Origin: Flavobacterium azizsancarii
Lineage (GTDB): Bacteria > Bacteroidota > Bacteroidia > Flavobacteriales > Flavobacteriaceae
Assembly (NCBI RefSeq): GCF_027980145.1
Contig: NZ_JAMZNK010000024.1
Coordinates: 1-64,000 of the forward strand
Reading direction: 5' to 3'
DNA: 64,000 nt
Shown here piece after piece: positions 1 through 64,000 of the stretch. The position numbers and the translations under genes are program-made. The notes under the pieces are model-generated. The model saw only the letters and a list, made by a program, of their open reading frames with translations. It was not told the DNA's origin and did no database searches. The first letter of the stretch is position 1, and every line of letters starts with the position of its first letter.

Positions 1-48
1 CCTGCGCAGATGGTACTGCAGTTATGTGGGAGAGTATGTCGTCGCCTT
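1..48 (+). rRNA. rrf: 5S ribosomal RNA, 3' end
   Basis: The first bases match the 3' third of a Bacteroidota 5S rRNA: a GATGGTACTGCAGTTATGTG-type helix, then a GGGAGAGTA..GTCGTCGCC tail. The 5' part lies outside the window. The strong hairpin a few bases downstream fits the end of an rRNA operon running into the window from the left. The exact 3' end is approximate. Confidence 0.85.
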
Positions 49-57
49 TCTTTTGAA

Positions 58-91
58 AACCCTGTTTCTAGCGAAACAGGGTTTTTTGTTT
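58..91 (+). terminator. Rho-independent terminator of the rRNA operon
   Basis: An 11-bp perfect stem (AACCCTGTTTC / GAAACAGGGTT) with a 3-base loop is followed by a run of T. It sits just after the 5S 3' end. Confidence 0.85.
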
Positions 92-118
92 TACAAAATA
101 CTGCAGTAATGCGCGAGC

Positions 119-134
119 CCCGATAGCTATCGGG
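119..134. repeat. 16-bp perfect palindrome next to an IS end
   Basis: CCCGATAGCTATCGGG is self-complementary. It lies between the rRNA terminator and the insertion-sequence remnant at 156-395. It may mark the junction of that remnant, but nothing in the sequence fixes its role. Confidence 0.4.
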
Positions 135-155
135 AGTCTGTCGGGATCAACACGA

Positions 156-395
156 AAACGGATCAAACGCAAAAGTTGGGGATTAACCAAAAAGATTAGA
201 TAATCTGAATAAGAAGAAATCTATTTTACGCACTCCTCTAATTTGACTTCTAAACGCTTTTACTTTAGCATTAAAAGATTCTGCTGAAGTATTTATACTT
301 CTATTATCAAAATAGTTTAAGGTTGATTGGTAATTAACTGTTATAGTATTTAAAAGGATATTAAAATTTTTAAACCCTGACTCCTCTACATATTT
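156..395 (-). mobile_element. Remnant of an ISL3/ISAON1-like insertion sequence: transposase C-terminus and end
   Basis: The last ~70 codons of the reading frame ending at 183 are transposase, not hydrolase. They contain NYFDNRSINTSAESFNAKVK and the end [11 protein letters not shown], the usual tail of ISL3-like (ISAON1-type) transposases of Bacteroidota. The frame joins directly to the hydrolase frame near position 395. Bases 156-223 recur almost exactly, inverted, at 44830-44897, where they are fused to an Rhs gene. Only the 3' end of the element is left. The family call rests on recognition of the C-terminal motif. Confidence 0.75.
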
Positions 396-1745
396 GCCAC
401 CTGTGTGCAAAATATGAACGCCTTTGTTATTGGTGATACAACCTGGAGTCCCCGGCATCACAGAACCAATTTCGTCTTTACTGCTTATCATCACACGCAG
501 AGTATCTCCTTCGTTATATGTCATACCAATAGGACTAAGTACAATATTCAATTCTACGATTTCTTTTCCTGAAAGCTTTTCTGCGCGGTCAAAACTGTAT
601 GCGGAAATTTCATCAGTAGAAAGGATTGGATCTAAATGTCTGGCAGACGCTCCGTCCTGAGTAAAATCCTGTAAAGCGGCATTGCGGTTAGGTACTACAA
701 ATTCGCTCAGTACATTGCCTAATTTGTCAATTTTCTGTACCCATACAAATACATCCATATCATCGGTGTTTTCTGCTTCCATAAAGAGTTTTACTTTTGG
801 ATAACCAATAAAAGTAGTTTCTTTTTCAAAAACAGTGTGGAACGATACACGGCAAGGCAAAGCCTCAGGAAAATAGCGTAATGGCAATTCATTATCATCG
901 GCATTTAATTGTAAAGTTCTTGTTCTGCCGCTGAAGTAATAGCGCTGTAATTGGGACTCTCTAGGAGGAAAAGTTTCAGCAATAAGCCCTGTTTTGTTGT
1001 TAGCCTGAAAATCCAAAATTGAATAACGTACAGTGGGTGTTTTCTCCCATCCATTTTGTTTTCCTAACAAATAATAATCAAAAAACTTACGTAGTTCCTC
1101 AGTAGATTCAGCATTGTAATAATCAGGGCATTCCTGAGTATCATGAATACGCAACCATTTTTCTTTAGAACCAATAGAACGCCATGAGCGGAAAGTTCCC
1201 ATTGTATGCAATGTATTCGAGTAACTTGCCACAACATAAGTAGGCACGGTAATTTTAGAAACATCGGCAACTTTGTCTTTCCACAATTCAGCATCTGCTA
1301 AAGGGTAAGCTTCCATTTCGACAGTCATATCTTCGCGTTTTGCTTCGGTTGCGCTTACATGATTTATCTGCAGACGGTGAAGGAAATTTGGATCAGGAAT
1401 CCCGCCAATATAAGCTAAATCACGATAAGCATCCTGCAAACCTTCCGTTGGACTTATACAAGTAAGATGTGGTGGTTGACCTGCAGCAATAAACCATTGT
1501 GAAAACGCTAATATGAAGTTCCTGATAAGGCTGTTTTTTGGTTGGACCAATCTTGTACTGTCAGCCATTCTATAAGATCATAACAATCTTCTGCTTCCTG
1601 AGAACCAATCATGGTTATATCGCCTTCACTATGTGCAATTCCGCGGGCGTCAGGATTACAAACAGCATAACCGTGCTGAACTCAATAGGCAGGATCAGGC
1701 GCTTCAAACTTGGTTAAACCCGAATTATTCGTTCTAAACAAAAAT
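396..1745 (-). pseudogene. CocE/NonD-family (X-Pro dipeptidyl-peptidase S15-like) hydrolase, broken
   Basis: The protein resembles serine hydrolases of the CocE/S15 group: an alpha/beta-hydrolase part followed by the jelly-roll part with PRESQLQRYYFSG and the closing NNKGVHILHTGGKY. The gene is dead in three ways. An in-frame TGA at 1682-1684 replaces the expected Trp codon in DPAY-W-VQHGYAV. A one-T deletion near 1509-1511 shifts the frame directly after the nucleophile motif SGTSY. The last codons are replaced by IS transposase from about 395. The longest uninterrupted stretch starts at 1568, which is not the true start. The 5' end is unclear; homology is readable to about 1745. Confidence 0.8.
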
Positions 1746-1906
1746 AATGGTGAAGTGATGATTGAAAAGAAAATAAAAGGCAAAGCAGGGATTTCGGGAA
1801 TAACAATTTTGAATGATAAATTTATTTTTCGTGCGGTGGTGGCTATGTTTATGAATGTAAAGTGAAGTAATCTATTGTTTAAAATATTTCTGATTTAAAT
1901 TATATT

Positions 1907-1938
1907 AAAAAGTCCTGATTTTCATTAGGACTTTTTTT
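1907..1938. terminator. Hairpin terminator, possibly bidirectional
   Basis: AAAAAGTCCT and AGGACTTTTT flank a short loop and T-runs follow on both strands. Near-identical hairpins occur at 18633-18666 and 44957-44988, so this is a recurrent terminator module. Between about 1746 and 2182 I see no convincing gene beyond this hairpin. Confidence 0.6.
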
Positions 1939-2182
1939 ATGGAGAAAATCCACTTTTAAAACACATCACTCTTATTTTAATTTTAATTGAATTGTAGATT
2001 ATATTAATCCATTGTGTCTTCTTCTAATCTTATCAGTTTCTCAATATTTAATACCTGCGTACATCATTTATGATATGTTTTGCATCAAATGGGATACTTT
2101 TTTTGTATATATAAACTTACTTTTATAATCATAAATCCGAATAAATACTTTACTATAATTATAAATTTAACCACAAAAAACG

Positions 2183-3109
2183 ATGAAAAAATTAAGTCTG
2201 TTATCATTAACACTAACGTGTGTTTTAGGATTTGCATCCTGCTCAGATAATGCAACACCTGCAGCAGAGAATCAATTGGCAAACGCAACTGCAACTACAA
2301 AAGGCAGTACGAACAAAGTGGCCGGTGCGCCCTGGGTAAAACAATTTGAAGATACATTTGATGTAGGTTCCAGTCTCTCACAATGGACAAAAGAACAACG
2401 AGCGGATTACAATTCCTGGTATTGTGACTATTATAGTTCTGTGCCCACCACGCAATGGCGAGATGGAAAACAATGTTTAGAAATCAAGACCACAAAATTA
2501 AGCACGTACAAATATCAATCTGGTTTTATTACGTCTAATTACCAATACAAACCAGAAAACAATACGGAATATATGCTTTCTGCTAATATTAAATTAATAG
2601 CCATGGACGGTGGAACTTACAAGTCTTTTACAGAAACTTATGGCGCGTGGCCCGCTTTTTGGTCGGTTCAGGGAAATGCCTGGCCAACACAGGGAGAAAT
2701 TGATATTCTGGAAGGATATTCTTTTGCGCCTAACGCAAGTCGTTATACTTCGAATATTTTTTACGGAACTTCTACGGGAAATAACCAATTAGGAAACTCA
2801 GCCGAAAGAAATTATCCTGCTAATTTTGATATTAACGGAAATGGAGGATGGCATTTATACGAATCTTTCTGGAAGATGAAAGATAATATAGTAACAGTAA
2901 CAATCAAGGTAGATAATGTGACTGTTTCAATCTATACAAATAGTGGTGTATCGAACCTTAATTTAAATAATTTCGGGAAGCATTCGATTATTTTTAATGT
3001 CAATGTGGGATCAAAAGATTCTAATTTTATAGATCCTAATAAAATAAACTTATTTACAACTGTAATGATGTGGGTTGATGATGTAACAGTCTACAAAAGA
3101 CCTATTTAA
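2183..3109 (+). CDS. Secreted GH16 beta-glucanase (lipoprotein)
   Basis: This is a family 16 glycoside hydrolase of 308 residues, an endo-acting beta-glucanase type (laminarin, mixed-linkage glucan or related). The catalytic signature ExDxxE is present as GEIDILEG around residue 178, with the acidic residues that act as nucleophile and acid/base in GH16. Upstream aromatic motifs (GAWPAFWSV) fit the substrate cleft. The N-terminus is a lipoprotein signal with lipobox LGFASC, so the enzyme is probably anchored at the cell surface. It is the only gene of the polysaccharide locus on the + strand and faces the xylanase gene. It probably makes the first cuts in the glucan for the SusCD system at 6-11 kb. 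The exact substrate cannot be read from sequence. Confidence 0.88.
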   Translation: MKKLSLLSLTLTCVLGFASCSDNATPAAENQLANATATTKGSTNKVAGAPWVKQFEDTFDVGSSLSQWTKEQRADYNSWYCDYYSSVPTTQWRDGKQCLEIKTTKLSTYKYQSGFITSNYQYKPENNTEYMLSANIKLIAMDGGTYKSFTETYGAWPAFWSVQGNAWPTQGEIDILEGYSFAPNASRYTSNIFYGTSTGNNQLGNSAERNYPANFDINGNGGWHLYESFWKMKDNIVTVTIKVDNVTVSIYTNSGVSNLNLNNFGKHSIIFNVNVGSKDSNFIDPNKINLFTTVMMWVDDVTVYKRPI

Positions 3110-3116
3110 AATACAA

Positions 3117-3217
3117 ACACGAATTGCACGAATTATCACTAATTGGTTTGTGAAAAATAATTTCACAAACGGGGTCTACCTTTTTAAATTAGTACTGATT
3201 CGTGTAATTTATGTTTC
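3117..3217. repeat. Interspersed palindromic repeat, copy A
   Basis: The unit begins ACACGAATTGCACGAATT and ends with its imperfect complement (GATTCGTGTAATTTATGTTTC), enclosing an inner inverted pair TTTGTGAAA/TTTCACAAA. It is about 100 bp long and non-coding. Copies lie at 3234-3336 and 4825-4917, all inside this locus. Confidence 0.8.
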
Positions 3218-3233
3218 TTATAGATTTTAATAT

Positions 3234-3336
3234 AAACACGAATTACACGAATTGTCACTAATTAGTTTGTGAAATTAATTTCGCAAACCAGGTTAATACC
3301 CTTAAAAATTAGTGTTAATTCATGAAATTCGTGTTC
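3234..3336. repeat. Interspersed palindromic repeat, copy B
   Basis: This is a second copy of the same palindrome, 16 bases after copy A. It starts ACACGAATTACACGAATT and ends GAAATTCGTGTTC. The two copies lie between the convergent GH16 and GH10 genes, where they could act as a bidirectional terminator or mRNA 3'-end stabiliser. Confidence 0.8.
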
Positions 3337-3351
3337 ATTATAGATTTATAT

Positions 3352-4743
3352 TTAATCTAAACCTTCAAGAAATCCTGTATGGGAGCTTTTGATGGCAAAA
3401 TTTGCATCATACAATAAAGGCCAGTCATTTCCTGCGTGGTTTAGTTCTGTACTGTACGGAATCCAGGATTCATTATCCTTCATTCCCCAAACCGTTAAAG
3501 CATATTTATTAGCTTTAGGAAGGGCATTATAAATTTTCACGATCTCTTTGTATTTTTCTTTTTGCGCCAGTCTTCTTTCATTTGTAAAAGCAGCAATGTC
3601 ATTCGATTGATTTACTTGAATATCCAATTCAGAAACGTGAATTTTCAATCCTTTTGCTACTGCTCTGTTAAGATCAGTTTCTATTTGAGCTTTGGTTGGG
3701 CTTAAATACGTATTGTGCATTTGAAAACCAAGACCATCAATAAGATTACTTGCTTTTAAATCATCTGTAATGGTAAAAACCCGGTCTTGTTTTGCGATAT
3801 TAGTTGAAGTTGCATAATCATTATAAAACAATAACAAGTTGGTATCGCCTGCAGCAGTTGCCGCATTTCTAGCCCATTGAAAACAGTCTTTGATGTAATT
3901 AGGTCCCATTCGTTTAAGGAAAATAGTATTTCTCATGTTACCGCCATTATCGTCTGCAGCTTCATTTACCACATCCCAGGATTTTACTTTTCCCGCATAA
4001 TGCGTAACCACATCTGTAATGTATTTTTTTACTTCTGTCGTAAATTCAGCATCAGTTCCTGCAAAATCCTGTAACCATTTAGGAACCGAATTATGCCATA
4101 CCAAAGCATGACCGTGAACATTGATAGCATTTGCATTTCCATAAGCGACAATTTTATCTGCTACAGTCCAGTTGTAAACACCACTTGCAGTAGAAATTTG
4201 ATCCATTTTCATTTCATATTCGGCAGAAATACTGCTGAATTCATTTTTCAAAATAACAGCATAAGGACTGCCGGCAGTCAATTGTGAAGCTTTTACCGCC
4301 ATACCTACAAAAAACGGATTGGTGACTTTATTGGCTTTTACTTTTAGAAAAGTAGGATCTTCAGGAATACTGCTTGTACCTGTAGTTACCACAGAAATAA
4401 CATTTGAATACGCCGAAATTTCTGTCTCGTTTTTGGCTCTGACTCTATAAAAATATTGTGTGCCGCCATCTAAACCAATGACAACTTCGTTTAAATCAGT
4501 TACTGGTTTTGCATTGTAATTAGATACAAAAGTGGCGAAATTTTCGCTGGTAGAAACATCCAAAAGATAGCTTTTAGCATTAGAAACGTAATTCCATTTT
4601 GCTCTGAAACTAGCATCGTTTACATCTTTTGGTGCGTTTGCAACAGGCAATTCTAAAGTATTGGCCATTACATTGTCATCTTTTGAACAAGAGTTTAAAA
4701 AAAAGACAAGGCTGGTGAACACAAGTAAAATTTTATTTTTCAT
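3352..4743 (-). CDS. GH10 endo-1,4-beta-xylanase with N-terminal FN3 domain (lipoprotein)
   Basis: This is a 463-residue secreted family 10 glycoside hydrolase that would cut the beta-1,4-xylan backbone. The acid/base glutamate sits in WDVVNEA and the nucleophile in HVSELDIQVN. GHALVWHN, typical of GH10, precedes them. The N-terminus is a lipoprotein signal ending LNSC. Residues ~35-122 form a fibronectin type III domain, and the GH10 barrel spans ~140-460. The gene follows the SusCD-SGBP genes in the same direction. A hairpin terminator (4942-4976) and a palindromic repeat separate them, so it may be transcribed partly on its own. Confidence 0.92.
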   Translation of the reverse strand: MKNKILLVFTSLVFFLNSCSKDDNVMANTLELPVANAPKDVNDASFRAKWNYVSNAKSYLLDVSTSENFATFVSNYNAKPVTDLNEVVIGLDGGTQYFYRVRAKNETEISAYSNVISVVTTGTSSIPEDPTFLKVKANKVTNPFFVGMAVKASQLTAGSPYAVILKNEFSSISAEYEMKMDQISTASGVYNWTVADKIVAYGNANAINVHGHALVWHNSVPKWLQDFAGTDAEFTTEVKKYITDVVTHYAGKVKSWDVVNEAADDNGGNMRNTIFLKRMGPNYIKDCFQWARNAATAAGDTNLLLFYNDYATSTNIAKQDRVFTITDDLKASNLIDGLGFQMHNTYLSPTKAQIETDLNRAVAKGLKIHVSELDIQVNQSNDIAAFTNERRLAQKEKYKEIVKIYNALPKANKYALTVWGMKDNESWIPYSTELNHAGNDWPLLYDANFAIKSSHTGFLEGLD

Positions 4744-4824
4744 ATTGTTTTTTATTTTAAAGTATTAGCATTATTCATGCAATTACTTGTATTTATAGTT
4801 TATATAAGAGCACAAGTGAAAAAG

Positions 4825-4917
4825 AAACACGAATTGCACGAATTGACACTAATTCGTTCGTGATATTAATTTCACAAACTAAAATGACCCATTTATAATT
4901 TGTGCAAATTCGTGTTC
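4825..4917. repeat. Interspersed palindromic repeat, copy C
   Basis: This is a third copy of the ACACGAATTGCACGAATT palindrome, closing with GCAAATTCGTGTTC. It lies in the leader of the xylanase gene, just downstream of the hairpin that follows the SGBP gene. Confidence 0.75.
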
Positions 4918-4941
4918 AATATTTCATAGCTCCACTGTAGT

Positions 4942-4976
4942 AAAAAGAGACTGCTTTTAAAAACAGCCTCTTTTTT
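4942..4976 (-). terminator. Terminator after the SGBP gene
   Basis: The hairpin AAAAAGAGACTG.. / ..CAGCCTCTTTTTT has T-runs on both sides. On the minus strand it follows the SGBP stop codon by about 30 bases. It would end or attenuate SusCD-SGBP transcription ahead of the xylanase gene. Confidence 0.65.
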
Positions 4977-5007
4977 AGTTTTAAAAATTAAAACACAAAA
5001 CCATTAA

Positions 5008-6111
5008 TTATTGGTAGCGAATTTTAATATTATCAAATTTTATTACGCTTGGATTTGGTGTATCTCCTTGCGCAATTCCAACTTTAATTTCATTGATTTT
5101 AGAAGGATCTAATGTAGCGGCTGAATTCGAACCAAAACCATAATTGTCTTTAAAATCAGCTATTGATATTGTTTTTGTAGTCCAGTTAACATCGGTTATT
5201 TTAAAATTATAACCGTAATCTTTTCCATCAATGGTATTCAATTGAATGGCAAATTGAGCGCCTGCAACATTCCCGCTTACATCAATATCTATAAAAGCTT
5301 TTGTTGCATCGTTATTAGCTGCGCTTAGAAAACTAGCTCCGCCACCGGCACTGCTTCCATTGTAACCATTGGCAGTTGAACCAACCCATGATAATGCGGC
5401 ATAATTACCAGTTGGTCCGCCTGTGGTATTTGCATTAAAACTATCCATATCACCATACGCACTCCAATCGCGTCTTGTACCAGCTCCGTCAAAATCAGAC
5501 ACAAGAATTGATGTTGCAAATTCTATTGTTTTTTTTGCTGAACCTCCTGGTGTACTAATTACTAATTCTGATCCGGAAACTGCATCCGCAGGTAAACCAA
5601 TAATAATGGATGAAGATGAATTGACAGAATAACTGAGTGATTTACCTCCTAAGGTTATCGAAGAAACATTATAAAACCATGTGCCTTGTATTTCCAGTGG
5701 AAAACCCGGAGTTGCTACAGCCGGAATTGTTTTTGTAATAGTAGGAACGGGTTGTAAAATCTCAATATTTTTAGTTACTGATCCGGATGCTGTTACAAAT
5801 GTGATGGGTTGTACGCCAAATCTGCTTCCTAATTTTTCATCAAAAGGAATGGTGAAAATAAACGCTTTATCTGAGTTATAGTTGGGATTGAAACTGATAT
5901 CAATTTTATTATCGAGCGTGATTTTTTTCAATCCTGTTAATCCTGTTCCTTCGACTCTTATTTTAGTTAGAGGAAAGGTTTGGTTGAGTAAATCGCCCGG
6001 TTCTGCAACCATTGCATCTACATTTGCGGTAACTGCGTCATCGTTTTGACAAGCCGTGAAAGAAGCAAATGCCAAAAGAATTATAATTGTATATTTTATT
6101 TTATTAATCAT
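5008..6111 (-). CDS. IPT/TIG-domain surface glycan-binding lipoprotein (SGBP, SusE/F position)
   Basis: This is a 367-residue lipoprotein (lipobox FTAC) in the position where SusCD loci encode an outer-surface glycan-binding protein. Residues ~35-205 contain two tandem Ig-like IPT/TIG-type domains (TKIRVEGTGLTGLKKITL and FPLEIQGTWFYNVSSITLGG). Residues ~206-367 form a beta-rich C-terminal domain (LVSDFDGAGTRRDW to IKFDNIKIRYQ), probably carbohydrate binding. The gene starts 8 bases after the susD stop, so they share a transcript. It should capture the polymer for SusCD. I see no enzyme motif. The target glycan is not readable from sequence; GH16, GH10 and GH3 neighbours suggest a cereal-type beta-glucan or xylan. 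Confidence 0.8.
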   Translation of the reverse strand: MINKIKYTIIILLAFASFTACQNDDAVTANVDAMVAEPGDLLNQTFPLTKIRVEGTGLTGLKKITLDNKIDISFNPNYNSDKAFIFTIPFDEKLGSRFGVQPITFVTASGSVTKNIEILQPVPTITKTIPAVATPGFPLEIQGTWFYNVSSITLGGKSLSYSVNSSSSIIIGLPADAVSGSELVISTPGGSAKKTIEFATSILVSDFDGAGTRRDWSAYGDMDSFNANTTGGPTGNYAALSWVGSTANGYNGSSAGGGASFLSAANNDATKAFIDIDVSGNVAGAQFAIQLNTIDGKDYGYNFKITDVNWTTKTISIADFKDNYGFGSNSAATLDPSKINEIKVGIAQGDTPNPSVIKFDNIKIRYQ

Positions 6112-6119
6112 AGTATAAA

Positions 6120-7643
6120 TTAATTAAAGTTATAAGGAACAGGAGGTTCTAGTAATGATGGATTAGTATCAATAGCAGATTGCGGTAATGGCAGTTCAAA
6201 ATAATTGCTTCCCGGAGTGATCTTTACAGAAATCAATTGGGTTCTGGCATCATCAGAATAAAAACCAACTTCCTGATTTGAGATAATTGCTGTTGCTTCG
6301 GCCAGACCGCGGCGTTTTAAATCGAAGAAATATTGTCCTTCAAGGGCAAATTCAATTCTTCTTTCCTTAAACAACTCATCTCTGGTAAGTATTGTTTTAG
6401 TTGATAATCCTGCTCTTGTTCTCACTTCGTTAAACGCGCTTAATGCAGATGCATTAGTTGTAGAAGGCGCTCCGGCCAAAATCGCTTCGGCATGCATTAA
6501 TAAAACATCTGAATATCGTAGTATAATCGTGTTTTGTGAAGTCTTCATAAAGAAAACATCGTTTCTTTCTGCTGCAGAACCTACAATGTATTTTCTGAAA
6601 TTGGCTCCTGTCGAAGAGAGGATTTTTTTATACGTGAAACCTCCTTTATTTTTTAATAATTCAGGATAAAAGTCGCCATCGGTCATGATCGTGCTCTTTT
6701 TTCGGGTATCCTTTGGTTCAAAATCACTTTGCAATGAAATAGAAGGCAGGTGAACTCCCCAACCGTCGCCACCGCCAGTTATTCCTGTACCTCCGGGAAC
6801 GATATAGGCCTGATTTGTATTTTGAGTTCCCCATTCGGTAGCAATAGCTTTCCATTGCAAGGCAAACATACTTTCGGGACTGTTATTGTTTTCAGGGCTG
6901 CTAAATAAGTTGCCGTAATCCTGAATTAACGAATATTGTTTTCCCATAATTTTCTGGGTCAAATCTGCACATTCTGTGTATTCTTTTAAAGTCAAATGAA
7001 CTTTTGCAAGAATTCCCATTGCCACCGTTTTAGTTACATATCCTTTTTTTACCGAAGTATCAGGCAAGTTTTCGATAGCATATTCTAAATCTTGTTTTAT
7101 AAATTTATAAACATCTGCAACAAGATTTCTTTTTGGCTGAGCGGCGGTTCCTGCTTTGCTAATAATTGGCACGGCTCCAAAAGTTCTTACCAAATAGAAA
7201 TAGGCATTTGCTCGCATAAATCGTGAGATGGCGATCGAATTTTTATAGGATGCTTCCGGCAATTCGCTTTTTCTGTCTTCAACCAGACTCATTAAATTAT
7301 TCGATTGATCGATCACCGAAAACAACGAAACATATCCTTCTGTCAGGATTGGATTTTGTGAGGTTACCTGAGCATCTTTAAACTGAGCATAAGCACCATC
7401 GAATGTAAAAGCGTTTCCGGCATACATATCGCCAACGGCAATCAGGAATTTATCATTAAAAGTAAACCAGGGCTTAAAATATAAACTCTCGGCAATACCA
7501 TCAAAAGCCGTAACGCCTTCCGGTAAATCGGCCGGTGTTAATTGATTTTCAGATGGAGCATCCAAAAATTCATCAGAACAGGAAAACAAAGAAAGCAATG
7601 GTATCAGCATTACCATCAGAAAAAGTTTTAGGAATTTTTTCAT
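6120..7643 (-). CDS. SusD/RagB-family nutrient-binding outer membrane lipoprotein
   Basis: This 507-residue protein has the SusD layout: a lipoprotein signal (LLSLFSC), an N-terminal TPR-like helical half (SIAISRFMRANAYFYLVR), and the C-terminal conserved stretch RYSDVLLMHAEA, then NEVRTRAGL and the ERRIEFALEGQYFFDLKRRG motif. SusD proteins form the lid of the SusC channel and bind the oligosaccharide at the cell surface. The gene lies 60 bases after susC and 8 bases before the SGBP gene on the same strand. Confidence 0.95.
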   Translation of the reverse strand: MKKFLKLFLMVMLIPLLSLFSCSDEFLDAPSENQLTPADLPEGVTAFDGIAESLYFKPWFTFNDKFLIAVGDMYAGNAFTFDGAYAQFKDAQVTSQNPILTEGYVSLFSVIDQSNNLMSLVEDRKSELPEASYKNSIAISRFMRANAYFYLVRTFGAVPIISKAGTAAQPKRNLVADVYKFIKQDLEYAIENLPDTSVKKGYVTKTVAMGILAKVHLTLKEYTECADLTQKIMGKQYSLIQDYGNLFSSPENNNSPESMFALQWKAIATEWGTQNTNQAYIVPGGTGITGGGDGWGVHLPSISLQSDFEPKDTRKKSTIMTDGDFYPELLKNKGGFTYKKILSSTGANFRKYIVGSAAERNDVFFMKTSQNTIILRYSDVLLMHAEAILAGAPSTTNASALSAFNEVRTRAGLSTKTILTRDELFKERRIEFALEGQYFFDLKRRGLAEATAIISNQEVGFYSDDARTQLISVKITPGSNYFELPLPQSAIDTNPSLLEPPVPYNFN

Positions 7644-7703
7644 AACTATTATTTTTATTTTAATGACTATGAATCATTAAGTTAATTGTGTTTTATCTCA
7701 ATT

Positions 7704-10700
7704 TTAGAATTCTAAATTCAAACCTACAGAAGTAGTTCTTGGTACTGGATATCTTCCTAAATCAATACCGCTCAATGTTATATTTTGATCTAAATTTCCT
7801 AAAGCAGGATCAAAACCGGAGTATTTTGTCCAGGTATATAAGTTTTGAACATTGACATACAATCTCACTTTTGTAATAATTGATTTTTCGAATATTTGTT
7901 TTGGTAAATCGTAGCTCAACGATACATTCTGGATTCTTAGATAAGAACCATCTTCAACAAATCTGTTCGAGATTCTGCCGTTTCCGTTTGGATCGTTTAG
8001 GGTAATTCTTGGCACATCTGTATTTTCGTTTACTCCCGCTTCAAAAGCATTTAAAGCCTGAGTGGTCACATTTGCATATCGATCTCCAAATCCGGGATAA
8101 ATTCCATCAGTATAATGACGGGTAAAGTTGTAGATTTCATTGCCTTGGCTTCCGGTTAAAACAACAGATAAACTAAGGTTTTTGTATTTGAAGTTATTGG
8201 TCAATGAATACGTAAAATCCGGAATTGCACTTCCTAAAGCTGTTTGATCTTTAGCATCAATTTTTCCGTCGCCATTAAGATCTTTAAAACGGATATCGCC
8301 AATTCCTGTTCCTGTTTCCTGAATTGGTCCTGCAGCTAACTCGGCAGCATTTTTAAATAATCCATCAGTTACATATCCGTAAAACTGACCAACCGGCTGT
8401 CCTTCTGTAGTTCTGGTTACGTTGTATAAATCGAACTGTACTTTGCCCAATAAAGCTTTTCCTGCTCCTTGAAAACTAGTAAGTTCGTTATTATATTTTG
8501 ATAAAATAATCGTACTGTCCCATGTAAAATTCTCTGTAATAATATTTCTTGTATTCAAGGTAAATTCAACTCCTTTTGTTTGAATTTCACCTGTATTCAA
8601 ATAATAATTAAGGGCACTTTGATTTGATTCATCATTGATTTGTTTGGTCAGGAAATCAGAAGATTTTTTGACATAATAATCAAAATCTAATTTTACCCTG
8701 TTATTAAACATTCCTAATTCAAAACCAACGTTAAACGATTTCAATGATTCCCATTTAATATCCGGGTTCCCTAAATTATCAATCGTTGGCGATACACCGC
8801 CAAACGGAGACGCCGTTAGCGATAAAATGGTCTGGTATCTGTTTGCCGGAATATTTTGGTTACCTACTGAACCGTAACCTGCTCTGAATTTTAAATAATT
8901 TACAGTATTTGATAAAGGCTCAAAAAACTTTTCGTTACTCACTGTCCAACCTGCGGCAAATGAAGGGAAATAACCCCATTTATTATTAGGTCCAAAGTTT
9001 GACGAAGCATCTGCTCTTAAAGAAGCCGAAAAAGAATAGCGATCAGAAAAACTATAGTTTAATCTCGAAATATAAGAAGTCATCGACCATCTTCCGGAAC
9101 CATTTCCGTTTACTGCGGTATCAATATCACCTATATTTAAGTTAGGAAAATCTTTGCTTAAAAAATCCCCGCTTCTGTAACCGCTCAAATATTCGTAGCG
9201 ACTTTCCTGCGCTTCCTGACCTAGCAAAAAGGTAAAGCTGTGTTTTTCGTTAATGGTTTTATTGTAAGTCAAATAATTTTTAAGGCTCCAGTAATAACTT
9301 TGATCCTGTTGTTTGAATGATTTATTTAAAAGTTCAGATACAGTTCCTAAAGTATAAGCAGGTGCAAAAGAACTGCTTTTTGCAAAATTTAAGTCATATC
9401 CCAATTCACTTCTAAAAACCAATCCTTTTATAAGCGTAAAATCAGCAAAGAAATTTCCGTTGACTTTATATCGTTCTGTTTTTGCATTATTGTATTCGGC
9501 CAAAGCAATTGGGTTTGTTGCTTCATTTGCAGAGGAACCTATACCGCTTGCAGGACCAGCATAAGAACCATCAGCATATCTTACCGGTAATTCTGGAGAT
9601 TGTCTGAGCGAATTCATCACTAAACCGCCACGATCATCGTTACGGACTACTTTTTGAGAGGACCTGCTCAATGACATATTGTTGCCAATTTTTAACCACG
9701 ATTTTACATTCGAGTCTACATTTAATCGCATAGACATTCTGTTGAAATCGGAGTTTAGAACAACACCTTCCTGATCAAAATAATTCAAAGAAGTATAATA
9801 TCTTGTTCCGTCTTTTTCACCGGAGAATGACAACTGATGATTGTACATTGTTGCGGTTCTAAAAAGTTCATCCTGCCAGTTGGTTCCTTTACCTAATAAA
9901 TTTGGCTTTTGGTATTGATAAGGAACAGGCTCGCCATTTAGTTTGAAAATTTTAGCCTGATACGCTGCATATTGTGGTAAATTCAAAACATCAACATGAT
10001 TTGTCACTTCCTGAGTTCCCAAATACGTTTCATAGGCAAAAGTCGATTTTCCTTTTTTTCCTTTTTTGGTTGTAATCAAAACAACACCGTTTGCACCATT
10101 TGCCCCGTAAATTGCTGTAGAAGATGCATCTTTTAAGATATCAATAGATTCAATATCCGAAATATTCAAACTGGATAAAGCTGAATTTTTTGTTTGACCG
10201 TTTCCACCGCCTAATGCGCCAAACGAAAATGAATCATTGTTTTTATCCGCAAAAACCGGAGTTCCGTCAATAACATACAAAGGTTCGTTACCATTGATCG
10301 AAGTAATTCCCCTAATCTGAACCGAGATTCCACCTCCTGGCGTACCTGAATTTTGTGTTACATTTACACCTGCAGCTTTACCTACAAGAGCCTGATCGAT
10401 AGAAGTAAAAGGTTTGTCCTGAATTTCTGATGCTTTAATAGAAGAAATGGCGCCATTAATATCTTTCCTTTTTGAAGTTCCGTAACCAATAACCACTACT
10501 TCATTTAGTTTTTCCAGATCATTGATCATAGCAACCTGCATTACAGATTTTGTATCCGCTGGCAGGGATACATTTTTGTACCCGATATAACTAAAAGTCA
10601 ATATAGATTTTGGTTCTACATTGTTTAATACAAAACCACCGTCAAAATCAGTGGAGGTTGCATTTTTTGTTCCTTGTACTATTACACTAACACCCGGCAA

Positions 10701-10808
10701 GCCCATTCCGCCTGATGTTACTTTTCCTTTAACAGTTTGTGCGAAGAAAAAATTTCCCCACATACATACTATTAAACACAATAGTTTTTTTAATGTTTTT
10801 TTCTGCAT
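7704..10808 (-). CDS. SusC/RagA-family TonB-dependent outer membrane transporter
   Basis: This is a 1034-residue TonB-linked transporter of the SusC class. It has a signal peptide, an N-terminal carboxypeptidase-D-like domain (VKGKVTSGGMGLPGVSVIVQ), a TonB box region (LNEVVVIGYGT), a plug with the SusC signature SIDILKDASSTAIYGANGAN, and a long beta-barrel ending in an aromatic-rich strand (VGLNLEF). With SusD it would import oligosaccharides across the outer membrane using TonB energy. It is the first gene of the SusC-SusD-SGBP run. The regulator gene lies upstream in the same direction but beyond a strong terminator, so susC probably has its own promoter. Confidence 0.95.
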   Translation of the reverse strand: MQKKTLKKLLCLIVCMWGNFFFAQTVKGKVTSGGMGLPGVSVIVQGTKNATSTDFDGGFVLNNVEPKSILTFSYIGYKNVSLPADTKSVMQVAMINDLEKLNEVVVIGYGTSKRKDINGAISSIKASEIQDKPFTSIDQALVGKAAGVNVTQNSGTPGGGISVQIRGITSINGNEPLYVIDGTPVFADKNNDSFSFGALGGGNGQTKNSALSSLNISDIESIDILKDASSTAIYGANGANGVVLITTKKGKKGKSTFAYETYLGTQEVTNHVDVLNLPQYAAYQAKIFKLNGEPVPYQYQKPNLLGKGTNWQDELFRTATMYNHQLSFSGEKDGTRYYTSLNYFDQEGVVLNSDFNRMSMRLNVDSNVKSWLKIGNNMSLSRSSQKVVRNDDRGGLVMNSLRQSPELPVRYADGSYAGPASGIGSSANEATNPIALAEYNNAKTERYKVNGNFFADFTLIKGLVFRSELGYDLNFAKSSSFAPAYTLGTVSELLNKSFKQQDQSYYWSLKNYLTYNKTINEKHSFTFLLGQEAQESRYEYLSGYRSGDFLSKDFPNLNIGDIDTAVNGNGSGRWSMTSYISRLNYSFSDRYSFSASLRADASSNFGPNNKWGYFPSFAAGWTVSNEKFFEPLSNTVNYLKFRAGYGSVGNQNIPANRYQTILSLTASPFGGVSPTIDNLGNPDIKWESLKSFNVGFELGMFNNRVKLDFDYYVKKSSDFLTKQINDESNQSALNYYLNTGEIQTKGVEFTLNTRNIITENFTWDSTIILSKYNNELTSFQGAGKALLGKVQFDLYNVTRTTEGQPVGQFYGYVTDGLFKNAAELAAGPIQETGTGIGDIRFKDLNGDGKIDAKDQTALGSAIPDFTYSLTNNFKYKNLSLSVVLTGSQGNEIYNFTRHYTDGIYPGFGDRYANVTTQALNAFEAGVNENTDVPRITLNDPNGNGRISNRFVEDGSYLRIQNVSLSYDLPKQIFEKSIITKVRLYVNVQNLYTWTKYSGFDPALGNLDQNITLSGIDLGRYPVPRTTSVGLNLEF

Positions 10809-10851
10809 AAAATTTGGTCGTTAAGTTTTGATAATTAGTTAGTTTTTATTT

Positions 10852-10883
10852 CAAAATATTAAATAGTAACCTCTTTTGTCAAG
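10852..10883 (-). promoter_or_regulatory. Candidate promoter of the susCD operon
   Basis: On the minus strand, TTGACA (10883-10878) is followed by a TATTTTG element near 10858-10852, about 45 bases before the susC start. The second element is one base short of the Bacteroidota TAnnTTTG consensus, so the call is weak. Confidence 0.3.
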
Positions 10884-11186
10884 CGAATTATGAGGGAATG
10901 ACAAGCAGTATTATTTCTTAAATATTTCTTAACGAAAGTAAAATGTAGCGGTCTGCTATTATAGAACGGATGAAGCATATTGTACAACATTTGATGCAAA
11001 AAAAGCTGTAAATGCACTATTGGCAAGAAAAGAGACTACTATGACATTTGAACAGCTTGTCAAGTATTTGCTAAGTTTTTAGCTTTAAAAATATTTTATG
11101 TTCAAAAAATGAGCAGAATATTTTTTATATGTGAATATTGATTTGAATAGGAAAGACTAATTATTGAAAAAATTGACTTACAAAAA
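10884..11186. other. Intergenic region between susC and the HTCS gene, with a short open remnant
   Basis: This stretch holds no full gene. On the + strand a frame from about 10965 to 11082 encodes DAKKAVNALLARKETTMTFE.. and ends with a stop. It has coding-like composition but no start and no family I recognise. It may be the tail of a deleted gene. The rest appears to be leader sequence of susC. Confidence 0.35.
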
Positions 11187-11220
11187 AAAGAGCTTCAATT
11201 TTTAAAAATTGAAGCTCTTT
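11187..11220 (-). terminator. Terminator of the HTCS gene
   Basis: A 34-base perfect palindrome (AAAGAGCTTCAATTTTT and its complement) lies about 40 bases past the regulator stop codon on the minus strand, with flanking A/T runs. Confidence 0.85.
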
Positions 11221-11260
11221 TAGCTGGATTTTGCTTTCAGTAGATTGTTTTTTTAACGTC

Positions 11261-14200
11261 TTATTCTTTTATTCTTTTTTCATGCGTAGGCAAATACCCG
11301 TATTTAATTTTATAACATTTCGTAAAATAGGAGGGAGAAGTAAACCCAACTTTATAGCTTATTTCATTAATATTATTGTTTCCTTTCTCGATCAGTTGTT
11401 TGGCTTTTTCCAGTCGAACATTTCTAATAAACTCATTGACTGAAACACCTGTTAATGTTTTTATTTTTCGATACAATTGACTTCTGCTCAGGAAAATTTT
11501 AGAAGATAATAATTCTACACTCAATTCAGGTTCGCTGATATTTTCGTTTATAAATGCAAGGATTTTTTGAATGAAATCATTATCCAGCGAAGTTGTTTTT
11601 TCTTTCCCGTCTTTTGTGATTCCGCTGTAAAATTTCTTAAACATGATTTGCCTGCTTGTAATAAGCTGTGCCAAACTCGATTTTAAAATATCCAGTTCAA
11701 ATGGTTTGCTCAAATACATATCTGCGCCGGAATCGATGCCTTCTAATCTGTCTTTTACCATTGCTTTTGCCGAGAGCATTAATAACGGAATATGACTTGT
11801 TTTTAGATCTCCTTTGATGTTTTTGCACAATTGCAACCCATCCATTACGGGCATAATAACATCTGTAATGATTAAATCCGGTAATTTCTGAACAGCAAGT
11901 TCATAGCCTTTTTGACCGTTTTCGGCAACAATAACTTTGTATAATTTGCTGAGTTCGTGTTTTAGATAATTTCTTAATTCAGGATTGTCTTCAACAATCA
12001 AAATAGTGTAGGGTTTTGTGGTTTCGACAACATCATTTTCTGCGATTTGATTTGTACTTTCATTGTCGTCTGATTCATTATTAAAAGATTCAGACAGAAA
12101 TTTGTTTTTACTTTTTTCAACTTTAAAAACAGCATCCACTATTTCGCTTTTCTTATAAAAAGATTTACCTAACGGAAATGTCACCGTGAATTTTGTACCT
12201 TCTTCTATCTTACTTTCAACATTAATTTTCCCCTTATGTAACTCAATAAATTCTTTTACAACCTCTAAACCAATTCCTGTACTGCCGTAATAATCTTTAT
12301 TGACATTATTGACCTGATAAAATCTGTCAAAAATTCTTTTTAGATCTTTTTTGTGAATTCCGGAACCCGTATCTGTAATGGTTATAGAAAATGAGGGAAC
12401 TTTATTTCCGTTAATGAGCAGCGAATTATCTGGATCTGATTTATCTATAGCAATAGTAATTGAACCATTGTCCGGAGTAAATTTAAAGGCATTCGAAATA
12501 ATATTAAAGAGTATTTTTCCAGCATTTTTGGATCTAGCCAGTCTTCAAGCTCATCAAATTTGGACTCAAAATTTATAGTAATATTTCTGGCAGCGGCTTC
12601 TTCATCAAAATAGCCAATAATTCCCTGCGTAAATGCTACTACTTCAATTTTTCTGGCTTGCAGCGAAATTTTATTAAACTCTAATTTATTAAAATCCATA
12701 AGTTCATTGATTAACCTCGAAAGCCTATCTGAACTTTTATGAACAATTTTTAATTTATTATGTATTTCAGGAGATAGATTTTTGCTTCTTAAAATATCTT
12801 CCAGCGGATTAATAATCAGCGTTAATGGGGTTCTGAATTCATGCGAGATATTCGTGAAAAACTGTAATTTTTTATTGTTTAGTTTCTCTGACTGGATACT
12901 TTTTTCTTTTTCTAAAATGATGGCTTGTCCCGCTTTAAAACGATTTTGATAAATTTTATTAAAGTATATAATCAGAAACACCAAAATAGAAGTGTATAAC
13001 AAGTACGCCCAAATGGTTTTCCACCAAGGCGGCAGGATTTTTATTTTTAGTTCTAATTGATCATTGCTCCAGGAACCATCTGCATTGGCTGATTTTGCTT
13101 TAAAAACATAATTGCCGGGAGCAAGATTGGTGTAAGTTGCCGTTCTGTTATTTCCTACATAATTCCAGTCTTTTTCAAAACCTTCAAGATAATACGCGTA
13201 TTGGTTTTTCTTAGAATAATTATAGTTAATTCCCACATATTCAATAGTAAAAACAGATTGTGTATGATCGAGCGTGATTTCTTTGGTCTGAGCAATTACT
13301 TTGATTAAGGGCGAAGCATCTTCATTGGGTTTTACAGATCGATTGAATAGTTTGAAATCACTAAAATATAACCTTGGCGCTTTTTCTGCTTTTTTGATTT
13401 CGTTAGGATTAAAATAATTTACTCCTTCGTAACTGCCAAAATACAGTTCTCCGTTTCCGTCCTTAAAGACCGCATTATTATTAAAATCATTATCAACTAG
13501 ACCATCATCTTTGTTGAAATTGGTGCTTTTTTTATTTTTAAAATCGAGTTTGGTCAATCCTGATCCGCCGCTTATCCACAAAGAGCCATTGTTGTCAGCA
13601 ATTATCGCACGAACAGATTTTTCTTTAAAACCTGGGAAGTCATTATAATTTGAAAATTTCTTTGTTTTTTTATTGTAATTAAATAATCCTTCGCCATCTG
13701 TTCCTATCCATATTGTTTTATCATTAGACTCATAAATAGACAAAATAGTCTGAATGCTGTTGTACTTCGTTTTGTCCTTGAACATGGCATCCCGCATTTT
13801 GGTCACTTTAAAACCGGATTCTTCTTTTAAGCTAACTTGGTATAATCCCAGGATTGTTCCAACCCATAAAATGTCATCAGAGTCTACAAAAACTTTACGA
13901 ATAAAGGCTTTGTCTATAGAATTATCTGTAAAATCTTTAGAATCGCAATGCACAAATGTGTTGCTTTTATTGTCAAAATAATGCAGTCCTTTTATAAAAG
14001 TCCCAATCCAGATCCTGCCTTTTGAATCTTCTGAAAAACTAAAAATCCGATTCGATTTTAATCCTGTCGTGTTTACTGTATTGTAGTTTACAAATCGGGT
14101 AGTGCCATTTTTCAAAAAGTAGATACCACGATCCCAGCTTCCTATCCAGATATTTTGCTTGCTGTCTATAAAGATGGTCTGAATATCAACAGCATCTAAA

Positions 14201-15414
14201 CCTGAATAGTAGTTTTGATTGTTTTTGTTTACGTGAATATAACTTTTATTACTAAGATTATAAATATCAAGTCCGCCGCCTTCATTACTGATTAATAGAT
14301 TCCCCTTTTTATCTTTTATGACTGAAGTTACGTAACTTGTTTGTAATGAATTATCATTGTTTACAAGTGATTCAAGCGAATTGAATTTGTTATTGGGTTT
14401 ATCAAATACACCCAGTCCTTTATTAAAATAACCTAACCAAAGACGTTTTTCTTTGTCTTCGTATAAGGACCAAACCGAGTTCGATTTTAAGCTGAAGTCA
14501 TTGTATTTACTGTGCAGGTATTTTTGCAGTACTTGTCCTTTATAATTGACAACCAGCAATCCGTCATTTTCTGTACCACAAATGATGTAATCCTGACTGC
14601 TTTCTATAATAGATAAGATTTTGTTTTTGGTAATAGCATAATTTTCAAATTGGTAATTATCTGTTTCAGGTTTAATTTTGATCAGGCCATTTTCTGTTGT
14701 TCCCAGCCATATATATCCATATTTATCGATAACAAGATTTTCGATATCATCTAATAATGGTTCTCTTTTGAATTTGTCTTTATAAACCTGTTTGACTTTT
14801 CCGTTTAAATCAAGTTCTAAAAGACCATAATTAGTTCCTAAATAAACAATTCCCTGTTTATTTTTTACTGAAGATTTTATTAATAAATCAAATTTCTTAA
14901 GCACCTTTGATTGTACTAAACTAGCTTGTAATGTCTTTATATTAAGTCTGAATAATCCAAAACCATAGGTGCCAAGGATTAAATTGCCGTTATTATCCTG
15001 AATAATTGTTTTTACGGTAATGGGTTCGTCGTAGCCTTTTGTAATGACATCCTCGATATTGATTTTAGTAAAATTGTCTAAATCCCTGTTGTACAGGCAT
15101 AACCCATCGTCAGTACCAATCCATAAATTATTATCAGCATCAAGAAAGGTGGCATAAATAAAGTTGCTGTTTAGCGAACCGGGCTTTTTATTGTACTCGT
15201 ACCCAAAATAATTTACGCCATCATACCGATATAAACCCGTGCCGTTTGTGCCTATCCAAATAAAACCGTTTTTATCCTGAATAATCGAAGTTATGGCGCG
15301 TTTTGAAGTAGTTTCCTGTATGCTTCTAAATTGGTAATTATCAAATTTACCTTGAGATAAAAGGCAATTTATGAATACAAAATAGCATGCAAGAATATAT
15401 TTGATATTTTTCAT
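11261..15414 (-). pseudogene. Hybrid two-component system regulator (HTCS) of the polysaccharide locus, frameshifted
   Basis: If read through, this is a ~1384-residue one-protein sensor-regulator. In order: a signal peptide (start MKNIKYIL at 15414, preferred to the 13-codon longer frame); about 14 two-component propeller repeats of the form IWIGTxxxGL; a Y_Y_Y domain (NYSKKNQYAYYLEGFEKDW); one membrane segment (TIWAYLLYTSILVFLIIYF); HisKA with NISHEFRTPL; HATPase; a receiver (TILIVEDNPELRNY, PDLIITDVIMPVMDG, LSKPFE); and an AraC-type DNA-binding tail. The periplasmic propeller would bind an oligosaccharide and turn on susC and the enzymes. One A is missing from an A-run (T5 at 12514-12518 on the + strand) inside the HATPase N-box. 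This splits the gene into 12445-15414 and a C-terminal piece starting no earlier than the ATG at 12184. It could be a real mutation, phase variation or a sequencing slip. Confidence 0.88.
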
Positions 15415-15645
15415 TTCATAGTAGTATTGATCAACTTCATTCCGGAGATTCAATTTGCAAATTAACTTTTATTTTAAGTATATATAAACAATATTAATAA
15501 AACTAAATAGAAAATTTACTTTTTATGCAAATTTGATTCTATTTCCAAAAAAATATGAGCATGATTAATAATTTTGAAATGATTAATCGTACTCAGGTTA
15601 TAAGGTTGTTTTAAAAAGTATACTAAACTGCTGTGTAGTTGTTTT

Positions 15646-16018
15646 AACACATAGAAACATAGCTTTTGTTTGCTTAAAAAAAGGCGTTTTACTTTACATT
15701 AATTCACATAGGTATGTGTCAATGCCATTAAGTTAAGGAATCAGTAAATAGACAGAGAAGTAACTACAAAGTTTGTCATCTCGACGCAGGAGAGATCACA
15801 CTAGTATTTCCGTTCAGCTATTCGCCAATCTTTGCTGAGTTTCTTATGTGATCTCTCCTTCGTCGAGATGACAAGATTGCGGATTCTGAAAGAGGTAATC
15901 CGCATTAAAAAATTTCTTAACTTAATGACGTTGCCCGATGCTTCAGGACTATGTGAAAGAAACTTGTTTCTTTTTGGGATCACTCTTTTTCTATAAAAAT
16001 CTATGTTTCTATGTGTTT
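15646..16018. repeat. Nested (three-shell) palindromic element
   Basis: Three inverted-repeat pairs are stacked around one centre. The outer arms are 15646-15667 / 15996-16018 (ACACATAGAAACATAG). The middle arms are 15720-15740 / 15913-15933 (ATTAAGTTAAG core). The inner arms are 15773-15800 / 15847-15874 (TTGTCATCTCGACG..GGAGAGATCACA). A small extra hairpin lies at 15878-15905. No gene is credible inside. The inner arms resemble the GTCATxTCGACGxAGGAGA-type repeats common in flavobacterial genomes. The element fills the gap between the HTCS and GH3 genes. Confidence 0.8.
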
Positions 16019-16027
16019 AATATATCT

Positions 16028-16081
16028 AACCCGTTGGGTGAAATGTTTAAATGTTTTGAAAATAATTACACCCAACGGGTT
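16028..16081 (-). terminator. Inverted repeat downstream of the GH3 gene, possible terminator
   Basis: AACCCGTTGGGTG (16028-16040) pairs perfectly with CACCCAACGGGTT (16069-16081) across a 28-base AT-rich loop. It lies about 10 bases past the GH3 stop on the minus strand. The T-tail is poor, so it may be another intergenic repeat rather than a classical terminator. Confidence 0.5.
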
Positions 16082-16090
16082 ATATAGAGT

Positions 16091-18382
16091 TTATTTTAAC
16101 TCAAATTTGCTGGTAAGTCCTTCATTAGAATTCCAACCTACCATGATGTTAAATACTCCCGGTTCTACTAAATAGTTACCGTTATTGTCATAAAAACCAA
16201 GTTCTCTTTCTGTCAAAGTAAAGTGCACAGTTTTAGTTTCTCCTTTTTTGAGGTTGACCAATTCAAAACCTTTTAATTCTTTTATTGGGCGAACGATGCT
16301 TGCAAATTCATCATGAATATATAATTGAACAACTTCTTTCCCGTCATAATTTCCTGAGTTGGTAACGTCAACGCTTACTTCAATTTTTTCTCTTTTTGCA
16401 AAAGTAGTTTTATTTATTTTAAGATTTTTATAATCGAATTTTGTATAACTCAGTCCGAAACCAAAAGGAAATTGAGGCGTTTTCTCTACATCCATATAAT
16501 GCGACCAAAAAACATTTTTATCACTATCAATTGGTCTTCCTGTACTGTATTTGTTGTAATAAATAGGTACTTGTCCCACATTTCTCGGGAAAGATATTGG
16601 CAATTTACCACTAGGGTTGTAATCTCCGTATAAAACCTGAGCGATTGCATTTCCTGCTTGAGTTCCCAGTTGCCAGCCTTCAACAATTGCCGGGATATTT
16701 TGGGCAGCCCACGGAATAGTCAGAGGACGACCGTTATTTAAAACCAAAACGATATTAGGATTTACTTTGTAAATTTCTTCCAGTAATTCTTGCTGGATTC
16801 CAGGCAAATTTAGATCGGTTCTGCTTCTTGCTTCTCCACTTTGAAATCCATATTCACCTAAAACCATTACTACAACATCAGCATTTTTTGCAGCTGTTTT
16901 TGCCGCTTCAAAACCGCTTTTGTCTGTAGTATTAAAAATTGTTTCTGTAAGGAAAGTAGCTTTCTGCGAAAGTAAATCTGCACCTTTTTCAAAAGTTAGT
17001 TGATTGTCTTTGTATTGTTGCATTGCTTCCAGAACCGAAACTGCCGTATTATCATCGGCTGCAATTCTCCAGCTTCCAAGCGGACTGTTTTTATCATTTG
17101 CCAAAGCACCGATCAAAGCAATTTTTTGTCCGGATTTTTTCAGTGGTAAAAGATTCTTTTCATTCTTTAATAATACGATAGATTTTTTTGCCATATCCAG
17201 TACGCCGTCATTATTGGCTTTGCTGCCAACAACTTCTTTTTCACGTTTTTCATCGCAATATCTGTAGGGATCATCAAATAAACCCAATTCAAATTTTACG
17301 CGAAGAATTCTGCGAACAGCATCATCTATCAAAGCTTCTTTTACTTTTCCTTCTTTTACCAAAGTCACTAATTTTGCTACGTACAAATACGATTCCATAT
17401 CCATATCAGAACCTGCAATAACTGCTTTTGCTGTTGCATCGGCTTCGTCTTTTGCATAACCGTGCGCAATCATTTCGCGAATAGAAGCATAATCTGAAAC
17501 TACAAATCCGTCAAACTTCCATTTTCCTTTAAGGATATCTCTTTGTAAAAATGCATTTCCTGTTGCGGGAATACCGTTTAAGGTGTTAAATGAATTCATA
17601 AACGTACGAACTCCGGCTTGTACCGTGGCCTCAAAAGGCGGTAAAACCGAATTGTATAATTTAGAATTGCTCATATCTACACTATTATATTCTAGTCCTG
17701 CCTCGACATAACCGTATGCTGCAAAGTGTTTTGTACAAGCTGCAATTGTATTTACTTTGGCTAAATCTGCCATCGTTTCTCCCTGAAAACCTTTTATTCT
17801 GGCGTAACCTATTTTACTTCCTAAATAAGGATCTTCCCCCGCACCCTCCATCACACGTCCCCAGCGTGCATCATTTGTAATATCGACATTGGGTGCAAAA
17901 GTCCAGTTGATACCGGATGCCGATGCTTCATCTGCCGCAATTGCTGCCGATTTTTTTATCGCTTCCAGATCCCAACTCGCGGCTTCTGCCAACGGAATCG
18001 GACTCAAAGTTTTATAACCGTGAATAACGTCAAAACCAATGATCAAAGGAATTCTCAATCGGGTTTCTTCGACTGCGATTTTCTGTACCGCACGAACTTC
18101 TTTTACACCTCGAACGGTTAACATCGATCCAACCCAGCCTTTACGTAGATGTTCGTATTTCAGTTCAGCACTTCCGCCTTTGGGTGCGGGTCCCGTTACA
18201 TCCCAAAAACCATTGTATTGATTCATTTGTCCCACTTTTTCTTCTAATGTCATTTCTTTGATCAAAAGCGAGATTCGTTCTTCAATTGGCTTTTTGGTAT
18301 CCATATGTTTTTTTGTTTGAGCATAGCCGTTTCCAAAAACGATTAGGAGTAAAAAGGCATATTTTCTAATTTGTTTTTTCAT
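16091..18382 (-). CDS. bglX: GH3 beta-glucosidase, periplasmic
   Basis: This 763-residue protein matches BglX-type family 3 glycosidases in length and order: a signal peptide (..FGNGYAQ), the (beta/alpha)8 domain with LIIGFDVIHGY and KHFAAYG, the nucleophile aspartate in GFVVSDYASI, the alpha/beta sandwich with the VLGEYGFQSGEARSR acid/base region, and a C-terminal FN3-like domain from about residue 660. It would release glucose (or another beta-linked monosaccharide) from oligosaccharides brought in by SusCD. It lies beyond the HTCS gene in the same direction, separated by a nested palindromic element, and has its own transcript end. Confidence 0.92.
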   Translation of the reverse strand: MKKQIRKYAFLLLIVFGNGYAQTKKHMDTKKPIEERISLLIKEMTLEEKVGQMNQYNGFWDVTGPAPKGGSAELKYEHLRKGWVGSMLTVRGVKEVRAVQKIAVEETRLRIPLIIGFDVIHGYKTLSPIPLAEAASWDLEAIKKSAAIAADEASASGINWTFAPNVDITNDARWGRVMEGAGEDPYLGSKIGYARIKGFQGETMADLAKVNTIAACTKHFAAYGYVEAGLEYNSVDMSNSKLYNSVLPPFEATVQAGVRTFMNSFNTLNGIPATGNAFLQRDILKGKWKFDGFVVSDYASIREMIAHGYAKDEADATAKAVIAGSDMDMESYLYVAKLVTLVKEGKVKEALIDDAVRRILRVKFELGLFDDPYRYCDEKREKEVVGSKANNDGVLDMAKKSIVLLKNEKNLLPLKKSGQKIALIGALANDKNSPLGSWRIAADDNTAVSVLEAMQQYKDNQLTFEKGADLLSQKATFLTETIFNTTDKSGFEAAKTAAKNADVVVMVLGEYGFQSGEARSRTDLNLPGIQQELLEEIYKVNPNIVLVLNNGRPLTIPWAAQNIPAIVEGWQLGTQAGNAIAQVLYGDYNPSGKLPISFPRNVGQVPIYYNKYSTGRPIDSDKNVFWSHYMDVEKTPQFPFGFGLSYTKFDYKNLKINKTTFAKREKIEVSVDVTNSGNYDGKEVVQLYIHDEFASIVRPIKELKGFELVNLKKGETKTVHFTLTERELGFYDNNGNYLVEPGVFNIMVGWNSNEGLTSKFELK

Positions 18383-18793
18383 TATTGTGGTTTTAGTTTT
18401 ATGGTAAAGTTTTTAAATCATGAATGCGTTAGAGTGTCTTTTTTAATTTTGGATGATATCATTTTACAAGCTCGTTTGCCCGAAATCAATAAAAACATAA
18501 AAAGGGTAAATGTAGTTTTAGACGAGTAATCATAATAGCAAATTTGAAGCATTATGTACTACAAATGTTGTATTTGTATGTGTTTGATGCCGGTAAGATA
18601 GAGGGATTACTACCGAATGTTTTGGCATGCATAAAAAAAGTCCTAATTTTCATTAAGACTTTTTTTACGCGCCGTGCGAATTAAAATCAATAGAGAAGAA
18701 TCAATTTTTTTCTCAATTGTTCACTATTAAAAGGTATTATAGGTTTTTTAGATTCTAATAGAAACGAAGTATCAGGTTATTAATTTGAATAAA
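18383..18793. other. Intergenic region between GH3 and eptA with a terminator
   Basis: No gene is visible. At 18633-18666 the hairpin AAAAAAGTCCTAAT / ATTAAGACTTTTTT lies about 130 bases past the eptA stop on the minus strand and should end that transcript. The remaining ~250 bases are the leader of the GH3 gene. Confidence 0.6.
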
Positions 18794-20314
18794 TTATTTA
18801 AAAATATTCATTTCCTCGTCATATATCGGGCTTTGTATGTTTAAAAAATTTAAAACACTATGAAACACATAGTTCTGTGTTAATGTTTTGTTCGGTTTAA
18901 CTTGTTTAGTAGTATCAGATAACCATACTATAAAAGGAATCTCATATTGTTCTTTAGGTGCAATACTTATAGGTACGCCATGCATATATAGATTCTTCTC
19001 TCCCAAAGATTCTCCATGGTCAGAAACAAAAATCATTGCACTATTATACTCCTTTAACTGCTTTAAATCCTCGATAACTTGAGATAGAATATAGTCAGTA
19101 TAAACAATCGTATTGTCATATGCATTGATTAGTTCTGTTTGCGAACATTTTCCTAATTCAACACTATTACAAACAGGTTTGAATGTTTCAAATTGTGGTG
19201 GATATTTCTTGCTGTAAGTTGGTCCGTGACTTGTACTGGTATGCAATACAATTAATATTTTATTTTTTTTACTGGCTAGTATCTGTTCTTTTAATCCCGT
19301 TAAAAGAATCTCATCGTAGTTGCAGTTTTCGCCTTTGCAATTTGGCATTAAAACTTCTCTATTTTGATAATCTTTGATATGAACGGGCGGTTCTCCCCAG
19401 TTTGTGGTTCTCCAGATCACCTCTACATTATTTCGATATAAATAATTAGGTAAGATTTCATATAAGTCGTCAGTATTTTTATGCTCTAAAATACATTTTA
19501 CACCGGCAGTGGTGTAAGTGGCACATGAGGTCGCATCAAAATGAAAGAGGTTTGGGACCTTAGATAATAATGGATTTGTATTTTTCTTATAGCCATAAAG
19601 AGAAAAATTCTCTCTTCTGGCAGATTCTCCTATTACTAAGACTACAACTGATTTTTTGTTATCTTTTATGGTAGCGTTTGGTAAGAGAATTTCTTTTTCA
19701 TTTTTTTTGTATTTGTGAATATAAAAAAGAGAAGTATTTACAGTATAAGACCAGGGCATAGCAAGCCCGCCTAAAGTTTTTGAATTTTTATCAATCCAGA
19801 GCCAGTTACTTGCATTAGCATATGCTAAGCCCAGAATAAACAGCAGGATAATAGAAGAGGATATTAGAAATTTCTTTAGTGTTTCATTTATTATTTTGAC
19901 TTTAATAATATACACAGATGGAATAACACCCAGAAGAATGATATACAATATTAGTTTTAAAGAAAAAAAACTACTGGACTCAGCAAAATTGGTATTGAGT
20001 ACATTACCAATCATACTCTCGTCTATTATAGCACCATAGGTATTGACAAAGTAAACTGCGATTGAATTGATTACAAAAAATATTACCAATAGAAATTTTC
20101 CAACAAAGCGGGACAGAAAGAATATGAGGTAAAAGACAAAATAATTTGCTACCAACATTATAATAACTAAACTTATAATGAGTATAATACCGTTGAGGGT
20201 CTTATAATCGACTTTATCGAAGACAAAGGAAAAGAATGGAAAATGGAAGAATAAGAAATTAATACAACTCATTAGTAGGGCAAAATGAGTTATTTTTAGA
20301 TTATTTTTTAACAT
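18794..20314 (-). CDS. eptA: EptA/MCR-like phosphoethanolamine transferase
   Basis: This is a membrane-anchored sulfatase-fold enzyme of ~506 residues. The N-terminal third has about five membrane helices (DUF1705-type), and the rest is the periplasmic catalytic domain. Metal and nucleophile motifs are present: VIGESARRENFSLYGY, the catalytic threonine in CATYTTAGVKC, and SDHGESLGE. Cysteine spacing (CSQ, CKGENC) fits the disulfides of EptA/MCR enzymes. It would transfer phosphoethanolamine to lipid A, lowering negative charge and polymyxin binding. I prefer the start MLKNNLK at 20314 because it cuts the overlap with the upstream phosphatase gene from 44 to 14 bases. The overlap implies translational coupling. 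Confidence 0.85.
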   Translation of the reverse strand: MLKNNLKITHFALLMSCINFLFFHFPFFSFVFDKVDYKTLNGIILIISLVIIMLVANYFVFYLIFFLSRFVGKFLLVIFFVINSIAVYFVNTYGAIIDESMIGNVLNTNFAESSSFFSLKLILYIILLGVIPSVYIIKVKIINETLKKFLISSSIILLFILGLAYANASNWLWIDKNSKTLGGLAMPWSYTVNTSLFYIHKYKKNEKEILLPNATIKDNKKSVVVLVIGESARRENFSLYGYKKNTNPLLSKVPNLFHFDATSCATYTTAGVKCILEHKNTDDLYEILPNYLYRNNVEVIWRTTNWGEPPVHIKDYQNREVLMPNCKGENCNYDEILLTGLKEQILASKKNKILIVLHTSTSHGPTYSKKYPPQFETFKPVCNSVELGKCSQTELINAYDNTIVYTDYILSQVIEDLKQLKEYNSAMIFVSDHGESLGEKNLYMHGVPISIAPKEQYEIPFIVWLSDTTKQVKPNKTLTQNYVFHSVLNFLNIQSPIYDEEMNIFK

Positions 20315-21158
20315 AAACAGTGGTAATTTTATATAGTGAAACAACTAAACTGGCAATTGAAAAATAATATATTATCAAATTTTCGTGCGTTATTCTAATG
20401 ATTAATGAAATGCAACAAATTAAAAATAATACAATAAAAACAGGATAGTATTTTTTGTTGCTAATCCAGTCCCAAATTTTATACTTTCTCGTGATAAAAA
20501 TACCTAAAAGTCCCGAAATAAATCCAAAGATGCCTCCTATAAAAACATCAAGAGGATAATGCGCTCCAATACCTACTCTGGTTAGAGCAAGAGAGAACGC
20601 TGTCGTGATTATGAAAAAAATCCACAAGATTTTATAATCCAGTTTTTTTGGCATAAAAGAAAACAACAGAACGGTAAAGGTTGTAAAAATTGTAATAGAA
20701 TGCCCGGATGGTAGACTGTTGTTTCCGCATAATGTTTTTCCAATAATAAAAAAGGGACTATTATCAAATGCCAAAGCAGGTCTTGGTACTGCAAATAGTT
20801 TTTTAAGGATCGTACTAAATACACAGGAAACAAGTGAAGCACTCAATAAAGACTCCCAGATTTTAGGAGCGCAGATAATAAAAAGGGTTAAGAGCGAAAA
20901 AGAAATTAAGCAATCCCCAAGCTGCGTAAGGTTATAGATTGTATTAGGAAATTGTGATAGTTTTGAATTAATAAAAAGAAAACAATCCTTTTGTATCAGT
21001 ATATAGTTCTCTGTATTTAAAGCATCATGCTTATAAAGAAATAAAACAACTGCGACTAAAAAAAATAGAGGTAAAAAAAATAAAGATAATTTGAGTTTTG
21101 AATAATTATTAATAGCATAAGTGTTTATTATACTATTTCCTGACAGATTTGCTTTCAT
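20301..21158 (-). CDS. PAP2-family membrane phosphatase (lipid A 1-phosphatase-like)
   Basis: This 285-residue integral membrane protein carries the three PAP2 phosphatase motifs: KKLFAVPRPA, LPSGHSI, and TRVGIGAHYPLDVFIGG, with the catalytic histidines. About six membrane helices are visible. Its stop lies inside the start of the EptA gene, so the two are co-translated. PAP2 enzymes such as LpxE remove the lipid A 1-phosphate so that EptA can act there. mcr cassettes also carry a pap2 gene next to the transferase. The lipid A role is inferred from this pairing; undecaprenyl-pyrophosphate phosphatase is the main alternative. Confidence 0.82.
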   Translation of the reverse strand: MKANLSGNSIINTYAINNYSKLKLSLFFLPLFFLVAVVLFLYKHDALNTENYILIQKDCFLFINSKLSQFPNTIYNLTQLGDCLISFSLLTLFIICAPKIWESLLSASLVSCVFSTILKKLFAVPRPALAFDNSPFFIIGKTLCGNNSLPSGHSITIFTTFTVLLFSFMPKKLDYKILWIFFIITTAFSLALTRVGIGAHYPLDVFIGGIFGFISGLLGIFITRKYKIWDWISNKKYYPVFIVLFLICCISLIIRITHENLIIYYFSIASLVVSLYKITTVYVKK

Positions 21159-21704
21159 AAATTTATTTAAGATATACTGATATTTATGGTTTTATGGGGA
21201 GGTGAACGATTTTGATAAGATACTTTTTTAAGCGGGATACCTAATTAATTTTTTCCTTTGCACTAGTTTTTTCTGGGTAGAGTGTTTTTAATTCTTTCTG
21301 CGTGTTTCATTTATTTTCGGGGAAGTTATTTCTGAATTCTGTGGCAATTCTGTATTTTTAGCTATGAACTTAATTATTAAGTGTTTTTTAAGTTTTCATA
21401 GAAAACAGGAACCTCACAATAAATTTATTTAAGTGTAATAAATAGCAGATTTGTAGAAAAAGAAAGGGAAAATGGAAACGAGTCAGGTCATGTTTTTTTT
21501 TTAGTATAGATCTTATTATGGCAGTTTTTTGTAGTAGTTCTGCCGTCAATTATAGATTGACCTTTATCACAAGAAATCCTCAAGCACAACAATATGTTTA
21601 TTGATGGCTTTATGTAATTGGTAAGTTATTTGAAAGTATACCAGTATTGGTATCGATAAAAAAGTTTTAGCTGCTGATTCCGTTTATTCTTCCGGGATTA
21701 GGAG
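21159..21704. other. Intergenic region upstream of the PAP2-EptA operon
   Basis: This 546-base AT-rich stretch has no intact gene on either strand. On the + strand a short open frame near 21590-21725 (KLFESIPVLVSIKKVLAADS) reads like a decayed fragment but matches no family I know. The promoter of the PAP2-EptA pair must lie here. I found no clear TAnnTTTG box. Confidence 0.4.
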
Positions 21705-22976
21705 TTATCGCACTTTTAATGTAAAACGATGTTGATGGTCTACGAATTTGTATTTCAGTTTTAATCCGCTGACCTCTGCTATTTCGTCTGCAATAGCCAT
21801 TCCTAATCCAACAGATAAATGCGAAACAGAAATTTTCTGAAACCTCTTAAACAGTAAAGTTGCATCAAGAGCTTCTTCCTTTCCTGTATTTTGAATGGAC
21901 AGCTTATTGTGGTTTATAAAAATGATAATTTTACCTCCGGTTATATTATGACGAATGGCATTTTGAAATAAATTATTAATTAGGATCATGCACAGGTCAG
22001 AATTCATTTTGATTAAAAAATCAAACTTGACATTTTTTTGAACTTCTATTTTTTGCTCTCTGATATGTTCTTCAAAAAGCAGTAATGATTCATTGACCAT
22101 TTTCTCTACGGATACTGTTTCAGTAGTTTTAAACTGCCTGTTTTCGATTTTGGTCAACAATAGCAACGACTTGTTAAGCCTGATTAGTTTCGAGCTCGCG
22201 TCATCAATAGCAATAATCAATTCTATGTCTTTTTGCTCAAGATTTTCAGATTGTATAAGGAGATCGATTTTAGATTTTATTACGGCAAGTGGCGTCTGGA
22301 TTTCGTGTGATGCGTTTTCGGTAAATCTCTTCTGACTATTGTAGTCTGTGATCATTTTACTCATCATTTCTTTAACACAGTGACTCAATTCCTTAAATTC
22401 TTTTACCGAAGTTTTTTCAAGATTTGGAACATGATTGTCGCTGGCACGAAAAACTCTTAAGGTATGTATCATTTTATAAAAAGGCTGCCACAGTGTTTTA
22501 GTAACCCAGAAGTTGATGCCAAGTGAAATTAAAAGCTGTAATAATAAAATGGCGGTAAGCATAGAAAAAATACCTTCAAAGAGTTCGTCAAATTCGACTG
22601 AGCTGCGCCATATTTTTATTTGATAATATTTTGTTTTGACTCTTAGTACAGAAGTAATCATCTGATTTATGGCCAACTCTTTTTCTGATCGGTCAAAAAT
22701 CAAAGTATCTGAGAAGATATCCTTATTAACTTTTTTAAAGTCAGGTTTGGTAATTATTTTTATTTGAACCTCTTTACCTTTTGTAAACAAATAATCAGAG
22801 ATAGTGTCATTCTCTCTTAAGTATTGTTCAATCCTTTCTTTCCGGTCCATCAGTACATCATCATTACTTTCTTTTAATTCCTTAATAATATAAGAATAAG
22901 TAACAAATCCCGATAAGAGTAAAACAGGAATACTCAATACCACGAAATACAGATTAGTTTTAGCTAATAATTTCAT
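21705..22976 (-). CDS. Sensor histidine kinase (QseC/PmrB-like)
   Basis: This 423-residue membrane kinase has two membrane helices (residues ~8-28 and ~135-157) enclosing a ~105-residue periplasmic sensor. It is followed by a linker, a HisKA domain with the phosphoacceptor in ENASHEIQTPLAVIKSK, and a HATPase domain with N-box NNLFQNAIRHN and G-box VGLGMAIADEIAE. Its start overlaps the stop of the regulator gene by 4 bases (ATGA), so the two are coupled. The stimulus is not known. Its position next to PAP2-EptA makes envelope stress or cationic peptides plausible. Confidence 0.9.
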   Translation of the reverse strand: MKLLAKTNLYFVVLSIPVLLLSGFVTYSYIIKELKESNDDVLMDRKERIEQYLRENDTISDYLFTKGKEVQIKIITKPDFKKVNKDIFSDTLIFDRSEKELAINQMITSVLRVKTKYYQIKIWRSSVEFDELFEGIFSMLTAILLLQLLISLGINFWVTKTLWQPFYKMIHTLRVFRASDNHVPNLEKTSVKEFKELSHCVKEMMSKMITDYNSQKRFTENASHEIQTPLAVIKSKIDLLIQSENLEQKDIELIIAIDDASSKLIRLNKSLLLLTKIENRQFKTTETVSVEKMVNESLLLFEEHIREQKIEVQKNVKFDFLIKMNSDLCMILINNLFQNAIRHNITGGKIIIFINHNKLSIQNTGKEEALDATLLFKRFQKISVSHLSVGLGMAIADEIAEVSGLKLKYKFVDHQHRFTLKVR

Positions 22977-23653
22977 TGATGTATTTTAAAATTGTAGCCA
23001 ATGCCATAGATGGTCTGGAGGTAATCACAACACTTATTTTCTAAAAGTTTTTTTCTCAAATTTTTTACATGGTTGTAAATAAAATCAAAATTATCGAATC
23101 GGTCAGCATTGTCTCCCCATAAGTGTTCTGCAAGTGCATTTTTGCTCACCACGCGGTTTTTATTGGCAATAAAATAGAGGAGTAAATCGTATTCTTTAGA
23201 AGTCAGAATTACGTTTTGACCATTGATAAAAACACTTCTCTCTGCTGGAAGAATCCGGATTTCATTGAGCGTAATTTCTAAATTACCATCGAAATCTTTT
23301 CGTCTGATAAGGGCTTTTATTCTCGAATTTAATTCGGATAAGTGAAAAGGTTTAGGCAAATAATCATCAGCACCAAGATCGAGACCATAGATTTTATCTG
23401 AAAGTGAATCTCTGGCAGAAATAATGATAATACCGGCTTTGGATTTTTTTAGTTTTGTTTTTCTTACCAGATCAAGACCGCAGCCTTTAGGCAATGTAAT
23501 GTCAACAAGAATACAATCATAATCGTAGAGCGCTATTTTTTGCTCTGCTCTATCATAGTCAGAGGCTACTTCTACAATATGACCTTCCATTTCAAAGTAT
23601 TGCTGAATACTTTTCTGTAATTCAAGTTCGTCCTCAATTAGTAATATTTTCAT
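22973..23653 (-). CDS. OmpR/PhoB-family response regulator
   Basis: This 226-residue regulator has an N-terminal receiver domain (LLIEDELELQ, the phosphoacceptor aspartate in CILVDITLPKG, lysine in LPKPFH) and a C-terminal winged helix (LTSKEYDLLLYFIANKNRVV, then YNHVKNLRKKL and TIYGIGYNF). It is the first gene of the pair and partners the downstream kinase. It probably controls the PAP2-EptA operon 550 bases further on; this is inferred from order only. Confidence 0.92.
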   Translation of the reverse strand: MKILLIEDELELQKSIQQYFEMEGHIVEVASDYDRAEQKIALYDYDCILVDITLPKGCGLDLVRKTKLKKSKAGIIIISARDSLSDKIYGLDLGADDYLPKPFHLSELNSRIKALIRRKDFDGNLEITLNEIRILPAERSVFINGQNVILTSKEYDLLLYFIANKNRVVSKNALAEHLWGDNADRFDNFDFIYNHVKNLRKKLLENKCCDYLQTIYGIGYNFKIHQ

Positions 23654-23949
23654 CGTACCGTAACCTGACTTTTATCCAGGCGAATATAAGAAATATTTTC
23701 ACTTTAATTTGTAGACATTTTTGGAATAAAAATATAACTAATCTTTTGCTGTTTTTTGAAAAACACATGATTATGTCAGTTCTTATAATTTATTCAACGT
23801 ATTAATATGCAAAAGAAAAGAGGCTTACAGAGAATTGTTTTTCGAATTGATATAAATGAGCTTTTCAGAACATAGAATTTGAACTGTACAAGAAATAAAT
23901 TTTCCTAAAAACACCTGAAATTTGTTCTATTAATTTAAAAGTAAAAAAG

Positions 23950-24765
23950 ATGAGTAAGACAGTACTAATAACAGGCAGCAGCAGTGGTATTGGCAAAGCA
24001 ACAGCGATATTTTTTGCAGATCAGGGCTGGAATGTTATTGCGACAATGAGAACACCTCAAAACGAAACAGAACTTACATTATTGAATAATGTATCAGTAA
24101 CCGCATTGGATGTTTTAGATCCTGAAAGCATCGAAAAAACAGTACGTGAGGGTATAGAACGTTTTGGTAAAATTGATGTTTTGGTTAATAATGCAGGTTA
24201 TGGCGCTTATGGGCCATTGGAAGTTTTTGAAAGAGAAAGTATTATCCGTCAATTTAATACTAATGTAATTGGTTTACTTGATGTTACCAAAGCAGTGCTG
24301 CCTCATTTCAGAGCAAATAAAGATGGAATTATAATTAATGTTTCTTCTATGGGCGGACGTCTGACATTCCCTTTCGGGGCTTTGTATCACGGTACCAAGT
24401 TTGCTGTAGAAGGGATTTCAGAGTCGTTAAACTTTGAAGTGGCTACATTTGGCGGAAAGGTCAAAATAATTGAGCCGGGTGCTACAGCAACTGATTTTGC
24501 AGGACGTTCTTTTGATTTTAAAAATGATGAGAATCTGACAGAATACCAAGGCTTGATGAAAAAATTATTTGATTTAATGGAAAGTCTGGGGGCAAATAGT
24601 TTTCCTCCTGAGGTAGTGGCACAAAAAATTTATGAAGCTGCAACTGATGGTACTGACCAATTGCGATATGCTGCAACACCTGATGCAATAGCTTTATTAG
24701 AAAAAAGGAACAATGAAAGTGATGCCGTTTTTATTGCGGACATGAAAAAACAATTCGGATTATAA
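23950..24765 (+). CDS. SDR-family NAD(P)-dependent oxidoreductase
   Basis: This is a classical short-chain dehydrogenase of 271 residues. It shows the cofactor motif TGSSSGIG (residues 7-14), NNAG (~82-85), and the catalytic YHGTK (with upstream serine in INVSSMGG). The long C-terminal helix region resembles retinol/ketoacyl-type SDRs active on small carbonyl compounds. The substrate is unknown. It stands alone on the + strand, with a clear terminator downstream at 24864-24895. Confidence 0.9.
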   Translation: MSKTVLITGSSSGIGKATAIFFADQGWNVIATMRTPQNETELTLLNNVSVTALDVLDPESIEKTVREGIERFGKIDVLVNNAGYGAYGPLEVFERESIIRQFNTNVIGLLDVTKAVLPHFRANKDGIIINVSSMGGRLTFPFGALYHGTKFAVEGISESLNFEVATFGGKVKIIEPGATATDFAGRSFDFKNDENLTEYQGLMKKLFDLMESLGANSFPPEVVAQKIYEAATDGTDQLRYAATPDAIALLEKRNNESDAVFIADMKKQFGL

Positions 24766-24863
24766 TAGTGTCTTTCTAATGCAGATCTTTAGTCATCTGG
24801 TTTTGAAAAAAGATAAAGTGAAGAATTGTTTATGATAGTGGGATGAGAATAATTTAGAAATAA

Positions 24864-24895
24864 AAAACCTGCGAATCCTAAGATTTGCAGGTTTT
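24864..24895 (+). terminator. Terminator of the SDR gene
   Basis: AAAACCTGCGAATC pairs with GATTTGCAGGTTTT around a 4-base loop, followed after a few bases by a T-run. From there to 25099 I see no gene beyond the 3' flank of the NmrA gene. Confidence 0.8.
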
Positions 24896-25099
24896 AGTGT
24901 TTTTTTATGTTTCTGAACAGATTGAAATAAAAGCTGTCTTTTAAATGTTTATCGCATTCAGTGCTAAATTATATAAAAACTTTGGATGGTGTATACTTCT
25001 GTTTTTCAATTATTTAAGTGGTACTTGCGCAATTTGCTTTGTATCATTATCTTTTTCTATTAGCTCTGATGAAGCAGTAGTTTTTTTGCATTTAAACAA

Positions 25100-26077
25100 T
25101 CAATAATTTGTTTTTTCTCCTTGCCAATTTGTACGATGGAGGAATTCTTCCCAGGTAAGCGTGTCAGGATTTATTTGTCTGCTCCATAGCAAATCCTTGT
25201 CTTGCCCATAATAGCCATACTCAACAGCATATTCAGACATGCCGATAATCTCCTGCAATAAGGTTTCATTTGAACTAAATTCCGGGAAATGATCAAGAAA
25301 ATCTTCCCGTTTGAATGCTGAACTATATTCGGCTTTCTTACCTGTGACCCTGATAAAAGTATCAATTATTTCCTGGGGAGCGATGATATCACCAATAACC
25401 GGTAAGGATTTACCCGCGTATTTAAGCGGATGTGCAAAAATTTCTAAAACAGCCGGTCCCGTGGCAGTAATGGGATCAACAAATGGTGCGCGGAAGTCCT
25501 TTGGGAGATATATAGGAAATACAAGTACATCGTCTTTTACAATTGGAGTATAAAATTCTATCAGATTTGTATAAAAGAAAGCCATATATATAAACGTGCT
25601 TTTGACTGGCAGTGTACGTATATAATCTTCAACTTTTGCCTTGTCTGTAAAATGGGGTGCAAACTTTTTACCATCGGTAATTTTATCTACATTTTCCAAA
25701 CTGCTAAAGACAACATGCTGAACTCCTGCCTCGACAGCAGCGTCTGCCAGTTCTTTGCCTAACTCAAACTCATGTGTTTGTGGCGGAGCAATATTTGGAG
25801 TGAGCATGAAAACACCATAGGAACCTTGAAATGCTTCAACGAAGTTTTTTTTATATCCAAGATCAAGTGGTATACTAACAAGTTCAGCACCCTGGTCGAT
25901 CAGCTTGATTGCATCGGGTGAATCAATGCGTCGTGTAATGCCACGTACCCTATAGCGACCACTTTGTAAAAGAGTGCGTGCAACACTGCCTCCTTGTTTG
26001 CCCAAAATACCTACGATAGTAATAAGCGGTTTGTTTTTTTTGGACGTTGATTCATGTCCTTTTAGATCAAATACCAT
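25100..26077 (-). CDS. NmrA-family NAD(P)-binding protein
   Basis: This 325-residue Rossmann-fold protein is of the atypical SDR/NmrA group. The N-terminal dinucleotide motif is IVGILGKQGGSVARTLLQSG (residues ~20-39). The conserved SSLENVDKITDG region and the substrate-domain segment FVDPITATGPAVLEIF follow. There is no YxxxK catalytic pair, which fits redox-sensing NmrA-like proteins as well as quinone or isoflavone-reductase-like enzymes. It is divergently transcribed from an HxlR regulator with a 115-base shared control region, a common arrangement in which HxlR represses the reductase. Confidence 0.85.
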   Translation of the reverse strand: MVFDLKGHESTSKKNKPLITIVGILGKQGGSVARTLLQSGRYRVRGITRRIDSPDAIKLIDQGAELVSIPLDLGYKKNFVEAFQGSYGVFMLTPNIAPPQTHEFELGKELADAAVEAGVQHVVFSSLENVDKITDGKKFAPHFTDKAKVEDYIRTLPVKSTFIYMAFFYTNLIEFYTPIVKDDVLVFPIYLPKDFRAPFVDPITATGPAVLEIFAHPLKYAGKSLPVIGDIIAPQEIIDTFIRVTGKKAEYSSAFKREDFLDHFPEFSSNETLLQEIIGMSEYAVEYGYYGQDKDLLWSRQINPDTLTWEEFLHRTNWQGEKTNY

Positions 26078-26121
26078 ATTGTGTTTTTTAAGTAAATTTT
26101 AAACTATAAAAATAATAGTAG

Positions 26122-26152
26122 CAAAATTATTTATAGTTAAGTAAATTTGCAA
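26122..26152 (-). promoter_or_regulatory. Promoter of the NmrA gene
   Basis: On the minus strand TTG (26152-26150) is followed after 20 bases by TAATTTTG (26129-26122), a full match to the Bacteroidota TAnnTTTG box with the right spacing. It lies 45 bases before the start codon. Confidence 0.6.
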
Positions 26153-26176
26153 TAACTATCTATTTAGATAGCTCTT
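26146..26176 (+). promoter_or_regulatory. Promoter and palindromic operator of the HxlR gene
   Basis: TTTG (26146-26149), 19 bases, then TAGCTCTT (partial TAnnTTTG match) suggests the hxlR promoter. Between the boxes lies CTATCTATTTAGATAG (26156-26171), two 7-bp arms with a 2-base spacer. It also abuts the upstream box of the NmrA promoter. A further inverted pair AACTATAAA / TTTATAGTT lies at 26102-26110 and 26130-26138. These are good candidates for HxlR binding sites controlling both genes. Confidence 0.5.
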
Positions 26177-26192
26177 ATAAAAAACAAATGAT

Positions 26193-26585
26193 ATGGATTT
26201 AGAATGTAAAAGTGATTTTATTGAGGTGAACAGTAAACTATTTCCATGCACTGTAAGTATAGCTATGGATCTGGTTGGCGGAAAATGGAAAGCAGTTATA
26301 TTATATCACTTAAAAGATACAGATAAAAGATATAATGAGTTAAGAAAAGAAATGCCTGCTGTCACGGAAATGACACTTAGCCTGCAACTAAAGCAACTTG
26401 AAAAGGATGGTCTTATATCGCGGACGGTTTATGGCAAAAAGCCTCCTATTAAAGTTGTTTATAGTTTAACGGATTTTGGAAGATCCTGTATTCCTATGCT
26501 TAATGCCATTACTGAGTGGGGGAATCAAGTTGCTGCTCAAAAAGGGGAATTTATCGACACAAAATCTGTTAGTGCAACGATTTGA
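26193..26585 (+). CDS. HxlR-family winged-helix transcriptional regulator
   Basis: This 130-residue protein matches the HxlR family over its length: CTVSIAMDLVGGKWKAVILYHL, then RYNELRKEMPAVTEMTLSLQ (recognition helix) and the wing VYGKKPPIKVVYSLTDFG. A cysteine near residue 18 (FPCTVSIAM) is at the position used for redox or aldehyde sensing in several HxlR proteins. It is divergent from the NmrA gene and probably represses it and itself. Confidence 0.92.
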   Translation: MDLECKSDFIEVNSKLFPCTVSIAMDLVGGKWKAVILYHLKDTDKRYNELRKEMPAVTEMTLSLQLKQLEKDGLISRTVYGKKPPIKVVYSLTDFGRSCIPMLNAITEWGNQVAAQKGEFIDTKSVSATI

Positions 26586-26775
26586 TAATTTGATTGACCA
26601 TTTGGTACAGGATTAATTGCTTTGTGGGAAGTATAGAAAAGTTTTAATTAACATCTTACTAGAGCAATCTTTCGCAATTTATAAACATTTCTGATGATTT
26701 TCAGGCTGGCGTTGATGAATATTATAAAATATTTCTACTACACATCTTTATAATTTTCCTTATGAAAAAATAAAA

Positions 26776-26813
26776 AAAGAGTCCGCTTCGATATTTTACG
26801 AAACGGACTCTTT
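26776..26813 (-). terminator. Terminator of the aldehyde dehydrogenase gene
   Basis: AAAGAGTCCG pairs with CGGACTCTTT, with an inner TTCG/CGAA pair and A/T-runs on both sides. It lies just after the dehydrogenase stop on the minus strand and may also serve the hxlR transcript. Confidence 0.8.
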
Positions 26814-26831
26814 ATAAAAAAAACAATCTAT

Positions 26832-28235
26832 TTAATTTGGATTTGAAGCTTTAGTAATTCGTATAAGCTTAGCATTTACAAATTCATAAATCCCTGCAGG
26901 AGATTGTTCACGGCCATATCCGGATCCTTTAGTTCCGCCAAAAGGCAGTTCTGGAGTAATCCCTGTCAGATGGTTGATGTAAACCATCCCGGTTTCTATT
27001 TGTCGGGCAACATTTACGGCTCTTTTTTCATCTCCGCTAAATACACTTCCACCTAAGCCAAAGTTTGTTGCATTTGCAAGAGCTACTGCTTCATTTTCGT
27101 CTTTAACACGATAAAACATAAATACCGGACCAAAGATTTCTTCATTATAAGCAGAGTTTCCAGGTTCTATATTTGTAAGTAGGGTAGGTTCCATAAAAGC
27201 ACCTTTGCGATCAATTCGTTTACCACCCAACAATACAGTAGCACCTTCTTTTACGGCTTGTTGTACTTGTTTAATAACACCTTCAACAGCTTTCTCGCTG
27301 CTCAGAGGAGCAAGTGTAGTTTCCGGACTCATAGGATCTCCAACTTTAATAGAAGCAAATTTTACTTTTACTTTTTCTAAAAAAGAATCTGCAATGCTTT
27401 CTTCAACAATAATTCGTTTAGGAGAAGTACATACCTGTCCGGCATTCCACATACGACCGTTTACAGCAGCATCAACAGCTTCATCTATATTGGCATCATT
27501 GAGCACAATAAAAGCATCACTTCCGCCAAGTTCCAAAGTCGATTTTTTTATATATTTACCTGCTGCCGCTGCAATCGATGCTCCGGCTGGCTCACTTCCG
27601 GTTAATGTAACCGCTTTAATACGTATATCAGAAACTAGTTCACTCGCTTTTTCACCCGGTATAAAAAGGTTTTGGTAAACACCTTCGGGAGCACCGGCTT
27701 CAAGAAAAATATCTTCCATAAGCTGAGCACATTGCGGTACATTTGAAGCATGTTTAAAAAGCATGGTATTACCGGCCATTATATTAGGCGCCGCTGATCG
27801 GGTAATCTGATAGAAAGGAAAGTTCCAGGGCTGTACACTAAGTAAAACACCCAACGGTTCATAACTAAGAAAAGCAAATCCTATAGGAGTTTCTAACGGA
27901 CTATCAGCCAGAAATTTTTCGCCATTATCAGCATAATAATCAAAAATAGCGGCACTTAATTCCACTTCTTGTATCGCTTCTCGGTGTAATTTACCCATTT
28001 CCAGTGTTGCCAAAGCCCCTAATTCTTTTTTTCTATCGCGCATGATAGAGGCCACTTTATGCAATAATTTGGCTCTAACATTAAAAGCGGTTTTTTTCCA
28101 GGTTTTGAAAGCTGCGTCTGCTTTTGAAATTTTTGACTCAAGCTCTTTATCGTTCATAACATCAAACTGTTTTACAATTTCGTTATTAAACGGATTGACT
28201 GATTTAACAGATGACTCTTTAATTGAATTTTCCAT
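26832..28235 (-). CDS. NAD(P)-dependent succinate-semialdehyde dehydrogenase-type aldehyde dehydrogenase
   Basis: This 467-residue aldehyde dehydrogenase has the general-base glutamate in STLELGGSD, the nucleophile cysteine in NAGQVCTSPKR, the oxyanion-hole motif LSVQPWNFPFYQI, and the C-terminal PFGGTKGSGYGRE. Its length and the PEVYQNLF / SGDEKRA segments resemble the short Sad/GabD2 subgroup that oxidises succinate semialdehyde. Substrate assignment is by resemblance only. It is a single gene, divergent from the phosphoglycerate mutase. Confidence 0.88.
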   Translation of the reverse strand: MENSIKESSVKSVNPFNNEIVKQFDVMNDKELESKISKADAAFKTWKKTAFNVRAKLLHKVASIMRDRKKELGALATLEMGKLHREAIQEVELSAAIFDYYADNGEKFLADSPLETPIGFAFLSYEPLGVLLSVQPWNFPFYQITRSAAPNIMAGNTMLFKHASNVPQCAQLMEDIFLEAGAPEGVYQNLFIPGEKASELVSDIRIKAVTLTGSEPAGASIAAAAGKYIKKSTLELGGSDAFIVLNDANIDEAVDAAVNGRMWNAGQVCTSPKRIIVEESIADSFLEKVKVKFASIKVGDPMSPETTLAPLSSEKAVEGVIKQVQQAVKEGATVLLGGKRIDRKGAFMEPTLLTNIEPGNSAYNEEIFGPVFMFYRVKDENEAVALANATNFGLGGSVFSGDEKRAVNVARQIETGMVYINHLTGITPELPFGGTKGSGYGREQSPAGIYEFVNAKLIRITKASNPN

Positions 28236-28421
28236 AATAATATATTATTTAAAGTATACTTATAAAGGTACACCTTACATTTTTCAATAAACTTAGCGTA
28301 CTGTTAATGTTTATCATAGCTCTGTTAAAATTAAAAACAGATATGAAACTGAGCCATAAGATGTATATTTTGATTTTATACAATTCTAAAAACTAATGCA
28401 TTAATTGTTTTATCTTTATAA

Positions 28422-28429
28422 TAGTTTTG
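28422..28429 (+). promoter_or_regulatory. Candidate promoter box of gpmA
   Basis: TAGTTTTG matches TAnnTTTG, 21 bases before the start codon. A clear upstream TTTG at the expected distance is not seen. Confidence 0.35.
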
Positions 28430-28450
28430 ATATGGCTTTAAATATAAAAA

Positions 28451-29053
28451 ATGGCACAATTAGTTTTTGTCAGACATGGACAATCTCTTTATAATCTGGA
28501 AAATCGATTTACAGGAATTCTTGATGTTCCGCTCACGGATATTGGAAAAGAACAAGCAAAACTTGCGGGAGAGAAACTCATTGGTTATGTTTTCGATATT
28601 GCCTATACTTCTATGCTGATAAGGGCTCAGGAAAGCTTAGAGATTATCCTCAATGAAATGAAGGTAACAATCCCTATCGTAAAAAATAAAGCCTTTAATG
28701 AGAGAATGTACGGTACTTTACAAGGACTCAATAAGGAAGAAACGGCAAAAAAATATGGTCTGGCTCAGGTGGACATCTGGAGAAGAAGTTATGATGTATG
28801 TCCTCCTGATGGGGAAAGTTTGTTAGATACTTACAACCGCGTAGTTCCTTATTATAAAACCGAAATAGAAACAAAACTAAAAATGGGACAGAATGTTTTA
28901 ATAGTAGCCCATGGCAACAGTCTGAGATCCCTGATGATGTATCTTGAAAACATCAATCCTCTTGATATTGTAAAAGTAAATATCGCAACAGGAATACCCA
29001 GAGTTTACACGTTTGATGCTGAACTGAAAATTTCTAATGTAACCTATCTATAG
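28451..29053 (+). CDS. gpmA: 2,3-bisphosphoglycerate-dependent phosphoglycerate mutase
   Basis: This 200-residue histidine phosphatase-fold protein carries the dPGM signatures: RHGQSLYNLENRFTGILDVP (catalytic histidine), NERMYGTLQGLNKEET, RRSYDVCPPDGESL, and the second histidine in VLIVAHGNSLRSL. It interconverts 3- and 2-phosphoglycerate in glycolysis. It is slightly shorter than the E. coli enzyme, as usual in Bacteroidota. It precedes the ergothioneine operon by 157 bases but is probably a separate unit. Confidence 0.85.
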   Translation: MAQLVFVRHGQSLYNLENRFTGILDVPLTDIGKEQAKLAGEKLIGYVFDIAYTSMLIRAQESLEIILNEMKVTIPIVKNKAFNERMYGTLQGLNKEETAKKYGLAQVDIWRRSYDVCPPDGESLLDTYNRVVPYYKTEIETKLKMGQNVLIVAHGNSLRSLMMYLENINPLDIVKVNIATGIPRVYTFDAELKISNVTYL

Positions 29054-29210
29054 TTATCTCTGTGAAGCTTTTAATAACAAAAACAAGAAGTAAATTCACG
29101 ACTGAAATTATTAAATTAATACTATTTTTTATTTAAAAATACTTATTCTGTTTTTTAAATTACTAACTTAGAGTATAATACAAACTCACAAACAGCAGTA
29201 ATTTAATACT

Positions 29211-30350
29211 ATGACAGCACGTTTCTTAAAAGTCAGAAAAAAAACAGAAAAAATTTGCACTCCTTTACTTGTAGAGGATTATTCTGTACAACCCAGCGAT
29301 TTTGCTTCTCCGCCAAAGTGGCATTTGGCTCATACCACCTGGTTTTGGGAAGAGTTTCTACTTACGAAATACAACCCTGATTACACAGTTTATCATCCTG
29401 ATTTCTCCTACTTATTTAATAGTTATTACAATACAGTTGGAAAACGGATACAGCGTCCTTCCAGAGGATTTATGACAAGACCATCCGTAGAAGCTGTTTA
29501 TGCTTACAGGACATATGTTACTGCCGCCGTTGAATTGTTTATGAAGAACGATTTAAATCAGGAAATACTTGATATTATTGAGATCGGAATCAATCATGAA
29601 GAACAGCATCAGGAACTTTTAGTATATGATATAAAATACCTCTTAGGAACACAGGCAACTTTTCCTGGTTATGGCAATCATTTTTTGCCAGCTTCTGAAA
29701 AACAGGAAGTTGGTTTTGTAAAAATTGCAGCAGGTATCTATGAAATTGGACATACAGGATCTTCTTTTTGTTTTGATAATGAATTGGGAAGGCACAAAGT
29801 GTATGTAGATGATTTTGAGATTTCAAATACACTTGTAACCAATGCAGAATATCTGCAGTTTATACAAGACGACGGTTACAGAAATTTTAATTACTGGCAT
29901 GATGAAGGTTGGGCGTGGGTTAACGAAAATGAAATCGAAGCACCCTTGTATTGGCATAAAATAGATAATGAATGGCAGGTGTATGATCTAAATGGCTTGC
30001 AGAAAATCGCAGCAGATTTACCGGTAATGCACCTGAACTATTACGAAGCTTTTGCCTATGCGCAATGGAAGGGAATGCGATTACCAACAGAATTTGAATG
30101 GGAAATAGCGAGTAGTCAATTGTCCTGGGGTAAAGTTTGGGAATGGACGAACAGTGCATATCTGGCTTATCCTAATTTTAATAAAGCATCTGGAGCATTG
30201 GGAGAATACAACGGAAAATTTATGGTGAACCAAATGGTTTTAAGGGGAGCCTCAGCAGCAACTCCGGAGAATCATAGCCGTAATACCTACCGTAATTTTT
30301 TTCATCCTGTAATGCGTTGGCAGTTTTCAGGATTACGACTGGTAAAGTGA
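29211..30350 (+). CDS. egtB: Ergothioneine biosynthesis protein EgtB (sulfoxide synthase)
   Basis: This 379-residue non-haem iron enzyme has an N-terminal DinB-like domain with the three iron ligands (LAHTTWFWEEF and NHEEQHQELL) and a C-terminal formylglycine-enzyme-like domain (RLPTEFEWEIA, WEWTNSAYLAYPNF, YRNFFHPVMRWQFSGLRLVK). EgtB joins hercynine to a cysteine-derived thiol with oxygen to give a sulfoxide. There is no C-terminal methyltransferase, so it is not OvoA. The selenoneine enzyme SenA belongs to the same fold and cannot be excluded by eye. It is the first gene of a five-gene run with EgtD, which makes the hercynine substrate certain in context. Confidence 0.88.
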   Translation: MTARFLKVRKKTEKICTPLLVEDYSVQPSDFASPPKWHLAHTTWFWEEFLLTKYNPDYTVYHPDFSYLFNSYYNTVGKRIQRPSRGFMTRPSVEAVYAYRTYVTAAVELFMKNDLNQEILDIIEIGINHEEQHQELLVYDIKYLLGTQATFPGYGNHFLPASEKQEVGFVKIAAGIYEIGHTGSSFCFDNELGRHKVYVDDFEISNTLVTNAEYLQFIQDDGYRNFNYWHDEGWAWVNENEIEAPLYWHKIDNEWQVYDLNGLQKIAADLPVMHLNYYEAFAYAQWKGMRLPTEFEWEIASSQLSWGKVWEWTNSAYLAYPNFNKASGALGEYNGKFMVNQMVLRGASAATPENHSRNTYRNFFHPVMRWQFSGLRLVK

Positions 30351-30389
30351 TTTTTTGAAATCAGCTCAGTCTTTAAAAACAAAAATACT

Positions 30390-31751
30390 ATGAAAAAGTT
30401 TGATTATATTATTATCGGAAGCGGACAGGCAGGTATTCCTTTGGCGTTTAGCTTATCAAAAGAAGGAACCGTTGCCATTATTGAAAAAAGTTTTTTGGGC
30501 GGAACGTGCGTCAATAACGGTTGTATACCGACCAAAGCTTATGTTGCCAGTGCCCGAAGAGTCTGGGATGCTTTTCATGGCGATGACCTAGGTGTCGAAA
30601 TTCCTAAAGGAACAAAAGCCAATCTCAGAAAAATTAAAGCACGTAAAGACGAGTTGGTCAATGAATCCCGCTCTAATATTGAAAGAGCCATTAAGAGAGA
30701 TGAAAAAATTAGCTTATATAATGGTGAAGCTCATTTTTTGAGCAATTATGAGGTTAAAGTTGGAGACACAATCCTGACTGCAAAAAAAATATTTATCAAT
30801 GTAGGAGCAAGGGCAGTAGTTCCTAAGGAATATCAGGAAGTTCCTTTTTATACCAACGAAAATATTCTGGAAATTGAGGATATTCCCAAACATCTAATCA
30901 TCATAGGCGGAAGTTATATTGGTTTAGAATTTGCTCAGATCTTCAGAAGATTTGGCAGTGAAGTCACAATCATAGAACGTAATAAGCAATTGATCAACAG
31001 AGAAGATAAAACAGTAACTGATGTCGTAGCTGAAATCATGAAGGCAGAAGGTGTCGATATTGTTTTTAATGCCAAAGATATTAGCGTAAAAGAGAATAAT
31101 AAAGAAGGTATTACCCTGAACACCGATATTAAAGTAATAAAAGGATCACATTTGTTATTGGCCATTGGTCGTGCCCCTAATACTGATACATTGCAATTGG
31201 AGCATACGACAATCAAATTGGATGACAAAAAGTATATAAAAGTCAACAATTACTGTCAGACAAATGTTGAGGGTATTTTTGCCATCGGGGATTGTAACGG
31301 TGAAGGTGCTTTTACACATACTTCGTACAATGATTTTCAAATTGTAGAAAGCTTTCTTTTTAAGAAAAAGGAGCGAAAAATTAGCGATAGAATCACAACT
31401 TACGGATTGTTTATTGACCCACCGCTAGGCAGAATTGGAATGACAAAAAAAGAAGCTCTCGAAAAAGGACATGAAATTTTGGTAGGGTACCGCCCTATGA
31501 CAAAAGTAAATCGTGCTAAAGAAAAAGCAGAAACTTTAGGTTTTATGGAAGCAGTAATCGATGCTAAAACCAATCTCTTTTTAGGTGCCTGTGTCTTAGG
31601 AGTGGGTGGGGACGAAATCATAAATGGGATTACGAATTTGATGTATGCCAAAAAGCCTTATACCGTTTTGAGGGATTCAATACATATTCATCCTACGGTA
31701 AGTGAACTTATCCCAACGATGTTAGAAGATTTAAAACCAATTGCTAAATAA
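30390..31751 (+). CDS. Pyridine nucleotide-disulfide oxidoreductase (mercuric reductase/Lpd-like)
   Basis: This 453-residue FAD flavoprotein has the N-terminal FAD motif IIIGSGQAGIPLA, the redox cysteines in GGTCVNNGCIPTKA, the NAD(P)H motif IIIGGSYIGLEFAQIF, the second FAD motif FAIGDCNGEGAFTHTSYND, and the C-terminal dimer histidine-glutamate HIHPTVSELIPT. It lacks the N-terminal metal-binding domain and the C-terminal cysteine pair of true MerA. It is 39 bases after egtB. Within an ergothioneine operon it could reduce a thiol/disulfide intermediate, but no such step is established; this is inference from neighbourhood. Confidence 0.85.
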   Translation: MKKFDYIIIGSGQAGIPLAFSLSKEGTVAIIEKSFLGGTCVNNGCIPTKAYVASARRVWDAFHGDDLGVEIPKGTKANLRKIKARKDELVNESRSNIERAIKRDEKISLYNGEAHFLSNYEVKVGDTILTAKKIFINVGARAVVPKEYQEVPFYTNENILEIEDIPKHLIIIGGSYIGLEFAQIFRRFGSEVTIIERNKQLINREDKTVTDVVAEIMKAEGVDIVFNAKDISVKENNKEGITLNTDIKVIKGSHLLLAIGRAPNTDTLQLEHTTIKLDDKKYIKVNNYCQTNVEGIFAIGDCNGEGAFTHTSYNDFQIVESFLFKKKERKISDRITTYGLFIDPPLGRIGMTKKEALEKGHEILVGYRPMTKVNRAKEKAETLGFMEAVIDAKTNLFLGACVLGVGGDEIINGITNLMYAKKPYTVLRDSIHIHPTVSELIPTMLEDLKPIAK

Positions 31752-31759
31752 GAAGTATT

Positions 31760-33226
31760 TTGATTTCAAAACTATCCAGTCATTTTCGGGCTAATAATCT
31801 ACTTTTATACGGGATGTTTTTTGGTGCTGTATTCTTTATAACCGGAATTTTGGCACCGGATACCTTGCTGTCTGTTTTAAGTCATATCAATAAGCAGTTA
31901 TTATCAGTTTTTAGCACTTATTATTTAGGATTGGGACTTCTTATAGTGCTTGCTTCTTTAGTGTTGCTGTTTTTGCCTATTCGAAACAAAAGACTGGGAT
32001 CAGAGAAACCGGCTTATTCCTATTTCAGTTGGATTGCCTTATTGTACAGTACCGGAATGGGTTCCGGTTTATTGCTTCGTGCGGTACAGGAACCTGTTTA
32101 TTATTTTAATAATAGTCCGGTTGCCACTACGAATGCAAAAGAAACAGCACTTCAATACACCTTTTTTCATTGGGGTTTTACGCCTTGGGCGATGTACAGC
32201 CTGTTTGGTTTATTAGTTGCTTATAATCTTTATATAAAAAAAGCACCTAATTTATTGCATGCCATAGTTCCCGATATAAAAAATAATATACTGAAGTTTA
32301 GCGCTATTCTCTTTATCGTATTAATCACTATTACGGGAGTAATCGCTTCATTAGGATTGGGAACGGCACAATTAATAGGCGGACTGAATTATACTTTTGA
32401 GGCAGAGTTTGGAACTTCTTTTTTATTGATCAGCGTGTTTGTAATGGGATGCATCGCTACTTATTCCGCATTGACGGGAATTACAAAAATGATTAAAATT
32501 TTGGCTGATTTTGATTTTGTTTTTTCCATTATTTTAATGCTTTTTGTGGCCTTGTTTCTAAATTTTAATCTTTATATAACTCAGACTTTTACGGCTTTTT
32601 ATCAGTATGTGATTCATTTTTTTGAAATGAGTCTCGCTACAGGAGCTTATACAACCAAAGGGACTTTTACCCAGGATTGGACAGTTTTCTATTGGGCATT
32701 CTGGTTGGCGTGGGTTCCTTTTACGGGTATTTTTATTGCCCGCATTTCGAAAGGTAGAACCATAAAGGAATTTTTGATTGCTACAATTTTAGTACCTACT
32801 TTAGCCACTATCATCTGGTTTTCCATATTTGCCAATGCTGCTTTTGAGATAATAGAAAAGGGCAATAGTACACAGTTTGATAACGTGTTTAGTTCTTTGT
32901 TTGTTTTTTTAGAGCATTTTCCATTTCATGAAATTACCTTTTTGGTTGCAGGTCTCTTAGTCGCTATTTCTATTATTAATTCAGTCGATTCAGCCATTTT
33001 TGTATTAGGGATGTTTAGTGATAATGGCAATGAAAATCCCTCTAAAAAACATAAACTCGGTTGGGGTATTATCATTACGGCTACAGCATTAGGACTTACT
33101 GCTCTTGGTACAAGCGAACTGTTAAATGGAATTAGTAATCTGTTAATTATTATGGTTTTACCTTTTAGCTTTTTGTATCTTTATTGTATAGTAACATTCT
33201 TTAAACAGAACATTTTTCGAAAATAA
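31760..33226 (+). CDS. BCCT-family betaine/choline transporter
   Basis: This 488-residue membrane protein has about 12 helices and the BCCT motifs YSTGMGSGLLLRAVQEPVYY and the tryptophan-rich segment FWLAWVPFTGIFIARISKGR. BCCT carriers move quaternary-ammonium compounds such as glycine betaine. The start is a TTG 8 bases after the flavoprotein stop; the first internal ATG is 18 codons on. It lies between egtB and egtD. Hercynine and ergothioneine are trimethylammonium betaines, so it may move one of these, or supply a betaine. This is inference only. Confidence 0.88.
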   Translation: MISKLSSHFRANNLLLYGMFFGAVFFITGILAPDTLLSVLSHINKQLLSVFSTYYLGLGLLIVLASLVLLFLPIRNKRLGSEKPAYSYFSWIALLYSTGMGSGLLLRAVQEPVYYFNNSPVATTNAKETALQYTFFHWGFTPWAMYSLFGLLVAYNLYIKKAPNLLHAIVPDIKNNILKFSAILFIVLITITGVIASLGLGTAQLIGGLNYTFEAEFGTSFLLISVFVMGCIATYSALTGITKMIKILADFDFVFSIILMLFVALFLNFNLYITQTFTAFYQYVIHFFEMSLATGAYTTKGTFTQDWTVFYWAFWLAWVPFTGIFIARISKGRTIKEFLIATILVPTLATIIWFSIFANAAFEIIEKGNSTQFDNVFSSLFVFLEHFPFHEITFLVAGLLVAISIINSVDSAIFVLGMFSDNGNENPSKKHKLGWGIIITATALGLTALGTSELLNGISNLLIIMVLPFSFLYLYCIVTFFKQNIFRK

Positions 33227-33297
33227 TATAACATCATGCATCGTTTCCTATCGTATTTTTAAGATAACTTAAAAATAAATAACCAATAGCCTTAATT

Positions 33298-34290
33298 ATG
33301 AAAGAGACAGTCGTTTTAAATAAAAAGGAATCCCAAAAAAGTACATTAGAGCAATTTAAAAAGGAAGTTAATGACGGATTAAATGAGTCTTTGAAGACAT
33401 TACCTTCAAAGTTTTTTTATGATAAAAAAGGAGATGCTCTTTTTGTCGAAATTATGCATTTGCCAGAATATTATGTTACGCGTTCAGAGCATGAAATATT
33501 TAAAGATAAAAGCGCTTCGATAATTAAAGCATTAGCATTAGATCAGGATACTTATTTTGAACTGATAGAACTTGGGGCTGGTGACGGCATGAAAACTAAG
33601 GAACTGCTACAGGAACTCTCTCGCGAAAATTACAAGTTTGATTACATTCCGGTAGATATTTCGCAGAATGCTTTAGAAAAATTAGAAAAAGATCTCAATC
33701 AGAAAATGCCCCATATTGCGGTAAAAACCAAACAAGGAGATTATTTCGAGGTTTTAGAATCATTAAAAGAAAATCAACATCCAAAAGTGATCTTGTTTTT
33801 AGGATCCAATATCGGGAATATGCCTGATGATGTGGCGGAAGTCTTTATTGCTAATCTGAGTGAAAATTTAAATTTTGGTGATAAGTTTTTTTTAGGTGTA
33901 GACCTAATAAAACCGGCAGCTATTGTTTTGCCTGCCTATAATGATAGTAAAGGGGTTACAGCTGCGTTTAACCTGAATTTACTGGAACGAATCAATAGAG
34001 AACTGGATGCTGATTTTGAAATTGAAAATTTTAAACACCAACCGGAATATGATGAAAAGCAGGGCATCGCAACTAGTTTTTTAGTAAGTACGAAAGAACA
34101 GGATGTATTTATAAAAAAGATCAATAAGATATTTCATTTCGCTAAAGGCGAGAAAATTTTAACTGAAATTTCAAGAAAATACAATGATAAAATTTTAGAT
34201 AAAATTCTAAAAAAGACAGCGTTTGTTATCAAAGACAGAATTACGGATCGTAAAAAGTATTTTGCCAATTATGTTTTAGAGCATTTATAA
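33298..34290 (+). CDS. egtD: L-histidine N(alpha)-methyltransferase EgtD
   Basis: This 330-residue SAM-dependent enzyme makes hercynine from histidine by three methylations. Family motifs are visible: FYDKKGDALFVEIMHLPEYY at the N-terminus, the SAM loop ELGAGDGMKTKELL, VDIS, FLGSNIGN, the EgtD-specific substrate segment GVTAAFNLNLLERINRELDA, and EKILTEISRKY with the glutamate that contacts the substrate amine. It supplies the EgtB substrate. Its stop overlaps the start of the next gene by one base (TAATG). Confidence 0.93.
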   Translation: MKETVVLNKKESQKSTLEQFKKEVNDGLNESLKTLPSKFFYDKKGDALFVEIMHLPEYYVTRSEHEIFKDKSASIIKALALDQDTYFELIELGAGDGMKTKELLQELSRENYKFDYIPVDISQNALEKLEKDLNQKMPHIAVKTKQGDYFEVLESLKENQHPKVILFLGSNIGNMPDDVAEVFIANLSENLNFGDKFFLGVDLIKPAAIVLPAYNDSKGVTAAFNLNLLERINRELDADFEIENFKHQPEYDEKQGIATSFLVSTKEQDVFIKKINKIFHFAKGEKILTEISRKYNDKILDKILKKTAFVIKDRITDRKKYFANYVLEHL

Positions 34291-34955
34291 TGAAAATACA
34301 ATCACTTGGTATATTGGGATTAGGAAGTCGCTCTACCCTTTTTTATATTAAGGAACTTAACCGCCTTTATCATAAAAAAAGAGCAGGATACAGTACTTGT
34401 CCCTTTACATTATTGAATACCAATTTTGATGTTCTAAATAACTTGCTCCCCAAACCTTCAAATAAGCTTAAAGTGCTCTTGAGTAATTATTTGACAGAAT
34501 TAAGTCATTTGCAAGTAGATGCTGTTTTAGTTCCAAATATTACCCTGCATGAAACCATTGATAAGCTTAGTATAATGCCAAAAATTATTCATCCGGTGCA
34601 TCTCACTATTGCCAAACTTAAGGATAAGGGTTTTAGTGAGATTATTTTATTTGGTTCCTTGCATACGATGGAATCGGATTACTTAAAATGGGCATTTAAC
34701 AATCAAAACATTGCAGTATCACTTCCTGCAGTAGCAGAACGGGTCGTAATAGAGGACGTTCGTAAACATATTTATTGGGAAACAGAAAGTAAAGAGCTAA
34801 TGCAGGAGTATGCTGATATCATCAAAAAATACAGTTCAAATAATGCACTGGTATTGGCTTGTACAGAATTATCGGTGGCTTGGACTACTATTGATAGTAA
34901 CATTTTTGATATGTCCCGGATTCAAATTGAAGCAGCTGTTGAAAATATTGATTAA
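34290..34955 (+). CDS. Aspartate/glutamate racemase-family protein with one catalytic cysteine missing
   Basis: This 221-residue protein has the Asp/Glu racemase fold: GILGLGSRSTLFYIKELN at the N-terminus, VPNITLHETID where the first catalytic cysteine of the (C)NTAH motif should be, and LACTELSVAW containing the second cysteine. The first position reads VPNIT, with no cysteine. The protein is therefore an unusual racemase-like enzyme or a related isomerase/lyase. It is translationally coupled to egtD (TAATG overlap) and ends the operon. No role for a racemase in ergothioneine synthesis is known to me. Confidence 0.8.
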   Translation: MKIQSLGILGLGSRSTLFYIKELNRLYHKKRAGYSTCPFTLLNTNFDVLNNLLPKPSNKLKVLLSNYLTELSHLQVDAVLVPNITLHETIDKLSIMPKIIHPVHLTIAKLKDKGFSEIILFGSLHTMESDYLKWAFNNQNIAVSLPAVAERVVIEDVRKHIYWETESKELMQEYADIIKKYSSNNALVLACTELSVAWTTIDSNIFDMSRIQIEAAVENID

Positions 34956-34959
34956 CTCA

Positions 34960-35028
34960 TCGATTCAGCGAATAGATATACTTAAAGATGCTTCTTCAAC
35001 AGCTATTTATGGTTCCCGTGGTTACTGA
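34960..35028 (+). pseudogene. Tiny remnant of a SusC-type plug domain
   Basis: The frame reads SIQRIDILKDASSTAIYGSRGY then stop. This is the diagnostic SusC plug motif (compare SIDILKDASSTAIYGANG in the complete SusC of this window). Nothing else of a transporter surrounds it. The DNA differs enough from the local susC that it must come from another paralogue. Confidence 0.75.
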
Positions 35029-35085
35029 TACACTGACTCAGTCAAAAGGATTACTGCAATAAGGGTTTTAAAGGAATAAAATGAT

Positions 35086-35128
35086 AACAAAACAGGATCT
35101 CGTATTTATTTCCTGTTTTGTTTTTTAT
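35086..35128 (+). terminator. Terminator of the ergothioneine operon
   Basis: AACAAAACAGGA pairs perfectly with TCCTGTTTTGTT across a 13-base loop and is followed by T-residues. It lies 130 bases after the racemase-like gene. Confidence 0.8.
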
Positions 35129-35239
35129 GCAGCAAAAGAAACAAAAAAGGAAAAACTGTTCAATAATTTACGGAGTAATTTATTCAGGGGAAAAAACGCC
35201 AAAAGAACGTCGCCAAAGTTGTTTTAGTAGAACTGATTT

Positions 35240-35572
35240 TTACTTTTTTACGTAAATGAATCCTTTCTCACCTGATTGAAATTCGACTTCAATTCTTTTA
35301 TAATCATCAACTTCATATTTATCAGCGTTTAGTATTTCAGTTTCTGATATTTTGAAAAGCATACCCTCAACTTTATCATTTAGGTTACCTGTAAAGTCAA
35401 TTATTGGATGAAATTTTTGCCCGCTTTTTCGTAAAACTTCATGATCTGTTATTTCAACCATTTTTAGGGCATACCCTAATAAAGTCTCTTTTTTTCCAGT
35501 TAGCAGTCTGCCAAAAGTTTCCATTTGCACTTGCTCTTTTTGTAAAGTTCCGTAAGAAAATAAATTTAACAT
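35240..35572 (-). CDS. Gamma-glutamylcyclotransferase (AIG2/GGCT)-like protein
   Basis: This is a compact 110-residue protein of the GGCT/AIG2 fold. The substrate loop LFSYGTLQKEQVQ is at residues 5-17, and the conserved acidic residue lies in NADKYEVDDYKRIEVE. Proteins of this family cleave gamma-glutamyl amino acids to 5-oxoproline and the free amino acid, or act on related gamma-glutamylamines. The gene stands alone. It may relate to the neighbouring thiol pathway, but there is no direct sign of that. Confidence 0.85.
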   Translation of the reverse strand: MLNLFSYGTLQKEQVQMETFGRLLTGKKETLLGYALKMVEITDHEVLRKSGQKFHPIIDFTGNLNDKVEGMLFKISETEILNADKYEVDDYKRIEVEFQSGEKGFIYVKK

Positions 35573-35718
35573 TGTTAACTTAGTTTTGTCGAGTCTGGAC
35601 TTATATCATTCATGTAAAAATTTTACAAGTCACACTCTTATTTTAGTAGAATATTTTTTTTTGAAGCGTCCGGGACAAAATTATAGATATTTAGTAATTA
35701 ACACAAGCTCAAAAACTT

Positions 35719-38700
35719 TTATCTTGATTTTAGTGTATCTAAAACTTTTGAATTTACAGGAGGTAACTTTAGGGTATCTCTTTCTCTGATTTGTCGCTCC
35801 GGCGCCTTCAGGTTATTGAGTTCACTCTCTTCTGAAAAAGTAGTGTCTTCTTTAAATTTACCTGTAGTAATTTTAAAATCGTCTGCGGTACCTGTAATTT
35901 TCATAGGAACATTAATAAGTCCCATTGGTGGCAGTCCTAATCGAAACCCGATATTTAATTTGCCATCCATAGTAACTTGCCCTTCAAGCTTACCTCTAAA
36001 AGTTGCCATTTTCATCGTTGTTGGCGTAATAGTCATCACATTATTTTTAATGGTAGAGTGAATGGCAATTTTATTAAATGAGGCTTTTTCTAAATCCGCA
36101 GCATCCGCTTTTTTAGCTACATGATTTAAAAGTTTAAAGTTTTTAAATTTAATATCTTCCAGTGTTAACGTTCCTTCTCCGGCTATCGATTTAAAATCAA
36201 TATCCATATTTTGGTCAATACTTCCGGCAAGTTGGTAATCAACAGAAACCAAACCGTAGGCATCTTTAGCCATACTCACCATATCTGCAAAAATAGGTAT
36301 CTCTGCATAGGCACGTTGAATATCAAAGTTACTGGCTTTAAAATGGGCATTGTATTTCGCTAGCAAGCGATGTTGCGCTTTATAATCTCCGGTCATCTCT
36401 ATCTGGGTACCCGCCATATCAAAAGTCGCCTGGCTTACCTGAACTTTGCGGTCGTTGATATCCAGTGTTCCTGTAAAATTATTGATTTTATAAGAATCAA
36501 ATTGAAGGAGATTCACTTTTGCCGTAATTTTTAAATCCGCTGTTCTGGGAATTCTAATGACGTAGTTTTTATTTTTAGTATTTACATTTTTAATGCCAGT
36601 GTTTATAGCAGTAGAATCTGTTTTTTGTGCTGTTTCCTCTTCAGCTTTAGCGTCAGTATATTTGGCAATCATATCAAAAAACTCGTTGGCATTAATGTGA
36701 TTGCTGGAAAGGTCAATCTCTGCTTTAAGCTTTTCATTAGCGTCACGCAGGTATTTGCGATTAAACATATATCGGATAAAATTATGGATATAACCATTTA
36801 ATACAACATCAGATTTACCGTATGTAGCATTAAAATCCTCAAAACGCATCTTATCTTTAAAAAATTTAAATGTACCCTTAGAAATTTGAAACGTTTCCGG
36901 AAATAAGGCACTTTTAATTACTATGTTTTTAGCTTCGAGCTTTCCGCCATTTTTAATGTTGTCGTAATTTTTGGCATCTAAATCTTTTTTAGAGCCTTTA
37001 GCGATAAGATTAGTCTGGATGATTCCTGAAACATTGACGTCTTTAATGGGGAATATCTGAGTTAATTTACCAATGTCCAAAGTTCCCTGAGTTTTGATAT
37101 TGTATACTAAATCATAAAGGTTAGTCAGTTCCCCTTCAATTTTAAAAGGTGATCCTGCCAGAACAAATTCGACGGGCTGCAATTTGACATTTAGATCTTG
37201 TCCTGTACCTTTTTCGCTCGTAACAATTGCGTTTAAGTTTATATTTTGTATCGGAATATTTGGGAATTTAAGTGATTTTAAATAGCCGTTTTTAATGTTT
37301 ACGATCGTTTTAGAGGATGGGTATCTTTTTTCTTTACGGTTTAAAACCCCGTGCATACTTACTTTTAAATTTAAATCTCCCTTAACTTCTAAACTGTCTA
37401 AAGGATAAAATTGATGTACCTCGGCTAAATTAATTTTAGATTCTAATTCAGTATCAACAGTAAAAGGATATAATTTATGAAGAGAGAAATTTCCGCGAAT
37501 AAAATTATCCAGAGCTTCTATATTCAGATTGGTTACTTTACCTGAAATGTTACGTAAAATACTGTCTTTAGCCGTTAAACTTAAATTAAGATTAACATTT
37601 TTTATAGCATCTTTTCTCTTTAGATCTTTCAGATATCCATTTTTTAAGCTTGCATTAAACTCAAACTTAGGAATACTTTTAATTATAGTATCCATTTTAT
37701 TTAAACGCGGGCTAAATCCCAGATCGCGTAAAAAGATACCATCGGCTTTTAAATTAAGAGCAATGTCTCCGCGAATATCAAGTCGGTTTAGGTTTAGTGC
37801 TTCTTTAAATTTTGCTAAATCTAAATGGGCAGAAACTGCAGTTTTAATTTTTAACTTTTTAAAGCCTTCTGAATGGAAATTCAGGACTGTTTTTTTTCCA
37901 TCCAGATTAAACGACAGGTTTTCCAGATCAAATTTTAATTTGTTAATATCTAAGTCTTTGACCAAAGCCCTGGCATTGATATTAATTTCTTTTACAGGCT
38001 CTTTAATTTTTTTATAAGCAATGGTACCGCTATTAATTTGCAGATCTGCTAAAACCATTGGTTTCTCTGATTGGTCCTGCATGTACTTCCCACGTGCTAT
38101 AATTTTGAAATCAATATTCCCTGTAATAGCCATCTGTTCTTTCCAATTGTCATAAGAAGGCGGTACAATCGATAGCATTTCCTCTATTGTAGAGTTTTTA
38201 GATTGCATGTGTAAATCAAAATCATATCCTCCTTTAATAAAAGCAAAATAACCGTTGAATGAGAAAGGAAAATTTTTGATCCGAATGTTATTGCGCTCGA
38301 ACTTAAATTTAAGTTCTTTAGCATCTATATGCGTAATAATTTCCGCATTTATGGGTTTATTGTGTACATAATGAACCCCGTCTGCACTAAAATCAAACAA
38401 TTTTATTTTGATATGAGAGTTAAGATCAAAAATATCAGCGCTTAAATCTCCTTCTCCTTTATAATTAAGATCTTGAATTTTAAAATCTAAAGGAGTGCTT
38501 TTATCGTTATAGGATATGTTTGTTTTGTTGACAATGATACGTTTAATTTTAAATTCGGTCGTAGTAGTATCTTTTGAAGCTCCTGAGGGTTTTACAATAT
38601 TAAAATTTGCATTCCCGCTCGAATCTATTTCAAAGTTTAAATTTGCTGAGTCTAAATAAATAGCATCTAAAATAATTTTACCTTTTAGTAAACTATAAAA

Positions 38701-38997
38701 ATTAACTCCAACTGCTGCTGTTTTAGCCTTTACCACATTTGATGATGCAAATTGAACTTTTTTGTTATCGATACTAATATTTTTAGCATAAACAATTAAT
38801 GCAGGAAAGTGTTTAAAAACCGAAAGTCCAACTTCATCAAAAGAGATCTTTGCATCCAATTTTTCGTTTGCAATACTTTCTATTTTAGCTGTTATTTCAT
38901 CTTTAAAAAAATACGGAACAACGGTTAGGATTATCAATAAAAGCAGCAGTAGTGATCCTGTAAAAATTGAAGTAATTTTTAAAATCTTTTTAATCAT
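35719..38997 (-). CDS. Large AsmA-family protein
   Basis: This 1092-residue protein has one N-terminal membrane helix (residues ~10-30) followed by a very long beta-rich, lysine-rich region typical of AsmA/TamB/YhdP-type proteins. SIDNKKVQFASSNVVKAKT and the C-terminal SVDYQLAGSIDQNMDIDFKS and FRLGLPPMGLINVPMKITGT blocks match AsmA C-terminal regions of Bacteroidota. Such proteins are thought to bridge the periplasm and move phospholipids to the outer membrane. It is monocistronic, and its downstream neighbour is the GGCT-like gene. Confidence 0.85.
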   Translation of the reverse strand: MIKKILKITSIFTGSLLLLLLIILTVVPYFFKDEITAKIESIANEKLDAKISFDEVGLSVFKHFPALIVYAKNISIDNKKVQFASSNVVKAKTAAVGVNFYSLLKGKIILDAIYLDSANLNFEIDSSGNANFNIVKPSGASKDTTTTEFKIKRIIVNKTNISYNDKSTPLDFKIQDLNYKGEGDLSADIFDLNSHIKIKLFDFSADGVHYVHNKPINAEIITHIDAKELKFKFERNNIRIKNFPFSFNGYFAFIKGGYDFDLHMQSKNSTIEEMLSIVPPSYDNWKEQMAITGNIDFKIIARGKYMQDQSEKPMVLADLQINSGTIAYKKIKEPVKEININARALVKDLDINKLKFDLENLSFNLDGKKTVLNFHSEGFKKLKIKTAVSAHLDLAKFKEALNLNRLDIRGDIALNLKADGIFLRDLGFSPRLNKMDTIIKSIPKFEFNASLKNGYLKDLKRKDAIKNVNLNLSLTAKDSILRNISGKVTNLNIEALDNFIRGNFSLHKLYPFTVDTELESKINLAEVHQFYPLDSLEVKGDLNLKVSMHGVLNRKEKRYPSSKTIVNIKNGYLKSLKFPNIPIQNINLNAIVTSEKGTGQDLNVKLQPVEFVLAGSPFKIEGELTNLYDLVYNIKTQGTLDIGKLTQIFPIKDVNVSGIIQTNLIAKGSKKDLDAKNYDNIKNGGKLEAKNIVIKSALFPETFQISKGTFKFFKDKMRFEDFNATYGKSDVVLNGYIHNFIRYMFNRKYLRDANEKLKAEIDLSSNHINANEFFDMIAKYTDAKAEEETAQKTDSTAINTGIKNVNTKNKNYVIRIPRTADLKITAKVNLLQFDSYKINNFTGTLDINDRKVQVSQATFDMAGTQIEMTGDYKAQHRLLAKYNAHFKASNFDIQRAYAEIPIFADMVSMAKDAYGLVSVDYQLAGSIDQNMDIDFKSIAGEGTLTLEDIKFKNFKLLNHVAKKADAADLEKASFNKIAIHSTIKNNVMTITPTTMKMATFRGKLEGQVTMDGKLNIGFRLGLPPMGLINVPMKITGTADDFKITTGKFKEDTTFSEESELNNLKAPERQIRERDTLKLPPVNSKVLDTLKSR

Positions 38998-40016
38998 TTA
39001 TTAACTTATTTATGGGTGACCAAAAATATAAACGGGATGGATAAAGCATATTTTTAGGGAGCAAAATTAACTAATCAAAATTAACCATTAAAATTTTAAT
39101 TTGTTTTTAAATCAAATTACTCAATTGGAATTTTCAGTACAAGATAAAAGGTTGTCAGTTAATTGATTAAAAATAGTTGCCAGTGGCGAATGTTACTTAT
39201 TAGAGGATATAGTCACAGTTTTCATTGCAAGAAAAATAGCTGGAGCAAACTTTTTCATGAAAATAAATATCCCTAGATGTTTACAAAATGCATTTGTAGG
39301 AACACACGTCCCTTGAGAATAACAACTAACCCAAAAATAGTTATAACGATTGTAATTTAACATTGGAAAAAGAAAATCGAATACCGGTTTTTCTCCAGTA
39401 TTAGATTTTTAAAACTTCAGGGTATCTGTGATTTATTTGATCATATAATAAGAATCCCGTTTTTGATCAAATCCCTATATAGAACCTTGATATTGTAAAG
39501 AATCATATAAGTACATGGTAATAATGTATTTAATAATAAATTCTATTGATTTACTACTCTAATTATATTTCTTCCACTTGTAATACCTCAAATGTATTTA
39601 GTGCACTTAAAAAATGGAAATTTAATTTCTGCACGTAGTTAATAATATTGAACTTTTATAATTCTAAGTTCATTTATAAATGGAATATTTTTTTTTTATA
39701 CTGTTTAAGTAATAATTATTTGTAAATAGTATGCGGTTTTTATGTTCCGTTGAGATACCTTGGCGGGACAAATTTCAACAAATTTTATGGAGGATTAGAA
39801 GAGATTGGCTTGTTATATGTAGGGTCTGTCTTTTATTGGCTTTATGAATATGGTTTGGATGTCCTATTGGGGATTGAAGGAAAATGTAGAGTCAAATATA
39901 CATATCGTTAACCTCTTTTTATTAAAACCGACTTAGCTTTTTGTGCAAAATTGGAGGTATCTCCAATTTTCGTTGACCAAAAAGAATAATTTTTGATTGA
40001 TTCAATTTTAGAATAA
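38998..40016. other. 1 kb intergenic region without a gene
   Basis: I see no credible reading frame or strong terminator here. The only recognisable piece is at 39824-39880, which resembles 45500-45556 in the accessory region. Read on the minus strand, both encode QSPxGHPNxxHxAxxRQxL. It looks like a scar of a mobile sequence. Confidence 0.5.
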
Positions 40017-40808
40017 TCAGATAGTTTTTAAAACACCTCCATCTGCTCGTAACGATGCCCCATTTGTTGCTATAGAAAGCGGACTTGAAAGATAAACTGC
40101 CAGCGAGGCAATTTCAGATGGATCAATAAAACGCTGTAATAAAGAATGCGGATTGGTCTGTTGTATGATGGCATTTTTCATTTGTTCAATCTCTATATTC
40201 TGTACAGAAGCGATATGTTCAATTGTTGAAGCAACACCGTCAGAATAAGTTGGTCCGCCTAAAATCGTATTCACTGTAACTTCCGTACCTCTAGTTAGTT
40301 TAGATAAACCATTACTTACTGCTGTCATTGCAGCTTTTGTCATTCCGTAATGAATCATATTTTCTGGAATATTCGCACCCGATTCGCTGCTGATAAAAAC
40401 AATTCTTCCTGATTTTTTCTCCAGCATTTGAGGTAAAAGTTTTTTAGAAAGCCTGATACTGCTCATTACATTAATGTCAAAAATTCTATACCAATCTCCA
40501 TCTTCCAGATTTTCAAAATCTTTTAATTCGAAAATGCCGACGTTATTAATCAAAATATCAATATTGTTTAATTTAGTTAATAAAGCAGTTACTTCTTCTT
40601 TTTTCTCAAAATCACAGACAATTCCCGAAACTAAGGCATCTGGAAATTCATTTTTTAATTTTTGTACTGCCAGATTTGTTTTTTCTTCATGCCTTCCATT
40701 AATGATAATTTCGGCTTTTTCATTTAATAATTGTTTGGCAATTGCAAAACCAATACCTTGTGTCGAACCGCTAATAAAAGCTCTTTTCCCTTCTAATTTT
40801 AAATTCAT
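40017..40808 (-). CDS. SDR-family oxidoreductase under TetR control
   Basis: This is a 263-residue short-chain dehydrogenase with ISGSTQGIG near the N-terminus, NNVGIF, and the catalytic SSES..IHYGMTKAAM segment. The C-terminus ATNGASLRADGGVLKTI is typical of 3-ketoacyl-ACP-reductase-like SDRs. It lies 49 bases after the TetR gene on the same strand, and the gap contains a copy of the putative TetR operator. It is therefore probably induced when the regulator binds its ligand. The substrate is unknown. Confidence 0.9.
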   Translation of the reverse strand: MNLKLEGKRAFISGSTQGIGFAIAKQLLNEKAEIIINGRHEEKTNLAVQKLKNEFPDALVSGIVCDFEKKEEVTALLTKLNNIDILINNVGIFELKDFENLEDGDWYRIFDINVMSSIRLSKKLLPQMLEKKSGRIVFISSESGANIPENMIHYGMTKAAMTAVSNGLSKLTRGTEVTVNTILGGPTYSDGVASTIEHIASVQNIEIEQMKNAIIQQTNPHSLLQRFIDPSEIASLAVYLSSPLSIATNGASLRADGGVLKTI

Positions 40809-40822
40809 TTTTATTATTTTAA

Positions 40823-40840
40823 TTTTGTAATGATTGATAC
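40823..40840 (-). promoter_or_regulatory. Putative TetR operator, SDR-proximal copy
   Basis: On the minus strand GTATCAATCATTACAAAA lies in the TetR-SDR gap, 15 bases before the SDR start. It matches the tetR-upstream site at 41452-41469 in 16 of 18 bases. Confidence 0.5.
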
Positions 40841-40857
40841 ATAAATAGTCAAAAAAA

Positions 40858-41439
40858 TTAGCTGATAACAGCTAATTGCATTTCGATTTGATTTTTTAAG
40901 ACATTTTTGTCTGGATACATTCTTCTGAGCGTATTAAGTCCGCACCAAAATGTTATGAGATATCTGCCAAGTATTTCCGGATCAGTCTGGGTTTTTAAAT
41001 TTCCTTTTAATTTTTCGTCTTTAATTGCCTGAGTAAACATTTGTTCGACCTCTTTTAAAATCTGAACCGCATCTGCTTCCAGATTATCATCAATAAAAGT
41101 CATTTCTACAACCGTATTGGCAATAATACAGCCTTTAAGATGCTCATTTTCTTCTGCGGAAGCGATACTTCTAAAAAAATCTTTAATTAATTCTAATGGA
41201 AATTCGCTTTTGCTTAATTCCTTTTTAAAGGCGTCAAAAGCTAATAGTCGTTCTTCAATAGCTTTTTGAAAGACCTCTTTTTTGCCCCCTTTGAAAGTAT
41301 TATAAAAACTTCCGGCACCGGCACCAGTTGCTTTTTGCAGATCACTCAATGAGGTAGCACTATATCCTTTCTGCCAAAAAACTTCCTGTGCTTTCTTTAC
41401 AATATTAGCGTCTTGGTATATGGTAGGCCTTCCTCTCAT
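40858..41439 (-). CDS. TetR/AcrR-family transcriptional regulator
   Basis: This regulator has an N-terminal helix-turn-helix (RGRPTIYQDANIVKKAQEVFWQKGY, then TSLSDLQKATGAGAGSFYNTF) and a helical ligand-binding half. I choose the start MRGRPTIY at 41439, giving 193 residues. The longer frame from 41466 would put the start codon 3 bases from the promoter box, before transcription could begin. It is probably autoregulated and controls the SDR gene behind it. Confidence 0.88.
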   Translation of the reverse strand: MRGRPTIYQDANIVKKAQEVFWQKGYSATSLSDLQKATGAGAGSFYNTFKGGKKEVFQKAIEERLLAFDAFKKELSKSEFPLELIKDFFRSIASAEENEHLKGCIIANTVVEMTFIDDNLEADAVQILKEVEQMFTQAIKDEKLKGNLKTQTDPEILGRYLITFWCGLNTLRRMYPDKNVLKNQIEMQLAVIS

Positions 41440-41451
41440 TTTTTTATTTAT

Positions 41452-41501
41452 TTTTGTAATGATCAATACAAAATTAGAAATAAAAATACGTTTGCTCCAA
41501 A
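41452..41501 (-). promoter_or_regulatory. Promoter and operator of the tetR-SDR unit
   Basis: On the minus strand TTTG (41501-41498), 21 bases, then TAATTTTG (41476-41469) is a full Bacteroidota promoter match. Immediately downstream, over the expected transcription start, lies GTATTGATCATTACAAAA (41469-41452), repeated before the SDR gene. A repressor there would block initiation. Confidence 0.7.
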
Positions 41502-41598
41502 TTTTAAAGCAATTTTATTTTGTTAATTAAAAGATTGCATGAATTGCAGGGAGTTAATTTCTCATTTCCAGCAATCGATGACATCGGTTTGTATAACG

Positions 41599-41928
41599 CT
41601 ACTGGATCTTAATAGAATTATATTGTTCGTCAGTAACAGGATCAAGCCAATCAACCATACCTTTTTCAGTATTGATACTTACAGCATAATGTATAAACCT
41701 TCCATTTGGTGTAGCGCCATGCCAGTGTTTGATACCAGGTAACACATTAATAACATCACCCACTTTTATTTGTTGAATGGAAAAACCTTCTTCTTGATAA
41801 TAACCGATACCTTCTGTAACAATGAGTATCTGATTACTGGGATGTGTATGCCAGTTGTTTCTGCAATTTGGTTCAAATATCACTTCACCAATAGCACAAT
41901 TTGTGTCTTCGTCTGGGAGAAGTCTCAT
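41599..41928 (-). CDS. Cupin-domain protein, 5' end truncated
   Basis: This 109-residue frame is a single-domain cupin with the metal-binding histidines in NNWHTHPSNQILIV and GIKHWHGATPNG. It closely resembles cupins paired with carboxymuconolactone-decarboxylase or redox proteins. In-frame coding similarity continues upstream of the ATG to about 42000 (KAPEGFGLVATDYFTGIAWLK), but no start codon is found before a stop near 42018. The original N-terminus has been cut off at the junction with the toxin gene on the other strand. The internal ATG at 41928 could still give a product lacking about 30 residues. Confidence 0.75.
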   Translation of the reverse strand: MRLLPDEDTNCAIGEVIFEPNCRNNWHTHPSNQILIVTEGIGYYQEEGFSIQQIKVGDVINVLPGIKHWHGATPNGRFIHYAVSINTEKGMVDWLDPVTDEQYNSIKIQ

Positions 41929-42009
41929 TTTTAGCCAGGCGATCCCGGTAAAATAATCTGTTGCAACAAGACCGAATCCTTCCGGTGCTTTAGTTTTTTG
42001 TTCTTTTGC

Positions 42010-42664
42010 TATTGATTATGCACAATCTGAAGGTTGGAAGTTTGGAAGTAACTGGAAATCAGCACAAGATTTAATTGGTAATCCTGGTAAACCAAGCGAT
42101 GTGATTTCACAAGAAACAAGTGATTTCTTATCTTCAAGAACTACGGCCGCAAACTATCGTGAATTACTAACGCAAATAGGTGCAAGCCAAATAAATTCGG
42201 CTAATAAAGCCATGGCGGGTTCAGCAAGTGGTAGAGTAACTCCTCAAGAACTAGATTCTCCATTCTTTGTTTTAGCTGGTTTTATACCAAAGGGTTTTGC
42301 AATGGGTAGTAGCGCTAGTAGTTTTTATACTGTTCAGGGCGTTGAAGATGTTGCTAGACTTTTGAATGGAGGAGTTCCTTTTCCAGTTGGTTATACTAAA
42401 TCATTTGTGGGTGAAGGTGTTTATTCTTTTGGAACCAAAGCAGATGCATTAAGATATAAGTCTATGTTAGAAGGATTTGGTTATACTGATTTACAAGTTT
42501 TAACATTTAAAGTTTCTAATTATGGAAAGTTAAAAGTTTTCGATATGAGAGGTATTGGTGACGATGCGGCAAATGCATGGTTAGAAACTCATGCATATCC
42601 AAATAATCATACTTTTGACCATGTAATTAGACCATCAGGTAATTTTAATCAAATAAAATTTTAA
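42010..42664 (+). CDS. Orphan C-terminal toxin domain of an Rhs-type polymorphic toxin
   Basis: The frame is open from the cupin junction (about 42010: AIDYAQSEGWKFGSNWKS..). A GTG at 42101 would give 187 residues. There is no signal peptide, and the codons run in from the left as if the N-terminal part has been deleted. The core GEGVYSFGTKADALRYKSML and FKVSNYGKLKVFDMRG suggests an ADP-ribosyltransferase-like toxin tip, though I cannot confirm the fold or catalytic triad. It is followed after 5 bases by a likely immunity gene. An Rhs core fragment lies 2 kb downstream. Function is inferred from context. Confidence 0.5.
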
Positions 42665-42669
42665 TAATT

Positions 42670-43119
42670 ATGGGTGACTATGAATCATATTTTAGGTTAT
42701 TTAAATCTTCATGGGGAATATTGATTGGCTTTAAAGGTGAGATTCTCGAAATGTCTGAGGAGTTTGAAATGAATGATTTAATCAAAATAAATGATTTTTT
42801 GTATTTGCAACTGAATATATCTAATGAAAATAAATATATTCATAACAATAAAACAAAACTTGAAAATGGAATACAGTGGGTCTCTGAGATTTTTCCAAAA
42901 CAAAAGAAGGTTTTAATTAAAATAAATGAGATTGATTTAAACTTTTGTAATTTCCAAATAGAAGGTTTATTTTTTGGCATAGCAAGTTGGATTTGTAATT
43001 ACTATAAAGTGGAAATGCCAAATTATCATTCTACATTTGATAAAGACTCAAATAAATATCTTTTTTCATTTGATGAGAATGATGAAATTTCGAAAAAATT
43101 ACTTTATCCGCTTTCGTAA
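42670..43119 (+). CDS. Putative immunity protein of the orphan toxin
   Basis: This is a 149-residue soluble, aromatic and acidic-rich protein with no family I recognise (start MGDYESYFRLFKSSW). It begins 5 bases after the toxin stop and is followed by a terminator. That position, size and composition are typical of immunity proteins in polymorphic-toxin loci. It appears intact. Identification is by position only. Confidence 0.5.
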   Translation: MGDYESYFRLFKSSWGILIGFKGEILEMSEEFEMNDLIKINDFLYLQLNISNENKYIHNNKTKLENGIQWVSEIFPKQKKVLIKINEIDLNFCNFQIEGLFFGIASWICNYYKVEMPNYHSTFDKDSNKYLFSFDENDEISKKLLYPLS

Positions 43120-43200
43120 AAATTGTTATGACTATATGCAATTGTTGTCTATGCTGTTGGAATATATTCTGACTTCTGTCCACAATCTAAAGCAAACAAA

Positions 43201-43230
43201 AAAAGCCACTTCTATTACGGAGTGGCTTTT
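43201..43230 (+). terminator. Terminator after the toxin-immunity pair
   Basis: AAAAGCCACT pairs with AGTGGCTTTT across a 10-base loop. It lies 80 bases after the immunity stop codon. Confidence 0.75.
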
Positions 43231-43299
43231 GATTGTTTATAGAGTTGATACATTTTTAGCAGAAAAATTTAAGGTTTATTAAATTTTTTAGTTTAGAAA

Positions 43300-43593
43300 T
43301 TGTCAAGGCAGTTATTGCACTGTGGTGAAGCAATTGGACTAGAAGCTGTACTCTCCAGAATGATGAAACGACTTAAACGTGAATTTCATTATGTGAAGGA
43401 CTTCAAGTAGTTCAAGCAGTCTAGAATGTCGATTTGGATTACAGAATTAGGACTCAGGCATGCACAGTATCTGGGAGGTTATCGATATGTGACCAGTGTT
43501 CAGCGGTATGATTTTAAAAGCATTAATGACTTAAAAATTGAAACTCGAATACAATCACCCGATGGAACGCTTTGGGAATTAGAAGTAAAATAA
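43300..43593 (+). pseudogene. Tyrosine recombinase (integrase) C-terminal remnant
   Basis: The frame contains SIWITELGLRHAQYLGGYRY and VTSVQRYDFKSINDLK, the C-terminal box of tyrosine recombinases with the HxxR-distal GGYRY segment and the catalytic tyrosine region. A TAG interrupts it at FK-stop-FKQSRMS, near 43419. The N-terminal half is missing. It points to an integrated element that has decayed here. Confidence 0.7.
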
Positions 43594-43678
43594 CAGAGAT
43601 GAAATTAAAAACGCTATAATTATCCTAATTAAGTGAGAATGATATTTACATTTGTAATTCAATTGTAAAAGATAAGAT

Positions 43679-44269
43679 TTGGATTTTTTAGAAAAGGCGT
43701 ATAATTATAATTTTGAAGGTATTACTAATGAAGTTTATCAGTTTAGGTTCATTAGTACAGGAATACAGGAAATAACGAAAATAGTTTCCATTTCACCCGT
43801 TGATAAAAGCCACAATTGGTATAATGTAGGTTTTGGAAATTTAGAAAATAATGACGGTTCAGTAAGAGTTAATGATTTAGCTGAAATCAACAATAACGAT
43901 TATGATGAGGTTTTAGCGACTGTTTTTATGTGTATTCTTCATTTTTTCAATTCTAATCGAGATTGCACCATATTGTTTTTTGGAAATACACTACATAAAC
44001 ACAGGCTTTACAAACAGAAAATATCTTCAAATATTAGTAGTTTGGAACAATATTTGGATATATCAGGAGGCAAGATAGAAGAAGAAATAACAATTATTGA
44101 AAAAAAGCAAACAATAACAAGGAAAGGAAAAGAACATGAAAGAACGATACGGGAAAAAGACCTTACATCACTCCAAAAGGATATTGTAGTAAAACAGATT
44201 GAAAAGTACAATAAAGATAAAACAGCTGACTATCAATTTGTTTTGTTTAAACTGAAAAACGACCAATAA
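43679..44269 (+). CDS. DUF6934-like protein
   Basis: This 196-residue protein matches the DUF6934 pattern I recall from Bacteroidota: YQFRFISTGIQEITKIVSI, then YNVGFGN, EVLATVFMCILHFF and GNTLHKHRLYKQKI. The function is unknown. The start is a TTG at 43679; no better ATG is in range. It is followed after 38 bases by a 67-residue gene, and such pairs often behave like toxin-antitoxin modules. It appears intact inside a region of broken genes. Confidence 0.65.
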   Translation: MDFLEKAYNYNFEGITNEVYQFRFISTGIQEITKIVSISPVDKSHNWYNVGFGNLENNDGSVRVNDLAEINNNDYDEVLATVFMCILHFFNSNRDCTILFFGNTLHKHRLYKQKISSNISSLEQYLDISGGKIEEEITIIEKKQTITRKGKEHERTIREKDLTSLQKDIVVKQIEKYNKDKTADYQFVLFKLKNDQ

Positions 44270-44307
44270 TTATTGGATAAGTAAAAAAATAGTATATTTG
44301 TAACGTT

Positions 44308-44511
44308 ATGGGAACAAAAGAATTAAGAGATTTAGTAGAAAAGCAGATAGAAAAATCTACTAGTTTTTGGGCTGGTCGTCCTAAAATGACTATCCAAGAA
44401 CTAGAAGCGGTGGAGAAATTTGCTAAAGAAAAAAGTAAACTTTTTGAAAAAGCATTCGATTCTCCTGAAAAAGTAGAGAAAATTAACAAAATGCAAAACA
44501 GCACATTATAA
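44308..44511 (+). CDS. Small helical protein, partner of the DUF6934 gene
   Basis: This 67-residue charged, mostly helical protein (KELRDLVEKQIEKSTSFWAG..) has no signal peptide and no family I recognise. It ends just before a terminator at 44554-44584. The tight spacing suggests it is co-transcribed with the gene before it, possibly as its antidote or regulator. Confidence 0.6.
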   Translation: MGTKELRDLVEKQIEKSTSFWAGRPKMTIQELEAVEKFAKEKSKLFEKAFDSPEKVEKINKMQNSTL

Positions 44512-44553
44512 GTTGATTTATTAATTCAAAAAACTTATTATTACATAAAAATG

Positions 44554-44584
44554 ACCGTTTAGAATCTATCTGAACGGTTTTTTT
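44554..44584 (+). terminator. Terminator after the DUF6934 pair
   Basis: ACCGTTTAGA pairs with TCTGAACGGT around a short loop, followed by seven T. Confidence 0.8.
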
Positions 44585-44636
44585 GTACATGTTTGTTTTA
44601 TGTTCTTACGATGACTTATCAATGATAAGGTAATGC

Positions 44637-44829
44637 CCTTTTGGAATGCAAGTGCCCACTAGACGAGGTAATGCAAACGAATATCGATACGGATTCCAAG
44701 GTCAGGAAAAGGATGATGAGATTAAAGGCGAAGGGAATTCTTTGGATTACACCTTTAGAATGCATGACCCGAGGATTGGTAGGTTTTTTGCAATTGACCC
44801 GCTGGCATCTCAATTTAGAGGAGTGAAAG
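44637..44829 (+). pseudogene. Rhs repeat-associated core fragment
   Basis: The frame [38 protein letters not shown] and [18 protein letters not shown] is the conserved core that precedes the variable toxin tip in Rhs/YD proteins. The upstream part is absent. After the core the frame runs straight into the insertion-sequence end at 44830 ([13 protein letters not shown]), so the toxin tip has been replaced. Confidence 0.85.
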
Positions 44830-44897
44830 TAGATTTCTTCTTATTCAGATTATCTAATCTTTTTGGTTAATCCCCAACTTTTGCGTTTGATCCGTTT
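44830..44897 (+). mobile_element. Second copy of the insertion-sequence end
   Basis: These 68 bases match the reverse complement of 156-223 essentially exactly. They encode the transposase tail [12 protein letters not shown] and then the terminal sequence through CCCCAACTTTTGCGTTTGAT. Nothing else of the element is present at this site. Confidence 0.8.
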
Positions 44898-44956
44898 GAT
44901 CCTCCATTAGATTGGAATTTTAGAAATTTGGAATTTATCTTAAAATTCTATACATA

Positions 44957-44988
44957 AAAAAAGTCCTAATTTTCATTAGGACTTTTTA
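44957..44988. terminator. Hairpin next to a tRNA 3'-end remnant
   Basis: AAAAAAAGTCCTAAT / ATTAGGACTTTTT is the same module as at 1907 and 18633. On the minus strand it follows directly after the tRNA-like sequence and was probably that tRNA gene's terminator. Confidence 0.65.
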
Positions 44989-44990
44989 CG

Positions 44991-45013
44991 TGGGGAGAGC
45001 AGGATTCGAACCT
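44991..45013 (-). tRNA. tRNA 3'-end remnant (attachment-site scar)
   Basis: On the minus strand GGTTCGAATCCTGCTCTCCC is the T-loop, T-stem and acceptor 3' strand of a tRNA. The 5' T-stem strand no longer pairs beyond two bases, and the rest of the tRNA is absent. This is what an attachment site looks like after integration into a tRNA 3' end. A similar scar lies at 47635-47656. Confidence 0.6.
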
Positions 45014-45063
45014 TAAGCTTGAAACCCGCGTATTTCCTGCATTTTTTATTTTTTTAAACCTGT

Positions 45064-45087
45064 GGTGCCACGATGTTGCCACGAAAA
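45064..45087. repeat. GCCAC-N-TGCCAC motif following the tRNA scar
   Basis: GGTGCCACGATGTTGCCACG lies 50 bases after the tRNA remnant. Related copies are at 46567-46587, 47719-47739 and, partially, 45612-45630. They probably mark ends of related integrated elements. Confidence 0.45.
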
Positions 45088-45301
45088 TAAAATTGTTAAT
45101 TTTCGTATGTAATGATTTGATTTTTAACAGATTGACTTACTGCTTTTTGCTATCATTCTTTTTGATGTAAATATAAGATATTTGTTTGTTGTATTGATTG
45201 ATTTGTCTTGTTTTTAATTGTATTTTATTTCGAAATAATTGAGAATTGATTTATAATTATCTTGTGTGGTAAGACGAGTATCTATAAAATATTCCTTTAC
45301 A

Positions 45302-45543
45302 TTATTTTACAAGTGTATAGAACTCTTTTAAATGCCACCAGGCAGGGCACTCTCAATGTCTCCTTTATAATGGTATATAGTAAGGAAACAGCTCTTTAAG
45401 AAAAGCTGGGAATCTGTGATTTTAGCACATGGCTTTAACTCCACTTCCTTGGGCGGGGGAGTGGCGTCAAAATAGCGTTTTATTTCTTCTGGAAGTAGAG
45501 GCTGTCTTTGAATGGCATAATGATTTTGGTTTGGATGTCCCAT
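45302..45543 (-). pseudogene. DUF6965-family gene, frameshifted
   Basis: The first frame reads LLPEEIKRYFDATPPPKEVE, then CAKITDSQLFLKSCFLTIYH and YKGDIE. The conserved ending CPAWWHLKEFYTLVK is in another frame. One base is missing after GDIE (near 45350), so the protein is broken at its C-terminus. The family occurs in Bacteroidota accessory regions and its function is unknown. Bases 45374-45493 are duplicated at 47060-47182. Confidence 0.65.
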
Positions 45544-45723
45544 TGGGGATTGATGTAAATTTGTATAAATTTTTTAATTTGGCCTGATTACACGTTAATT
45601 TTTTTAAATCTGTTCGATTCTGCCACAAAACCAATAATGTAGACAATTGAGATAATAATTCATCTGATTGCCAAATTTTTGAAGCAAAAAGTATCAACTA
45701 CATCAAATGTGATATGTTATGTT

Positions 45724-45876
45724 CTAATTTTTAAGTATTAATTTCTTTTTCTCAGTTTTCTTTTTTGTTAGTTTTTTCTTTTGAAAAAAATCGCTTAAAG
45801 CTTTTTCTTCAGCTAATGTTAGAGAACTTAGTCCACCAATACTGTCTATATCTAAATCTAATTTTTTAGTTTTCAT
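45724..45876 (-). CDS. 50-residue basic protein paired with a GNAT-like gene
   Basis: The frame starts ATG at 45876 and encodes KTKKLDLDIDSIGGLSSLTL, then a helix and a lysine-rich tail (KKKLTKKKTEKKK). It starts 2 bases after the stop of the 176-residue gene, so the two are co-translated. Small, charged partners of this sort are typical of two-gene addiction modules. I know no family for it. Confidence 0.6.
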   Translation of the reverse strand: MKTKKLDLDIDSIGGLSSLTLAEEKALSDFFQKKKLTKKKTEKKKLILKN

Positions 45877-45878
45877 AA

Positions 45879-46409
45879 TTATTTATTTTGAAAATATTTA
45901 TTGATTAATTTCAAAGCTGATTTTGTTTCAATTATCATAATTCTACCACCGAAATGGAATGCTCCAAGTGTTTTTTCATAATGATCAACTAATTGCGATT
46001 TTGAAAGAAAAGAAACATTTCCATCGTGACCGCGCTGAAAAGATAATTTACAAGCATAAGCAACTAGATTACCAGCTACACCAGCATAAACCTTTGTTTG
46101 TCCTTTATTGAATGGAGCACTTTCAACAAGATGCATATAGACATGATCTGACTTAACTTCTAAGCTTATAAGACCTTGGATTATTTTTGAATTTCCAAAA
46201 ATTGTAAGTTTATAAACATCTCTAATTGGATTTTTAAATTCTTCATTCCAATTAAAAAGCCAGCCATTTTTCTTTGTTAAAGACTTTAAATCAGAATTTT
46301 GGAGAATAGAAATTTCAGTCTGAAAACGATCTCCAGTAATCACGTTTTCTATTGAGTTTGTTAATTTGTCAATTATAAAATCGAGTCCTAATTCTGCTTC
46401 TTTATCCAT
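45879..46409 (-). CDS. GNAT-like acetyltransferase-fold protein
   Basis: This 176-residue protein has a central segment MHLVESAPFNKGQTKVYAGV and a later FQRGHDGNVSFLSKSQLVDH and YEKTLGAFHFGGRIMIIE. This pattern resembles the acceptor and C-terminal region of GNAT proteins, where the GxGxxL acetyl-CoA loop is replaced by GVAGNLVAYA. There is no signal peptide. With the 50-residue gene it may be a toxin-antitoxin pair of the GNAT type, but the family assignment is by pattern only. Confidence 0.55.
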   Translation of the reverse strand: MDKEAELGLDFIIDKLTNSIENVITGDRFQTEISILQNSDLKSLTKKNGWLFNWNEEFKNPIRDVYKLTIFGNSKIIQGLISLEVKSDHVYMHLVESAPFNKGQTKVYAGVAGNLVAYACKLSFQRGHDGNVSFLSKSQLVDHYEKTLGAFHFGGRIMIIETKSALKLINKYFQNK

Positions 46410-46464
46410 ACTGCTAATTTAATGAATTTAATCTAATTTTGAAAACATTTGAATATGGAAAATA

Positions 46465-46491
46465 AATTCTGCCGACCCTGTCGGCAGAATT
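46465..46491 (-). terminator. 12-bp perfect inverted repeat with a 3-base loop
   Basis: AATTCTGCCGAC and GTCGGCAGAATT enclose CCT. It lies upstream of the GNAT-like gene, so it would terminate whatever once entered from the right. It is unusually GC-rich for the area. Confidence 0.5.
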
Positions 46492-46799
46492 GTTGGACTG
46501 TAATAGTTTCAAACCTAAACTTCTTAGCGCCTTATTTTGCTTAGCTTCTAGTTTTCAAAACTTCATGCGCCATGATTCTGCCACAAATTAAAAATGGCGA
46601 TAATTTATTATAGCAAATAAACTTACTACCATAAAATTTTGCGATAAAGAAAAATTAATTTAAAAATCAAGAGTAATTGTTTTTTCGATTTTCGACATTG
46701 TAATGGCGGCTGTACTTCGGACGTAATTCATAAATATCTTTTAAAATGTTTGTGTTAACGCTATAATAAAGTTGAATAGATATATTCTTAAACCCTCTT

Positions 46800-47058
46800 T
46801 TGAAGAATATTCCATTTCAACTGAATGCAACTTTTGGCATAGCCAAGGACTTGTTACAGCAATTAGCCGATGGGGAACTTGATTTTGTTGTAGCAAGCCA
46901 AAAATCCATTGAGAATAAACATATCGTTTATGAACCTATCCTTACCGAAAATTTTATTGTTGTAGGAAGTCCCGATTTGGATTTAAGCGATTTAAAAAAG
47001 CATTTGAAAGATAAAGATTTTACAGCCATCGAGAAATGGCTTATCAATCAGCAGTGGT
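46800..47058 (+). pseudogene. LysR-type regulator, ligand-binding domain fragment
   Basis: LNATFGIAKDLLQQLADGEL and DFVVASQKSIENKHIVYEP, FIVVGSPDLD are from the effector domain of LysR regulators. The DNA-binding half is absent. The frame is cut at about 47058 (INQQWYAY), where it joins antisense DUF6965 sequence. It is a chimeric, dead fragment. Confidence 0.7.
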
Positions 47059-47186
47059 ATGCTTATAGTAAGGAAACAGCTTTTAAGGAAAAGCTGGGAA
47101 TCTGTGATTCTCGCCCATGGTTTTAACTCCACTTCCTCAGGTGGGGGAGTGGTGTCAAAATAGCGTTTTATTTCTTCTGGGGTCAT
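47059..47186 (-). pseudogene. Second DUF6965-family copy, 3' end lost
   Basis: ATG at 47186 starts TPEEIKRYFDTTPPPEEVEL and KPWARITDSQLFLKSCFLTI, closely matching the copy at 45302-45543. After about 41 residues it runs into the antisense of the LysR fragment and loses its C-terminus. Confidence 0.65.
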
Positions 47187-47339
47187 GGGGCAAAAATTAG
47201 GTAAAAATTGCAGAGAGGGCAAGGGCTTAGGGTCAATTTCTGGGTCAGTGTTTTTATGTGTTTTACCTGCATTTGTTCCAAATGTACTGAGGCTCATTAA
47301 ATTATCCCTTCAGATTCTGTTTTTATTTTTTCAGGCTTT

Positions 47340-47526
47340 CATTTGGGCTGGTCCGGACCTGCGGCGCCCTTTGGGAATTCATGCAGATGCGGGTTGCTTT
47401 ACTTCCTTAATGCTTTTTTTTAGGAGCTATTCCCGCTATGCGTTCCAATCTTTTGTGCCGAACTCCGGCACAAAAGGATTTCCACTGCACACGAGCGAAG
47501 CGAACTGGCGAAGCAATCGGGGCTAA
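47340..47526. repeat. GC-rich non-coding repeat-like element
   Basis: The segment contains GGAGCTATTCCCGCTATGCG, then TTCCAATCTTTTGTGCCG and a CCGGCACAAAAGGATTT hairpin (TTTTGTGCCG / CGGCACAAAA). It resembles an interspersed non-coding sequence I recall from many Bacteroidota genomes. Its base composition differs sharply from its surroundings. No frame across it is convincing. I see nothing else between 47187 and 47791 except the tRNA-like scar. Confidence 0.5.
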
Positions 47527-47634
47527 GAGTTGAATCCATTTTTATGTTTTTGCTCTTTTTTTTAATAATTATTTTATAAGCTGTATTGCTTAGGTATTGA
47601 AAAATGCAGTTTTTGTTGAAATAATTTAGTACTT

Positions 47635-47656
47635 GAGAAAGAGGGATTCGAACTGT
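47635..47656 (-). tRNA. Second tRNA 3'-end remnant
   Basis: On the minus strand AGTTCGAATCCCTCTTTCTC is a T-loop plus acceptor 3' strand. No complete tRNA is folded around it. The GCGCCACGATTGTGCCACGG motif follows 63 bases away (47719-47739), as at the first scar. Confidence 0.5.
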
Positions 47657-47791
47657 AACTCCAGGACCTCCTTTATATAATGGATTTTTAATATATGTAA
47701 CCGGATTCAAAATGTACTGCGCCACGATTGTGCCACGGAATCTTTAAGTGTTTTTATAAATATTGAATATGCAACTTGTTTAAAATGAATG

Positions 47792-48163
47792 TTATAATTC
47801 ACTTTGTAAATCAAATGTTTTACTGTCAGGATTTTCAATAAGATATGTTAGACCTTCAAAAATAACCACATCATGCTCTTTATTATCATAAACGCTTATA
47901 CCTTTGCTGATCACATATTTGCTTATCCTTAGCTCTACATCATTCTTATAAGTAATAACTTTATTGTCTGAAGTAAAAACTATTTTTTTAGTATATCCCA
48001 GAGTCTTTGGGGTGGAGATATAATTTGCATTTTCTCCTCCTTCTGATTTTTGACAAGTCCAAGATCCTAAAATTGTATTTGGAGTTTGATCATTAAAAAC
48101 GGAACTGGAAGTAAACGAATAAAAGGAGAACAAAACAATGAGCAATAAAAATTTTTCTTACAT
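47792..48163 (-). CDS. Small secreted protein, lipocalin-like, with a stop at codon 2
   Basis: The frame begins ATG (48163) but the second codon is TAA. The next in-frame initiator is TTG at 48145, giving 117 residues starting LIVLFSFYSF. The N-terminus is a signal peptide. The body (TILGSWTCQKSEGG.., KIVFTSDNKVITY) looks like small lipocalin-like Bacteroidota proteins of unknown role. The gene is either expressed weakly from TTG or has just been lost. Confidence 0.55.
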
Positions 48164-48237
48164 TTTTTTGAATTTTATATATAAATAGTAGTTTAATTAT
48201 TTGTTTGTGAGAAATGTCTTTCTATGTAAAAAGTTTT

Positions 48238-48366
48238 TTATTCTAAAATTATGTTTAAAACAACAGTGACATAAAGTAAAATGTAGAAGACAGATAAAAC
48301 AAATCCAATGCAAGTAAATGTTTCCTCCTTTATATAATCGCGAATTTTTCGGATATCTTTTCTCAT
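48238..48366 (-). CDS. 42-residue single-span membrane protein
   Basis: ATG at 48366 opens a frame encoding RKDIRKIRDYIKEE then a hydrophobic helix (FTCIGFVLSVFYILLYVTVVLNIIL) and a stop. The basic N-terminal patch before one membrane segment fits a small membrane protein. It lies 75 bases before the secreted-protein gene on the same strand. No family is recognised. Confidence 0.5.
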   Translation of the reverse strand: MRKDIRKIRDYIKEETFTCIGFVLSVFYILLYVTVVLNIILE

Positions 48367-48419
48367 AATTTTTAATTTAAATGTTTAGTATTTTTTAAAA
48401 ATATCCATAAAAGAGATAA

Positions 48420-49024
48420 TTAGTAATGGAAGCATAGCCATTGCGGTACAGGCCAATGTATCGAAAGAAGCCGATGTGACCAGGTTGTTTAAAGAAACCG
48501 TGAAGTCTTTCGACACGCTCGATATTTTAGTAAATAACGCGCTATCTCAAGGATACTCACCGAGTGAACTCATTTCAATAGAAAAATTTCATCTGGCTTT
48601 TAATGTAAATGTGCTGGGGCCAATTCTGACTATCCAGACATCTCTGAAACTTTTTGGTGATAAGGGTGGAAATATCATCAATATCAGTTTGGGTGCAAGT
48701 AAGTATCCGCTGCAAAATGCCTCTTTGTACTCTTAAAGTAAAGCTGCACTGGATGCCTTCACAATTGTTTTATCTAAGGAGTTGGGTGTTAAAAACGTTC
48801 GTATCAATTCTATTTTGCCGGGAGCTACGGAAACAGAGGATGTGGCCAGTTCGGGTGTTATCGTTGGCAGTGATTATGAAAAGATGTTTGTCGAAAAAAT
48901 ACCACTTGGCCGCAGAGGACAGCCTGCATATATTGCGAAAACCGTAGTATTTCTGGCTTCCGATGACGCTGCGTGGATCACAGGAGAGCAAATTTCCGTT
49001 TCCCGCGGTATCTATGGTTTTTAA
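48420..49024 (+). pseudogene. SDR oxidoreductase, truncated and with an in-frame stop
   Basis: The frame starts without an initiation codon (SIAIAVQANVSKEADVTRLF), so the cofactor-binding end is lost. NNA and the segment YS-stop-SKAALDAFTIVLSKEL follow. The TAA at 48735-48737 falls inside the catalytic YxASK motif. The C-terminal half continues to GEQISVSRGIYGF. It is a 3-ketoacyl reductase-like SDR that is no longer functional. Confidence 0.85.
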
Positions 49025-49999
49025 AGCCGTACCAAAAATGAAAGATAAAGAAACATATGATAATACCTGAATTATTGGATTTGATTGAGGAGCTCAGCAA
49101 AAAGCTGTAAACGTCATGGCGCCAGACCAGGGAATTTGTACGCAGGGAAACTGGTTCGGGATCTTAGTTCAAGCACTGAGAAGGTCAAAAGATCGAGGAC
49201 TATTTTGATCTTATTAGCGCCATTAGCTTTTGAAAGGACAAATTAACTAAAATGGGGAGTTTATCGACACGCAAGCAATGGTTCTTGCTTCCGAAAAGCC
49301 GGTGGTCCGTCTTTGATGATACAGAAAAGGATAGTTTTTAGAGCGAATTAGGAAGGTAATTTCATTGTGACAGTAATGGTCAATTGAACTGATTTTTCCA
49401 ACCTACAAAAAATAATACGTTTAAAATATTTTTCTTTATTCATTATATATGAAAATGATAAAAGACAGATAAACCTATTTCATTTGCCAGTTTTTTTCAT
49501 CCCGGTTAACTTCATAACCCGTTAGTTAAATCTAGAATGAGAATTCTCAGATATTTAATTAAACCATCTTTTTGCCAGACTGATGTAGATTAGAATTATA
49601 GATAAAACATATGAAAATATGCGCTAAATTTAAAAAAGGAAGAAATAAGCTACGTCATTAATTTTAACATATTTATTCACTTTTTCATGTCTGATTTATA
49701 ATTTATCTTACTGTCATTGAGTTCGTTGCTGTTTTAGAAAAAACGAACTTAGAATAATTTCCGTTCTCATAGATCAAAACAGTTAATTAAACATATAAAT
49801 TTAATAATTTTCAGTTTATCGATATATTTGATATACATTTGATAATATAAATTGTAAAAATATAAATAAAATATAAAAATAGGTAATTCGTTTTCGTATA
49901 GACCTATGCTGTTTATTGTCATTTTTATAGCTGTTTATTCTTTGTCCCCTCATTTTAATTTCGCAATCTAATATTAATAATTTTATACCTACTCTCATC
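49025..49999. other. Decayed and AT-rich region before the surface-fibre operon
   Basis: Between 49025 and about 49380 there are short open bits (IPELLDLIEELSKKL, and others) in changing frames that look like degraded coding DNA, but I recognise none. From 49380 to 49999 the sequence is very AT-rich and should hold the promoter of the 50-64 kb operon. I found no clear consensus box. Confidence 0.4.
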
Positions 50000-50506
50000 A
50001 TGAAAAATTTAATTACTCCAGCAAATTTATGCCTTTTAGGGATCTTGTTTACCTCTTCTGTTTTTGCTCAGGCTACAGCTACCGCTACAGCTTCGGCCAC
50101 AATAGTCACACCAATAAGTATTACTAATGCTTCTGATATGAATTTTGGAAACATAGCTACAGATGGAACCGTTGGTACAGTTGTTTTAGCTCCGGATAAT
50201 AGCAGGACTATTACAGGGGGGGTAACTTTGCCTGCAGCTTCAGGTACAGTAACTGCAGCAGCTTTTACGGTTTCTGGTTCTGATTCGTATACCTATGCCA
50301 TTACTTTGCCATCATCAGTAATTATTGCAAGTGGTACTGACCAAATGACTGTTGATAATTTTACCAGTACACCGGCAACAATAGGAACATTAAGTTCTGG
50401 TTCAGAGACTATAACTATTGGTGCAACCTTAAATCTGGTGGCTTCACAAGCTGAGGGATCGTATACTTCTGCAGCTCCTTTCGCAGTTACTGTTAATTAC
50501 AATTAA
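50000..50506 (+). CDS. DUF4402 pilin-like surface subunit (first copy)
   Basis: This is a 168-residue secreted beta-rich protein. The signal peptide ends VFAQ. The mature N-terminus ATATATASATIVTPISIT alternates small and polar residues, as in the donor strand of fimbrial subunits. The DUF4402 body follows: MNFGNIATDGTVGTVVL, a threonine/alanine-rich centre, and the end SYTSAAPFAVTVNYN. The family resembles the spore-coat-U-type pilins of archaic chaperone-usher systems. It is the first gene of the five-gene operon, ahead of the chaperone by 84 bases. Confidence 0.85.
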   Translation: MKNLITPANLCLLGILFTSSVFAQATATATASATIVTPISITNASDMNFGNIATDGTVGTVVLAPDNSRTITGGVTLPAASGTVTAAAFTVSGSDSYTYAITLPSSVIIASGTDQMTVDNFTSTPATIGTLSSGSETITIGATLNLVASQAEGSYTSAAPFAVTVNYN

Positions 50507-50590
50507 TAAATACATTATTAGAATTAAAAAAAAACTGTATTTAAATCTAACAGTTACAACTTTAGATTATTAACACTTTATCCTCGTATT

Positions 50591-51451
50591 ATGAATAATA
50601 CCCTCTTTATGAAAGTTGGGGTTACTCTTCTTGTACTATCATTTATTTTTACAGCGGGGCAATTAGTTGCCCCATATGATAGTGCAGGTCAGGGTGATCT
50701 TATGATAATGCCACGCAGGGTAATTCTTGATGCAAACAAAAGAACACAAGAATTGACCGTTGCCAATACAGGATCTGACAGTACAAAATATCTCATTTCT
50801 GTTATACATTACAGAATGCTTGAAAATGGTGCTTTTGAGCAGATTGCTCAACCGGATTCGGCGCAGCATTTTGCAGATAAGAATTTTAGATTTTTTCCAC
50901 GTACTGTTACACTTGCCCCCAATGAATCGCAAACAATTAAAATTCAGGCAATAAATACAAATGAAATGCAGCCAGGTGAATATAGGTCGCATCTTTATTT
51001 CAGGGCAGTTACAAAAAATCTGCCTGCAGAGAAAGAAGCTTTCAAGCCACCAAAATCGATGTCTGTACAACTTGTACCCACATTTGGTATTGCTATTCCT
51101 GTTATTATTAGAAGCGGTGCTTTAACTTTAAGTGTTAAGCTTGAAAAACCGATGTTTTCAATAAGTACAGCCGGGATACCTCAATTGAGTATGTTATTTA
51201 AGAGAACTGGTAATATCTCTGTCTACGGAGATATAAAAATAGAACACGTTTCGGTAACTGGAAGAGCTACACAGGTTGGTATTGCAAAAGGTTTTGCGAT
51301 TTACACTCCTAATTCTGTACGTAATTTTACCCTTAATTTAGACAAGAATTCAACGGTGGATTATCGTAAAGGAAAACTCAATATTATATATACTACTTTA
51401 TCTGAAACAAAACCAATAGTAATCACTTCTTCACAAGTTGATCTCCTTTAG
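50591..51451 (+). CDS. PapD-type periplasmic fimbrial chaperone
   Basis: This 286-residue protein has a signal peptide and the two-domain PapD layout. The first Ig-like domain (residues ~35-155) carries MIMPRRVILDANKRTQELTV (the G1-type edge with the conserved basic residue), FRFFPRTVTLAPNESQTIKI and GEYRSHLYFRA. FGIAIPVIIR matches the IPVIVR strand of archaic (CsuC-like) chaperones. A second, less conserved domain follows from about residue 165. It would hold subunits in the periplasm by donor-strand complementation. It precedes the giant adhesin by 52 bases. Confidence 0.8.
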   Translation: MNNTLFMKVGVTLLVLSFIFTAGQLVAPYDSAGQGDLMIMPRRVILDANKRTQELTVANTGSDSTKYLISVIHYRMLENGAFEQIAQPDSAQHFADKNFRFFPRTVTLAPNESQTIKIQAINTNEMQPGEYRSHLYFRAVTKNLPAEKEAFKPPKSMSVQLVPTFGIAIPVIIRSGALTLSVKLEKPMFSISTAGIPQLSMLFKRTGNISVYGDIKIEHVSVTGRATQVGIAKGFAIYTPNSVRNFTLNLDKNSTVDYRKGKLNIIYTTLSETKPIVITSSQVDLL

Positions 51452-51503
51452 TTCGAAATAGCTTTCAAACGAATCAATCTTTGCTAATTTAGCCCTTCAG
51501 CAC

Positions 51504-54500
51504 ATGAAAACAAAAATTATTTTTGCTTTATCGTGTAGATGTATGCTTGTCATTTTTTTATTACTCTCTGTTAATACAAAGCTTTTTAGTCAATCAATCA
51601 CTAATTATGCATTTGTTGGTACTACAGCGGCGGGTTTTACACCAATTACTGGCGGAAATACAACAACATGGACAGGGTCTACAGATGATGCAGTATCTGC
51701 ACTTATCCCAATAGGGTTTGACTTTTGGTATATGGGTATACGATATACCACTATTGGAGCAACTACTAATGGATGGCTGACTTTGGGAACTGTTGCAACT
51801 GATTTTGTTTATAACAATAATTTATCTGCTTCGGGATCACCCAGACCGGTGATTGCCCCTTTGTGGGACGATCTTGATATTGTTTCTACGGCAAATGTTA
51901 CCTATAGAACAGCAGGAGCAGTGGGTAATAGAGTTTTTACAATACAATATCTTAATACAGAATGGAATTATTTAGCCTTAGGCGCGGTATGCTCGTTTCA
52001 GGTAAATTTTTATGAAACTACTGGAAAAATTGAATTTGTTTATCGTTCTGATGCTTTTGCAGTAAACGCTCCTTCTGCCTCTATTGGGATAACTACCGCA
52101 GCTACGGGTTCGGGAAATTTTTTATCTGTAAATAATGCAGGTACCAGTGTAAGTTCTACTACTGTTGCAACTGTTACCACCAAACGGGTAACCGGCAGAA
52201 CATACGGATTTACCTCGCCAATACCTATTACCCCTGGAAATCTTAGTTTCTCTGCAATAACGCTCTCTTCGATGACACTCAACTGGAACGACCTCTCTAC
52301 AAACGAGAGAGGCTTTGTTATTTATCGTTCTACAGATGGAGTTAACTATTCTTTTATAAGTCAGACTGCGGCCGGAGCGACCTCTTCACTTCAAACAGGG
52401 CTGACTGCAGCAACAACTTACTATTGGAAAGTATATGCCATTACGGAAGGAGCAATGAGCAGCGCTCTTAATGGAACTCAGGCAACTACCTGTAACGGTC
52501 CTGTAATATCTCAACTACCAGTAACAAATTTAATCTCCTATTATAAATTTGAAGGAAATGCAGCAGATGCTACCGGTAACAATTCCGGCACTTTGCAGGG
52601 AGGCACACCTACACCGTCTGTTGATCGGTTCAATAATGCAGGAAAAGCTTATGCTTTTAATGGAACGACTAATTATATCTCTACTACAAATTTATATGTA
52701 AATCCGGCTTCTGTAAGTGTCTCTTCCTGGTTTAAAACTACCTCTGCTATTGGTGGAGCGTTAATTGGATTTTCGAGCCTTCAAACCGGTGCAGGAGGTA
52801 CCAGAGACCGATTTGTTTATATGACTGGTACAGGAGTATTATATTTTGGTGTAGCACCGGGCGCAGTAAAAAAATATATCAATACCACTACTGCTTACAA
52901 CGATGGGAACTGGCATATGGTTACCGCTACCCTTGGAGGGGGGGGTATGAAGTTATATATAGATGGTGTACTTTCTGCAAGTGATTTAACGGTAACAGCT
53001 GCTGAAACTACTACCGGATATTGGCGATTAGGATATAGTGATATTTCTACATGGCCCAATGAATCTTCAAGTTATTTCTTTCAGGGAACCTTGGATGATA
53101 TGGTGGTATACCACCGTGAATTATCTGCCTCAGAGGTAAGTGTACTGTACAATTCGCCAGATGGTGCGGGAAGTAATTCTCCGGTTTGTGCCGGAGCCAA
53201 TCTTAACCTTACTGCTTCTTCTATATCAGGAGCTAGTTATTCATGGACAGGTCCTAATGGTTTTACTTCTTTGCTGCAAAATCCAAGTCTTACTTATTCA
53301 GCAGCATACGCAGGTACCTACACAGTACAGGTAAACGTAGCGGGATGTGCTGTTACTACAACGGCCTATACAAATGTTGTATCTACTACCTCAAGTGGAC
53401 AATGGACCGGAAATGTGAGTAACGATTGGGCTAATGCCGCTAACTGGTGTAGCGGAACCTTACCTACAGCTGCTACAGATGTGGTAATTACAGCTGGTGC
53501 AGCCAGAATGCCAAACATTAGTACCAGTGTAAATAGCCGAAGTCTTACCATAAATAATGGAGCAAATTTAACATTGGCAGTTTCAGGTACCTTAAATATT
53601 GCTGGCAGCTTAATAAACAATGGCACTTTTACCAATACAGGAACTGTAAATTTTAACGGAACAACTGGTCAGCAGACTTTTTCAGGCCTTACTTCATTTT
53701 TTAATCTAACACTCAGTAATAGCAGCGGATTGTTATTGCCCTTAGGTATTACGATTAATAATGACCTAATAATTGCTGCGGGTACGCTAAATGCAAATAA
53801 TTTCAATATTAGTATAGCCGGGAACTGGACAAATAATACATCAGGTACAGCTTTTACAGCGGGTACAGGTACAGTTAGCTTTAATAGTACAACAGCCAAA
53901 GTCATTGGAGGAACTTTTTCAACCACTTTCAATAACCTCATTATAGCAAATGTTGGAAACACTGTAAGTCTTGCTGTCAATGCCAGTATTACCGGAAATC
54001 TTTGGGTAAATACGGGGACTTTTGATTTGGGAGCCTTTACGGCAAACAGAGCTACAGCTGGCGGTACACTTACCCTGGCCAATAATGCAACACTAAAAAT
54101 AGGAGGTACTAATACTTATCCTTCAAATTATACGACTAATACTCTGGTTACGGCCAGTACAGTTGAATATTCAGGTACTAACCAAATAGTTGCCAATCAG
54201 GTTTATGGTAACTTGCGATTAAGCAGCTCTGGCGGTTTAGCAGTAAAAACTTTCCCCGTGACAGCCTTAACCATAATTGGTAATTTGACCAGTGCGATAG
54301 GTGCCGGAACTTCGGTAATCTTTACGGCAGGTTCGGCCATTACAATAAATGGAAACACTGTAATAGGAGCTTCTACGACCTTTAATGGTGGCAGTTTTAT
54401 TCATAATGTAGGAGGGAACTGGATCAATAACGGTACATTTAATGGTAACACAGGTACGGTAATTTTTACAGGTTCAGGCACTACAGTAAGCGGACCGGGG

Positions 54501-57500
54501 ACTCAAAATTTCAATAGTCTTACGGTGGCCGCATCTTTGGTTAGTTTTTCAGCAGAAGGGCTTACTTTATCAGGAAATTTAGCCACAACCGGATCAGGAT
54601 CATTTATTCAGGCATCTGGCGGAACTTTGACGATGACCGGAACAGGTGTTACTATTAGCGGAGTTTCAATCTCTGTCGATAACCTTGCTATTAGTGGATC
54701 AGTGACAACAACCTCATCTATTATCTTAACGGGTAATTTAGCAGTGAGTGGAAGTTTTACTGCCAGTACGGGAACTATTATCATGAGCGGAACTTCTAAA
54801 TCCATATCGGGGTCAGGGACTAAAACTTTTTATATCCTTTCTCTTACCGGTACAGTTACTACTGCTGTAAATTTTAGCATTTCTTCAGTTTTACTTGTCT
54901 ATGGAAGTTTAACGGCCTCAGCAGGAACAGTAACTTTTACAGGAACGTCTAGTTTGAGCGGAATTGCTAATTTGTTTAATGTAACAATCAATGGAACTTC
55001 CTTTCAGCTATCTGCAAATGCAAATCTGGGTATTGCCGGGGCACTTACGGTTACAGCAGGTACACTTAATGTAAGTGCAACGCCCAACACCATAAATTTT
55101 AATGGCAGTGGGGCACAAAGTATCAATGCAATTACCTATAATAATTTAGTAACGAGTAATGCGGGTACTAAAACAGCAGCCGGGGCAATAACAGTAAATA
55201 ATGATATAACAATAGGATTGGGTACCACGTTTATAGCTGGTACTTTTACACATTCTATTTATAACAATTGGTACAATAACGGCATTTTTACTGCCGGAAC
55301 TAGTACAGTACAGTTTCTTGGCAGTCAGAATTCAGTAATTAGTGGAGCCACTACCTTTAATATTGTAACAGTTAATAATACCAGTTCGGCTATAACGCTT
55401 ACTTTGCTGAGCAATATTTCGGTAGCTACGATTAATATGACTAGTGGTACTGTGCATACAGGAACCAATACATTGATTATAACAACGACAAGAACAGGCA
55501 ATGGTATTATATTGGGAACGATAACCCGAAATCATGCCTTTTCATCCGGAACGTCTTATGCTTTTGAAGGACCTAACAACCTCATTACTTTTACTCTTGC
55601 ATCAGCTATTAATAGTGTAACAATAACTGCCATAAGTGCCCCTGTTAGCGATTTTCCATTTAATGGATCAATAAACCGTACTTATACTGTTACTATTCCT
55701 TCTGGAACATATGATAATGCAACACTTCGACTTCATTATGAAGACAATGAACTTAACGGTAGTAACGAAAGTACCATGGCTTTGTGGCATTATAATGGAG
55801 CTTCGTGGGGATATAGTGGTAAAACATTCAATAATACGACAAGTAATTATGTGGAGCAGACATTGCTATTGAATATCACCAACCGTTGGACTATCTCTGA
55901 TAATTCAAATGTGGTACAGTGGAATGGAAGTGTCAGTACAGACTGGAACACTGCAGCTAATTGGACAGTGACCCAAGGCTCAGCCTCAGCACCTCCTGCG
56001 GCTACTGATATAGTAAATTTGGGTACTGCAACTTTTACGAACCAGCCTACTATAAGCACTGCGGTAACGGTCAAAAATATAAATTTTGGTAGCCAGAAAT
56101 CCGTAACCCTTTCAATGGCAGCAGGAGGATCGCTCGTTTCATCTAACATGAATGGAATATGGAGTACCAATGCTACACATACGCTAAATGTAAATGCACA
56201 AACCATTAGCGTTAATGGAGACCTGGCATTGAGTGATGGTACCTCCGGCCATGCTATTAATTTAAATATTGATTCTGGAACACTAAACATTATTGGAGCA
56301 CTAACCGAAAATGGCAATGCCAATATTACCTTTACAGGGGCAGGAAATCTGAACATTGGAGGTGATTTTAATTATGTAAATGGCATTTTTACACCTGGAT
56401 CCGGCACAGTTACCTACAATGGAAGTTCCAATCAGAATGTGGGTATTGTAAATTATAATAACCTGATGATTAATAAAACGGTTGCAAATGCAATTGCTGT
56501 TAGTGCTTTAACCATTGCAGGTGATCTGAATATTACGGCGGGTGAATTTGATAGTAATGCCGCCAGTGTTATTGCCGGAAATGTAAATATTGCTTCCGGT
56601 ACTATTTTTCAGAATAACAGTACTGTAAGTGTTGGAGGTAACTGGAACAACAATGGCTCTTTTGCATCAAACAATTCCGGAACCAGCGTCATTTTTAATG
56701 GAACGGGGACACAAACAATATCAACAACCTCCTTTAATAATCTTGTTTTTAATAAACCTGTAGGTACTCTTGCCACATTAACAGGTAATGTAACGATCAA
56801 CGGTAACCTTAACGGGACTTCAGGAACCCTTGACATTCAATCATATTATTTCAATAGAATTACACAGGGTGGTACTGCCACATTAAATGATGATGCTACC
56901 TTAATTATTGGAGCAGACAATGCGCCAAACAATTTTTCAAACTATATTTTAAGTACCGGAAGCAGTGTTGTTTTTAATGGAATAGGGACACAACATTTAC
57001 TATTGCCAGGGGTTGTTTATGGAAATATAATTTTCAGAAATTCGGGAACAAAAATATTATATACGCCAATTACCGTCAAAAATAATTTAACAATAGAGAG
57101 CACCGCTATTTTTAATGCCGGTGCCAATACGATTACTCTGAATGGGAATTGGTTCAATAATGGGACATTTGTACCTGCAGCAAGTACGCTATTGCTTACA
57201 GGCGCGACAAAAACCATAACAGGTGATACTACATTCAATGGGCTAACTGTTACAGGAAGTTACACCATCTTAAATAATGTCACCTTTAATGGATTACTAA
57301 ATATAACCAGCTCGGGATCGCTCAGCGGCGGCGCAGGTATTAGTACTGTTGTTAATGCCGACTTAATCAACAGTGGTACATTGTATACCTTAGGTACCAC
57401 AACTTTTACCGGAACTATTCTACAGACCCTTAGTCTTATTAATGCAGTGACAACAGTGGCTATAACAGTTAATTTTAATGGTTCTGTTTCTCCCGTATTA

Positions 57501-60500
57501 AACTCTACCTCAGCTCCACAATTTGGCTATCTGAATATCAATAATACAGCAGGTGTTAATGCGAGTGTTGGCTGGACTATTGCTTATGCCCTTACGATAG
57601 GGAGCGGTGCATCATTTAATGCAGGCATATCAACTCATAATTTGCTGGGCACTCTTACCAATAATGGCATAATAACAAGTGCAGGTACTTTTAATTTTAT
57701 TCCTTCCTCTGCAGTGATGCTTAATATGGGAACTAATTTTTCAAGTACAGGAACTGTGGTTTTTGGCGGCACGGGAGCTATAACACTTGCCGGGAATCCC
57801 GTGTCATTACAAAACGTGCTCATTTCAAATACAAATCCGGCAGGCATTACTTCTGTTTCTAATCTCACAATTAAAAACAATTTTACCATTAATAACGGAT
57901 CGGTATTTAATGCAGGAATTTATAATTATTTACTTGGGGGGAACCTATTAAATAATGGTACTTTAAATAGTGGAACTTCTATTTTTACTTTAAACGGAAG
58001 TGCTGCTCAGGACTTGTACTGTATTTCTCCTTTATATGGTCTTATCATAAACAATAGCAGCGGAATTGTTACGATGTCCACAAATATAACGGTTAACAAT
58101 ACCCTGAGTTTTACAACAGGGAAAATTAAAACAGGTAATTATGTAGTTATTCAACCGGCCGCAGGTTCAGTTTTAGGAGCAGCCCAAAATACAGGCTGGA
58201 TCTATGGCAGCTTGCAGAAAAATACAGGAACCGGAGTAATTACCAAAACTTTCGAAATAGGAAATTCGACTAACTACCTTCCTGTTTCTGTGGCTTTTGC
58301 CAATATTAGTACTTCCGGAGATTTGACAGTGTCTACTATTGAAGGCGATCAGCCCAGCATAAGCAATTCACTGATCAATCCTGATAAAAGCGTAAACAGG
58401 TATTGGACAATAAATAACAATGGAATTATCTTTAGTACTGCTAATGTTATTTTTAATTACCTAGCAGCAGATCTGGATGTGGGAGCCGTTACAAATGCTT
58501 TTGTTTTAGGAGAATACAATAGTGGTTCCTGGAATTATCCTATGGTTACAGCCTTAACAGCTACAAGTCTTACAGCTGGTGGAATTACCAATTTTGCAGA
58601 TTTCCAAATTGGGCAATTAACGATTTCTATTAAGACCTGGGACGGTGGTGCCGGAACGATTAATTGGGGAGATGCAGCCAACTGGAATGTTGATGGTGTT
58701 CCTACAGTGAATGACAATGTGCAATTAACCGGTGCCTATATTATTAACATTAATGTTCCAGCCATAACTAAGAGTCTCTTACTAAGTGATCCGGATCTGG
58801 TTTTAAGTACTATTGGTGTAAATACACTTTCGATTTCGGGAGATCTGACACTGGCCTCAGGAACATTTAACATGGCTGGAGCATTTCCATCAATAACAGG
58901 CCTTGTTGATGTATCGGCAGGAACTGTGGGCTTTACCGGATTGGGGTCACAAACCATACCGGCATATAATTATTATAATCTGGTAAGCAGTTCAACTGGC
59001 ACCAGAGTATTTGCATCAACGGGTATAATTGGGATTACCAATACATTTACTCCAGGGGTGAACAGTTATACGGTTGCGGGAAGTACTGTCAGTTATAATG
59101 GTAACGGAGCTCAGACAATAGCGGCGACTGCCTATAATAATCTTACACTGGATAATGCGGGTATAAAAACCTTTGCAGCAGGTGTTACCCGTATTACCGG
59201 CAGCCTTATCAATGCAGGTACAATTACCCCGGATGCATTATCCAATGCGGGTACTATTAGTTATAATGGTACTTCTGACCAAACCATTGCAGATATGGTT
59301 TATTACAACCTTGACGCTTCAAATCCATCAGGTATTGTAACGCTGCATGATGTAACTGTCAATAAAGTTTTTAGTGTAAGTCTTGGGGCTGTTCATATAG
59401 GAAGTACAAATGATGAGCATAAAATTAATGTTTATGACGATATTATTATTGCCAGCGGAGCAACTTTAACCATATCTCCTTCTTCAGATGCTACACATTC
59501 GATCAATATTGCCGGAGATATAATCAATAATGGGGTAATGGATATGACTGCTGATTCAAATAGTCTGGCTACTGTGAGTTTTATAAGAGATGGAAATCAA
59601 ACCATATCAGGATCAGGCATTAGTGATTTCCATCAAATCATAGTAAATCAAGGTTATAACAATGCCAATATACTTGATGTAACGACTTCCGGATTTGTTG
59701 TTCCAATCGGTTTTTTGACTTTAAGTAATGGAACATTTAAACTCGATAATACAAGTTTGGATATAACTCCATTTGCAGCAGATATTGTCAGTGACCATTA
59801 TTTAATTCCTTCAAGCGCCGGTTTATGGGTAAATGCAGGAACAGTTAATTCATCTTCTATGAATTGGACTGTTGCAGGATCCGTACAAGTAACGGGAGGA
59901 ACCCTGAATATGGGAAATGCGACAGACAATGTAGTGATTCCTAAAAATCAGGCACAGTTTTCAGTTTCAGCAGGAACATTAAATTTGGCTTCGTCAATTA
60001 GTAATCCTGGCGCAACATGGAATTTTAATATGCAAGGAGGAATTATGAATGTAAATACATTTGGAAGTACACTAAGTAGTATTGTTCCTTTTAATATGGA
60101 TGTTGTCACGGATGCTTTTAATGTATCAGGAGGAACAATCGTTATTCAAAATTCAGGAGGAACTGCAGGGCAGAATCTGGGGTATCAAAACCTGTCTGCA
60201 GCTGGTACGGGATTTACCGGAGGAATGCTTCAAATGGGAAATTCTGCTACTGCAGGAACTCAGATAATGGGTATTAATACCACTAGGCCGCTTTTTAATT
60301 TACAAGTGAGTAATGCAGGTGTTACAGTTCCTTTGGTAGGTAATGATTTAACAGTTAAAAATAATGTTACCATTACTGCAGGTACATTGGATATAAATGA
60401 CAGGCTTATAGCCATAGGAGGAAACATCACTAGCAGTGGAAATTTTATTGTTAATGAGGGAACTGTTGAAATGAACGGAACTAATCCACAAACAATCGCT

Positions 60501-62042
60501 GCATCCGCTTTTACAGGAAATCTGATCAGAAACTTAACCATTGCCAACCCGGCAGGTGTCGGGCTGGCAGGCCCATTAAACCTGACAGAAATATTACTTG
60601 TAAACACGGGCACTTTAAGTTCTGCAGGCAATCTTACGCTGATTTCAACAGTGGATAAGACAGCGCTAATTGACGGAAGCGGTCAAGGGGCAGTCTCAGG
60701 AAATGTTACCATGCAGCGTTATCTGGTTGCAGGATTTGGCTATAAATATTTTAGCTCACCTTTTCAGAATGTTACAGTAAACAGTTTTGCATCAACAGTA
60801 GATTTAAATGCAGGTTTCCCTAATTTCTATAATTACATTGAAAACAAGCTAAGCAGCGGATTTACTTCATATACCAATCCTTCAAATCCATTGTACCCAA
60901 TGCAGGGCTATGCCGCAGATTTTGGATCTGCTACAGTACAGAAAACGGTAATTATGACCGGACTTGTAAATAACGGTAGTCTTTCAACTACGTTATACAA
61001 CAACAATCAACCCTATACCAAAGGATTTAACCTGGTTGGAAACCCTTATCCTTCTCCTGTCAATTGGGATTCGCCAACAGGCTGGAACAAGACAAACATA
61101 GACAATGCTATTTATTTCTTTAACTCCGGAGCAGTAAGCCAGTATACAGGGGCATACAGCTCTTATATTAATGGTGTTTCCAGCGATGGACTTACAGTTC
61201 CTATTATTGCTTCTATGCAGGGATTTTTTATACATGTTAGTGATGGTGCATATCCGGTAGCAGGAACACTGGCAATAAATAATACTGCAAGAACAGACGA
61301 TCTTTCACCTGTTTTTCATAAATCAACGATGCGCACAGCTAATTCTGATTCTGATAGAATTCTGATTAGAATCAGTGCTAATTTTTCAGATCATACCCAG
61401 TCAGCCGATCCATTGGTTGTTTATAGGGCTAATGAAGCTAGTTCTAATTTTGACAAGAGTTATGATGCTATAAAACTGATGAATATAGATGATCAGCTGC
61501 CCAATTTATACTCCATAGCAGCCGATAATTCAAAATTAGTAATCAATGGACTTTCCACAATAGATGGGGCAACAGTAATTCCTCTTGGAATAAAAACCGA
61601 GCGAGATGGTACAATAAGTTTTAATCTTCGGGATATTGAAAATTTGCCTGTACATCTTAACCTCTATTTAAGAGATACTCAAACGGGTATCAGTAAGGAT
61701 TTGCAAAAGGATCCGGTCTACAGTGTAAATTTAAAAAAGGGAATTATAGAAAATCGTTTCTTTTTGTTTTTCAAGGCTGTAGATGGTGTTATTGAAAATA
61801 ACGACAACATTTTTATGGCCTACGGGTCAGGTGTCGATATGTTTATTAAAATTAAGCTTGTAGATGAGCAGCCTGGTAAATTGCTTATTCATAATATTCT
61901 GGGTCAGGAAATATCAAGTACTCCAATAAGTGGAAACGGTGAATATAACCTGGGGCATCTAACATCAAATTTAGTGTACTTTGTTAGTTTTATTACTTCG
62001 GGTAGTAAATATACCGTTAAAATAATCACTGCTGAGCAATAA
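51504..62042 (+). CDS. Giant 3512-residue secreted repeat protein (adhesin-like), LamG-containing
   Basis: The signal peptide covers ~30 residues. An N-terminal domain (FDFWYMGIRYTTIGATTNGW) is followed by FN3 (~240-330), a LamG/concanavalin domain (~344-552, ISYYKFEGNAADATGNN to QGTLDDMVVYHRELS), and an Ig-like/PKD-like unit (~560-629). Then come about 2400 residues of beta-solenoid-like repeats (INNGTFTNTG, FNNLxxxNxxG, TINGNLxxxxG) in three blocks, each opened by a WxGxxxxDWxxAANW motif (about 53404, 55918 and 58636). The C-terminal ~60 residues (LVDEQPGKLLIHNILGQE, NLVYFVSFITSGSKYTVKI) look like a type IX secretion sorting domain. It is probably a long surface stalk or adhesin exported by T9SS and made with the chaperone-usher-like genes around it. 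Confidence 0.82.
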   Translation: MKTKIIFALSCRCMLVIFLLLSVNTKLFSQSITNYAFVGTTAAGFTPITGGNTTTWTGSTDDAVSALIPIGFDFWYMGIRYTTIGATTNGWLTLGTVATDFVYNNNLSASGSPRPVIAPLWDDLDIVSTANVTYRTAGAVGNRVFTIQYLNTEWNYLALGAVCSFQVNFYETTGKIEFVYRSDAFAVNAPSASIGITTAATGSGNFLSVNNAGTSVSSTTVATVTTKRVTGRTYGFTSPIPITPGNLSFSAITLSSMTLNWNDLSTNERGFVIYRSTDGVNYSFISQTAAGATSSLQTGLTAATTYYWKVYAITEGAMSSALNGTQATTCNGPVISQLPVTNLISYYKFEGNAADATGNNSGTLQGGTPTPSVDRFNNAGKAYAFNGTTNYISTTNLYVNPASVSVSSWFKTTSAIGGALIGFSSLQTGAGGTRDRFVYMTGTGVLYFGVAPGAVKKYINTTTAYNDGNWHMVTATLGGGGMKLYIDGVLSASDLTVTAAETTTGYWRLGYSDISTWPNESSSYFFQGTLDDMVVYHRELSASEVSVLYNSPDGAGSNSPVCAGANLNLTASSISGASYSWTGPNGFTSLLQNPSLTYSAAYAGTYTVQVNVAGCAVTTTAYTNVVSTTSSGQWTGNVSNDWANAANWCSGTLPTAATDVVITAGAARMPNISTSVNSRSLTINNGANLTLAVSGTLNIAGSLINNGTFTNTGTVNFNGTTGQQTFSGLTSFFNLTLSNSSGLLLPLGITINNDLIIAAGTLNANNFNISIAGNWTNNTSGTAFTAGTGTVSFNSTTAKVIGGTFSTTFNNLIIANVGNTVSLAVNASITGNLWVNTGTFDLGAFTANRATAGGTLTLANNATLKIGGTNTYPSNYTTNTLVTASTVEYSGTNQIVANQVYGNLRLSSSGGLAVKTFPVTALTIIGNLTSAIGAGTSVIFTAGSAITINGNTVIGASTTFNGGSFIHNVGGNWINNGTFNGNTGTVIFTGSGTTVSGPGTQNFNSLTVAASLVSFSAEGLTLSGNLATTGSGSFIQASGGTLTMTGTGVTISGVSISVDNLAISGSVTTTSSIILTGNLAVSGSFTASTGTIIMSGTSKSISGSGTKTFYILSLTGTVTTAVNFSISSVLLVYGSLTASAGTVTFTGTSSLSGIANLFNVTINGTSFQLSANANLGIAGALTVTAGTLNVSATPNTINFNGSGAQSINAITYNNLVTSNAGTKTAAGAITVNNDITIGLGTTFIAGTFTHSIYNNWYNNGIFTAGTSTVQFLGSQNSVISGATTFNIVTVNNTSSAITLTLLSNISVATINMTSGTVHTGTNTLIITTTRTGNGIILGTITRNHAFSSGTSYAFEGPNNLITFTLASAINSVTITAISAPVSDFPFNGSINRTYTVTIPSGTYDNATLRLHYEDNELNGSNESTMALWHYNGASWGYSGKTFNNTTSNYVEQTLLLNITNRWTISDNSNVVQWNGSVSTDWNTAANWTVTQGSASAPPAATDIVNLGTATFTNQPTISTAVTVKNINFGSQKSVTLSMAAGGSLVSSNMNGIWSTNATHTLNVNAQTISVNGDLALSDGTSGHAINLNIDSGTLNIIGALTENGNANITFTGAGNLNIGGDFNYVNGIFTPGSGTVTYNGSSNQNVGIVNYNNLMINKTVANAIAVSALTIAGDLNITAGEFDSNAASVIAGNVNIASGTIFQNNSTVSVGGNWNNNGSFASNNSGTSVIFNGTGTQTISTTSFNNLVFNKPVGTLATLTGNVTINGNLNGTSGTLDIQSYYFNRITQGGTATLNDDATLIIGADNAPNNFSNYILSTGSSVVFNGIGTQHLLLPGVVYGNIIFRNSGTKILYTPITVKNNLTIESTAIFNAGANTITLNGNWFNNGTFVPAASTLLLTGATKTITGDTTFNGLTVTGSYTILNNVTFNGLLNITSSGSLSGGAGISTVVNADLINSGTLYTLGTTTFTGTILQTLSLINAVTTVAITVNFNGSVSPVLNSTSAPQFGYLNINNTAGVNASVGWTIAYALTIGSGASFNAGISTHNLLGTLTNNGIITSAGTFNFIPSSAVMLNMGTNFSSTGTVVFGGTGAITLAGNPVSLQNVLISNTNPAGITSVSNLTIKNNFTINNGSVFNAGIYNYLLGGNLLNNGTLNSGTSIFTLNGSAAQDLYCISPLYGLIINNSSGIVTMSTNITVNNTLSFTTGKIKTGNYVVIQPAAGSVLGAAQNTGWIYGSLQKNTGTGVITKTFEIGNSTNYLPVSVAFANISTSGDLTVSTIEGDQPSISNSLINPDKSVNRYWTINNNGIIFSTANVIFNYLAADLDVGAVTNAFVLGEYNSGSWNYPMVTALTATSLTAGGITNFADFQIGQLTISIKTWDGGAGTINWGDAANWNVDGVPTVNDNVQLTGAYIININVPAITKSLLLSDPDLVLSTIGVNTLSISGDLTLASGTFNMAGAFPSITGLVDVSAGTVGFTGLGSQTIPAYNYYNLVSSSTGTRVFASTGIIGITNTFTPGVNSYTVAGSTVSYNGNGAQTIAATAYNNLTLDNAGIKTFAAGVTRITGSLINAGTITPDALSNAGTISYNGTSDQTIADMVYYNLDASNPSGIVTLHDVTVNKVFSVSLGAVHIGSTNDEHKINVYDDIIIASGATLTISPSSDATHSINIAGDIINNGVMDMTADSNSLATVSFIRDGNQTISGSGISDFHQIIVNQGYNNANILDVTTSGFVVPIGFLTLSNGTFKLDNTSLDITPFAADIVSDHYLIPSSAGLWVNAGTVNSSSMNWTVAGSVQVTGGTLNMGNATDNVVIPKNQAQFSVSAGTLNLASSISNPGATWNFNMQGGIMNVNTFGSTLSSIVPFNMDVVTDAFNVSGGTIVIQNSGGTAGQNLGYQNLSAAGTGFTGGMLQMGNSATAGTQIMGINTTRPLFNLQVSNAGVTVPLVGNDLTVKNNVTITAGTLDINDRLIAIGGNITSSGNFIVNEGTVEMNGTNPQTIAASAFTGNLIRNLTIANPAGVGLAGPLNLTEILLVNTGTLSSAGNLTLISTVDKTALIDGSGQGAVSGNVTMQRYLVAGFGYKYFSSPFQNVTVNSFASTVDLNAGFPNFYNYIENKLSSGFTSYTNPSNPLYPMQGYAADFGSATVQKTVIMTGLVNNGSLSTTLYNNNQPYTKGFNLVGNPYPSPVNWDSPTGWNKTNIDNAIYFFNSGAVSQYTGAYSSYINGVSSDGLTVPIIASMQGFFIHVSDGAYPVAGTLAINNTARTDDLSPVFHKSTMRTANSDSDRILIRISANFSDHTQSADPLVVYRANEASSNFDKSYDAIKLMNIDDQLPNLYSIAADNSKLVINGLSTIDGATVIPLGIKTERDGTISFNLRDIENLPVHLNLYLRDTQTGISKDLQKDPVYSVNLKKGIIENRFFLFFKAVDGVIENNDNIFMAYGSGVDMFIKIKLVDEQPGKLLIHNILGQEISSTPISGNGEYNLGHLTSNLVYFVSFITSGSKYTVKIITAEQ

Positions 62043-62089
62043 ATAAAAATAAATGATGATAACCGGAATGATTATCAAAATGAAGTAAG

Positions 62090-62623
62090 ATGAAAAATAA
62101 AATAAAATACTTTTTCAATAGTAAAATATCCATAGTGATTGTTTTTTCTATTGCCTCTTTTTTAGCCACTTTTTCAGCCCGTGCCCAAGGTCCGGAGAAC
62201 CCTCCCAAACCTGTAGTAATATATGTAAATCCGGCACAGGGATTGAATTTTGGAGCTTTTTATCAGGGAGGTACAGGAGGTTCAGTGATGGTGTATCCAA
62301 ACGGATCAAGAACAACAACAGGCAGTGTAATACAAACCAGTCAGGGGGTTTCCTTTTCTCCTGCAATATTTGAAGTAGAGGCCGAACCTGGCACATTGGT
62401 TACTATTGTAAACGGACCCGATGTTACTCTTACCGGAAGTAACGGAGGTACAATAGTTCTAAGTATAGGTAGTGCCGATCCACCAAGCCCGTTTATTGCG
62501 ACAGCCACTTCTCCTTCAAGAACCCTTATTAGGATAGGTGGAACATTAACCATAGGTAATCCATTAGTCAATCCTCCGGGAAATTATAACGGTACCTTTT
62601 CTGTAACATTTATTCAACCCTAA
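62090..62623 (+). CDS. DUF4402-family protein (second copy)
   Basis: This 177-residue secreted DUF4402 protein has a signal peptide ending SARAQ and a body GLNFGAFYQGGTGGSVMVYP to YNGTFSVTFIQP. Unlike the first copy, its mature N-terminus is proline-rich (GPENPPKPVVIYVNPAQ) and not an alternating donor strand, so it may be a tip or base subunit. It sits 47 bases after the giant protein and 3 bases before the usher gene. Confidence 0.82.
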   Translation: MKNKIKYFFNSKISIVIVFSIASFLATFSARAQGPENPPKPVVIYVNPAQGLNFGAFYQGGTGGSVMVYPNGSRTTTGSVIQTSQGVSFSPAIFEVEAEPGTLVTIVNGPDVTLTGSNGGTIVLSIGSADPPSPFIATATSPSRTLIRIGGTLTIGNPLVNPPGNYNGTFSVTFIQP

Positions 62624-62626
62624 CCC

Positions 62627-64000
62627 ATGCACAAAGTCAACGTCAGTTTACATACATGCTTTTGGGCTAAGATTACCATTGTGTGGATCATAATGGCAGG
62701 ATCGGGTATGACATGTAAAGCCCAGACGATAACTGATTATGATGAAATTTCAGTATCATTCAATATTCAGCGCATCGGTACAGCAGAAATGTCGACTCTT
62801 ATCTATAATCAAACGGCGTACATACCTGTGGTTGATCTCTTTGATTTTTTAAAGATCAATATAATAGTAAGGGATCTGGATGCTCTAAGCGGGACATTCA
62901 TCCACCCAAATTCAGCATTTTTATTTGATTTGCCCAATAATCGTATTGTTTATCAGGGAAAGAATTTTGATCTAAAACCCAATAGTCTTATTAGAACTAC
63001 AACGAATCTTTATCTGCGTTCTGATTATTTTTATGAGATTTTCGGGTTGAATTGCCTGTTTAATTTTCGTAGTCTTTCGGTAGTTATTAGCACAGATTTA
63101 GAGCTGCCTATTATGCGTGAAATGAGATTGGAACAGATGAGAAATAACCTAAACAAATTGCAGGGTGTTTTTAAAACAGATGAATTTGTGGGACGCAAAA
63201 ATCCATCTTTTTATTTCGGGACAGCAGATTATTCATTTGTTACTTCGGCTGGAAATAAAGAAACTCCCACAGACACCAGAGCAAGTCTTGGTGTTGGCGG
63301 TATAGTAGCTGGCGGCGAAACAAATGTAATCCTGAATTATCAGAGTAATATTGCTTTTTCTAATCGCCAGCAGTATTACTTGTGGCGCTATGTAGATAAT
63401 GACAAAACTTTTGCCAGACAGTTTTTAGCCGGAAAAATAAGAGGACAGTCTATTTCGTCTATTTATGCCCCTATAGTTGGTGTGCAGGTTACTAACGCTC
63501 CTACAACTTACCGACGCTCGTTTGGGACCTATACCATAAATAATTATACAGAGCCAAATTGGACTGTAGAATTGTACGTTAACGGTGTGCTTATTAATTA
63601 CATTAAAGCTGATGCGGCTGGTTTTTATACTTTTAAAGTACCTCTTGTCTATGGAAATACTGCTGTAAAGTTACGATTCTACGGTCCGTTTGGAGAAGAA
63701 CGCTCCACCGAACAAAATATAAATATTCCCTTTAATTTTTTACCCAAAGGCGAATTCGAATATACAGCCAGTGCAGGTATTGTGGAAGATGGACAAGATA
63801 CGCGGTTTGCAAGATTTAGTAGCAATTACGGATTTAACAAAAATATTACTGTAGGAGCCGGATTTGAATACTTGTCTTCTATAACTTCGGGAACAGAAAT
63901 TCCTTATGTAAATACTTCTTTTCGTTTGTTACCAAATTTACTCATCTCAGGAGAGTATGATTTTAATGTGAGGTCCAAGGCAGTATTGAGTTATAATTTA
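62627..64000 (+). CDS. Fimbrial-usher-like outer membrane protein (3' end beyond the window)
   Basis: The gene starts ATG at 62627, 3 bases after the DUF4402 stop, and is open to the window edge (458 codons). A signal peptide ends CKAQ. Residues ~30-180 are a soluble domain (TAYIPVVDLFDFLKINIIV, SAFLFDLPNNRIVYQGKNF). From ~190 on there are outer-membrane beta strands (FYFGTADYSFVTSAG, TNVILNYQSNIAFSN). The segment WTVELYVNGVLINYIKADAA, GFYTFKVPLVYG and EFEYTASAG parallels the usher plug and the start of its barrel (VxVYQNG, PGPFxI, YxVTAG). The whole usher cannot be checked because the end is missing. Confidence 0.7.
   Translation, partial: MHKVNVSLHTCFWAKITIVWIIMAGSGMTCKAQTITDYDEISVSFNIQRIGTAEMSTLIYNQTAYIPVVDLFDFLKINIIVRDLDALSGTFIHPNSAFLFDLPNNRIVYQGKNFDLKPNSLIRTTTNLYLRSDYFYEIFGLNCLFNFRSLSVVISTDLELPIMREMRLEQMRNNLNKLQGVFKTDEFVGRKNPSFYFGTADYSFVTSAGNKETPTDTRASLGVGGIVAGGETNVILNYQSNIAFSNRQQYYLWRYVDNDKTFARQFLAGKIRGQSISSIYAPIVGVQVTNAPTTYRRSFGTYTINNYTEPNWTVELYVNGVLINYIKADAAGFYTFKVPLVYGNTAVKLRFYGPFGEERSTEQNINIPFNFLPKGEFEYTASAGIVEDGQDTRFARFSSNYGFNKNITVGAGFEYLSSITSGTEIPYVNTSFRLLPNLLISGEYDFNVRSKAVLSYNL

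Follow-up and report, generated by a model that had tools for sequence, protein, structure and literature searches.

The window analysed here is a stretch of 64,000 nucleotides from Flavobacterium azizsancarii (contig NZ_JAMZNK010000024.1, positions 1 to 64,000), and its last part, from 50000 to 64000, carries five co-directional genes on the + strand in the order D1, chaperone, giant adhesin, D2 and usher. The gaps between them are short (84 bp between D1 and the chaperone gene, 52 bp between the chaperone and adhesin genes, 47 bp between the adhesin gene and D2, and 3 bp between D2 and the usher gene), and all five lie, on that strand, where the sequence-only reading had placed a tight gene set. 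The usher gene is cut by the window edge at 64000 and ends at contig position 65203, the window holding the first 458 of its 858 aa. The features discussed below are the following:

50000..50506, + strand: D1, DUF4402 protein of 168 aa, proposed shaft pilin (PF14352, E 1.8e-29)
50069..50110, + strand: N-terminal extension of mature D1 (residues 24-37), in which small and hydrophobic residues alternate, proposed donor strand
50591..51451, + strand: putative PapD-like periplasmic chaperone, 286 aa (PF00345 PapD_N, 23.9 bits)
51504..62042, + strand: giant surface adhesin, 3512 aa (open reading frame; Laminin_G_3 and fn3 matches)
52659..53141, + strand: lectin domain (LamG / ConA-like) at residues 386-546 of the adhesin (PF13385 Laminin_G_3, E 4.8e-20)
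61842..62027, + strand: C-terminal sorting domain (T9SS type A) of the adhesin (TIGR04183)
62090..62623, + strand: D2, DUF4402 protein of 177 aa, proposed tip (non-donating) subunit (PF14352, E 1.2e-19)
62186..62212, + strand: D2 residues 33-41, proline-rich mature N-terminus at the position of the donor-like strand of D1 (PP or PxP counts given below)
62627..64000 in the window, + strand: usher, 858 aa (predicted fold of the relative L053)
63518..63724, + strand: predicted plug of the usher, an insert of six strands after barrel strand 6 (model residues 298-366; DSSP of the model)

In the home genome a single protein matched in the usher search (E<=1e-5) and a single one in the chaperone search (E<=0.001), and two DUF4402 genes were found; all of them lie at this locus, which is the only putative chaperone-usher pilus locus found in this Flavobacterium genome. 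A promoter scan was uninformative (16 found, 10.8 expected).

The usher was examined through an AF2 model of L053, a relative 97% identical to the window protein (pLDDT 83.5). With strands counted from DSSP, the model has 24 barrel strands and a six-strand insert after strand 6, the strand order described for PapC, likewise a 24-strand barrel with its plug after strand 6, in a passage of PMC4356140. The predicted barrel of 24 strands has its plug where strand 6 gives way to strand 7, and this plug, whose local pLDDT is mostly 58-75, would sit within the barrel, as the sequence-only reading had expected, judging from strand order and structural alignment. The first 18 Foldseek rows are all FimD or PapC (best E 4.9e-27, FimD), followed by SdrD at E 7.5e-11, and VIA aligned the model with 15 ushers at Z 23.3-19.3, the highest value belonging to the FimD pore; these VIA matches barely cover the N-terminal domain, and identity of the L053 usher to FimD and PapC in the structural alignment is 8-12%. 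On the level of sequence the standard usher profile PF00577 gave no match at E<=10 with the 858-aa protein, reached E<=1 in just two of 26 usher relatives (best 0.01), and had its best value in the home genome, E 0.625, away from this locus. Searches of solved structures with the usher, as single sequence and as profile, returned no usher among their rows, NCBIfam gave no match for the part of the protein inside the window, and hhalign probabilities against the E. coli K-12 ushers fell in the range obtained for all components (given below). The earlier claim of an usher is thus upheld by the predicted fold, with its 24 strands, plug-like insert and FimD/PapC matches; at the level of Pfam, the lack of a PapC-type match in the full-length protein, which the earlier reading had named as a ground for refutation, is literally the case.

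The gene product between D1 and the adhesin had been called a PapD-type chaperone. PapD_N scores 23.9 bits, barely above its 23-bit cut-off, and reaches E<=0.1 in 28 of 33 chaperone relatives, and an FG...IPVIIR-type strand is conserved in the chaperone alignment. A PDB search with a profile of the 33 chaperones brought up no chaperone at E<=1, nor was there one among the rows of a single-sequence search of solved structures. When ushers, chaperones and pilins of E. coli K-12 were compared by hhalign, the probabilities were 0.4-21%. From its PapD_N match, marginal in score, the protein is probably a PapD-like chaperone.

Beside DUF4402, D1 shows a sub-threshold match to DUF3316 in Pfam; NCBIfam has no match for D1 or D2, which are homologous to each other (hhalign E 1e-21). 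The AF2 model of D1 (pLDDT 90.7) has chaperone-usher pilins in Foldseek rows 1-33 (best E 3.5e-3) and in 48 of the 50 VIA rows shown (best Z 7.9), which at modest scores points to a chaperone-usher pilin fold. Profile searches of the PDB brought Caf1 at E 2 and 3.5 for D1, behind a streptococcal Epf row, and for D2 four CfaE rows at the top, with weak E values of 0.19-0.35, followed by antibody and toxin rows. Residues 24-37 of D1 are free of secondary structure in the model, and residue 38 corresponds to residue 15 of CsuA/B (7zl4) in the structural alignment. The N-termini of DUF4402 proteins were compared over the full set of 141 rows, which were assigned to classes solely by their position, 16 with a cut N-terminus being excluded. 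The alternating pattern occurs in 39 of 50 readable proteins not encoded directly upstream of an usher as opposed to one of 64 that are, while PP or PxP occurs in 58 of these 64 and in one of the other 50, among which L058 and L073 look like D2 proteins missed by the distance rule. A Bacteroidales group, counted apart, breaks the D2 rule, with the proline motif in 0 of 11. One usher-adjacent row, L124, is D1-type in look. The D1 fold and the N-terminal patterns together speak for the earlier suggestion that DUF4402 proteins are pilin-like subunits, and pilin of these Bacteroidota systems is likely the role of DUF4402.

Besides its LamG-like region the adhesin has an fn3 match (E 8.5e-6) and a PKD-like stretch below cut-off; about 2500 aa beyond these domains look repetitive by eye. 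In a scan of its last 130 aa the adhesin reaches 24.9 bits with TIGR04183 (E 1.5e-5; cut-off 23), a type A C-terminal sorting domain by that model's own cut-off, as the sequence-only reading of a T9SS-sorted giant adhesin would have it. When the whole adhesin was scanned with TIGR04183 the sorting domain was absent from the matches, and PF18962 remained at 14 bits, below its 27-bit cut-off. The home genome encodes SprA of the type IX system (TIGR04189, 2786.9 bits). The same TIGR04183 model reached E<=0.1 in 61 of 61 C-termini, from 60 other loci and the window, left after visual removal of five of the 65 candidate genes, which evidently encode something else (alignment A3; 15 of 80 loci had no candidate gene). 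NCBI's TIGR04183 is independent evidence; the sorting-domain profile used in the survey below was built from the 60 locus C-termini and the window's own, and its score for these loci is therefore not independent.

Usher relatives were found in 94 of 395 sampled Bacteroidota genomes, six of them matching in the C-terminal region only. DUF4402 was present in 48 of the 395 genomes, each of which also has an usher relative (48/48), and at E<=1e-5 it was found in none of the 301 genomes that have no usher relative. Of 80 named loci, 60 have a sorting-domain gene immediately before the D-usher pair, on its upstream side, and 20 have none there; the order D-chaperone-adhesin-D-usher can be seen complete in 29 of the 80; on ORFs of at least 180 aa downstream of ushers the same profile matched in 5 of 427. 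The linkage of adhesin to D-usher exceeds chance, and the conserved co-occurrence whose absence would have weakened the earlier reading is indeed seen in other genomes. On a smaller scale we compared 17 Flavobacterium loci, partial matches in G241, G338 and G350 being left out, and 20 other loci chosen from the 94 genomes with usher relatives. A sorting-domain gene adjoins the pilus genes, or is one gene off, in 11 of the 17; two more loci end inside a large gene, and four have no such gene nearby. Because it lies upstream in some of these loci and downstream in others, the pilus-adhesin partnership outlives changes of gene order. The adhesin domains differ by locus: the window's adhesin has LamG, two of six others scanned have a SUEL lectin domain, and weak PA14- and Ig-like matches occur in the adhesins of other loci.

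We consider that these five genes encode a chaperone-usher pilus, of a divergent branch spread across Bacteroidota, with a companion adhesin exported by the type IX system and serving attachment, a reading to which we give a probability of about 0.75. The chaperone would escort the DUF4402 pilins through the periplasm, and the usher, with its predicted barrel, plug and extra C-terminal domains, would assemble them by donor-strand exchange. D1 would form the shaft, each subunit inserting its N-terminal strand into the groove of its outer neighbour. D2 would accept a strand and, having none to donate, would be expected to start the assembly and to come to lie at the tip. For passage across the outer membrane the giant lectin-like adhesin would use the type IX system, an export machine specific to Bacteroidota, guided by its C-terminal sorting domain, and it would probably serve the same attachment function as the pilus.

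The last of these steps is the one at which another reading parts from ours, namely that pilus and adhesin are merely co-regulated neighbours that never touch and work separately, and we rate it only somewhat below an even chance, a probability that overlaps with that of our own reading. The exchange of adhesin domains between loci while the pilus genes stay, and the four Flavobacterium loci with pilus genes and no adhesin, are in accordance with it. An association between the proline motif of D2 and the adhesin also came to nothing: over loci it seemed strong (Fisher p 2e-8; 60/61 vs 15/34, with 22 of 117 loci of unknown state set aside), but ancestry-corrected comparison of six independent pairs gave a median p of 1, and for this reason we do not count it as evidence. 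Against mere neighbourhood speaks the position of the adhesin gene inside the pilus set, between the chaperone gene and D2, in several families, and its nearness where the order changes. A closer union, akin to the combined fibre and adhesin of the sequence-only reading, in which the type IX-exported adhesin docks on the D2 cap or along the usher-built DUF4402 fibre, is a tentative and rather unlikely extension; if true, the pilus would be a stalk for cargo exported by another route. A reading in which the usher exports the giant protein too, as a huge adhesin at the pilus tip, is highly improbable. The protein is encoded inside the operon and adjoins the chaperone gene, tip adhesins elsewhere lie in such operons, and residues 455-557, in the LamG part, give a sub-threshold NCBIfam match to the TafC fimbrial protein (30.8 bits, far below the 410-bit cut-off). 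However, tip adhesins that leave the cell through an usher have a pilin domain as their last part, as FimH does, while this protein has a type IX sorting domain at its C-terminus, where no pilin domain was found. CsuE and CupE6 are likewise described as usher-exported tip adhesins with a C-terminal pilin domain in a passage of PMC10104325. It could also be supposed that the usher-like barrel protein and the chaperone make no pilus and do something else, for instance exporting DUF4402 proteins one by one or forming a coat on the cell surface; a Bacteroidales group with only a DUF4402-like gene and a longer usher, and without an adjacent chaperone gene, fits this idea. We find it distinctly improbable, as D1 has a donor-like strand and D2 has none, just as a polymer with a tip would need.

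The proposed pilus shares with classical pili (type 1, FimC/FimD; P, PapD/PapC) the 24-strand barrel with its plug after strand 6, which is predicted here, a PapD-like chaperone, one operon, and pilin-fold subunits with an N-terminal extension. It differs from them in an usher that lies outside PF00577 and carries a SdrD_B/carboxypeptidase-type C-terminal domain, in DUF4402 subunits whose mature parts are cysteine-free, and in that no pilin-domain tip adhesin was recognised. The structural matches of the usher, which are to classical FimD and PapC, do not decide its branch; for the Alternative branch, hhalign against EcpC and EcpB gave probabilities of 5% and 0.4%. The sequence-only reading had assigned the locus to the archaic (Csu-like) branch. 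The excerpted text of PMC10104325 presents archaic systems as the phylogenetically widest chaperone-usher branch, and the best VIA matches of D1 include Csu pilins (7zl4, Z 7.3; 6fm5, Z 7.0), tied with classical ones; the match of D1 to the folds of CsuA/B and CupE is of about the same quality as that to classical pilins. Against archaic membership, neither D1 nor D2 has a spore-coat-U match at E<=1 in Pfam, and the mature D1 and D2 have no cysteine, whereas a figure legend in PMC4654587 marks invariant cysteines in archaic pilin domains. The archaic label is consequently unsupported and the assignment improbable. According to the excerpt of PMC10104325, archaic pili occur in proteobacteria and cyanobacteria and also in some phyla of which Deinococcota is an example; Bacteroidota are not named there.

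Type V pili (FimA/Mfa1) of Bacteroidia are built from lipoprotein precursors and have no usher. Bacteroidota surface fibres of this kind, and adhesins exported by the type IX system, such as SprB and RemA (part of PMC3796261), are among the nearest known parallels to the proposed pilus and its companion. A pilus operon encoding a secreted non-pilin protein has a likeness in CupB of Pseudomonas aeruginosa, a P-usher system, where the gene of the TpsA-like CupB5 lies between the chaperone gene and a putative tip gene, and CupB5 is thought to be moved by CupB3, an usher with a POTRA domain (both from passages of PMC3031594); the giant protein differs in having a type IX sorting domain. Titles and abstract openings in the open literature that was searched contained no chaperone-usher system with DUF4402 or from Bacteroidota or Flavobacterium and no type IX adhesin encoded with an usher, and no mention of DUF4402 was found in the open-access papers searched.

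The locus thus presents, in Bacteroidota, what is probably a complete chaperone-usher type machine, a kind described chiefly from Proteobacteria, and one largely invisible to the standard usher profile. Because related bacteria often keep both together, pilus and adhesin may work as one surface system. It is a compact system in which to ask how a pilus and a type IX-exported adhesin cooperate, and its proposed rule for shaft and tip subunits is testable.

The sequence-only reading had described a five-gene fibre locus, and all five genes are present:

50000-50506, forward strand: D1, a DUF4402 protein of 168 aa, proposed pilin
50591-51451, forward strand: PapD-like chaperone, 286 aa
51504-62042, forward strand: giant adhesin, 3512 aa
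62090-62623, forward strand: D2, a second DUF4402 protein, 177 aa, proposed pilin
62627-65203, forward strand: barrel protein (usher), 858 aa, interrupted at 64000 by the window edge and completed on the contig

The genes are separated by 84, 52, 47 and 3 bp. The home genome, 5.84 Mb in 167 contigs, has its only usher match (E<=1e-5), its only chaperone match (E<=0.001) and both of its DUF4402 genes at this operon, which we consider to encode a chaperone-usher type machine with a probability of about 0.9. Upstream, an apparent short-chain dehydrogenase pseudogene was noted by eye at 48374-49024 (no start in view, one in-frame stop), followed by approximately 975 bp of AT-rich DNA with no gene listed, up to D1.

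The Usher family of Pfam, PF00577, was not found in the full-length 858-aa protein, and only two of 26 usher relatives match it at E<=1 (best E 0.01); Pfam places SdrD_B, carboxypeptidase-regulatory and similar domains at the C-terminus. The answer comes from structure. The protein of Flavobacterium sp. SLB02 (L053), 97% identical, was modelled from an alignment with 64 relatives (mean pLDDT 83.5), and residues 195-647 of the model hold 24 DSSP strands, as read from the listing of strands with coordinates not viewed, with a six-strand insert (residues 298-366) between strands 6 and 7. PapC is described, in the part of the source available, as a 24-strand barrel with its plug between strands 6 and 7 (PMC4356140). 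The plug region of the model is of lower confidence, with blocks of pLDDT 58 to 75. In Foldseek the top 18 rows are all FimD or PapC (E 4.9e-27 to 3.1e-12), followed by SdrD (7.5e-11). In VIA, 15 ushers have Z scores between 23.3 and 19.3, the best being 3ohn (rmsd 4.1 over 356 residues), followed by the iron receptor Fiu (Z 18.0). To the extent that strand order and structural alignment show it, the earlier claim of an usher-like barrel with a plug is borne out in the predicted model, by which the barrel protein is an usher. Ushers of several relatives (e.g. L012, L030) carry C-terminal extensions, with SPOR and TPR_2 each in 6 of the 26 relatives of the alignment A1; these could link the usher to peptidoglycan or to partners.

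PapD_N was found in the chaperone just over the cut-off (23.9 bits, cut-off 23) and in 28/33 of its relatives at E<=0.1; at the sequence level, PDB chains and the chaperones of E. coli gave empty or weak results. In the family alignment GEYRSH is invariant and an FG...IPVIIR-like segment is conserved; the latter we infer to be donor strand G1. For D1 (predicted structure with pLDDT 90.7) no Foldseek match fell below E 0.001, the best being 3.5e-3; the top 33 rows were nevertheless all chaperone-usher pilins, as were 48 of the 50 VIA matches listed, with a best Z of 7.9, where values under 8 can reflect merely a shared arrangement. Because the match lists are so uniform, we read D1 as a pilin fold despite the modest scores. 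Residues 19-38 of D1 are in no strand; in the VIA alignment residue 38 is matched to residue 15 of CsuA/B (7zl4) and the end of D1 with the pilin ends, so mature residues 24-37 would occupy the donor-strand place.

D1 is a homologue of D2 (hhalign E 1e-21). We sorted by position all 139 DUF4402-like ORFs of 80 named loci, the best 80 of 296 stretches encoding usher relatives, together with the window's two. Among readable proteins, an alternating hydrophobic N-terminus was present in 39/50 of those not immediately 5' of the usher (PP or PxP in 1/50), and in 1/64 of those immediately 5' of it (PP or PxP in 58/64); the median distance between the start of the mature protein and the conserved Phe was 27.5 and 20, respectively. 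A subunit able to accept but not to donate a strand would be a tip, and we therefore somewhat favor D1 as shaft and D2 as tip. The Bacteroidales group (11 rows), with neither type of N-terminus, is an exception to this rule.

The adhesin contains fn3 and LamG-like domains, a PKD-like segment below cut-off and a long stretch of repetitive appearance; the NCBIfam TafC fimbrial model reaches 30.8 bits on the LamG part, far below its cut-off of 410. Six further adhesins, when scanned, had different front parts: two carry a SUEL lectin, and otherwise there were weak PA14-, Ig- and PKD-like hits or none. The T9SS type A sorting domain TIGR04183 scored 24.9 bits (cut-off 23) in a scan of the last 130 aa and was not listed in the whole-protein scan; at E<=0.1 it is found in all 61 adhesin C-termini examined. 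PF18962 is below cut-off in the window's adhesin and present in 52/61 at E<=0.1. SprA is present in the home genome. Export of the adhesin by T9SS is very probable, while its physical union with the fibre seems unlikely.

Usher relatives occur in 19/398 genomes of the genus, 2/196 of the order sample and 94/395 of the phylum sample (home genome included in each); of the 94, six (G591, G614, G629, G639, G715, G928) match in the C-terminal region only and others in part only. DUF4402 was found in 48/395 phylum-sample genomes, all 48 among the 94 (Fisher p 9e-36, kinship not corrected for). The best 80 of the 296 stretches, two of which (L092, L094) are one contig, cover Flavobacterium, Pedobacter, Chitinophaga, Salegentibacter, Gillisia, Salinimicrobium, Bacteroidales MAGs and others. 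A sorting-domain gene lies immediately 5' of the DUF4402-usher pair in 60 of these 80; the whole five-gene order is visible in 29, and in 26 the adhesin leaves the fetched stretch before a chaperone is visible. The remaining 20 have no adhesin there, 12 of them forming one distinct Bacteroidales clade. Sixty of these C-termini and the window's own went into the sorting-domain profile, TIGR04183 being the independent check; on ORFs downstream of ushers the profile matched 5/427, including adhesins that belong to that pilus locus or to one beside it. Among 17 Flavobacterium loci such a gene is adjacent or one gene off, on either side, in 11 (two in the window's order), four lack it and two (L147, L148) end within a large gene. 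In 20 loci of other families and classes, such a gene is in the listed neighborhood of six (L153, L159, L162, L166, L167, L169; on the opposite strand in one, as the fifth gene after the usher in another), so these loci do not always carry the adhesin. The Bacteroidales clade (L072, L076, L078, L079, L081, L085, L088, L090, L097, L100, L107, L108) has a different DUF4402-like gene, a mostly longer usher (895 to 1064 aa) and no adjacent chaperone or adhesin. In Chitinophaga filiformis DSM 527 (L092/L094) the five-gene set occurs twice in tandem.

In an usher tree of 118 proteins, made by a fast method with local support only, the closest company of the window's usher is that of F. pectinovorum, F. 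cerinum and SLB02. This set lies within a Pedobacter group and is separate from two further Flavobacterium groups; horizontal transfer is likely. Downstream of the operon, transposase-like gene pieces were seen by eye in translations (L002:12383-13922 and 15105-15912), consistent with a mobile neighborhood. Directly 3' of the usher, beyond the window, L002:3326-3706 (contig C84) encodes a 126-aa HisKA-like protein (22 bits, below the Pfam cut-off of 26.9; no other Pfam domain), possibly a regulator. In SLB02 and F. pectinovorum, too, the usher is followed by a short ORF (123 and 126 aa), that of SLB02 also being HisKA-like.

No description of such a system was found in the open papers searched. 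Archaic pili are given, in the part of the source available, for proteobacteria, cyanobacteria and phyla such as Deinococcota (PMC10104325), and Cytophaga hutchinsonii, of the same phylum, is stated in an excerpt of PMC7906972 to have no chaperone-usher genes. The archaic (Csu-like) label proposed for the locus is not supported, with no spore-coat-U match and no cysteines in mature D1 and D2. As far as the excerpted text of PMC3031594 goes, the CupB operon of P. aeruginosa combines pilus genes with a secreted non-pilin protein, CupB5, which is encoded between the chaperone CupB4 and CupB6, a putative adhesin; an usher with a POTRA domain is believed to transport it. The gene order of chaperone, giant protein and candidate tip is the same here, but the export signal of the giant protein differs. 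The operon is real and conserved, and very probably a variant of the chaperone-usher kind.
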